Virus record (IMG/VR): IMGVR_UViG_3300043571_000203
Coordinates: 1-32,010 of that record
Direction: 5' to 3' (one strand)
From: a virus
Length of the DNA stretch: 32,010 nucleotides
The notes beneath the pieces are model-generated. The model did no database searches. It had not been told where the DNA came from and was given only the letters and a program-made list of their open reading frames with translations. The position numbers were made by a program, and so were the translations under genes. Positions 1 to 32,010 of this stretch are shown here, one piece after another. Within the stretch, counting starts at the first letter, position 1; every line of letters begins with the position of its first letter.

Positions 1-21
1 TCCCCTTGGGGGTATTCCATG

Positions 22-64
22 AAGCCCGGCGGATTCGCGGTAACGCGTTCCGCCGGGCTTTGTT
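22..64 (+). terminator. Strong hairpin, probable rho-independent terminator of an upstream gene
   Basis: A perfect 12-bp inverted repeat pairs 22-33 with 49-60, and the loop can form a further CGCG/CGCG stem. A short T-containing tail (TTTGTT) follows. It probably ends a transcript that enters from the left of the window. The T tail is weak, so a processing hairpin is also possible. The palindrome CCCCTTGGGG lies just before it at 2-11. Confidence 0.6.
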
Positions 65-111
65 GGGCACCGAACTGTAGCGTCAAAGACATCCTACGAG
101 GCCGGTACGCA

Positions 112-333
112 ATGGCAAAGCCATCAGGATCAAAAGACTGGTACACCGTCGGCGAGGTCGCCCAACGTCTGGGGGTTACTCCTGGTCGAGTTCGGCAGCT
201 GGTCGCCAGTGGTCGTGTTGCCGTCTGGAGGGTCACCGACAGGCTCAACCTGATCTCCGCAGAGACACTGGCGGACTTTAGCTCACGGCCTCGCCTGAGC
301 GGCGCAGCAGGACACCTGAAGCAACAGCGCTGA
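112..333 (+). CDS. Small HTH DNA-binding protein, excisionase/MerR-like (HTH_17 type)
   Basis: The 73-residue product has a helix-turn-helix of the excisionase/MerR kind in its N-terminal half: W-Y-T-V-G-E-V-A-Q-R-L-G-V followed by T-P-G-R-V-R-Q-L-V and a short basic wing with W-R-V. Such proteins bind DNA as excisionases or transcription factors. I chose the ATG at 112 because GAGG at 98-101 precedes it by about 10 bases. An in-frame ATG at 19 would translate through the strong hairpin at 22-60. The C-terminus is Arg-rich and unstructured. With no integrase in view, excisionase and simple regulator cannot be told apart. Confidence 0.7.
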   Translation: MAKPSGSKDWYTVGEVAQRLGVTPGRVRQLVASGRVAVWRVTDRLNLISAETLADFSSRPRLSGAAGHLKQQR

Positions 334-347
334 ACCTGCCGCTTGGG

Positions 348-362
348 GCAAGGACGCCTTGC
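348..362. promoter_or_regulatory. Short palindrome GCAAGG-ACG-CCTTGC ahead of the first XRE gene
   Basis: A perfect 6-bp inverted repeat with a 3-base loop lies in the 59-base gap between the excisionase-like gene and the first XRE gene. It could be an operator for one of the local HTH proteins or a small RNA hairpin. There is no T-run after it, so it is not an obvious terminator. The role is inferred from position only. Confidence 0.3.
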
Positions 363-392
363 GCCGCGTAAGGGATTCGGTACGCCAGGAGC

Positions 393-647
393 ATGACTAC
401 CGTGACACGCGATGAAGCGATTGAGCTGATCTCCAGCAACCTCAAGCGGATGATGGCTGCCAAGGACGTCGGCGTGCGAGATCTTGCACGGCGCGCGGAC
501 ACTTACCCGGTAACAGTCAGTCGACTTGTGAACCAGCAGAGTCTGCCGTCGCCCGAGGTGCTCTATCGAATTGCCCACAGCTTGGGCGTGAGACTGGACG
601 ACCTGTTCCGGAAAAAAACCGAAGGGCACCAAAAGAACCAGCGGTAA
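393..647 (+). CDS. XRE-family HTH regulator (copy 1 of a tandem pair)
   Basis: This 84-residue protein is a compact Cro/CI-type (XRE) DNA-binding domain: R-D-L-A-R-R-A-D followed by V-T-V-S-R-L-V-N and then L-P-S-P-E-V-L-Y-R-I-A and L-G-V-R-L-D-D-L-F. It has no room for a dimerisation or cleavage domain, so it resembles a Cro-like repressor. It is about 64 percent identical by eye to the product of 707-940, which suggests a tandem duplication. The start is uncertain: AGGAG at 387-391 lies only one base before the ATG at 393 but about 10 bases before an in-frame GTG at 402, and the second copy shows the same arrangement. Confidence 0.85.
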   Translation: MTTVTRDEAIELISSNLKRMMAAKDVGVRDLARRADTYPVTVSRLVNQQSLPSPEVLYRIAHSLGVRLDDLFRKKTEGHQKNQR

Positions 648-692
648 CACTGCTGCATGCGGCATCGAAGACTGGCGGCGCGGCTATTATTT

Positions 693-698
693 TATACA
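693..698 (+). promoter_or_regulatory. Possible -10 box (TATACA) ahead of the second XRE gene
   Basis: The short gap between the two XRE genes turns abruptly A+T-rich at 685-700, with TATTAT and TATACA. If TATACA is a -10 element, transcription would start close to the ATG at 707 and give a leaderless or nearly leaderless message. No convincing -35 box is present. Confidence is low. Confidence 0.3.
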
Positions 699-706
699 CT
701 AGGGGC

Positions 707-940
707 ATGAGCACAGTGACAAAGGACGAAGCGCTGGAAGTCATCGCCAGGAACGTCAAGCGACTGATGGACGCACAGGACATCGGCGTAAGGCAACTAG
801 CGCGTGACGCTGATGCCAACCACATGACGGTCAGTCGACTGGTAAACGGGCTCGGCCTGCCTTCGCCCGACGCTCTGTACCGCATGGCAAAATGCCTTGG
901 CGTCACAGTCGACGATTTGTTCCGGAAAAAAACCGCGTAA
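707..940 (+). CDS. XRE-family HTH regulator (copy 2 of a tandem pair)
   Basis: This 77-residue Cro-like XRE protein parallels its upstream neighbour along nearly its whole length. Both have the start M-(T/S)-T-V-T, the recognition helix T-V-S-R-L-V-N, the turn L-P-S-P and the end D-D-L-F-R-K-K-T. Differences fall mainly around the second helix (A-N-H-M against T-Y-P-V), which may change operator preference. AGGGG at 701-705 sits one base before the ATG at 707 and ten before an in-frame GTG at 716, so the GTG may be the true start. A strong terminator follows at 987-1031. The pair may form a two-repressor switch, which is inference. Confidence 0.83.
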   Translation: MSTVTKDEALEVIARNVKRLMDAQDIGVRQLARDADANHMTVSRLVNGLGLPSPDALYRMAKCLGVTVDDLFRKKTA

Positions 941-986
941 AATCTCCACAACGCACTTGCGGTGGTGTATCGAGTTTCATACATTA

Positions 987-1031
987 GCCGCGTTGGCAGT
1001 CAGGACACCTGGCCGCTGACGCGGCTTTTTT
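987..1031 (+). terminator. Rho-independent terminator after the XRE pair
   Basis: GCCGCGT at 987-993 pairs with ACGCGGC at 1019-1025, an inner CAGG-aca-CCTG hairpin caps the stem, and a run of six T follows. This is a textbook intrinsic terminator and closes the regulator transcript. Confidence 0.85.
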
Positions 1032-1264
1032 CGTTTTGGCATTGAGGCCGAAGCCGCATGGACTCTCTGGACATTACGGATTGCTGAAAAGGATTCATCG
1101 GCCGCCAGCTACCTCCTGGCGAGCCTTGTAGCCGGCGCGGTCACCAAGGGTACCGCCGAGGCCCGCGCCGGCTTGTTTCGGTGTAGGAAGCGCGTCGTCT
1201 GTGTTGGACGACAGTCGCAAGCTTAGGCGGCGCAGCGGCCCTTACTTCCGCTGCGCCGTCTGGT
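1032..1264 (+). ncRNA. Gene-free structured stretch: possible small RNA ending in an intrinsic terminator
   Basis: No convincing reading frame is present between 941 and 1320. Beyond the terminator at 987-1031, the stretch has four GGA trinucleotides within about 45 bases (roughly 1059-1096). A short CGCCAG/CTGGCG hairpin follows, then a perfect 11-bp inverted repeat (1130-1140 with 1163-1173) and a perfect 11-bp stem (1228-1238 with 1248-1258) followed by a T-run. Two terminator-like hairpins in a row, the second not belonging to any gene, suggest an independent short transcript. GGA motifs are what CsrA binds, and a CsrA homologue is encoded at 3694. No promoter was identified, and the call is speculative. 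Confidence 0.3.
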
Positions 1265-1267
1265 TTT
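1228..1267 (+). terminator. Perfect hairpin plus T-run, intrinsic terminator
   Basis: An 11-bp perfect stem (1228-1238 with 1248-1258) and a 9-base loop are followed by TCTGGTTTTTT. No protein gene ends just upstream, so it either terminates a non-coding RNA or insulates the operon that starts at 1321. Confidence 0.75.
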
Positions 1268-1320
1268 TTCCATTCTCAAAAAGTCTGCGCTACCGGTGCG
1301 CGCGCACCCAAGGGGGAACG

Positions 1321-1626
1321 ATGGCCCTGGCCAGGAAGACGGACAAGAAGACCAGTCACGAGGCGGCGGCGAACGTGAAGCAGGCGGTGGGCTGGCAGCT
1401 GGCCCTCGGTGCGGTGAAGAGCCTGCAGGCCAAGAGCCTCTTCGGCAACGCGACGGCGAACGAGGCCGCGGCCTACGCAGCTCGCGTCTGCGGTGCGATG
1501 CACGAGAGCGTGCGGAAGCGAATCAACGAGCTTGTGCGTGCCGGCATGCTCCAGGAAGTAGAGACGCGCCAGTGCGAAGTGACTGGCAAGAGTGCGACGG
1601 CGTACCGCGTAGTGCGCGGCAAGTGA
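1321..1626 (+). CDS. Small winged-helix-like phage protein
   Basis: The 101-residue product has a basic N-terminal tail, an Ala-rich helical stretch, then a segment E-S-V-R-K-R-I-N-E-L-V-R-A-G-M-L-Q-E-V followed by a hairpin ending A-Y-R-V-V. Helix, short turn and beta wing in that order resemble a small winged-helix DNA-binding domain, but the family is not recognised. The start at 1321 is chosen because AAGGGGGAACG precedes it directly. The in-frame stretch upstream crosses the terminator at 1228-1267. It is the first gene of the early operon, 16 bases before the ParB-domain gene, so a role in early control is plausible. Confidence 0.6.
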   Translation: MALARKTDKKTSHEAAANVKQAVGWQLALGAVKSLQAKSLFGNATANEAAAYAARVCGAMHESVRKRINELVRAGMLQEVETRQCEVTGKSATAYRVVRGK

Positions 1627-1642
1627 CACAAGGGGACGGTCC

Positions 1643-2848
1643 ATGAACCAACATTTAGAGCATGTCTCAATCACACAGCTAGTGCCGAACCCGTTTCGAG
1701 CCTTGGACGACTACCCAATCGACCGGGACAAGTTGGACAAGCTGAAAGACTCGATCCGTGACACCGGATTTTGGGGGACGATTGTCGCTCGCAAGCGCGG
1801 CAATGCCTACGAATTGGCGTTCGGACATCACCGCCGAGCGGCACTGATCGAGCTTCAGAAAGCTGGTGAGATCAAAAAGAGCGAGAAGGTTGACATCATC
1901 GTTCGGGAGTTGACCAACGAACAGATGATCCAACTGATGGCCCGTGAGAATCTGGAGGAGTGGGGCACCAACGCGTACATCGAGGCGCAGACCGTCGAGT
2001 CGACCATCCGCGCCTTTGCCGCCGGCGAGATCGAACTTCCGGAGGTTGATCTGAAGACTAACACGCAGCACGTTCGACATGCTCGGCTGGGGTCCGCCGA
2101 GCATGCCTATACGGTTGCGAGCGTGGCGGAGTTCCTCGGTTGGGTGAAGAGCGACGGGCACAAGGGCACGCAACCGAACCAAGCCTGCACGGTCGCCTTC
2201 CAGATGATCGACGCCTTCGACCTAGGCATCGTCAAGCGCGACCAACTGCGTGGCGTGTCTCGTGAGATTGCGAGGGAAATCGTGTCGCGGGCAATGGCCC
2301 TTCACAAGCAGCAGGAGGCGATGGCTAAGCAACGAAAGCAGCAGGCCGAGGAGGCTGAGCGACGAGCCGCAAAGGAGAAAGACACCAGGAAGGCGAAGGC
2401 GCTTGAAGGGGCGGCGAAGGAATTGCAGCGGCAGGCAGTGGCCTACCAGAAAGACTCGGTGGGTGTTGCGAAAGACTTTGCGCAGCAGGCTGTAGAGCAG
2501 GTCAAAAAGGGCCACTGGTCTCAGCGTGATGTACGAGAGGCCGGCACCCAGGCAAAGAGCGGATTGATTCCGAAGCGTGAGCAGCAACACAAGACCGCCC
2601 GACAGCTGCTGGACCGACTCACGGACGACGTCTACGAGATGCTCAACCCGAACGAGGAACCGTTTGCGTCGCTCCGACAACTGCTGAAGCTGGACTGCGG
2701 ATTGGAGCAACATGACATCAAGGCACTTCGTGACGAAGTGCTGGCCTTGGCTTCACGCGCGTCAAAGTTTGCAAAAGACCTTGGCGGCTGGAAACCAGTC
2801 ACCCAGGACGAGCAGTCAATTGCAACCGGACTTCACCTTATTAAATAG
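1643..2848 (+). CDS. ParB-like nuclease/CTPase-domain protein with coiled coil
   Basis: The 401-residue product opens with a ParB/Spo0J N-terminal domain: a first box at residues 37-75 with G-F-W-G-T-I-V-A-R, Y-E-L-A-F-G-H-H-R-R and A-A-L-I-E-L, and a second box at about 92-118 with L-T-N-E-Q-M-I-Q-L-M-A-R-E-N-L-E-E-W-G. In ParB these form the CTP-binding fold and spread on DNA. A long Lys/Glu/Gln-rich coiled coil follows at roughly 220-290, then a helical C-terminus. No ParA partner is visible, so plasmid-like partition is not supported. Phage ParB-domain proteins may instead act in regulation or DNA handling. The gene follows the winged-helix gene by 16 bases, with GGGGACGG as ribosome site. 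Confidence 0.78.
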   Translation: MNQHLEHVSITQLVPNPFRALDDYPIDRDKLDKLKDSIRDTGFWGTIVARKRGNAYELAFGHHRRAALIELQKAGEIKKSEKVDIIVRELTNEQMIQLMARENLEEWGTNAYIEAQTVESTIRAFAAGEIELPEVDLKTNTQHVRHARLGSAEHAYTVASVAEFLGWVKSDGHKGTQPNQACTVAFQMIDAFDLGIVKRDQLRGVSREIAREIVSRAMALHKQQEAMAKQRKQQAEEAERRAAKEKDTRKAKALEGAAKELQRQAVAYQKDSVGVAKDFAQQAVEQVKKGHWSQRDVREAGTQAKSGLIPKREQQHKTARQLLDRLTDDVYEMLNPNEEPFASLRQLLKLDCGLEQHDIKALRDEVLALASRASKFAKDLGGWKPVTQDEQSIATGLHLIK

Positions 2849-2857
2849 GAGGACGTT

Positions 2858-3505
2858 ATGGACAGAAAGACCCGCAGCTTCTACGTGGACAAGATAATGC
2901 CAGTGCTTGGACAGTACCTGCGCAAGTTTGAGGACCCGATCGCGCTTGATGCCGGGAAGCTCCTGAGGGAAGCACTAAGACAAGTGGACTACCCATATCC
3001 GTTTGGACCCAAAGACGCTTCGAGGATTGTGCATGACCTGTCCGAAGAGCTTGTGCGACGCTGCCTTGGCGAAGAATGCGACGACATCTTTCCTGCATAC
3101 GTGATCAAAAACACGAGCAGAATCATTTCTGCGGTGGGCCACGGCAAGCCGTTGGTAGTTCATTCTGAAGAGTCACCAGATGAATCCGAGGCAACGCTGA
3201 CGGCCCGCTTTTACCGCCGAATGATCGTGCCCTCGAGCACCAGTCGCTACACCGGCTTTGCGGTGTTTCGCAAGGATGTTCCTAAGTCTCATCCGATCCT
3301 TCTCGGGCAGCAGCGCATCCGCAGTAACGCCATCAAGAGTGAAGCGGCGAAGCTTAACAAGCGTCTTGATGTACTGCGACACAATGGCTGGCTTGACGCG
3401 AGCGACGTCAAGAGCCTGCAAGTTCAATCTGACGAGTCACGCGAGCGGAGTGGTTCCGTTGGTGGTGGACTACTGGTGGCACCGGCCGATCAGAGCATGT
3501 TGTAA
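2858..3505 (+). CDS. Unknown early phage protein
   Basis: This 215-residue soluble, mainly helical protein has a very good ribosome site (AGGAGG, 6 bases before ATG) and lies 9 bases after the ParB-domain gene. I recognise no catalytic motif. The N-terminal half carries two Cys residues (C-L-G-E-E-C-D-D) and the C-terminal third is basic with a Ser/Gly-rich tail. Its promoter is presumably shared with 1321 and 1643. It is the last gene before the structured gap that precedes csrA. Confidence 0.55.
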   Translation: MDRKTRSFYVDKIMPVLGQYLRKFEDPIALDAGKLLREALRQVDYPYPFGPKDASRIVHDLSEELVRRCLGEECDDIFPAYVIKNTSRIISAVGHGKPLVVHSEESPDESEATLTARFYRRMIVPSSTSRYTGFAVFRKDVPKSHPILLGQQRIRSNAIKSEAAKLNKRLDVLRHNGWLDASDVKSLQVQSDESRERSGSVGGGLLVAPADQSML

Positions 3506-3693
3506 CGGCTGGGCAGGCCCGCTCTGGCCTTGGGTGCGGTTGTGACATACGCACCAGGAGTCGCCCCGCCGGCGGTGGCGCGTAACACCGGCACGCTGTG
3601 AACGCATCGCACAGCACCGCCGAAAGCGTAAAGCCGGGCTCGCAACCGGCCGGCGGTTTGGGATACGGAGTCTGTTTCTAAAAGGAGTTAGAC
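3506..3693 (+). promoter_or_regulatory. Structured 188-base leader before csrA
   Basis: This gap holds no convincing gene. It contains the 14-base string ATACGCACCAGGAG (3547-3560), which recurs exactly at 9200-9213 before another isolated gene. It also contains a CGCC/GGCG hairpin around 3562-3580 and a GCCGG/CCGGC hairpin near 3632-3650. GGA occurs in CCAGGAG, ATACGGAG and AAAAGGAG, the last being the ribosome site of csrA. A promoter plus a leader that the CsrA product could bind to control itself is a reasonable reading, but nothing here proves it. Confidence 0.35.
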
Positions 3694-3873
3694 ATGCTTG
3701 TTTTGACACGCAAGACCGAGCAGGCCATTCACCTGGGCACCGACGTCATCATCAAGGTGCTGAAGGTGTCCGACGGCCAGGTCCGCATCGGTATCATCGC
3801 GCCCAAGTCGCTCACCATTCTTCGCGACGAGTTGGTCACCCGAGACAACCAAGAGGGCAAGAATGACAAGTAG
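3694..3873 (+). CDS. csrA: CsrA/RsmA-family RNA-binding translational regulator
   Basis: The 59-residue protein matches CsrA from end to end: start M-L-V-L-T-R-K, central V-L-K-V-S-D-G-Q-V-R-I-G-I-I-A-P-K, and L-R-D-E-L at residues 43-47. Arg44 and the following acidic residue Glu46 sit where CsrA contacts GGA in target mRNAs. CsrA dimers bind GGA motifs near ribosome sites and repress or stabilise messages. Bacterial homologues are chromosomal, so a copy inside a phage early operon suggests that the phage steers host or phage translation. A strong AAAAGGAG site lies 5 bases upstream of the ATG, and that GGA could allow autoregulation. The 3' end overlaps the next small gene by 11 bases. Confidence 0.93.
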   Translation: MLVLTRKTEQAIHLGTDVIIKVLKVSDGQVRIGIIAPKSLTILRDELVTRDNQEGKNDK

Positions 3874-3958
3874 CGCGGCAGGCATTCTCGTCATTACGAT
3901 TATCGCCATCCTGATCGTGGCTGGCGGCATTTTTAAGAGTGTCGACATCGGAGAGTAA
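3863..3958 (+). CDS. 31-residue single-span membrane peptide
   Basis: A tiny reading frame begins inside the last codons of csrA (ATG at 3863) and ends two bases before the nuclease gene. It encodes a short polar N-terminus, about 19 hydrophobic residues rich in Ile, Leu and Val (residues 6-24), and a charged end F-K-S-V-D-I-G-E. The predicted product is one transmembrane helix. AGAGGGCAAGA just upstream can act as ribosome site. The tight packing between two clear genes supports it, but the small size leaves doubt. The function is unknown; small phage membrane peptides often modulate host envelope proteins. Confidence 0.5.
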   Translation: MTSSAAGILVITIIAILIVAGGIFKSVDIGE

Positions 3959-3960
3959 CA

Positions 3961-4326
3961 GTGCCAGAAACGAAGCCAACCAAATACGCGTACGCCGCCT
4001 ATGTTGTGCGCGTCATCGACGGTGACACGCTGGAGGTCGATGTCGACCTCGGCCTGTGGACTTGGTGCAAGGGCATCAAGCTGCGCATGGCCAGGATCAA
4101 CATGCCGGAAATCGACACTGACGCTGGGTTTTACGCGAAATCCAAGCTGGAGATGCACGTACTTGGTCGTGGCCGAGTGCTTCTGCACACGATCAAGAAC
4201 CGCCACGGCAAAGACCGCGAGGACAAGTACGGCAGGCTCCTGGCGGAGGTGTGGGTCGCCGACACCAACGTCAACGACGCGATGATTGAGTGGTGGGAGG
4301 CGCGACGTGGCAAAACGGCAATGTAG
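3961..4326 (+). CDS. Staphylococcal-nuclease-fold (SNase/thermonuclease) protein
   Basis: The 121-residue product has the SNase signatures in order: V-R-V-I-D-G-D-T (about 16-23, metal and active-site strand), L-R-M-A-R-I-N-M-P-E (41-50, containing the catalytic Arg and Glu), and D-K-Y-G-R-L-L-A (88-95, second catalytic Arg). The family hydrolyses DNA or RNA with Ca2+. No signal peptide is present, so it acts inside the cell, perhaps in host DNA or RNA turnover. The start is GTG, two bases after the stop of the membrane peptide. The gene overlaps the next XRE gene by 20 bases, indicating co-translation. Confidence 0.88.
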   Translation: MPETKPTKYAYAAYVVRVIDGDTLEVDVDLGLWTWCKGIKLRMARINMPEIDTDAGFYAKSKLEMHVLGRGRVLLHTIKNRHGKDREDKYGRLLAEVWVADTNVNDAMIEWWEARRGKTAM

Positions 4327-4744
4327 TGAGGTCTTGTACACCGGCGAGGCATTGGGCCGCGTGTTTCACGCGACCGGGATGTCTCGGAAGGAGTTGGCCG
4401 ACAGGCTGCAGCTCAACGTGCAGCATGTGTCGAGCGTCTTTCAGGGGCGAAAGCCAGTGAGCCCGACATTCCAACTGCGCGTCCTGCAGGTGATACGCAT
4501 GGCACAGACGGGCACGCTGCCGCTATACGTGCCGCCGCCGAAGCGAGAAAAACCGAAGGTAGGGTACTGCGGATCGGGCGCGAATCTCCCCGAGGACTAC
4601 GAGCCGCTGCCGGCCAGCAGCCACACCAACGCAGCAGCTGGATCGGCAGATAAGGTCGCGGAGATGCGACGGCGAGCGGAACGCGGCGAGGAGTTGTTCA
4701 ACCCGCGCGACAACCAGATGTCGAAGCGGTTAGGAGACGACTGA
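4307..4744 (+). CDS. XRE-family HTH protein with variable C-terminal tail
   Basis: The 145-residue product has a Cro/CI-type helix-turn-helix near its N-terminus: F-H-A-T-G-M-S-R-K-E-L-A-D-R-L and Q-H-V-S-S-V-F-Q-G-R-K-P-V-S. A proline- and charge-rich tail of about 75 residues follows. I set the start at GTG 4307, which GGGAGG precedes by about 5 bases; an in-frame TTG at 4286 lies before that site. The helix-turn-helix resembles antitoxin HigA, but no toxin gene is adjacent, so a phage transcription factor is more likely. It ends in a one-base TGATG overlap with rusA. Confidence 0.72.
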   Translation: MAKRQCSEVLYTGEALGRVFHATGMSRKELADRLQLNVQHVSSVFQGRKPVSPTFQLRVLQVIRMAQTGTLPLYVPPPKREKPKVGYCGSGANLPEDYEPLPASSHTNAAAGSADKVAEMRRRAERGEELFNPRDNQMSKRLGDD

Positions 4745-5097
4745 TGACTGCTTACCGACTCTACGAACTTCCCTGGCCGCCAAGCGTCAACGGCTACTGG
4801 CGGTCATTCCGCGGGCGGCAAATTATCAGCCGGCGCGGCCGCGACTACCGCGACCTGGTGCAGGCAGAATTGGCTGGCACCAAGGCGATGCTGGGGCAAC
4901 TGAAAATCTCGATCTGCCTGCATCCGCCAGACAAGAGGCGGCGTGACATCGACAACGTACTCAAGGCCATTTTCGATTCGCTGGTGCACGCCGGCGCGAT
5001 GGAGGATGACTCACAGATTGACGAACTGTACGCAGTACGAAGAGAGGTAGTGCCAGGTGGTCTGGCTATTGTTGAACTGCGTAAGGCAAGGAGGTAA
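4744..5097 (+). CDS. rusA: RusA-family Holliday junction resolvase
   Basis: The 117-residue protein has the typical RusA length and motifs: P-W-P-P-S-V-N near the N-terminus, R-R-R-D-I-D-N-V-L-K-A-I-F-D-S-L at 65-80 with the conserved acidic pair Asp68 and Asp70, and a later acidic cluster M-E-D-D (86-89). RusA dimers cut four-way DNA junctions with Mg2+, and phages use them to trim branched DNA before packaging. The gene starts one base into the preceding stop codon and leads directly into the exonuclease and annealing-protein genes, forming a complete recombination module. Confidence 0.93.
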   Translation: MTAYRLYELPWPPSVNGYWRSFRGRQIISRRGRDYRDLVQAELAGTKAMLGQLKISICLHPPDKRRRDIDNVLKAIFDSLVHAGAMEDDSQIDELYAVRREVVPGGLAIVELRKARR

Positions 5098-5105
5098 TTC
5101 ATAAC

Positions 5106-5963
5106 GTGATCGAGACCCTACACCACCTGACAAACAGCGAGTACCGCGCGTATGAAGCGGTCTCGCAAAGCGACCTGAAGATGGCCGCACGAAACCCGCA
5201 GCTGTACTACGAGACATATCTGGCGGCACCAGGTTACCGACGCCCTCGGCCGGCCACCTCGCCCGAGCAGCTGTTCGGCATGGCCGTCGAGGAGCACCTG
5301 CGGACGCGGCAGGTCCCAAGCGACCTGGTGCTGATTCCGGCCGAGGTCCTAAACAAGGACGGGCACAGACGGGGATCTGCCTGGACCGCCTTTGCCACCG
5401 AGAACGCTGGCAAGACGCTGCTGACGCAGAAAGAGTTCGACGCGCAGATGCAGGGCATTTTCGACGCCGCGGCTAATGTGCGCGACCACCGAGTCGCGGA
5501 GCTGCTGGTGCACAGCGTCAGCGCCAAGTGGCACCAGCGGTTTCACTGGATCTGCCAGCAGACCATGCTGCCGCTGAAGGCCGAGCTCGACATCCTGGAT
5601 GAAGGCCTGGGCGTACTTACCGACGTGAAGACGGCGGCAGACACGGACGCTGACGCCTTCGTGCGATCGGCGCTGAACTTCGGCTATGACATCCAGGCAG
5701 CGCATTACCTGCAGGCCGCGACGCTGGCCTACCCGACGCGTGCGTGGACCTTCGCTTGGGTGGTCATCAGGAACAAGCCGCCGTACGACGTTGAGGTTTA
5801 CGACGCCTCCGACGAGCTCGTCAAGCACGGAGAGATGCGGCTGCTGGCCGCACGAGAGAACTATCGCCGCTGTGTGGATAGCGGCCTCTGGAGGAGCGCC
5901 ACGCATGGCATCTCGGTCAATCTCGACCTGCCGGCGTGGGCACGTGGACGGATTTCTATTTAG
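5106..5963 (+). CDS. RecE/YqaJ-like PD-(D/E)XK exonuclease
   Basis: The 285-residue protein carries the core of phage PD-(D/E)XK exonucleases. There is an N-terminal S-Q-S-D-L-K-M segment, a G-x-A-V-E-E-H motif at about 58-64, K-A-E-L-D-I-L at 158-164, T-D-V-K-T at 172-176 (active-site Asp173 and Lys175), and Q-A-A-H-Y-L-Q at 197-203. These enzymes degrade one strand of duplex DNA to expose single strands for annealing. The neighbour at 5972 is a RecT-like annealing protein, the classic exonuclease/annealase pair. The start is GTG at 5106, with AAGGAGGT about 11 bases upstream. Confidence 0.85.
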   Translation: MIETLHHLTNSEYRAYEAVSQSDLKMAARNPQLYYETYLAAPGYRRPRPATSPEQLFGMAVEEHLRTRQVPSDLVLIPAEVLNKDGHRRGSAWTAFATENAGKTLLTQKEFDAQMQGIFDAAANVRDHRVAELLVHSVSAKWHQRFHWICQQTMLPLKAELDILDEGLGVLTDVKTAADTDADAFVRSALNFGYDIQAAHYLQAATLAYPTRAWTFAWVVIRNKPPYDVEVYDASDELVKHGEMRLLAARENYRRCVDSGLWRSATHGISVNLDLPAWARGRISI

Positions 5964-5971
5964 GGGACGGC

Positions 5972-6718
5972 ATGAGCAACGAATTGGAAGCAACCAAGAC
6001 GAAGGTAGCGGTGGTCGACGACAGCGAGTTCTCGAACTGGCTGGACACCGCGCGCTTTGAGCACATCTGGCGGATGGCCAAAGTGTTCAGCGAGACGTCG
6101 ATGGTTCCCAGTGTGTTCCAGAAGAAGCCAGCTGATTGCATGGTCGCTATTCAGATGGCGCTTCGCTGCGGTATCGACCCGATGATGTTCCTGCAAAACA
6201 GCTACGTGATCTCGGGCAAGCCCAGCATTGAAACGAAGCTGGCGATTGCCATGCTGCTGAAGTCGGGCAGGATTCGCGGCACGATCACCTACGCATTCTC
6301 GGGCCAAGGCAAGAACCTGGCCTGCACCGCTTCGTGCATCTCGGCCGACACCGGCGAGCTGCTCGAGCACACGCTGACCTGGGACACGGTGGAGCGCAAC
6401 AAGTGGCATGAGAATGCGTTCTGGAAAAAAGACCCGGAGCTGATGATCCAGTATCGCTCGGCGATGCGTCTGATCAGGTCGCATTTCCCCGATGTCCTCC
6501 TGGGGTGCTACTCGAAGGACGAGCTGGAAGACATCGACAGCGAGCCGAAGCCTGTCGTTCGGCCCGGCCGCGCTCCTGGCAGGCTCAACCAGGTCATCGC
6601 GCCGGCCTTGGAGCCACCGAAGGCAGAGCAAGGCGACGCATGGGAGCCTGACGAGGAAGAGCGGGCCGCAATCGAGGGCCAGCTGTTCGAGACCCGCCCT
6701 AACGCACAGGAGGACTAA
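5972..6718 (+). CDS. recT: RecT-like single-strand DNA annealing protein
   Basis: The 248-residue protein contains the RecT-family core: A-K-V-F-S-E-T-S-M-V-P, A-I-Q-M-A-L-R-C-G-I-D-P-M-M, then S-Y-V-I-S-G-K-P-S-I-E-T-K-L and a terminal R-L-I-R-S-H-F-P-D-V. RecT proteins coat single strands and anneal complementary ends during phage recombination. I start at ATG 5972, after AGGGGACGG; an in-frame upstream start at 5936 would overlap the exonuclease gene without need. The last 60 residues are acidic and Pro-rich, a likely flexible tail for partner binding. The upstream exonuclease supports the call. Confidence 0.85.
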   Translation: MSNELEATKTKVAVVDDSEFSNWLDTARFEHIWRMAKVFSETSMVPSVFQKKPADCMVAIQMALRCGIDPMMFLQNSYVISGKPSIETKLAIAMLLKSGRIRGTITYAFSGQGKNLACTASCISADTGELLEHTLTWDTVERNKWHENAFWKKDPELMIQYRSAMRLIRSHFPDVLLGCYSKDELEDIDSEPKPVVRPGRAPGRLNQVIAPALEPPKAEQGDAWEPDEEERAAIEGQLFETRPNAQED

Positions 6719-6720
6719 GC

Positions 6721-6906
6721 GTGCAGGACATCAACCACATCGAGCAAAACGTGAGGATCGCGCTCAACCACCTGCGGGCGGTCGATCCCAACAGGCTCGA
6801 CCCCGACCTGCAGGAGCTCTTCGAGATCCACAAGATCCAGACGCGCCTGCTGTACGAGCGCATTCTGGACGCGGCCCTGCAACGACCACAGGAGGTGACG
6901 GAATGA
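6721..6906 (+). CDS. Small helical protein of the recombination/replication operon
   Basis: This 61-residue product starts with GTG two bases after the RecT stop and ends in an ATGA overlap with the next gene. It is predicted to be mostly alpha-helical and acidic (E-Q-N-V-R-I-A-L-N-H-L-R-A-V; E-L-F-E-I-H-K-I-Q-T-R). AGGAGG at the end of the recT gene serves as ribosome site. I recognise no family. Translational coupling on both sides makes it likely to be real. Confidence 0.6.
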   Translation: MQDINHIEQNVRIALNHLRAVDPNRLDPDLQELFEIHKIQTRLLYERILDAALQRPQEVTE

Positions 6907-7211
6907 ACCCTGACGAGATGACATGGCTGGCCCTGCCGCCCGAACCGGTCGGTGCTTGGGCACGCCTGGAAGACGACCTCAAGCACGGGTTCCACCCTAA
7001 GCGCGAGGACCTGCTGGCGATCTGGGCGCAGGCCTACCCCGACCGACCCGTCGTGAAGACGACCAGGTGCAAGGTCTGCGAGGGTACCGGTGGCGTCCAG
7101 TGGCATGCGTACGTGGCCGGCAAGGCACCCGAACCCATCGGTACTGTCGACTGCCCGCAGTGCGACGGGACTGGCCAGGGACCTCGGCCGCAGTGGATCA
7201 ACGACCTATGA
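6903..7211 (+). CDS. DnaJ-type zinc-finger protein
   Basis: The 102-residue protein has two C-x-x-C-x-G-T-G motifs (C-K-V-C-E-G-T-G near residue 59 and C-P-Q-C-D-G-T-G near 88), the signature of the DnaJ cysteine-rich zinc finger, here one complete zinc site. No J domain is present, so it is not a chaperone but a zinc-binding accessory protein of unknown role. The first 55 residues are acidic and Trp-rich. It starts in an ATGA overlap with the previous gene and ends in another ATGA overlap with the replication gene, so all three are co-translated. Confidence 0.72.
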   Translation: MNPDEMTWLALPPEPVGAWARLEDDLKHGFHPKREDLLAIWAQAYPDRPVVKTTRCKVCEGTGGVQWHAYVAGKAPEPIGTVDCPQCDGTGQGPRPQWINDL

Positions 7212-8014
7212 AACACAGCACGCCACAACTGCTGAAGTTCCAGCGTCTCCAGCGCAGGCTCGGCGAGACCAAGCGTGGTCTTGTCGGCCTGCTGGAGCTG
7301 CTCTGGCACGGCACTGCCACCCAAGCGCCGCAGGGCGACATCGGCAAGTTCAGCAACGAGGAGATCGCCATCCTCGTGGACTGGGAGGGCGACTACGACC
7401 AGTTGGTCGACGCATTGGTCGACACCGGCTGGCTTGATCGCTGCTCCAAGCACCGCCTGGTGGTGCACGACTGGGGACAGCACGCACCAAACTGGGTAAG
7501 GATGCTAGTAAAAAAACGCGACTTGTCCTTCTCAGAAGCCTCAGCAGAAGCCTCTACAGAGGGCTCTGCAGAAGCCTCACAAGAAGCCTCTACAGAGGCC
7601 TCTGCTGAAGGGACACCTAACCTAACCAAACCTAACCTAACCAATATGACTCCTAACGGAGTCTCCGACGTCTCCAGAAATCTGGAGCCCCCGGTCGTCG
7701 CGGATCGCCGGTACGCGATCGCTGGTGGCAAGGAGGTTCAGGTCGAGCAGCGGCACGTCGACCGGTGGGCAAACACGTACCGCGACCGCCTCGACGTGGA
7801 GCACGAACTGGCCAAGGCCGCGGACTGGCTGGCCGCGAATGCCACGAAACGCCCTCGGAACGGCACAGGCTTGGTCAAGTTCCTGGCGTCCTGGATGTCC
7901 CGGGCCGACGAACGCGAGCGGCGAAACGCCCGCGGATCGCCTGCACCAGGAACGCCGGCCAAGTCACGGATACCGACACTGCGAGAAGCGCTAGGAGCGA
8001 CGAATGGACGTTGA
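7208..8014 (+). CDS. Phage replication initiator / helicase-loader-like protein (O-like)
   Basis: The 268-residue product has an N-terminal winged-helix-like domain (residues 1-105). It ends with H-D-W-G-Q-H-A-P-N-W-V-R-M-L-V-K-K-R, a pattern seen in phage replication proteins that bind origin DNA. The middle is a low-complexity linker with seven degenerate four-residue repeats (E-A-S type). The C-terminus (about 195-245) has A-K-A-A-D-W-L-A-A-N and G-L-V-K-F-L-A-S-W-M-S-R-A, like the helicase-loading end of O/DnaD-type proteins. The linker DNA forms iteron-like repeats at 7529-7644, as the lambda origin lies within gene O. The ATG overlaps the upstream stop. Confidence 0.68.
   Translation: MKHSTPQLLKFQRLQRRLGETKRGLVGLLELLWHGTATQAPQGDIGKFSNEEIAILVDWEGDYDQLVDALVDTGWLDRCSKHRLVVHDWGQHAPNWVRMLVKKRDLSFSEASAEASTEGSAEASQEASTEASAEGTPNLTKPNLTNMTPNGVSDVSRNLEPPVVADRRYAIAGGKEVQVEQRHVDRWANTYRDRLDVEHELAKAADWLAANATKRPRNGTGLVKFLASWMSRADERERRNARGSPAPGTPAKSRIPTLREALGATNGR
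7529..7644 (+). repeat. Iteron-like repeats inside the replication gene: candidate replication origin
   Basis: Seven imperfect 12-bp units (7529-7612), most ending GAAGCC or GAGGCC, are followed at once by two exact 15-bp copies of ACCTAACCTAACCAA (7615-7629 and 7630-7644) and an A/T-containing stretch. Repeats of this kind within the linker of a replication protein gene match the layout of the lambda origin (iterons in gene O). The repeats also encode E-A-S and N-L-T peptide repeats, so a protein-level explanation is possible. Confidence 0.55.
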
Positions 8015-8636
8015 CGAATGGGATTTCTGGTTCAGCCGCCACAGGACGCTGCTGCCGCAGGTCGCGCACTGGTTCGGCCACATGGGCGACGAGGAGCAGC
8101 TGCAGGTGATGAAGGCCTGGCACGCCGCGATGTCGGACATCGCGCTGTCGGAGGCGAACGAGGCCACCGACGCGATCGTCAGAGGCGACATTGAGTGCAA
8201 GTTTCCGAGCGAGACGCCCAAGACATGCCGTTTAAGGGCCCTAGCAGCGCGCCAGACGCGACGGAACGAAAAATCCGACTCGGGAGCCGCCCACCGCTTC
8301 TGCGGGCTCTGTCGAGGCGCTGGGACGATTACTGTTTGGCATCCCTTGGTCGTCAGATCGGTCAGGAACAAGACCAACGGCGTCTACCGACACCCGCTGA
8401 CCGGCCAGCAGATGGTCGTTCGCGACAAGGACGGCGCGATCAAGGGCATTACGGGAGCCTCGGCTTGCAAGTGCAGCCTCGGTGACAAGTACCGGGACCG
8501 CCTGCCGCCGCCGGCAGCGCTGATTCCCGTGCAGTTCCGCGAGCGCGAGGAGTACGCCGGCCTGACGCTGGAGGAGGTCATTGAACTCGACATCGCGGCC
8601 AGCCCGTTTATGGTGCAGGAGTGGGAGTTCGCGTAA
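8004..8636 (+). CDS. Unknown early protein with a partial zinc-binding motif
   Basis: This 210-residue protein follows the replication gene with an 11-base overlap and a good AGGAG site. The N-terminal 70 residues are helical and rich in Trp and acidic residues. A segment F-C-G-L-C-R-G-A-G-T (about 98-107) resembles half of a DnaJ zinc finger, and A-C-K-C-S about 50 residues later could supply the other two ligands. The spacing region (N-G-V-Y-R-H-P-L-T-G-Q) may be a beta hairpin. A replication or helicase-accessory role is plausible from position; no family is recognised. Confidence 0.6.
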   Translation: MDVDEWDFWFSRHRTLLPQVAHWFGHMGDEEQLQVMKAWHAAMSDIALSEANEATDAIVRGDIECKFPSETPKTCRLRALAARQTRRNEKSDSGAAHRFCGLCRGAGTITVWHPLVVRSVRNKTNGVYRHPLTGQQMVVRDKDGAIKGITGASACKCSLGDKYRDRLPPPAALIPVQFREREEYAGLTLEEVIELDIAASPFMVQEWEFA

Positions 8637-8686
8637 AGTAAGTCGTTCAAACGGTAGTCTATTTTCCAAGTTCTTGGAGGTGCGAA

Positions 8687-9103
8687 GTGTACGAGAAGTT
8701 GTTGGTACAGCTGGCAAAAACGATTCTGGAGCAAGCTCTGGGATTTGGGCAATGGGAAACTCGGTCTTCAAAGCATTACGAAAAGCCCAAGCGTGGAATG
8801 TTTTTGGAGGGCCTAAAGGTAGGCGACACGGTGTGGTGGGTTGACGAAGATAATTACTGCGAAGTGTGCCAAGCACAGGTGGTGTGTGTGAAGGACGGAG
8901 CGGGCTACTTCGTGCTCGACAAGTCAGACTACCTGGACAAGTTTCAACCTCAACTGGCTATGGTCGGCCAAGGCTACTACAAGACCAGGGAGGAAGCACT
9001 GGCCGAGGGCCGGAACGACATCGAATTCGAGCTGCGAGATTCGCTTAAGGCAGTGGAGAGGGTCAAGCGATTAAAAGCCCTGCTCGCCGAAATGGACAAG
9101 TAA
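8687..9103 (+). CDS. Unknown last gene of the early region
   Basis: The 138-residue product starts with GTG after GGAGG (spacing 6). It has a helical N-terminus, a beta-rich middle (L-K-V-G-D-T-V-W-W-V-D-E; Y-F-V-L-D-K-S-D-Y) and a helical end (E-E-A-L-A-E-G-R-N-D-I; V-K-R-L-K-A-L-L-A-E). The centre resembles a small SH3-like barrel fold, but no family is assigned. Just after its stop, four TGGGG blocks mark the start of the early/late junction. Confidence 0.55.
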   Translation: MYEKLLVQLAKTILEQALGFGQWETRSSKHYEKPKRGMFLEGLKVGDTVWWVDEDNYCEVCQAQVVCVKDGAGYFVLDKSDYLDKFQPQLAMVGQGYYKTREEALAEGRNDIEFELRDSLKAVERVKRLKALLAEMDK

Positions 9104-9116
9104 ACGCCTGACCTTC

Positions 9117-9162
9117 TGGGGTTTTGCTGGGGTACACCTGGGGCGTACGTGGGGTTTTGCTG
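9117..9162 (+). repeat. Four TGGGG blocks at exact 11-bp spacing (G-quadruplex or protein-binding array)
   Basis: TGGGG begins at 9117, 9128, 9139 and 9150, so each GGGG run is separated by exactly seven bases. The first and fourth units are followed by the same TTTTGCTG, giving a 13-bp direct repeat 33 bp apart. This fits the canonical G4 motif on the coding strand. The 11-bp period also places all blocks on nearly one face of the helix. It lies between the last early gene and the isolated gene at 9222. Confidence 0.65.
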
Positions 9163-9199
9163 AGGCAAACCCTCGCGGGTCCGGCATGACGTTGGCACA

Positions 9200-9213
9200 A
9201 TACGCACCAGGAG
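9200..9213 (+). promoter_or_regulatory. 14-bp repeated element containing the ribosome site (second copy)
   Basis: ATACGCACCAGGAG here matches 3547-3560 exactly. The last five bases act as the ribosome site for ATG 9222, 8 bases downstream. A shorter relative, TACGCCAGGAG, occurs at 381-391 before the first XRE gene. The repetition ahead of separate transcription units suggests a shared control element. Confidence 0.35.
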
Positions 9214-9221
9214 CACGACCA

Positions 9222-9953
9222 ATGAAGACACGGATGGCGAGCGCGCGCTGCTGCTGCGGGCCAGGTGGACCAATACCCTGCGATCCGATCACGGGAATCA
9301 CCGACGACTTCCAGGAGCTGCAGCAGAGCACCGGCGACGGCGGTTGGCTTTGGGTGACGAGTCTGAGCATGACTCCGGTAGTGCAACCGGTGGGAACCCT
9401 GCTGCTTGACCAGAACGCAGTGTTTGGCGAGGACTACACGTTTTTCCGCTGCTCCGTTTGGGCAGACAACTTCACGAACATTCGCCATTACCTGAAGTCG
9501 CAGTTTGAGAATTATGGATCAGAAGTTGACCTGATTCGCGGCCCCAGTGTTTACGCCCGATTCAGTTTGCTGGGCGATGGCCGAGTCTGGTCGCTGAGTC
9601 ATGACATCGCGTTCATTGCTGGCACAGGCTGGCGTCACCGATTCACTTTGCAGCATCCTAGTGCTGCTAATGCAGTGTTCTTCGCAGGCCCAATCGTTCA
9701 GTCGGCGCAGTTTCCCGCGCCAACTGGCCCCTTCGATTCCGAGATTCAGTTCATTCAGTTCAGGCTGCTGAGTGGCGCGTGGCAGGTCACCAGTTACTTC
9801 AATGGCAACGTGCTCGGCAGTCGAGCAACGGCAGCTCCGACGAACACAAACAACACTGGTGGTATCGAGGCCGAATGGAGCCACGGTTTCGCGGGAACAG
9901 CAGACATGCGGGTCGCGCGAGTAGATCGTTGGCAATACTTTGCGTCGACGTGA
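9222..9953 (+). CDS. Isolated protein with Cys-rich N-terminus and beta-rich body
   Basis: The 243-residue product has a short basic N-terminus, a Cys cluster (A-R-C-C-C-G-P-G-G-P-I-P-C-D, residues 8-21), and then about 220 residues of alternating beta strands ending in a Trp/Tyr-rich core (A-R-V-D-R-W-Q-Y-F). The body resembles a lectin-like beta sandwich, but no family is assigned. The start at ATG 9222 is set by AGGAG 8 bases upstream; in-frame codons upstream overlap the repeated element. It has its own leader and a hairpin/T-rich region after it, so it is an independent unit between the early and late operons, possibly a cargo (moron) gene or a virion protein. Confidence 0.6.
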   Translation: MKTRMASARCCCGPGGPIPCDPITGITDDFQELQQSTGDGGWLWVTSLSMTPVVQPVGTLLLDQNAVFGEDYTFFRCSVWADNFTNIRHYLKSQFENYGSEVDLIRGPSVYARFSLLGDGRVWSLSHDIAFIAGTGWRHRFTLQHPSAANAVFFAGPIVQSAQFPAPTGPFDSEIQFIQFRLLSGAWQVTSYFNGNVLGSRATAAPTNTNNTGGIEAEWSHGFAGTADMRVARVDRWQYFAST

Positions 9954-9984
9954 CAAGATGGGCTGGCTACGGGGCAAAAAAACG

Positions 9985-10048
9985 GCGGGTCCTTCCCGGC
10001 GGCTCCGCCGCCTAGCCTCAACGGGAACAGCCACTTTTTTTATTTTTC
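9985..10048 (+). terminator. Terminator-like hairpins and T-rich tail after the isolated gene
   Basis: CGGG/CCCG and GGCGGC-tcc-GCCGCC (9998-10012) are alternative overlapping stems. The T-rich stretch at about 10034-10048 follows at a distance rather than directly, so termination is probable but not textbook. Confidence 0.45.
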
Positions 10049-10061
10049 TCGCACATCTACC

Positions 10062-10108
10062 TTGACTTTGGCGTGTTAAGATACGTTAACATGTAACGTT
10101 TGGTTAAC
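10062..10108 (+). promoter_or_regulatory. Candidate late promoter with overlapping palindromic operator
   Basis: TTGACT at 10062-10067 can serve as a -35 box. A 17-bp inverted repeat, ACGTTA-N5-TAACGT (10083-10099), covers the expected -10 region, and GTTAAC occurs at 10085-10090 and 10103-10108. The best -10 match (TAACAT, 10087-10092) would need a long 19-bp spacer. The stretch is sharply A+T-rich against its surroundings and sits directly before the terminase gene, so it is the likely start of the structural operon, possibly controlled by one of the phage regulators. Confidence 0.45.
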
Positions 10109-10210
10109 ATCGGCAGTTTGGGTGGGGAAGTTGGGCCTCAACACCTGCCGGTGCCACGCATTCTCGGGAGCAACCACCAGCAGGGACGGCTGGGCAGCCC
10201 TTGGGCCGCT

Positions 10211-12271
10211 ATGCCAAAGTACGGAGACGCAAAAAGAGCCGACCAAGCCGCACACTCGCGCGAGAAGCAGGAGCATGTCCGCGAGATCGGACCGCCGCCA
10301 CCGGTGGTCAACCAGGAGCGACGCGACGCCTGCCGGCACGACCTGCTGCAGTACCTGCTGACCTACCACGCCGAGGCGTTTCCGCTTTCGTTCGGCCCTG
10401 ACCACCTGGAGCTGATCAAGCAGACCCAGCGCGTCATTCTCGACGGCGGGCAGGTCGTGGCCGCGTTTCCCCGCGGCTCGGGCAAGACCACGATCTTCCA
10501 GCGCGCCGAAATCTGGGCCGCCCTCTACGGCCACCGCAAGTTCCCGCTGCTGATCTCGGCCGACGACATCAAGTTCAGGCAGCTCCTCAAGGGCATCAAG
10601 ACGGTCCTCGAAAACTCCGAGCTGCTGCTGGAAGACTTTCCTGAGGTGATCCATCCGATCCGTTCGCTGGAGCGGATCGCCCTGCGCGCAAACTTCCAGA
10701 TGTGCCGCAAGGTGCCGACCTACATGCGGTGGGGCGTCGAGCAGGTCGTGTTCGCCACCACCGAGGAAAGCATTGCTCGCGGCAACGCTGGCGTGGTGAT
10801 CGGTGGCGGCGGTCTCACCGGAGCTGCGGTTCGCGGTGGCGTCGTGACGCTGCCCAGTGGCCAGCAGGTCCGGCCGGACTGCGTCCTAGTCGACGATCCG
10901 CAGACCAGGAAGTCGGCGAAGAGCGAGGCGCAGAACCAAGAGCGTGAGGACATCATCAACGGCGACATTATGGGCATGGCCGGCCCAGGCAAGACCATGT
11001 CGGCGATGGTGGCCTGCACGGTGATCTACCAGGGCGACCTCGCCGACCGCCTGCTGGACCGCGAGCGGTCACCGCACTGGACGACCCTAAAGATCCCCAT
11101 GATCAAGTCGTGGCCTAAGGCCATGACGCTGTGGGAGCAGTACGACGCCATCCGCAGGCAGGAACTGATGGAGGAGGTCGAGCGTGGATCGTGCACCCGA
11201 TTTTACGAGCAGAACCGCGAAGGTATGGACGCCGGCGCGGTCGTCTACTGGGAGGACCGCGTACTTCCAGGAAGACTCTCCGCCCTTCAGTCTGCGATGG
11301 ACGACTACTTCCAGGACCCTCGCGCCTTCATGGCGGAGAAGCAGAACGCGCCCGAGTCCGCGGTCAGCGGCGACCTCGCCGAGCTTAATCCTCTCGACCT
11401 GGTACGCCGCATCTCGACGACCAAGCGCGGCGAGGTTCCTGCCGAGGCTACAACAATCACGGCGCACGTCGACGTACAGGCCAAGATCCTGTTCTGGTCC
11501 GTGGTCGCGTGGTCACAGGCCTTCGGCGGAGTCGTGATCGACTACGGGACTACGCCGCGTCAGAACCGCCGGCACTTCACGCTGCGAGACGTCAAAGACC
11601 TTACCAAACATTACCAAGGCATGGACGAGCCCGGCGCGCTCCGTCTGGCGATCTCCGAGACCATCCAGGCCCTCGCCGCCAAGACCTACGTGCGCCTCGA
11701 CGGTGCGGAGATGAAGATCGACCGCGGGCTGGTCGACGCTCGCTGGAACACCGAGGCGGTCGAGGCCGGCCTGCAGCTCGCCCAGTGCGGCCAGTGGATG
11801 CCGAGCTACGGCGTGGGTATTCGCGCGAAAGATGCGCCCATCTCGCAGTGGACCAAGAAGCGCGGCGTGAAGCGTGGCAACAACCTGGTGATTCAGAAGC
11901 CGGACCGCCGCCTGTTTATGTCGGTGTTTTACGACACGAACCATTGGAAGAGCGAAGTGCACCAGGCACTGCACGTGCCGCCGGCGCATACGCAGTCGAT
12001 CACGCTCTACAAAGAGACACAGAGTCACCACCAGATGTACGTCGACCACCTGACCGCTGAACGCGCCGTTCGCGTCGAGGCCCGTGGTCGCATCAAAGAC
12101 GAATGGGACCTGCCTGGAGGCAAGGATAACCACTACTGGGACACGCTCGTCGGAGCCGCGGTCGCCGCGAGCATCTGCGGCATCAAAAAGGAGATCGAAA
12201 GTGAGCAGCGAACAGCACAGCAACCACAGCGACGAGTCGTCGGAAAACGAGTCGCTCCCCTCAAGCTCTGA
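10211..12271 (+). CDS. terL: Terminase large subunit (lambda GpA type)
   Basis: The 686-residue packaging motor has a Walker A motif F-P-R-G-S-G-K-T-T (residues 86-94), a Walker B motif C-V-L-V-D-D-P (about 222-228), and a C-terminal nuclease domain from about residue 415 (T-A-H-V-D-V-Q) to the late D-N-H-Y-W-D near 640. It cuts concatemeric DNA and drives it into the prohead using ATP. ATG 10211 gives a natural length, although no clear ribosome site precedes it. The frame is open upstream to TTG 10100, so a longer N-terminus cannot be excluded. No small-terminase gene lies upstream; a small AT-hook gene overlaps its 3' end. Confidence 0.92.
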   Translation: MPKYGDAKRADQAAHSREKQEHVREIGPPPPVVNQERRDACRHDLLQYLLTYHAEAFPLSFGPDHLELIKQTQRVILDGGQVVAAFPRGSGKTTIFQRAEIWAALYGHRKFPLLISADDIKFRQLLKGIKTVLENSELLLEDFPEVIHPIRSLERIALRANFQMCRKVPTYMRWGVEQVVFATTEESIARGNAGVVIGGGGLTGAAVRGGVVTLPSGQQVRPDCVLVDDPQTRKSAKSEAQNQEREDIINGDIMGMAGPGKTMSAMVACTVIYQGDLADRLLDRERSPHWTTLKIPMIKSWPKAMTLWEQYDAIRRQELMEEVERGSCTRFYEQNREGMDAGAVVYWEDRVLPGRLSALQSAMDDYFQDPRAFMAEKQNAPESAVSGDLAELNPLDLVRRISTTKRGEVPAEATTITAHVDVQAKILFWSVVAWSQAFGGVVIDYGTTPRQNRRHFTLRDVKDLTKHYQGMDEPGALRLAISETIQALAAKTYVRLDGAEMKIDRGLVDARWNTEAVEAGLQLAQCGQWMPSYGVGIRAKDAPISQWTKKRGVKRGNNLVIQKPDRRLFMSVFYDTNHWKSEVHQALHVPPAHTQSITLYKETQSHHQMYVDHLTAERAVRVEARGRIKDEWDLPGGKDNHYWDTLVGAAVAASICGIKKEIESEQRTAQQPQRRVVGKRVAPLKL

Positions 12272-12509
12272 GAAAAAGAAACGAGGGCGTCCGCCAGGAA
12301 GCAAGACGCAGCAGCTGCCGGTCGTCGACGTGGAGCGCGAGACCTGCCGGGCCTGCGGCAAGACCAACTCAGAGCACCTCGCAACCATCCGGACGATGGA
12401 ATACACACATGACGTCGGCGGTCAGTCGTACACGCACGTGAGGTTCCAGCGGCGACGCTGCAGGGACTGCGGCGCAGTGTTTATCACGAGACAACATCTA
12501 AACCTGTAA
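12201..12509 (+). CDS. AT-hook plus zinc-ribbon protein overlapping the terminase gene
   Basis: The 102-residue product has a Ser/Glu-rich acidic N-terminus and an AT-hook core K-K-R-G-R-P-P-G-S (residues 26-34). A four-Cys zinc ribbon follows, with C-R-A-C-G at 49-53 and C-R-D-C-G at 87-91. AT-hooks grip the minor groove of A+T-rich DNA. GTG 12201 is preceded by AAGGAG at 7 bases, and the first 71 bases lie inside the terminase gene in another frame. Being co-translated with the large terminase in the absence of a visible small subunit makes a packaging or DNA-recognition role attractive, but this is inference. Confidence 0.72.
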   Translation: MSSEQHSNHSDESSENESLPSSSEKKKRGRPPGSKTQQLPVVDVERETCRACGKTNSEHLATIRTMEYTHDVGGQSYTHVRFQRRRCRDCGAVFITRQHLNL

Positions 12510-12567
12510 TTCTCAGGCGGCATTTTACAGACTGCCGCACAACCGAAGTTTGCCTGACCTTGGTGGC

Positions 12568-12774
12568 ATGGCAGACCTCAGCGCTGAAATCGCGAAGCTC
12601 GAAACGATCCTCAACAGCGGTACCGAAGTCGTCAGCATCGACGGCATGATGACTCGGTACAACCTGACGGAGGTGCGAAAGCGATTAGCAGAGCTGCAGG
12701 CCCAAAATGACACCAACGTCGAGAGCGGGAAAGTCAGACCGCGCTCGGCACGGATCAGGTTGGACTTCAATTGA
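12568..12774 (+). CDS. gpW-like head-tail joining protein
   Basis: The 68-residue protein sits between terminase and portal, exactly where lambda W lies. It has the family pattern: helix L-S-A-E-I-A-K-L-E-T-I-L-N-S-G, strand pair V-V-S-I-D-G-M-M-T-R-Y, then helix L-T-E-V-R-K-R-L-A-E-L. In lambda, W is added after DNA filling and prepares the portal for tail attachment. I start at ATG 12568; an in-frame TTG lies at 12550. The stop overlaps the TTG start of the portal gene (TTGA). Confidence 0.78.
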   Translation: MADLSAEIAKLETILNSGTEVVSIDGMMTRYNLTEVRKRLAELQAQNDTNVESGKVRPRSARIRLDFN

Positions 12775-14204
12775 TCCAAGCAGCTCGCAACCTCTTCAGC
12801 CGCTTGTCGGGCTATGACGCGCTAAACCCTCGCGGGCGTCGTCGCGCGGCACCTGTACGCGTGAAGTCGGAAGACGCACTGCTTGACGACAAGCAGCGCC
12901 GGCAGCTGGCCGCGACGTCTCAGGACGTACAGCGCAACTTCTCGATCGCTGCCTGGGCGATTCGCCAACACCTGAACTACGTCTCCTCGTTCTCGTTCCA
13001 GTCGAGGACAGGTGACCCTCAGATTGACGACACGGTCGAGGCCTACATGGCTTCCTGGTCGTCGCGTTTCCGGTGCGATGTTCGCCGGCAGCACCCGTTC
13101 CGCCGAATGGTCAGGCTGGCCGAGGCCCGCCGCGTCGTCGATGGCGACGTGTTCCTGCTGAAGGTCGCCGGCGACGGCCCGAACCGTGGTCGCCTGCAGG
13201 CCATCGAGGGCGATCGGGTGTGCAACCCGACGAGCAACGTACCGCCTGGTTTCGCGGGCGGTTGGACCAACGGCGTCCGACTGACGCCGGCCGGCATCCC
13301 TCGCGAATACGCGATCAACAACCGCGACGAAAATGGCAACCTCTCGTTCTCGCGCATCGTCCCGGCAGACAACGTGTTCGTGCACGGATTCTGGGACAGG
13401 TTCGACCAGGTGCGTGGCGTCTCGCCGATCGCCGCAGCGCTCAACAGCCTGCAGGACGTCTACGAGGGCTTCGACTACGCACTGGCCAAGATCAAGGTCT
13501 CGCAGCTGTTCGGGCTCGTGTTCTATCGCGATGCTGCGGAGGGCTTCGACGGCACGGTGGGCACGCTGGATCGCGATGGCGACGGCATCAATGAGGCTGG
13601 CTACGAAGTCGATTTCGGCAGCGGTCCGCAGATGCTGGACCTTAATCCGGGCGATCGCGCCGAGTTTCTGGAGAGCAAGTCGCCGGCCAGCGAAACCACC
13701 GCTTTCCTCAAGCTGATCATCCACGTCGCGCTCAAGGCGCTCGACCTGCCGTACTCGTTCTTCGACGAGTCGTTCACCAACTTCTACGGCAGCCGCGGCG
13801 GGCTTATCCAATACCTGAAGTCATGCCGGTCCAAGCAGGCCGACCTGTCGGAGCTGCTCGACGAGATCACCGCTTGGCGCATCGGCATGGCGGTCAGCGA
13901 CGGCGACCTGGTGCTGCCGCGCGGCGTCGCATTCTCCGACCTGTCGTGGGAATGGGTGCCGGACGGCGTGCCCTGGTGGGACCCCTCTAAGGAAGTCGCC
14001 GGCCATGCGATGGCCATCGCCGCGGGTCTCGACACACCGCAGCGAGTCTGCCGAGCGATCGGCACGGACTACTACGACAACATCGACCAGATCGCGAAGG
14101 CCAACGAGTACGCGAAAGAGCGTGGCGTAGCGATCGTTCTGCCTGGCGTCTCTACCGCGCAGGCCGCCATTGAATCGCAGCAGCAGGAGGCCGCGAATGT
14201 CTGA
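12771..14204 (+). CDS. Portal protein, lambda GpB family
   Basis: The 477-residue product begins with a basic tail and continues with the lambda-portal features: N-F-S-I-A-A-W-A-I-R-Q-H-L-N-Y-V-S, R-R-V-V-D-G-D-V-F, R-L-Q-A-I-E-G-D-R-V, and D-N-V-F-V-H-G-F-W-D-R-F-D-Q-V-R-G-V-S-P. It forms the twelve-fold ring through which DNA enters and to which the tail binds. The TTG start at 12771 overlaps the gpW stop. The last 8 bases overlap the protease gene. Length and position both match the family. Confidence 0.92.
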   Translation: MIQAARNLFSRLSGYDALNPRGRRRAAPVRVKSEDALLDDKQRRQLAATSQDVQRNFSIAAWAIRQHLNYVSSFSFQSRTGDPQIDDTVEAYMASWSSRFRCDVRRQHPFRRMVRLAEARRVVDGDVFLLKVAGDGPNRGRLQAIEGDRVCNPTSNVPPGFAGGWTNGVRLTPAGIPREYAINNRDENGNLSFSRIVPADNVFVHGFWDRFDQVRGVSPIAAALNSLQDVYEGFDYALAKIKVSQLFGLVFYRDAAEGFDGTVGTLDRDGDGINEAGYEVDFGSGPQMLDLNPGDRAEFLESKSPASETTAFLKLIIHVALKALDLPYSFFDESFTNFYGSRGGLIQYLKSCRSKQADLSELLDEITAWRIGMAVSDGDLVLPRGVAFSDLSWEWVPDGVPWWDPSKEVAGHAMAIAAGLDTPQRVCRAIGTDYYDNIDQIAKANEYAKERGVAIVLPGVSTAQAAIESQQQEAANV

Positions 14205-15204
14205 TGGATTACGCCAAGTACCAGCGAGCGCACTTCGCTTCAACGTGCCCGCTTTTGAGCTGGCATCAAACGGTGAGTCTGCAAAGAGCGCTCCTTTCCG
14301 CATGGTGGCGCGAACAGGCCAGCCAATCGAACACTGGTTTTGGGGCAACGTGGTTCACGACCTCGACGGAATGCGACTGCACAAGCAGCGAGTGCCGATC
14401 GACTACGCCCACGATTCCAAAGAGGTGATCGGCTACGCGAACCGGTTTGACACCGAGTCGGGCGACCTCGTCGTCTCTGGCGCACTTGTGCCATTCAAGG
14501 ACTCGGACCGCGCGACGGAGATCATCCACAAGCAGCGCGAAGGCGTGCCCTACGAGGCCAGCATCAACTTCGGCGGCGATGGTATTCGCCTCGAAGAAGT
14601 GCGCGACGGGCAAAGCGTGCAAGTCAACGGCTACCAGTTCTCGGGACCTGGAGTCGTCATTCGTGAGTGGCCCCTGCGAGGGATCGCTGTCTGCCCCTAC
14701 GGAGCGGACGCGAACACCTCGACGGAGTTCGACTCCTCCTCGCAATTCACCGTTCGCTACACGGAGGCTGCCATGCCCGAAGAAGAGACGGAACTGACCG
14801 CTGCGCATCTCAAAGAAGCACAGACCACTGAAGACACACAGCAGGAGGCCGAGGCACCCGCCGTTGAAGCCGCACAGCCTGCTGAGATTGATACCGCTGC
14901 TGAGGCCGTGACCGAAGAGGTCGCCGCTGTCGACGTGGCCGCCACTGAGCTTTCCAACCGCGTCTCCGAGGGCCAGCGCTTCCTGGAAGCGTTCGGCGAT
15001 CAAGGCGGCGTGTGGTTCGCCCAGGGCAAGTCGTTCGGCGAAGCCACGAGCCTCTACATCACTGCGCTCCGTGAGGAGAACGAGCAGCTCAAGCAGCGAC
15101 TCAGCGCCAAGCGTGGCGAGGGTGAGTCGGAGCCCGTGGAGTTTTCGCAACACGTTCCTCCGCAACCCAAGGCCAAGGCGATTCGCATCGCCGGCGGCCG
15201 CTGA
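14197..15204 (+). CDS. Prohead protease with C-terminal scaffold domain
   Basis: The 335-residue protein joins an HK97/S78-like prohead protease (about 1-190) to a scaffold tail. The protease part shows W-F-W-G-N-V-V-H-D-L, I-D-Y-A-H-D-S-K-E-V-I-G-Y-A (His72) and P-Y-E-A-S-I-N-F (Ser122), the expected His/Ser pair, then W-P-L-R-G-I-A-V-C-P-Y-G. The tail is acidic, Ala/Glu/Thr-rich and coiled-coil, ending in a Lys/Arg-rich stretch that could bind the capsid protein. AGGAGG lies 6 bases before ATG 14197. A nested start at 14773 would make the scaffold alone. Confidence 0.85.
   Translation: MSDGLRQVPASALRFNVPAFELASNGESAKSAPFRMVARTGQPIEHWFWGNVVHDLDGMRLHKQRVPIDYAHDSKEVIGYANRFDTESGDLVVSGALVPFKDSDRATEIIHKQREGVPYEASINFGGDGIRLEEVRDGQSVQVNGYQFSGPGVVIREWPLRGIAVCPYGADANTSTEFDSSSQFTVRYTEAAMPEEETELTAAHLKEAQTTEDTQQEAEAPAVEAAQPAEIDTAAEAVTEEVAAVDVAATELSNRVSEGQRFLEAFGDQGGVWFAQGKSFGEATSLYITALREENEQLKQRLSAKRGEGESEPVEFSQHVPPQPKAKAIRIAGGR
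14773..15204 (+). CDS. Nested scaffold protein from an internal in-frame start (Nu3-like)
   Basis: Inside the protease gene, ATG 14773 (codon 193) is preceded by GGAGG at 14763-14767 with a 5-base spacing, a better ribosome site than many real genes have. It falls exactly at the boundary between the protease domain and the acidic coiled-coil tail. The product would be 143 residues starting M-P-E-E-E-T-E-L-T-A and ending in the basic capsid-binding stretch. Lambda makes its scaffold Nu3 from the C gene in this way. The boundary and ribosome site are seen; translation is inferred. Confidence 0.6.
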   Translation: MPEEETELTAAHLKEAQTTEDTQQEAEAPAVEAAQPAEIDTAAEAVTEEVAAVDVAATELSNRVSEGQRFLEAFGDQGGVWFAQGKSFGEATSLYITALREENEQLKQRLSAKRGEGESEPVEFSQHVPPQPKAKAIRIAGGR

Positions 15205-15221
15205 GAAAAGGATAAGCAGCA

Positions 15222-16130
15222 ATGGCTGACGACTACATGGCATTGGCGGACCTGACGATCATCAACGACAACAATGTCGCTGACATCGACGTCCGTGACC
15301 TGTTCGATCGCGCTCCGCTGGTTGCCGCCCTGAACGCGGTGACCGCCAGCAACGGCACGGTGCACAAGTACTTCAAGACGACCGGTGCGCCGGTGGTCGG
15401 ATTCCGCGACTACAACGACGGCCGCGAGCATGACTCGACGGTTCGCACGGCAGTGACGATCGACTTAAAGATCTTCGACTGCAGCTTTACGGTCGATGCG
15501 GCGATCGCCCGGTCCTACAAGGGCGGCGCAGAGGCTTTGATCCGCCTGGAAGCGATCGAGGCACTGCGAGCCGGCTTCTTCAAGCTGGAACAGCAGATCC
15601 TCAACGGCACCGAGGCTGCGGGCTTCGACGGCTTGGCGGACATCTACAACACCGCGGCCGAATGCGTCAACAGTGGCGGCTCAACCGCCCTGACGAGCGT
15701 GTACCTGATTCGCTCCGGCGTCAACGACGTCTCCGTGGTCGCTGGTAACAGCGGGCAGCTGACGATCGGTGAGTCGGTGCTGCAGCGTGTTCCTGGTGCG
15801 ACCGGTCACTACATGGCCTTCGTCACCGAGATCATGTCGCTGTACGGCCTGCAGGTGGGATCGCAAGAAAAGTCAGCGGTCCGTATCTGCAACATCGACA
15901 ACGGCAGCAACAAGGTCGATGACGCGCTGCTGTACGAGGCCCTGGCCGAGTTCGAAAGCGGCTCGCCGCCGACGCACATCGTCATGAATCGGCGGTCGGC
16001 CCAGCAGCTGCGGCAGTCGCGGACAGCGACCAACGCCACCGGTGCCCCTGCGCCGATTCCGACGGATCTGGAAGGCATTCCGATCGTGATCACCGACGCC
16101 ATCGGCAACAGCGAAAGCGCGGTGAGCTAA
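15222..16130 (+). CDS. Major capsid protein (HK97-like fold)
   Basis: The 302-residue product lies immediately after the scaffold, as is standard for capsid genes. Features include N-terminal strands with V-R-D-L-F-D-R-A-P, a long spine-helix segment (A-E-A-L-I-R-L-E-A-I-E-A-L-R-A-G-F-F-K-L-E-Q-Q), an Asn/Gly-rich domain, T-H-I-V-M-N-R-R-S-A-Q-Q-L-R, and a C-terminal D-L-E-G-I-P-I-V-I-T-D-A-I. These are hallmarks of P-domain and A-domain strands in HK97-type capsids. The ribosome site is AAAAGGAT; the stop overlaps the next start (TAATG). No separate decoration-protein gene lies between scaffold and capsid. Confidence 0.85.
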   Translation: MADDYMALADLTIINDNNVADIDVRDLFDRAPLVAALNAVTASNGTVHKYFKTTGAPVVGFRDYNDGREHDSTVRTAVTIDLKIFDCSFTVDAAIARSYKGGAEALIRLEAIEALRAGFFKLEQQILNGTEAAGFDGLADIYNTAAECVNSGGSTALTSVYLIRSGVNDVSVVAGNSGQLTIGESVLQRVPGATGHYMAFVTEIMSLYGLQVGSQEKSAVRICNIDNGSNKVDDALLYEALAEFESGSPPTHIVMNRRSAQQLRQSRTATNATGAPAPIPTDLEGIPIVITDAIGNSESAVS

Positions 16131-16477
16131 TGACCCTGCTGGAATCGGCACTCGAATCACTGTGGGCTTCGCTGGCGACGGCCAGCGAGGTCTCGGTGAC
16201 CTACCGGCGCGGTGGCATCAGCGTGCAGCTGGCCGCCATTCCAGGCAGGTCGCAGACCGAGGTCGATTCCGGCGACGGTTACGTGCGTTCGATGCAGCTC
16301 AACGACTTCATCGTGAAGCGCGCTGAGCTTGGCCTGACGCCACAACCTGGTGACCGCATCGAGTGGCAAGGACGTCACTTCGATGTGGTGCACCTGGCTG
16401 GCGAGAGGCACTACGAGTCAGTAGGGCCGTGGTCCGTGCTGTACCGAGTGCACACGCGCGAGGTGGCGAATGGCTAG
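16130..16477 (+). CDS. Head completion / neck protein (FII-like position)
   Basis: The 115-residue product starts in TAATG right after the capsid gene and ends 8 bases inside the next gene. It is mainly beta: V-T-Y-R-R-G-G-I-S-V, R-S-M-Q-L-N-D-F-I-V-K-R-A-E-L-G-L-T-P-Q-P-G-D-R-I, W-Q-G-R-H-F-D-V-V-H-L-A-G, ending Y-R-V-H-T-R. This pattern is common for head-tail adaptor proteins encoded just after the capsid. It probably joins the portal to the tail tube. Confidence 0.65.
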   Translation: MTLLESALESLWASLATASEVSVTYRRGGISVQLAAIPGRSQTEVDSGDGYVRSMQLNDFIVKRAELGLTPQPGDRIEWQGRHFDVVHLAGERHYESVGPWSVLYRVHTREVANG

Positions 16478-16892
16478 GACCGCTGACCTGTGCGACGCCA
16501 TTGTGGACTTCCTCAACACCGAGGAGTTCACGCTGTCGTTTGTCGCGAGGCGCGAAAACGTCTGGTTTGTGAGTGGCACGGACACGCGCGACATCCACGT
16601 GATTGTCGTGCCGGCCGAAGTGGAGACCACGCCGCAGACGCGAGGCGCTGCCGAGCGAAAGTACACGGTCAACCTGTTTTTCCAGATGGACGGCGCGACA
16701 AATAGAGACCGCCAAGACCAAGTGATCGAACTGGTCGAGGAAGTCGAAGACGCGCTCTACAACCGCGAATTCCCTGGGTTTTACTTCGAGACGTTTTCGG
16801 ATCGCGGTCCGCGACTCGTCGTCGATACTGAGGCGATGGCGCGGTACCAGATGTTCCTGGTGGTGCTCACGATCAGTTACCGAGGTCAGTGA
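16470..16892 (+). CDS. Tail terminator / neck protein (gpU-like role)
   Basis: The 140-residue protein begins with an N-terminal helix (D-L-C-D-A-I-V-D-F-L-N) and has a beta-rich body (V-I-V-V-P; K-Y-T-V-N-L-F-F-Q). A helix V-I-E-L-V-E-E-V-E-D-A-L follows, and the end strand is M-F-L-V-V-L-T-I-S-Y-R-G. This helix-strand layout is typical of proteins that cap the tail tube and stop its growth. Position between the head-completion and gp10-like genes agrees. The gene overlaps both neighbours, by 8 bases and 1 base. Confidence 0.6.
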   Translation: MARTADLCDAIVDFLNTEEFTLSFVARRENVWFVSGTDTRDIHVIVVPAEVETTPQTRGAAERKYTVNLFFQMDGATNRDRQDQVIELVEEVEDALYNREFPGFYFETFSDRGPRLVVDTEAMARYQMFLVVLTISYRGQ

Positions 16893-17404
16893 TGTTCGCC
16901 ACCCAAATCAAGTTTCGGTACTTCTTCGATCGGCCGGAGGTCTACAAGCGACTTCTGGACAAGGACCGCAAGGCGCTATCAGGCACGGGAGCTTTCGCGA
17001 TGACAGTCGTGAGGCGCTCCATGAGGTCTGGTGGCAAGAGCGGGCTCAGCAGTGCACCAGGCGAACCGCCGAGGTACCACACCAAGCTACTCAGGGACAA
17101 CGTGCTTTTTGCTTACGACGTAGCAAAAAACAGCGTTGTCGTCGGGCCGCGTGTCCTCAACGGCCGCAGCGCTCGCGACATACCGGCATTGCTGCAGTTT
17201 GGCGGCAAAACGGTGCTCGACGAGAAGATCCTGACGGAGACACGAAAGCTACGAGGCAGAGGGCGGAAACAGTACTGGAAGCCGACAGGACGTCGGATTA
17301 CGGCACGAATCGCACCTCGACCATATGTCGGACCAGCAGCGCGGGCAACGTGGACACCAATTCTCAACAAGTGGCGGCAGCTGATTGCCAACACGAAGTT
17401 TTAG
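16892..17404 (+). CDS. HK97 gp10-like / minor tail (neck) protein
   Basis: The 170-residue basic protein has the family motif S-A-P-G-E-P-P-R-Y-H-T-K-L-L-R-D-N, then V-V-V-G-P and L-Q-F-G-G, and near the end R-P-Y-V-G-P-A-A-R-A. These mark the HK97 gp10/lambda Z group of neck proteins needed for correct head-tail joining. I choose ATG 16892, which GAGG precedes by 6 bases; a GTG at 16889 is also in frame. It is followed 9 bases later by the tail-tube gene. Confidence 0.72.
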   Translation: MFATQIKFRYFFDRPEVYKRLLDKDRKALSGTGAFAMTVVRRSMRSGGKSGLSSAPGEPPRYHTKLLRDNVLFAYDVAKNSVVVGPRVLNGRSARDIPALLQFGGKTVLDEKILTETRKLRGRGRKQYWKPTGRRITARIAPRPYVGPAARATWTPILNKWRQLIANTKF

Positions 17405-17413
17405 GAGAGAGTC

Positions 17414-17884
17414 ATGCCTGACTACCTGCTCGGCAACGCAGCGAAAGCCTACTGGAGCGCCACCGCACTGACTGGAAGCAACAACGCAACGGTGATGCAA
17501 GGTGCAACGCTCGCTGACAACATCATGGACCTCACGCTGGAGGTCGAGTCTGAATTTGTCGACGCCACGACCCGCGCCGAGGCAGGCAATGGCTGGCGAT
17601 CGGAAATCGCGGTGCTGAAGAACGGTCGTATCACGTTCGACGCACGGTGGAAGCCTGGGGATACGTTCTTCGAGGAACTCAAGGACGCGTGGTTGGGTGG
17701 AACCACAATCACGTTCGCGGCGCTCGACGACGCTAAGGCGACGACCGGCAGTCAGGGCTTGCTGGCTAACTTCTCAGTTAGCTTCTCCAAGACCGAGCCT
17801 CTGATGGACATTCAGAAAATCTCGGTCACGTTGTCGGTCGCAAGCTATCCGACCTGGTACGTGAAGCCGGCGAACAACTACTAG
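17414..17884 (+). CDS. Major tail tube protein
   Basis: The 156-residue protein fits the tail-tube family: N-I-M-D-L-T-L-E-V-E-S-E-F-V-D-A-T-T-R, G-W-R-S-E-I-A-V-L-K-N-G-R-I-T-F-D-A-R-W and S-K-T-E-P-L-M-D-I-Q-K-I-S-V-T-L. In such proteins these strands form the beta sandwich and the loop that stacks hexameric rings. It is placed directly before the chaperone and tape measure genes, as in lambda V. AGGAG precedes the ATG by 6 bases. Confidence 0.82.
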   Translation: MPDYLLGNAAKAYWSATALTGSNNATVMQGATLADNIMDLTLEVESEFVDATTRAEAGNGWRSEIAVLKNGRITFDARWKPGDTFFEELKDAWLGGTTITFAALDDAKATTGSQGLLANFSVSFSKTEPLMDIQKISVTLSVASYPTWYVKPANNY

Positions 17885-17895
17885 GAGGTCTGATC

Positions 17896-18345
17896 ATGGC
17901 GACGTTTCGGGACGGAAACGGTCGCGAATGGCACATCAACGTGACAGTCGCGGACGTCAAGCGCGTCAAAGAACAGACAGGGCTGCTGCTCACCAGCTTG
18001 ATTGAGAATCAGCTGACGCCACTGGCGCAGCTGCTGGCTGACCCGGTGGCCCTCGTCGACACCGTGTGGGTGCTGGTCGAACCGCAGGCGAAGGCCGCAG
18101 GACTGACCGACGAACAATTTGGTCAGTCGCTGAGTGGTGACAGCCTCGAACAGATGGCTGCCGCCTTCATGGAGGCGCTGACGGATTTTTTCCCGAAGCG
18201 CCAGAGCGACCTGTTGAAAACACTGCTAACGAAGCAGAGACAACTGCAGGACGCTCTGGCGGATCGCGCCGAGGCGGAACTGAGCCGATTGACGGTCGAT
18301 CAACTTATCGAGTCTGTTTCGAGCTCGCAGGCATCTGCGGGCTGA
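17896..18345 (+). CDS. Tail assembly chaperone (gpG-like)
   Basis: The 149-residue mainly helical protein (W-H-I-N-V-T-V-A-D-V-K-R-V-K, then a helix-rich section with M-A-A-A-F-M-E-A-L-T-D-F-F-P-K) sits between tail tube and tape measure, the usual place of G. Chaperones of this kind wrap the tape measure protein during tail assembly. AGGAGGT lies 8 bases before the ATG. Near codon 98 the gene contains T TTT TTC, a perfect -1 slippery site, after which the -1 frame stays open into the following gene. This yields a longer G-T product in a fraction of ribosomes. Confidence 0.82.
   Translation: MATFRDGNGREWHINVTVADVKRVKEQTGLLLTSLIENQLTPLAQLLADPVALVDTVWVLVEPQAKAAGLTDEQFGQSLSGDSLEQMAAAFMEALTDFFPKRQSDLLKTLLTKQRQLQDALADRAEAELSRLTVDQLIESVSSSQASAG
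18186..18192 (+). other. Programmed -1 frameshift site (T TTT TTC)
   Basis: In the G reading frame the codons are gaT TTT TTC, a perfect X-XXY-YYZ heptamer. Slipping back one base places both tRNAs on TTT and enters a frame without stop codons to 18620. Lambda and many long-tailed phages use such a site between G and T. Confidence 0.75.
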
Positions 18346-18620
18346 GTCCTTTGCCATACACGCTACGCGAACTGGTGTGGATGGCAGACGCAAAACGAAC
18401 CCATGACTGGGACCAGGCGTCATTGCTCTGGTCGGCAATCGCAAACACTGTTCGCGATCCAGAGAAGCAGCGCAAACCATTCTCGCCTGGTCTGGTGCAT
18501 CCGTACCGCAGCGAGGCCGACTACGAGCCAAAACCGATTGAGGCCGGCATCGACGTCCTGCGTATGCTGCTGCCGGAGAACATGAGGTCCAAAGATGGCG
18601 GGAACCGCGGGAGCGATTAA
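18192..18620 (+). CDS. Tail assembly chaperone extension (T part of a G-T frameshift product)
   Basis: This is the -1 frame read after the slippery site. It holds a short linker, then C-F-E-L-A-G-I-C-G-L-S-P, Y-T-L-R-E-L-V-W-M-A-D-A-K, W-D-Q-A-S-L-L-W-S-A-I-A-N-T-V-R-D-P and P-F-S-P. That pattern is typical of T-like segments, which bind the tape measure protein. The motif begins upstream of the only candidate start, TTG 18351, and that TTG has no ribosome site. An independent gene is therefore less likely than a frameshift extension. It overlaps the tape measure start by 26 bases. Confidence 0.72.
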   Translation, partial: PEAPERPVENTANEAETTAGRSGGSRRGGTEPIDGRSTYRVCFELAGICGLSPLPYTLRELVWMADAKRTHDWDQASLLWSAIANTVRDPEKQRKPFSPGLVHPYRSEADYEPKPIEAGIDVLRMLLPENMRSKDGGNRGSD

Positions 18621-20676
18621 GGCAGGGCGAGCGTTTGTCGAGTTCTTCACGGACACGACCAAGTTTGCCGCTGGCCTGAACACGGTTCAAAACCGTCTGA
18701 ATAAAATCAGTTCCTCGATCGCTATGACCGGCGCAAAGCTGACCGCCGTTGGGTCCGCCGGCGTCGCTGGTTTCCTGCCAGCGATCAAGGCTGCCAGTGA
18801 CTTGCAGGAGTCGCTCAACGTATTTGGCGTGGTGTTCAAGGACAACACGGCAACCATGCGGGACTGGACCGCCGCCACGGCCGCGGCACTTGGCCGCGCG
18901 GAATCGCAGCTGATTCAATTCAGCAGTCGAACCGCAGCGCAGTTGCAGGGCTTCGGGTTCAGCGACGCCATGTCGGCAGAAATGTCGAAGGCCCTGTCAA
19001 CGCTCGCCGTCGATCTAGCGAGCTTCTACAACACAGCGGACCAAGATGCACTGGACGCGATCCTGAGTGCGTTTCGCGGCGAAGCTGATCCGATTGAGCG
19101 CTACAACGTCAACGTCAAGGAAGCCGCGGTAAACACCAAGCTCCTGCAAAATTCGATCGACCCGTCAAAGGCCACGGACCTGCAGAAGGCCTATGCACGC
19201 TATGCGCTGATTCTTGAGCAGACGGCCCTCGCTCAAGGCGACGCAGTGCGTACTGCAGATGGTTACGCAAACCAGCTCAAGCGACTGCAGTCGAACGCAA
19301 AGACGCTTGGCGAGACGATTGGCGGTGCGCTGCTTGGACCGCTGTCGACCTTCTACGCGCAGGTGAGCAAGATTGCGACATCCACCAACAAGTGGATCGC
19401 CGCCAACCCAGCATTGGTCAAATCGGTGGCCATCGTGGGCCTGGCGGTGGCCGGCCTTGGCGCTGCCCTGGTCGCGCTGGCCGCACTTGGCGTGGCAGCT
19501 GGAGTGGCACTCAAGGTTCTTACGGCACCATTTAGCCTGATCGCGACCACGATCGGCCTAGTCGTGCCATTGTTGTCGGCTTTGCTCAGTCCTATCGGTC
19601 TGGTGGTGGCTGCGATTGCGATCCTGGGCGCGACGTTCATCAAGCACATTGGCGGCCTGGAACCGTTTTTTAACTGGTTTCGCGATCAATTCAACGAAGT
19701 CGTAGGCTCCGCACAGCAAGCGGTCACTGGCATCATGGCTGCGCTCGAACGCGGAGATTTCGCGGCAGCTGTCGAGGTGGCCTTGTCAGGCATGGATGTG
19801 CAGCTGACCACGGCGATCGGAAACATGAAGGTGGCCTGGAGTGGATTTACCAGCTACTTCAAGGAGGCATTCGCTAAGGCAGCCTACGCTTTGCCGGTAA
19901 TTATGCTGGGCGTCAGTGCACAGCTGCAAAAGGGATTTGCACGACTCCAGGCGTCGCTGGCCAGCGCGGCAGTGGCCAACGTCAACAATGCGGCCAAGCA
20001 GGAAGCCAATCGGCAATTTGACGCACTAGAGGCACGCCTGCAGCAACTGCGAGACAGCGGCCAGATGTCGGAGAGTGACTTCGAATCGCGAATGGCTGCT
20101 TTGCAGACGGCTCGCAGTGCTGACATGTCTGAAGCGGAAAAACGCGCTGCGCAGGACCAGCTCAGCATCGACAAGCAGCGTATCGCGGAAATCAACCGAA
20201 TCAACGCAGCTGCAAAAACTGAGCTGGACGCACTCCGCACTCAAATGGATGCAGATGTTGCCGCAGTGCGTGGGGAAACAGACAGCGCAATCACTGAGGC
20301 GCAGGCCAAGCTAGACGCAGCCAAAAAGCGTTACCAAGACGCTTTGAATGCCGCCTTGAATCCAGGCAATAACCCACCGCCAGGTACACCGCCACCAGAG
20401 AACCCAACCGGAGGACTCGACGCAGCAAAGGCAGAGTTCGACCGGCAGATGCGCGACTTGGCAAACGCAAGTGATGCAGCAGCACAAGTTCGCGAGCGAG
20501 CTACCGCTGGACCGCTTGTTGGCGGAGAGCGGGCCGGCCAAGTGTTTGGCACGTTGGGCCTGGAAGAAATCAACCGCGAGCAGCTTAAGACACAGCGGGC
20601 GACGCTCAAGGCTAATGAAAAGATGATCACCTACCTCCGAAACTTCAGCAACCGCTGGATGTTGGAGTTCCAATAA
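18595..20676 (+). CDS. Tail tape measure protein
   Basis: The 693-residue protein is the largest of the tail assembly genes. It has an N-terminal conserved region (A-G-R-A-F-V-E-F-F-T-D-T-T-K-F), helical repeats with A-A-S-D-L-Q-E-S-L-N-V-F, and a hydrophobic block at about 275-350 (several Ala/Leu/Val stretches that can span membrane). A long charged coiled coil (about 450-580) and a Pro-rich linker (N-P-P-P-G-T-P-P-P) come before the end. It sets tail length and is ejected to help DNA cross the membrane. At about 1.5 angstrom per residue the tail would be near 100 nm, an estimate only. Confidence 0.9.
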   Translation: MAGTAGAIKAGRAFVEFFTDTTKFAAGLNTVQNRLNKISSSIAMTGAKLTAVGSAGVAGFLPAIKAASDLQESLNVFGVVFKDNTATMRDWTAATAAALGRAESQLIQFSSRTAAQLQGFGFSDAMSAEMSKALSTLAVDLASFYNTADQDALDAILSAFRGEADPIERYNVNVKEAAVNTKLLQNSIDPSKATDLQKAYARYALILEQTALAQGDAVRTADGYANQLKRLQSNAKTLGETIGGALLGPLSTFYAQVSKIATSTNKWIAANPALVKSVAIVGLAVAGLGAALVALAALGVAAGVALKVLTAPFSLIATTIGLVVPLLSALLSPIGLVVAAIAILGATFIKHIGGLEPFFNWFRDQFNEVVGSAQQAVTGIMAALERGDFAAAVEVALSGMDVQLTTAIGNMKVAWSGFTSYFKEAFAKAAYALPVIMLGVSAQLQKGFARLQASLASAAVANVNNAAKQEANRQFDALEARLQQLRDSGQMSESDFESRMAALQTARSADMSEAEKRAAQDQLSIDKQRIAEINRINAAAKTELDALRTQMDADVAAVRGETDSAITEAQAKLDAAKKRYQDALNAALNPGNNPPPGTPPPENPTGGLDAAKAEFDRQMRDLANASDAAAQVRERATAGPLVGGERAGQVFGTLGLEEINREQLKTQRATLKANEKMITYLRNFSNRWMLEFQ

Positions 20677-21473
20677 TGGCAACCGTCAGCACAAAATTCC
20701 GTACGACCAGCGGTGACCAGAACCAGCGGCAGATCGGCTACGTGGTCAAGGATGCGCTATCGGACATCGACGCGCTGGATGCCCTTGAAATCGCAGCGCC
20801 GGCGACCTACGACGGTCTGACCAGGTCTGGCATTTCAATCGAAGAAATCAAGTGGCCGAGCACGTGGGATGCCACGGTCACCTACACGCGCGCAGATAGA
20901 ACGCCAGCCGAGACGGGGTCTACCGAATTCAGCTTCGACATCGCGCTGGACTCTCAGCGCATTCTGACCAGCAATAGCACAATCAGCCGCTATGTGCCGA
21001 CTGGCGGTGCGCTAACGGACTTCCAGAAGGCAATCAATGTCGATTCAGACGGCGTGGCAGGCGGCGTCGATATTCGCGTTCCCACATCGGCATTTACGCT
21101 CAGTTACTACCCTGCAGTGGCGATTGTCACGACGAACTACCAGAAGGCCGTTAGGGACCTGTGTGGCAAGGTGAACAGCACGACGTTCCGTGGCCACGCG
21201 GCAGGCGAGGTAATGTTTGTCGGATGCTCTGGCAAGGCACGGAATGTGACTGACTGGGAGTTGTCCTACCGCTTCGAGGTCAAGCCTAACCGCACCGGCA
21301 TTACGATCGGCAACATTACCGGCATTGCCGTCGACGGCTGGGACGTGCTCTGGGTGTACTACGGCAAGGCCACGGACGGCACCAGCAACCGCTACATACA
21401 GAAGGCGGTGCAGGTCAACGTCGAGCGAGTCTATGACCGTGCAGACTTCGCCACAGTCCTGGGGGTCAGCTGA
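20676..21473 (+). CDS. Distal tail / minor tail structural protein
   Basis: The 265-residue protein starts in a TAATG overlap with the tape measure and ends in a TGATG overlap with the next gene. The N-terminus contains Q-I-G-Y-V-V-K-D-A. The body is rich in beta strands with many Thr and Asp residues, and the end has W-D-V-L-W-V-Y-Y-G-K-A and Q-V-N-V-E-R-V-Y-D. Position right after the tape measure indicates a tail-tip or distal tail component, but no family is named with certainty. Confidence 0.65.
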   Translation: MATVSTKFRTTSGDQNQRQIGYVVKDALSDIDALDALEIAAPATYDGLTRSGISIEEIKWPSTWDATVTYTRADRTPAETGSTEFSFDIALDSQRILTSNSTISRYVPTGGALTDFQKAINVDSDGVAGGVDIRVPTSAFTLSYYPAVAIVTTNYQKAVRDLCGKVNSTTFRGHAAGEVMFVGCSGKARNVTDWELSYRFEVKPNRTGITIGNITGIAVDGWDVLWVYYGKATDGTSNRYIQKAVQVNVERVYDRADFATVLGVS

Positions 21474-22231
21474 TGACCATTCCACGTGTAAACCGCGGCG
21501 AAGGGGTCGGAAAGTACCTGACGGCCGAGACATGGAATTCGTTCGTTGACGCCGCGAACTACCACAAAATGCGGACCGACCAGAACACGCAATTCGTGTT
21601 CAGCGAGGCCGAGACGCCGGCGCACACGGTCATGGTCAAGAACAACAGCGGAGCAGCGCGTGACCGGGGAGAAGTACTTGGTCTTGACGGGCCGATCATC
21701 ACCAATGCACAGAACCTTGACGTCTTTAAAACCCGAATAGGATTTAACGGGATAACGCCAACTGCCAGTCATCACGGACAATTTTGCGTACTGCAGGAGT
21801 CGATTCCCGCAGGTGAGATTGGGCTGGCGTCGCTGACCGGAACCGTGGTCTGCCAGGTGCAGATCAACTACACGTTCCTGACGCGTTGCGACGTCGAGGC
21901 GACCTACACGCAGAGACTCTACGCGAAACCAAACGGCTCGGCACAGATCCTATGGGCGGAGGCTGGCACTGGCAACAAGTGGGCAATCGTGCGGCTTGGA
22001 GCGAACCGCGATGCCGTAGTGCTCGGCAAGACGACCGCGCCAGTCACTGTCGGATCGACGGCAAATTCGATAGCTGTCTGGCATGGTGGAGTTGCCACGG
22101 GTCTCTCGCTCAGCGGTGTGCGATTCGACTGGATGACCGGCAACGAGCAGATCAGCAGCGGCAAGCAGGTGCTGTGCACCTGGTTCGCCGACGAGAAGGT
22201 GTGGCGGATTACAGGGGCAGAATGCGAATAG
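21473..22231 (+). CDS. Tail structural protein, function unknown
   Basis: This 252-residue product has Y-L-T-A-E-T-W-N-S-F-V-D-A-A-N near the start. A beta-rich body follows (V-M-V-K-N-N-S-G, G-Q-F-C-V-L-Q-E-S-I-P-A-G, G-L-A-S-L-T-G-T-V-V-C-Q-V) and the end is W-F-A-D-E-K-V-W-R-I-T-G-A. It lies between the distal tail gene and the membrane-protein cassette. It reads as a structural beta protein of the tail tip or its side; the exact role is not recognisable. Confidence 0.55.
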   Translation: MTIPRVNRGEGVGKYLTAETWNSFVDAANYHKMRTDQNTQFVFSEAETPAHTVMVKNNSGAARDRGEVLGLDGPIITNAQNLDVFKTRIGFNGITPTASHHGQFCVLQESIPAGEIGLASLTGTVVCQVQINYTFLTRCDVEATYTQRLYAKPNGSAQILWAEAGTGNKWAIVRLGANRDAVVLGKTTAPVTVGSTANSIAVWHGGVATGLSLSGVRFDWMTGNEQISSGKQVLCTWFADEKVWRITGAECE

Positions 22232-22242
22232 GGGGACGAGCA

Positions 22243-22548
22243 ATGACAGACTTACTCAATGCGGTCAAGTTGTTCCGCGCTGCGCTCGCGGCCGGCGATC
22301 AGAAGGGAATCAGGATCGCCGCCGCGGGCTTGCTTATCGCCATCGGCGAGGCGTGGCAACTGATCGAGAATGGCATACCGTTTGGCGACGCTGACGAAAG
22401 CGGAGTTGAGACGACGACGGAGCTGGTCGGTGCAATCGAGGACCTCGGCGGAGACGTGCCGGTCGAAGGCGGTCTGCTGCTGTCGATTCTGCTGCCGATC
22501 CTGCTGCGGCTGATAGCTGAGAAAATCTCGGAGGAAGGCGATGGCTGA
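22243..22548 (+). CDS. Small protein with C-terminal hydrophobic helix
   Basis: The 101-residue product has an amphipathic N-terminal helix, an Ala/Ile-rich stretch (I-R-I-A-A-A-G-L-L-I-A-I-G), an acidic middle, and a hydrophobic end (L-L-L-S-I-L-L-P-I-L-L-R-L-I-A) followed by a charged tail. It could be a membrane-anchored accessory of the following holin-like gene, with which it overlaps by 8 bases. ATG 22243 follows GGGGGACGAG. No family is recognised. Confidence 0.6.
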   Translation: MTDLLNAVKLFRAALAAGDQKGIRIAAAGLLIAIGEAWQLIENGIPFGDADESGVETTTELVGAIEDLGGDVPVEGGLLLSILLPILLRLIAEKISEEGDG

Positions 22549-22840
22549 GTTTTTTAAGGCGCTGCTCGATCCGCGTGTTATCGACGCCGTCAAGAATATC
22601 GGCATCCCAACCGTAATTCTCGGGATGCTGATGCTTGGCATCTACCGCGCGTCAACGTGGTCTGGCGAGCACGTTCTGAAGCCGCTGGTGACACAACAGA
22701 TCCTCTTCATGGAGGAAGTCGCCGCCGCCTCAAAAAAAAACAGCGAGACACTCGAGCAGATGGGCAATGCAATCGACAAATTGCAGGAGGCCGCTGAGAT
22801 ACAGACCAAGACCCTGGAGCGTGTAAGTGAGCCCAAGTAG
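22541..22840 (+). CDS. Holin-like small membrane protein with one span and coiled coil
   Basis: The 99-residue protein has one likely transmembrane helix (about 19-36, I-G-I-P-T-V-I-L-G-M-L-M-L-G-I-Y). A helical coiled coil rich in Glu, Lys and Gln follows (E-E-V-A-A-A-S-K-K-N-S-E-T-L-E-Q). Such size and topology fit small phage membrane proteins of lysis cassettes, and the next two genes encode a secreted protein and a peptidase. A holin role is inferred from context. GGAGG lies 8 bases before the ATG. Confidence 0.5.
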   Translation: MAEFFKALLDPRVIDAVKNIGIPTVILGMLMLGIYRASTWSGEHVLKPLVTQQILFMEEVAAASKKNSETLEQMGNAIDKLQEAAEIQTKTLERVSEPK

Positions 22841-23504
22841 GCTTCGCGACCAACTGCTGGCCCTTGCCGTGATCCTCGTGATCTGCGGCACCATGTGCGC
22901 GCTGGCTGCGGCCGGCGAGACGCAGCGGGTTCTCGTGCGTCCCGGCCTGGTCGAGATCCGCCTGCCTGATGCGGTCGCTGAGGGTTCCGACATCACGTGG
23001 GAGGCTCGCGAACCCCTCACGCTCGACTACCGCAGCTACGAGGGCGGCACGGTTCTGGTGACGTACATGACCAGCGGGCAGGCCGTCCTGGTCTCCGACG
23101 TGATCGACTGGCAGGCCAAGAAGCGCGACCGGACCACGTGGATTCTCTTTGTGCAGGCCGGACCAGGCCCAGGGCCTGCCCCTGGCCCCACAGTGCCCCC
23201 AGGAATCGCTCAAGACGTCTGCAAGGCTGCACAGTCGATCGCTCAGCCGCAGGTCGCCAGACGCTTCGCAGAGGCCTTCCGCACGGCATCGTCCGAGATT
23301 GGAGCGGGTCGCCTGCGAACACTCGACGAGGTCAAGGCGCGAATTCTTGAGCTGTGCAAGGGCATCGCACCAGGTGCAGCACCTTGGCAGGCTGTGGGCA
23401 CCATGATCGGTCAGCATCTCAACGCGCAGGCCAAAACGCCCGCGGAGGCCAAGCAGGTCTTCGACCAGGTCGTTCTGGGCCTAGAAGCCGCGGGAGGTGC
23501 CTGA
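22827..23504 (+). CDS. Secreted or membrane-anchored protein with signal sequence and Pro/Gly linker
   Basis: The 225-residue protein starts at GTG 22827, overlapping the previous gene by 14 bases. It has a signal sequence (basic start R-L-R-D, hydrophobic L-L-A-L-A-V-I-L-V-I-C-G-T, Ala-rich cleavage zone near residues 27-30). An exported beta-rich domain (about 32-108) and a linker G-P-G-P-G-P-A-P-G-P come next, followed by a helical C-terminal domain with two Cys residues. It probably acts in the envelope with the adjacent peptidase. The family is not recognised. Confidence 0.65.
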   Translation: MSPSRLRDQLLALAVILVICGTMCALAAAGETQRVLVRPGLVEIRLPDAVAEGSDITWEAREPLTLDYRSYEGGTVLVTYMTSGQAVLVSDVIDWQAKKRDRTTWILFVQAGPGPGPAPGPTVPPGIAQDVCKAAQSIAQPQVARRFAEAFRTASSEIGAGRLRTLDEVKARILELCKGIAPGAAPWQAVGTMIGQHLNAQAKTPAEAKQVFDQVVLGLEAAGGA

Positions 23505-24448
23505 TGGACCACGAGGGCTGGATCCCGTACTCCGAACGCACTACCGGCCAGCAGCTGCTCAGCGACGACTTCCTGGAGTCGCGACCGATCTTCGGCGAGA
23601 CCGGCACCGTGGAGCTGCCAGAGCACGCCCTGCTGTACGACCTGGAGAAGCGTGCCACGGGAGCCCTCCTGCCGCGAATCTGGCAGCAGGAAGGAAGCTG
23701 CGTAGGGGCAGCTGGTGCCCGTGCCTACGCTCAGTCGATCTGCGGTGACCTGGTGCACCGAAAGACGACCGAGGAGGTCAAGGTCATCTTTCCTTGGGCT
23801 ACCTGGGGCATCGGTCGCCGGATCGCCGGTTTGAACCGCCGAGGCGGCGGGTCGTTCGGCGCGGCGCAGGCCAAGGCGGTCAGTACGTGGGGGATGCTTG
23901 CCGCCGACGATCCGCGGCTTCCGCAACCGACCGACAAGCTCGGCTGGCTTGTCTGGTCCGCCAAGATCGAGCTCGACTACAGCGTGCCGGCCAAGTGGCC
24001 TGTGGCGGAAAGCACGCTGGCCCCAACCGCCAGTGAACACCAGATGGAATACGTGGCGCGCATCACCAGCTGGGAGGCTTTGCTGCAGGCCTTTGCGCAA
24101 GGCTACTCGGTCACCTGCGCGTCGATGTTCGGAACCAAGCCTCGCGTGAAGGACGGCGTACTCCTGGGACCTTGGAACGACAGCTGGGCGCATCAGATGT
24201 CATGGTCTGGCTACTACACGCACAAAGTGCTGGGACCGCTAATCGCAGTCGACAACCAGTGGGGACCTGCAGCGCATGGCGACTGCCCGCTGCTCGCCTC
24301 GATGGGTGTCCGCGGCTCGTTCTGGATCGACGAGAAGACCACGAAGAAGCTGCTGGCCAGCGACGACGCCGAAATCTTCGCGCACGGAAATTCAGAGGAC
24401 TGGCCTGTACGGTCAATCGACTGGGGCAGTCTTGGGATGGGTTCTTAA
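23504..24448 (+). CDS. Papain-like cysteine peptidase (C1-type)
   Basis: The 314-residue protein shows the papain-fold triad in the expected order: Q-Q-E-G-S-C-V-G (Cys66, with Gln61/62 for the oxyanion hole), S-W-A-H-Q-M (His230) and V-D-N-Q-W-G (Asn251, the N-x-W-G motif). C1-type enzymes cleave peptide bonds; a phage version could attack host proteins, mature virion parts or cut wall cross-links. It has no signal sequence of its own and follows the secreted protein gene with a TGATG overlap. It sits between tail genes, not near the capsid protease. The biochemical class is strong; the target is unknown. Confidence 0.82.
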   Translation: MDHEGWIPYSERTTGQQLLSDDFLESRPIFGETGTVELPEHALLYDLEKRATGALLPRIWQQEGSCVGAAGARAYAQSICGDLVHRKTTEEVKVIFPWATWGIGRRIAGLNRRGGGSFGAAQAKAVSTWGMLAADDPRLPQPTDKLGWLVWSAKIELDYSVPAKWPVAESTLAPTASEHQMEYVARITSWEALLQAFAQGYSVTCASMFGTKPRVKDGVLLGPWNDSWAHQMSWSGYYTHKVLGPLIAVDNQWGPAAHGDCPLLASMGVRGSFWIDEKTTKKLLASDDAEIFAHGNSEDWPVRSIDWGSLGMGS

Positions 24449-24463
24449 CTAAAGGAATATGAC

Positions 24464-24637
24464 ATGAAGAAGCTGATGATCCTCGCCGCCGCGTTGCTTT
24501 TCGCCGTTCCCGCCGAGGGCGGCATCCTGTTTCGTCACCGCGCTGTAGCGGTCAGCAAGAGCAAGGTGGTTGCGGGCGGGCCTGCGTGCGGCGCTGCTCG
24601 CTGCCGCGTGGTGGCTGGCGTTCGCGTCTGCAACTGA
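24464..24637 (+). CDS. 57-residue secreted Cys-containing protein
   Basis: The small frame starts at ATG 24464 with AAAGGA as ribosome site 7 bases upstream. It has a short signal sequence (K-K-L-M-I-L-A-A-A-L-L-F-A-V-P-A, cleaved near residue 17), a basic middle, and a tail with three Cys (C-G-A-A-R-C near 42-47, and the penultimate residue). An intrinsic terminator follows at 24673-24706. Similar tiny secreted Cys proteins are common in Planctomycetota, which hints at the host. The role is unknown. Confidence 0.62.
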   Translation: MKKLMILAAALLFAVPAEGGILFRHRAVAVSKSKVVAGGPACGAARCRVVAGVRVCN

Positions 24638-24672
24638 GTCAAGCCGGTCGCGCCTCACCCCTCGCGCCGGCG

Positions 24673-24706
24673 GCCGCGCCGGGTCCGTCCCCCTGGCGCG
24701 GCTTTT
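24673..24706 (+). terminator. Intrinsic terminator closing the peptidase cassette
   Basis: GCCGCGCC (24673-24680) pairs with GGCGCGGC (24695-24702), followed by TTTT. It separates the membrane/peptidase cassette from the next virion genes, so those genes need read-through or another promoter. Confidence 0.72.
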
Positions 24707-24723
24707 AAACACGGAGAAACGAT

Positions 24724-25170
24724 ATGGCAACGCACTGGTACGGTAAGGGTGTTCTCAAGATCGTGAACGGATCGATCGACCTCGACACCGACACGCTGAA
24801 GGTCATGCTGGTCAACGACAGCTACACGAGCGACAAGGATCACGAGTTCGTGTCGTCAGTCAGCTCCAATGAAATTAGCGTCTCTGGCTACAGCGGCGGC
24901 TTTGGTGGTGCAGGCCGAAAGACTGCCACCGTCGCAACGCAGTACAACGCCACCAGCGATCGTGTCGAGGTCGTCATCAACGACATCACCTGGTCGTCAC
25001 TGCAGAGTGGTGCCACGATCGGCGCGGCGATCCTGATCAAGGAAGTCACGAACGACGCCGCATCGCCCGTAATTGCCATCTGGGACTTTACCACGAACGT
25101 CGCCACGAACGGCGGCGACTTCACGATGGACTTCAACGGCACGACGGGCAACCTGTACCTGACGGTCTAA
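24724..25170 (+). CDS. Virion structural protein (small beta-rich family)
   Basis: The 148-residue product contains L-D-T-D-T-L-K-V-M-L-V-N-D-S-Y-T-S-D-K-D-H-E-F-V, then G-G-A-G-R-K-T-A-T-V-A and W-S-S-L-Q-S-G-A-T-I-G-A-A. This motif set is seen in small phage structural proteins of unknown position in the virion. GGAGAAACGAT precedes the ATG after the terminator. The beta content and low charge fit a virion component. Confidence 0.65.
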   Translation: MATHWYGKGVLKIVNGSIDLDTDTLKVMLVNDSYTSDKDHEFVSSVSSNEISVSGYSGGFGGAGRKTATVATQYNATSDRVEVVINDITWSSLQSGATIGAAILIKEVTNDAASPVIAIWDFTTNVATNGGDFTMDFNGTTGNLYLTV

Positions 25171-25179
25171 GAGGGCACC

Positions 25180-26394
25180 ATGCCTAAGTTTGGAACCTAC
25201 GCGCTGATCGACGCCGCCGGCGTCAGCGACTTGACCAAGGTCGAATTCGTCGTCAAGGACAGCCACACGGGCACCGCGACGAAGCGAATCAACCTTGCAC
25301 AGGTCGAGGACTTGGTCGGCGGCGGCCAGCAGATTGTCGAGAAGCTGACGATCAGCGGCGGCACCATTACCAGCATCAACGCCGGCACCGCGGCGTCTGG
25401 TTCCGTGCTGAACACCTCGCAGGGCTGGAACGTCGCCGGAACCCGCTTTGTAGGCTGGCGGCTAAACGTGACCGATACCAACTCGGCCACCAACAGCTCG
25501 CTCCTAGAACTGGCGGTCGGCAGTATCAGCAGGTTTGACGTCTCAAAAGGCGGAACGGTCACCGCCGCCGGCGACATCAAAAGCGGTGCCAATGTCTGCG
25601 CGAACGCGAGCACGGCCAACCTGCTCGGATTCACTGACGGGACCGCGTTTTACTACGACGGCTCCAACTGCATTGGCCAGCGAGCAGGAACGGCAGCACA
25701 GAAGCTGTCGATCTACAACGCCAGGGCCAGCAGCAACGACTGGGAACGGCTCGCCCTCGACTGGCGAACCACAGCAAACGAGGCCCGCGTCGGGACCGAA
25801 AAGTCCGGGGCAGGCGTCGCCCGCGACCTGGTGCTGATCACCGACGGCACGGTCAGGCTCCGCCTAGACTCGACCGGGCCGGTAACCATAAACGAGGCCT
25901 ACACGCTTCCGACCACTGATGGCGCGAACGGTCATGTCCTCGCGACCAACGGTGCCGGTACTGTCTCGTGGACCGCAGCTGCGGGCGGCGGCACTACCAG
26001 CATCTATGCGACGATGAACCGCACCGGCCACGGCCTGACCAATACCGCGTTGGGCAAGCCTGTGTTTGTGTACGGCATTTTGGACGACACTGACGCCACC
26101 GAATTTCCGACCGGCGTCGTCGCCGAGATCGTCAACGCCAACGAGTTCAAGTACGCCAAGTCAGGCGACACTCTGAACATCGCCGCGGCACTGATCGCTG
26201 GCAACTACGTGATCGCCACCGACACGCGGTTTCTGTACTGGGACGCAAGCAACAACAACGGCAACGGCAAATACGTCACCGAGAAGCCGGTCGACAGCGA
26301 TCCGACGCTCGGGCCAATCCTCCTGGTCAATAGCTACGCCAACGCCACACAGACCTATAACGTGACCGTCCTGGCCACTGGAGTGCTGCCGTAA
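25180..26394 (+). CDS. Tail fibre-like protein
   Basis: The 404-residue protein starts with a short conserved N-terminus (M-P-K-F-G-T-Y-A-L-I-D-A-A-G). Long beta stretches rich in Gly, Ala, Thr, Asn and Ser follow, including repeated I-T-S-I-N-A-G-T and G-A-G-T-V-S-W-T-A-A-A. The region D-I-K-S-G-A-N-V-C-A-N-A-S-T-A-N-L-L-G-F with F-Y-Y-D-G-S resembles tail-fibre shaft segments seen before receptor-binding domains. It is followed, with a TAATG overlap, by the spike gene. Trimeric fibre assembly is inferred. Confidence 0.65.
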   Translation: MPKFGTYALIDAAGVSDLTKVEFVVKDSHTGTATKRINLAQVEDLVGGGQQIVEKLTISGGTITSINAGTAASGSVLNTSQGWNVAGTRFVGWRLNVTDTNSATNSSLLELAVGSISRFDVSKGGTVTAAGDIKSGANVCANASTANLLGFTDGTAFYYDGSNCIGQRAGTAAQKLSIYNARASSNDWERLALDWRTTANEARVGTEKSGAGVARDLVLITDGTVRLRLDSTGPVTINEAYTLPTTDGANGHVLATNGAGTVSWTAAAGGGTTSIYATMNRTGHGLTNTALGKPVFVYGILDDTDATEFPTGVVAEIVNANEFKYAKSGDTLNIAAALIAGNYVIATDTRFLYWDASNNNGNGKYVTEKPVDSDPTLGPILLVNSYANATQTYNVTVLATGVLP

Positions 26395-28709
26395 TGTCTG
26401 CACTAGCCTTCAAAAAACGACGCAGCGACATCGTCGAGATCATCGGCACTGGCAATGCCAGCGTGGACACGGCGAACCTGCAGGCGGCGGTGGCGGCCGC
26501 GAACACCAACAACAAGCCGGTCATCTTTTACGTCAGTGGCTCGGTCTACCTAAATGCAGCAGTGACCATCACCGCGCCAATTTCGTGGACCTTTGCTCCG
26601 AATGGCGAACTGGTGCGTGCTACAACCGGCGCGTACATCATTTACAACAGCACCACGCCGCCCTGGGACGCCGGCACCAGTTACGACATGACGGCGACGG
26701 CAGTCGGTGATAGTGTGCTGGTCAGTCCTAATCTGGCACTTGCTGTGGGCGACTACGTGGCCATCTGGGCGCAGAACGAAGTCACCGCGCCGGACCTCAC
26801 GCCACACAGCACTAATGACAAGTTCGTGCCAGCCGAGATTCACCGCATCGCTCGCGTGGTCACTGGTGACGCCACGCGATATGTGACTAACGACCGCTGC
26901 GACGACGCCTGCACCACGTATCCGCGCATTCGCAAGCTGACGATGACCAGCGGCGTGCGCATCGACGGCATGAAGTGCAGGGCACTTCCTGGTGCGTTCA
27001 GCGACGCGTCTTTCCTGATCTTTGGCTACTGCGCGGACCTGGAGCTGCGGAACTGCAGCTTTGGACCGCTCGCTCCAGGGCCAATCGCGTTTTTCTGCTG
27101 TTACGACGTCCGGCGAATCGGCCTGACGTTTAGCGACGTGGAAAACCCGAACACCAACCTGATGACTGCCAACGGCGGAGCCTATGGCATCCTTGACCAG
27201 GTGGTGACGCGAGCCCAGCTGGTAGACTCGACGTTTGGGACTGTGCGGCACGCCTACACAACCGGCGCAGCCTACCGGCGCTGGAGTGCTGGACTAACCG
27301 TGTTTGCGAACGAGCTGCGCAGCCAGGGACTGCGCATTTACCGCGCAAACAGCGCAGGAACCACTGGTGGCACGGCACCGACGCACGCAAACGGCACCGC
27401 CTCGGACGGGTCGATTACATGGACCTACATTTCCACCGGTCGCTACCGGAGCGGAACCGTCAGGGACTTTCGCGTTGCTCGCTGCATGGCCGGCAACAAC
27501 GGCGTGCAGACAGCTAGTTCGACGCAAGGCACGCCGAACGGCACGTGGTCAGGACTGTCGCCGTTCGACACTCACTCGGAGGCAATCCGCGGCGTGTTCG
27601 AGGGCAATCAGCTCCGCATGCCGAACGAGACCGGCAACATCGGCTTCACAATCAGAGGCCGAAACATCGTCATCTCGAACAACACGGTCTACGGCGGCAG
27701 CCAGACCATTCCGGTGCAGATGCAGAGCAGCAACTGCACGGTGGTTAACAACACGTTCATCGGTGGCCACCGCTGCGAGATCATCGACAAGGAAAGCGTG
27801 AACCCGAACTTGAAGAACGTGCGGTTCATCGGCAACAGGTTCATCGACTTCTATAACCCCGGAGTCATCGTCTACAACGGGCTCTACCACGTAATCGACA
27901 ACAACGACTTCATCAACTGCGGCTACCTGTTCAATAACTCACCTAACATTTTTTCGTGTGCACTGCTTCTAAAGTCAGGCGGGCATCGCGTGACAAACAA
28001 TCGAATGCCGAAGTATGCCAACAAGCTCTCGATTGGGCTGGATGGCACGAACGCGGCCAGCGTCACCGCTGAAAACAACGTCATGTCCGGCTACGGCGAC
28101 TGGAACGATGGCGTTCGTCATCCCATGTGGGAGGCGGGAAAGGCAGTTTCACTGTATGACATGTTCTGGGTCGACGACCGAGAATATCGCGTGACTGCGA
28201 TCAATCAGCAGGTGTCTGGTGGAGTCACGGGGAATGCAGCGCCAAGCCATTACGAAGCCAGCGCGACACTCTCTGGCGTTACGTACCAGTACGTAAGGCT
28301 GATCGACCAAGGCAGCTACGCACACGCCGCACGGAAGTGGATGCCAAAAAACGGGTTCGCCGGCGCGTCGGTCATCTACATCTCAAACCACGGTTTGACC
28401 AGCCAGGAGCGCTACCAGCCGATCAACGACGACGGCTCTGTGCTCGACAACTTGTCGGAACCTAAGAGCAAGATGATCCTCCTCGATGTGGTGAACGAGA
28501 ACACCGTGATCGCTGCCCACAGCGGCGACAAGTTTGAAACGACGGCGTACTACATCAACGCCAGCTTTTCGATGACGCAGCCGGTCGACCTTTACTGGGA
28601 CAGCGTCAACCTGAACTACAAGACAACAGCGCCGGCCAACAATGTGGCTAACCCAGTTTTGCGCGCGCTGTTCTATGATTTCGAGCAGATCCGACTCCTC
28701 GTGCTGTAG
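26394..28709 (+). CDS. Tail spike with right-handed beta-helix and two inserted repeat domains
   Basis: The 771-residue protein has an N-terminal D-T-A-N-L-Q-A-A-V-A-A-A-N segment, typical of pectate-lyase-like spikes. Short repeated turns with N-N-T-V, N-N-x-F and N-N-D-F patterns follow, forming a right-handed beta-helix. Spikes bind and often degrade surface polysaccharide. Around 296-346 lies an insert with I-Y-R-A-N-S-A-G-T-T-G-G-T-A-P-T-H and D-G-S-I-T-W-T-Y, a known small module of phage receptor proteins. A weaker copy lies around 577-630 (Y-R-V-T, G-N-A-A-P-S-H, Y-Q-Y-V). Catalytic residues were not identified. Confidence 0.78.
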   Translation: MSALAFKKRRSDIVEIIGTGNASVDTANLQAAVAAANTNNKPVIFYVSGSVYLNAAVTITAPISWTFAPNGELVRATTGAYIIYNSTTPPWDAGTSYDMTATAVGDSVLVSPNLALAVGDYVAIWAQNEVTAPDLTPHSTNDKFVPAEIHRIARVVTGDATRYVTNDRCDDACTTYPRIRKLTMTSGVRIDGMKCRALPGAFSDASFLIFGYCADLELRNCSFGPLAPGPIAFFCCYDVRRIGLTFSDVENPNTNLMTANGGAYGILDQVVTRAQLVDSTFGTVRHAYTTGAAYRRWSAGLTVFANELRSQGLRIYRANSAGTTGGTAPTHANGTASDGSITWTYISTGRYRSGTVRDFRVARCMAGNNGVQTASSTQGTPNGTWSGLSPFDTHSEAIRGVFEGNQLRMPNETGNIGFTIRGRNIVISNNTVYGGSQTIPVQMQSSNCTVVNNTFIGGHRCEIIDKESVNPNLKNVRFIGNRFIDFYNPGVIVYNGLYHVIDNNDFINCGYLFNNSPNIFSCALLLKSGGHRVTNNRMPKYANKLSIGLDGTNAASVTAENNVMSGYGDWNDGVRHPMWEAGKAVSLYDMFWVDDREYRVTAINQQVSGGVTGNAAPSHYEASATLSGVTYQYVRLIDQGSYAHAARKWMPKNGFAGASVIYISNHGLTSQERYQPINDDGSVLDNLSEPKSKMILLDVVNENTVIAAHSGDKFETTAYYINASFSMTQPVDLYWDSVNLNYKTTAPANNVANPVLRALFYDFEQIRLLVL

Positions 28710-28716
28710 GTGACCT

Positions 28717-29835
28717 ATGCACAAGCTGATCAACTTCACCGACGGCACGCTCCGAACGCCAGACTGGCTGGCCAAGCAGCCCAAGGGCGTAGACGCAGTG
28801 ATCGTGCAGCCCAAGGGTGACAGCGGCAAGGACGACCTGCTGCTGGCCAAGGGCGAGGGCCGCAATGGCGGCGACTGCTTGCTGGTACAGTCCAGCAATG
28901 ACGTGCAGGGCCTGCCAGGATTCTGGATTGCCAAGTACGTCAGCACCGGGCGGTCCACCATGAACCTCAACGACGAACGCGGCTTCCTGCTGCCACGCGG
29001 CGTTCGCGCGAACCGATTCAGCTTCTGGATGCGTTTTGACAAGGGATTTCGGGTTCAGTCGAGTGCGCGGGCGACCAGCAATTTCATTGTCGGCACCTAC
29101 CACTACGACCCGGCCAAGCTGGGCACCGGGCCGGTCGTCGAGTCGAGCAACTGGCACTTCTACCACCAGCTCCTGGTGCGGCATAACCAAGCCGACGGTG
29201 AGTGGGTACAGGTCGTCGTGAACGAGCTGCCGCAGCACCAGCGAGGGGTCAGCAAGGGCTTTCCGCCTGTGAACCCGACGCAGCCGGCTGGAGACTACTG
29301 GGAGCTGGCGACGCGAATCTATTTGGATTGCCACCCGTACATGTCCGCGGCGGAGATCAGGTACCCAGTCCGCATGTTCGTCGACGACATCGCCTTTGAC
29401 TACGTCGAGCCGCCGCTGCAGCTACGTTGCAAGCTGAAGACGCAGTCGCTGACGATTCCGCGCAGCAAGACGACCAAGATCGCGGTCGAGCTCTGGAACG
29501 ACAGCACCAAGCCTGTCAGCGGCATTGCAGGGCACCGCTCGCGGTACAGCTGGACGCCGACACTCGTGGACCCCTACACCGAAAAGTCGGTGCATAACCA
29601 GAGAATTACGCTGCAGCCTGGTCTCAACCAACTAGAGCTGCTGATCACGCCTCGCGAGGCGATGAAACCAGGCACCTCGATGCTGCACGGCGTCATTTTT
29701 GTGCCTGACAGCGAGGCCCGACCGAAGAACCATTCGCACGCTGACCCTAACGTACAGATCGCGGCAGCCTACGGCGTGAACGGTCCTAGTGACTGCTCGC
29801 CGGTTCACGCTGCGGTCAAGCTGACTGTGGAGTGA
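28717..29835 (+). CDS. Virion surface protein with jelly-roll-like and Ig-like segments
   Basis: This 372-residue product begins H-K-L-I-N-F-T-D-G-T-L-R-T-P. It has a first beta-rich part with F-S-F-W-M-R-F-D-K-G-F, W-H-F-Y-H-Q-L-L-V and Y-P-V-R-M-F-V-D-D-I-A-F-D-Y (like carbohydrate-binding jelly rolls, up to about residue 235). A second beta part (about 240-330) resembles an Ig-like fold, with L-T-I-P-R-S-K-T-T-K-I-A-V-E-L-W-N-D. It follows the spike by 7 bases. A sugar-binding adhesin role is inferred; no family assignment is certain. Confidence 0.6.
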   Translation: MHKLINFTDGTLRTPDWLAKQPKGVDAVIVQPKGDSGKDDLLLAKGEGRNGGDCLLVQSSNDVQGLPGFWIAKYVSTGRSTMNLNDERGFLLPRGVRANRFSFWMRFDKGFRVQSSARATSNFIVGTYHYDPAKLGTGPVVESSNWHFYHQLLVRHNQADGEWVQVVVNELPQHQRGVSKGFPPVNPTQPAGDYWELATRIYLDCHPYMSAAEIRYPVRMFVDDIAFDYVEPPLQLRCKLKTQSLTIPRSKTTKIAVELWNDSTKPVSGIAGHRSRYSWTPTLVDPYTEKSVHNQRITLQPGLNQLELLITPREAMKPGTSMLHGVIFVPDSEARPKNHSHADPNVQIAAAYGVNGPSDCSPVHAAVKLTVE

Positions 29836-29837
29836 CC

Positions 29838-30308
29838 ATGACACCAGAAGCTATACGAGCGGCGATCCTCGCGGACCAGCAGCTACGAGCCTACGTCGAA
29901 ACCGGCAATGACCAGGCAGTGGCCGAGGCGTTGACTCCGCAGGCAACACCGGTTCCGACTGGCGAACTGTACACGGAACGAGCCCTGTTTGCGGAGCTTG
30001 GACCGCTGGTCGGCGAAAGCATCATGTCGAAACTGGAATCCTTCGCGACCACGGGCAACAGCGGCTCCTCGCTTGTGGCTCGCGGCCTGCGTTGGCTGCA
30101 GCCAGCCAACGGCGGGCTCGACTTCCAGAACGCCGACGTCCGCCTGATGCTCGCCGGCCTGCAGGTCGCGGGCATCCTGACCGCCGACGAGCTGGCCGCC
30201 CTGAACCGTCTTGGCACCAGGCCCGGCACGGTGACCGTCGACGAGATCGGCGCGGCAGTCGCTCCGTGGCGACCTGAAGGCAAGATTCAACCGATACCGG
30301 AGGCCTGA
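29838..30308 (+). CDS. Small virion-associated protein
   Basis: The 156-residue mainly helical product starts T-P-E-A-I-R-A-A-I-L-A-D-Q-Q-L-R-A-Y and continues with L-Y-T-E-R-A-L-F-A-E-L-G. Then come L-D-F-Q-N-A-D-V-R-L-M-L-A-G-L and a late L-T-A-D-E-L-A-A-L-N-R-L-G. This pattern recurs in late genes of phages from several hosts. I choose ATG 29838 (GGAG 5 bases upstream) over the in-frame GTG 29832. It may attach surface proteins; its function is not known. Confidence 0.65.
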   Translation: MTPEAIRAAILADQQLRAYVETGNDQAVAEALTPQATPVPTGELYTERALFAELGPLVGESIMSKLESFATTGNSGSSLVARGLRWLQPANGGLDFQNADVRLMLAGLQVAGILTADELAALNRLGTRPGTVTVDEIGAAVAPWRPEGKIQPIPEA

Positions 30309-30310
30309 GC

Positions 30311-30841
30311 ATGGCATTGCCTGACTACAGCGAGATCACACAGGGCACGGCAATCATCTGGGGCGAGGCCGGCGCAAGCGGTGTCACCGCGACGATCAGC
30401 CTCGATGCCCTTGCAAACGGTGCCGCACGCCAGGGCGCGAGCGTCGACCTCGGCAGCAACTTTGCCGACGAGTACTTGGTGTACCTGCGAGTGGAAACAG
30501 GGACCGCGCCAACCGCTGGCAACACTGTCGACCTGTACTTGCTGAGCAGCTACGACAACAGCAACTGGCCTGCAAAGGCGACTGGATCGGACGCTGCCTA
30601 CACGCTCGGCACGAGCGACGCAAACCTGAAGCTGGCAGGTCCGCCGGTTATGTCGTTGGTCGCGACTGCTGACGCCAACACGGTGCTCGAGCAGGCCGGC
30701 GTGGTATGGAGACCTCGTGGCCGCTACGTAACCTGCATCGTCGATAACAACCTGGGGCAGGCGATCCGCGACGAGACGACCGCCACCGACAACGGTTCGC
30801 GCGTAATCCTGGTACCTCGACGAGTCGCCATTAACGAGTAG
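30311..30841 (+). CDS. Virion structural protein, unknown
   Basis: The 176-residue protein lies 2 bases after the previous stop. It has a beta-rich, low-charge sequence: L-P-D-Y-S-E-I-T-Q-G near the start, V-D-L-Y-L-L-S-S-Y-D-N-S in the middle and C-I-V-D-N-N-L-G-Q-A-I-R near the end. It looks like a structural or adhesin component rather than an enzyme, and no family is assigned. Confidence 0.6.
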   Translation: MALPDYSEITQGTAIIWGEAGASGVTATISLDALANGAARQGASVDLGSNFADEYLVYLRVETGTAPTAGNTVDLYLLSSYDNSNWPAKATGSDAAYTLGTSDANLKLAGPPVMSLVATADANTVLEQAGVVWRPRGRYVTCIVDNNLGQAIRDETTATDNGSRVILVPRRVAINE

Positions 30842-30849
30842 GGCAGCCG

Positions 30850-32010
30850 ATGCGGTACCCAACCTGGTCTGACTACGCTTCGGGCGAGCACAGCGACGCA
30901 CCGTACCTGCATCGCAACCTGTGGGCAGCGTGGATGCCGATGTTCGGCGCGACAGGCTCCACGCTGTTCGATGTTGGTCCTCGCGGATTCCACGCGGCAG
31001 CAAACAACCGCACGAATGCGACGGACTGGGCGACGCGGCAGTTTTCAGCGGCATACTTCCAGGAAGCTAATTCGACCGGTCGATTCATTCCGCCAGCCGC
31101 ATCAACACTAGGCGGCCAGGAAGAAGCGACGATCTCCTGCTGGGTCTGGCTCGTGGCGACGCCGGCCACGACCGCCGCGTTGTACCAAGACACGGCGACG
31201 GCCCTGACAGGCGCGCGGTTTGGACTTCTATGGCAGAGCACTGGCAACATCCAGTTCCAAATGCGCGACCCGTACACGCAGCGATCGCTCGCGCCGCTGA
31301 CAAGCTCCGTGACGACCGACACGTATGGCAGGTGGTCGCACTGGGCGGCAACCTACTCCGCATCACAGGCAACGATCGTGCTCTACCGCGACGGGGTCGC
31401 AGTGCGGACCGCCAGCAACAGCGGAGATGTAATCAGGTCGACGTCAGTCTACGGCATCGGCATCGGCGGTCGTATCAGTTCGGCGGCAGCTGAGGCATCG
31501 AACGACGTCTACATCGCCGAAATGCGACTCTGGAACCGCGCACTCCACAGCGAGGAGGTGCGTGAGCTCGGCAACGCACCAGGCACCGGGTTCCGCAGAC
31601 GCAACGTCCTGTCGCGCGTGGCGGTCGCATTTGCCGCTCAGCCGCAGACGGTCACAGTACCTGTCGCCGACCTGACCGCATCAGCGGTCCTGCCCACCTA
31701 CCACATCACCACGCCGGTGCCAGTCGCAGACCTGACGGCAGCAGCGGTTCTGCCGACCTACCACCTGACCGTGCCGGTGCCTGTCGCGTCAGCGGCCGCG
31801 ACCGCCATCCTGCCAACGGCTTCTGCTACGTACATGGTCACGGTGCCTGTCGCCGAGGCGGCGGCTACCGCCATTCTGCCAGTTGCGTCTGCCACCTACA
31901 CCGTGACCGTACCGGTCGCTGACCTGACCGCCAGCGCGATCCTGCCGACGGCGTCTGCTACCTACACCATGACGGTGCCGGTCGCGACCGTAGCTGCCAC
32001 CGCCGAGGTG
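30850..32010 (+). CDS. LamG-like (concanavalin-fold) surface protein with tandem repeats, partial
   Basis: The frame runs from ATG 30850 to the right edge without a stop, 387 codons so far. After an N-terminal part (Y-L-H-R-N-L-W-A-A-W-M-P-M-F) comes a LamG-3-like domain: A-T-I-S-C-W-V-W-L, G-R-W-S-H-W-A-A-T-Y, V-L-Y-R-D-G-V-A-V and I-A-E-M-R-L-W-N-R-A-L, with the sugar-binding strand pattern. From 31651 on, about six units of 20-23 residues repeat the pattern V-T-V-P-V-A-x-x-x-A-x-A-(V/I)-L-P. The protein is probably an adhesin. The 3' end lies outside the window. Confidence 0.75.
   Translation, partial: MRYPTWSDYASGEHSDAPYLHRNLWAAWMPMFGATGSTLFDVGPRGFHAAANNRTNATDWATRQFSAAYFQEANSTGRFIPPAASTLGGQEEATISCWVWLVATPATTAALYQDTATALTGARFGLLWQSTGNIQFQMRDPYTQRSLAPLTSSVTTDTYGRWSHWAATYSASQATIVLYRDGVAVRTASNSGDVIRSTSVYGIGIGGRISSAAAEASNDVYIAEMRLWNRALHSEEVRELGNAPGTGFRRRNVLSRVAVAFAAQPQTVTVPVADLTASAVLPTYHITTPVPVADLTAAAVLPTYHLTVPVPVASAAATAILPTASATYMVTVPVAEAAATAILPVASATYTVTVPVADLTASAILPTASATYTMTVPVATVAATAEV
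31651..32010 (+). repeat. Tandem protein/DNA repeats at the 3' end of the LamG-like gene
   Basis: About six imperfect units of 57-69 bases encode V-T-V-P-V-A-x-x-x-A-x-A-(V/I)-L-P plus a variable T-Y-H or A-S-A-T-Y tail. The third to fifth units carry the longer A-T-Y tail. The array continues to the edge of the window and probably beyond it. Confidence 0.8.

Follow-up and report, generated by a model that had tools for sequence, protein, structure and literature searches.

A complete CsrA-family gene in the early recombination and replication module of a phage with Planctomycetota as its probable hosts

The genome of a tailed phage, in all likelihood one that infects Planctomycetota, carries a complete gene for a CsrA-family RNA-binding protein, and the recurring feature of csrA in the phages and prophages examined is its place in an early recombination and replication module, not membership of a dedicated cassette. 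CsrA proteins are dimers that bind A(N)GGA motifs, best when these are displayed in hairpin loops, and thereby block the access of ribosomes. The stretch of DNA analysed, referred to as the window, is an IMG/VR virus record of 32,010 bases that includes genes for terminase, portal and major capsid proteins, and csrA is encoded inside the phage genome and not in a host flank. Among isolated phages, no close DNA match to the window was found in 50,697 phage records. Phage-encoded CsrA is already documented, and the window adds a further member.

The csrA gene (3694..3873, forward strand) runs from an ATG at 3694 to a TAG at 3871-3873 and encodes 59 aa. The product matches PF02599 over profile positions 1-50 of 53 with E=1.5e-19 and 70.1 bits (cut-off 27), as well as the PHROGs family phrog_9500, a 'CsrA-like regulator' (E=2e-16), and has sequence matches in the PDB to 2jpp, 1t3o and 7yr6. 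It possesses all the residues that are invariant in a 26-sequence alignment, namely M1, L2, L4, T5, R6, G33, A36, P37, R44 and E46. The RNA-contact residues L4 and R6 (strand beta1) and R44 (strand beta5) are shared by the window protein, 34 of 34 Planctomycetota chromosomal sequences and 63 of 63 aligned viral sequences. An earlier note on this DNA had reported a complete CsrA homologue with Arg44 and Glu46 in the RNA-contact region, and both observations hold; since every aligned family member has these two residues, they are generic to the CsrA family. Their conservation is not forced by the way the sequences were selected, because the search pattern came from the N-terminus. An AlphaFold2 model of the monomer (pLDDT 81, with strand beta1 at low confidence) has the five-strand plus helix fold and matches only CsrA/RsmA chains in the PDB (TM 0.7-0.8), including RsmE on the hcnA Shine-Dalgarno sequence (2jpp) and RsmZ SL1 (2mfc). 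As judged from sequence and model, the window CsrA is a sound member of the family and, by analogy, is predicted to be a homodimer binding GGA hairpins. Length, L4, R6, R44, E46 and predicted fold are common to it and the characterized CsrA, RsmA and RsmE proteins (PF02599; RsmE-hcnA, 2jpp; RsmA-RsmZ, 7yr6), from which it differs by Leu43 in place of His, by Leu47 and by a short C-terminal tail.

These two leucines bear on the origin of the gene. In chromosomal CsrA of Planctomycetota, position 43 is most often Leu (17/34) and so is position 47 (29/34), and the viral CsrA set has mostly His43 and Ile47, L43 and L47 being rare. Within the collection of genomes, the nearest relative of the window CsrA (57% identity) belongs to a Planctomycetaceae MAG. 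In a tree of only 54 columns, the neighbours of the window protein are a single further viral CsrA and a small number of chromosomal CsrAs from Planctomycetota and other bacteria; support ranges from weak to moderate (inner nodes 0.67 and 0.46, six-member clade 0.86), and the origin therefore rests on residues 43 and 47 and the best matches. Of 392 Planctomycetota genomes, 8 encode homologues of the portal protein at 38-47% identity (E<1e-90), and the best match among 378 Pseudomonadota genomes reaches E 3.8e-18 and 26% identity. The Planctomycetota homologues amount to nine copies, one genome having two, and thus define nine related prophage loci, at which the order terminase large subunit (TerL), portal, major capsid is kept. 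Because of the portal matches, the closest CsrA and the Leu43/Leu47 pair, the host phylum is assigned as Planctomycetota with high confidence on sequence grounds.

The cell entered by such a phage would already be rich in CsrA. Seven of the eight genomes with related prophages encode 9, 13, 9, 13, 13, 8 and 9 CsrA genes over the Pfam cut-off, and the eighth, a 3.4-Mb assembly, shows none. The Planctomycetota genomes G097, G395, G034, G379, G204, G215 and G331 each have 8-13 CsrA-family genes, and a protein search gave at least five CsrA in roughly 37 of 392 genomes of the phylum. In the literature searched, neither a paper on multiple CsrA paralogues in Planctomycetota genomes nor a study of the Csr pathway in this phylum was found.

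Within the phage, csrA is the first gene after a 188-nt gap, downstream of a ParB-like gene and repressor-like HTH genes, and heads a run that continues on the forward strand through the genes for an SNase-like nuclease (described below), an HTH DNA-binding protein (4286..4744, start uncertain; PF13560 at 5e-5, below the curated cut-off), a RusA-like Holliday junction resolvase (4744..5097; PF05866, 2.3e-13), a DUF3799/exonuclease VIII-like recombination exonuclease (5106..5963; Pfam, PHROGs), a RecT-like ssDNA annealing protein (5936..6718; Pfam, PHROGs) and a replication-initiation-type protein (7067..8014, start uncertain; phrog_9474, 3e-16). These neighbours on both sides suit the description 'early operon' that had been given to the region. 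An ORF similar to the HTH gene lies near csrA in locus L304, and no close IMG/VR relatives were found for RecT, the ParB-like gene or the gene upstream of csrA. The upstream region contains two tandem, similar small HTH genes of Cro/C1 type (393-647 and 707-940), followed by the ParB-like gene (1643-2848); together they could form a lysogeny/partition region, and no integrase was recognised in the window. As a separate observation, the late region includes a 364-aa ORF (23354-24448) without a Pfam match, whose C- and H-containing stretches give it by eye the look of a papain-type peptidase.

The same setting recurs elsewhere. The neighbours of csrA on IMG/VR contigs are RecT and a replication-initiation gene in L005, RecE-like and RecT genes in L022, RecE-like and Erf genes in L008, and a DUF3799 exonuclease gene in L003; in two related Planctomycetota prophages (L228 and L229), csrA is directly upstream of a gene for a 324-339-aa winged-helix protein, which in L229 has a weak match to 'replication initiation O-like'. 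Of the nine csrA phages in which RecT was detected, eight carry it within 4 kb of csrA, for which p is about 2.5e-5 under uniform placement, or about 7e-5 when the window is left out; contig size was allowed for, some contigs being short, and a mild bias remains in these values, since the RecT genes of L005 and the window were already known or were picked up with the RecT of the window as query. As a side observation, the gene after csrA in L003 (1086-1454, the same gene being present in L004) codes for a protein of 122 aa; the C-terminal part of this product (ALEDRVINALERAGIQTIGDLVGYTDEDL...) resembles by eye an RNA polymerase alpha-CTD or HhH motif.

Among the relatives of the phage, the gene is sporadic. 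Of 80 TerL relatives, many of them lacking upstream sequence, one is a clear csrA carrier, and the nine related prophage loci have two intact copies and one degenerate one; csrA, present only in a minority of related phages, is thus not essential for the group. The degenerate copy, in a prophage of G379 (L345, 5793-6041), begins MLYMTPK..., is without L4, R6 and E46, and occupies a comparable position, ahead of an HTH gene; it may be decaying or repurposed. A further 'CsrA' in a TerL-related phage (L268, 5272-5454; CsrA HMM E 0.007) was rejected, as it is without the CsrA N-terminal motif; this small protein, encoded upstream of tail-type genes, is one we take to be FlbT-like. The sporadic distribution, the degenerate prophage copy and the likeness to Planctomycetota CsrA would all suit a csrA recently captured from the host and devoid of a selected function in the phage. 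We nevertheless think this quite unlikely, as every defining residue is intact in the window CsrA and the gene recurs non-randomly in early modules.

Immediately downstream, a 31-aa frame (3863..3958, forward strand) opens with an ATG at 3863 inside the csrA 3' end, overlaps csrA by 11 nt and ends with a TAA at 3958; its sequence is MTSSAAGILVITIIAILIVAGGIFKSVDIGE. It is preceded by a plausible Shine-Dalgarno sequence, GAGGG, five bases before the ATG, and is the sole strongly hydrophobic small ORF of the window: of 267 small ORFs (20-60 aa), only this one exceeds 2.2 in a hydrophobic 19-mer (score 2.83), and none of 20 shuffles gave a 19-mer of at least 2.8. No family match was obtained in Pfam or PHROGs. 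Since its hydrophobicity exceeds chance and a Shine-Dalgarno sequence is present, the frame is likely to be a gene; it probably encodes a real, translationally coupled, single-helix membrane peptide with a function separate from that of csrA, co-translation with csrA being suggested by the overlap. The nuclease gene (3961..4326, forward strand) begins with a GTG at 3961, 2 nt past the peptide stop, and encodes 121 aa that match PF00565 (2.3e-6) and the phrog_452 endonuclease family (2.6e-19). Its motifs DGDT, LRM..PE and KYGR fit R35, E43 and R87 by eye, with N at the D40 position. Neither a sequence match in the PDB nor close IMG/VR relatives were found; relatives occur in cyanophages and other phages, and the SNase-type endonucleases of phages (phrog_452; cyanophages, Melnitz-like phages) have the PF00565 domain in common with it at about 31-38% identity.

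The overlapping one-helix frame and the nuclease gene two bases beyond it are as the earlier note described them, and from this arrangement it had proposed a host-takeover cassette of csrA, membrane peptide and SNase. The genes do lie on one strand, overlapping or 2 nt apart, and the peptide does look like a real gene; phage operons are, however, normally tightly packed, and the trio is conserved in none of the sampled material. No short one-helix peptide followed by an SNase gene was found after csrA at any of about 90 csrA-positive viral loci, comprising 87 from IMG/VR (80 from a profile search and seven from a first search, a few of them shared) and several annotated phage loci. SNase occurs in two of 50 csrA-positive viral records, several kb away and never adjacent to csrA, so that, unlike the window, no other phage examined has the two genes side by side. 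A tblastn search with the window proteins revealed neither SNase nor peptide at 80 TerL-related viral loci, both are lacking from the related Planctomycetota prophages with csrA, and the cassette is absent from all nine prophage loci. Within this material the proposal fails the conservation check that the earlier note had itself set for it. A dedicated takeover cassette is thus very improbable; the idea is not supported and is not worth carrying forward. The SNase is probably an ordinary early phage nuclease, and neither it nor the peptide accompanies csrA as a conserved partner.

The position of csrA at the head of its operon, together with the replication and recombination genes that recur next to it, raises another possibility, that the phage CsrA mainly controls phage mRNAs including its own, thereby setting the timing or amount of the early recombination and replication proteins. 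The non-coding leader of csrA (3506..3693, forward strand, 188 nt) contains GC-rich hairpins, and scanning it gave no sigma-70-like promoter and no T-run terminator. On the same strand, an AAGGA (3682..3686) overlaps the csrA Shine-Dalgarno sequence inside a small predicted hairpin, and an ACGGA (3665..3669), a possible upstream CsrA contact, lies 17 nt before it. The leader thereby has the arrangement looked for in a possible dual-site autoregulation, two GGA sites 10-63 nt apart of which one is on the Shine-Dalgarno sequence, and csrA differs from the other gene starts of the window (40 in all) in having two AnGGA within 40 nt upstream of the start codon. The proximal motif is, however, explained by the Shine-Dalgarno sequence itself, and may be nothing beyond a ribosome-binding site. 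Nor is the pattern enriched across csrA leaders: in 61 of them, from non-redundant viral loci and the two prophages, the number of upstream AnGGA sites does not exceed that of shuffled sequences (16 versus 16.9), and the window as a whole has 158 AnGGA, fewer than its shuffles (200). Folding of the leader is unexceptional (z -0.6 to -1.4). An Rfam search of the window gave no match, and thus no known sponge RNA of CsrB/RsmZ type. Control directed mainly at phage mRNAs is accordingly a possible but distinctly less favoured reading, to which we would give about one chance in a few.

We lean instead, with somewhat better than even confidence, towards a phage csrA whose dimeric product represses translation early on and supplements the multi-CsrA network of the host, likely shifting host mRNA use towards the needs of the phage. 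The protein would be made early in infection or on induction, in a host whose network already comprises about 8-13 CsrA paralogues, and would bind GGA motifs that coincide with the ribosome-binding sites of target mRNAs or lie close to them; the bound mRNAs would be repressed, and sometimes stabilised, and host mRNA use would shift in the favour of the phage. RNA binding, host-directed targets and timing are what we infer here. Two considerations make host mRNAs the likelier target: numerous CsrA paralogues are already at work in the cell entered, and where CsrA proteins of mobile elements have been studied, it is the network of the host that they act on (PMC9928087; proposed in PMC8450108). 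One CsrA beyond the host paralogues may, on the other hand, change little. The earlier suggestion of a phage CsrA with possible effects on mRNAs of host or phage thus stands, in that the CsrA is genuine and its operon of early type, and falls as regards a takeover cassette with peptide and SNase. A more specific role, in which the phage CsrA lowers host immune systems such as CRISPR-Cas, has been proposed for phage RsmA in Serratia, along with a phage-host csrA correlation (PMC8450108); the window contains nothing bearing on defence, and we consider this counter-defence role unlikely here.

Phage csrA genes have been surveyed before, with 30 of 2,517 phage genomes positive in 2020 (PMC7366521) and a further survey in 2021 (PMC8450108), and the phage-host CsrA idea is itself already in print (PMC8450108, PMC7366521, PMC11879866); in the phage collection used here, csrA occurs in 79 records, a few of them host-derived contigs. 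The one functional test of a phage csrA found in the literature searched is the knock-down of the homologue in phage PTXU04, which led to smaller plaques (PMC11879866). Like other phage CsrA homologues (phrog_9500; Pseudomonas RsmM-type, Vibrio phages, PTXU04), the window csrA is a small tailed-phage gene, and these too are often near early genes; it differs in belonging to a Planctomycetota phage with neighbours of its own (peptide, SNase), and its best viral matches are about 48-53% identical. Other mobile elements also carry CsrA proteins able to rewire a host Csr network, as the window's might: plasmid pQBR103 encodes RsmQ, which binds GGA and reprograms the host (PMC9928087), and a Legionella ICE encodes CsrT (cited in PMC7366521). 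The window differs from both in element, host phylum and context.

What is new is the host phylum, Planctomycetota, the quantitative association of csrA with the early module and the finding that host CsrA paralogues are so numerous. More speculatively, and with only a small chance of being right, Planctomycetota phages might have recruited CsrA from their hosts time and again as the leading gene of a replication/recombination operon, so as to intervene in a network of some 10 paralogues, for example by heterodimerising with or out-competing them, with the 31-aa peptide as a coupled early membrane effector; if so, CsrA would be a hub of the phage-host arms race in this phylum. In hosts with 8-13 CsrA genes, the role of one more, phage-borne copy makes a clean experimental question.
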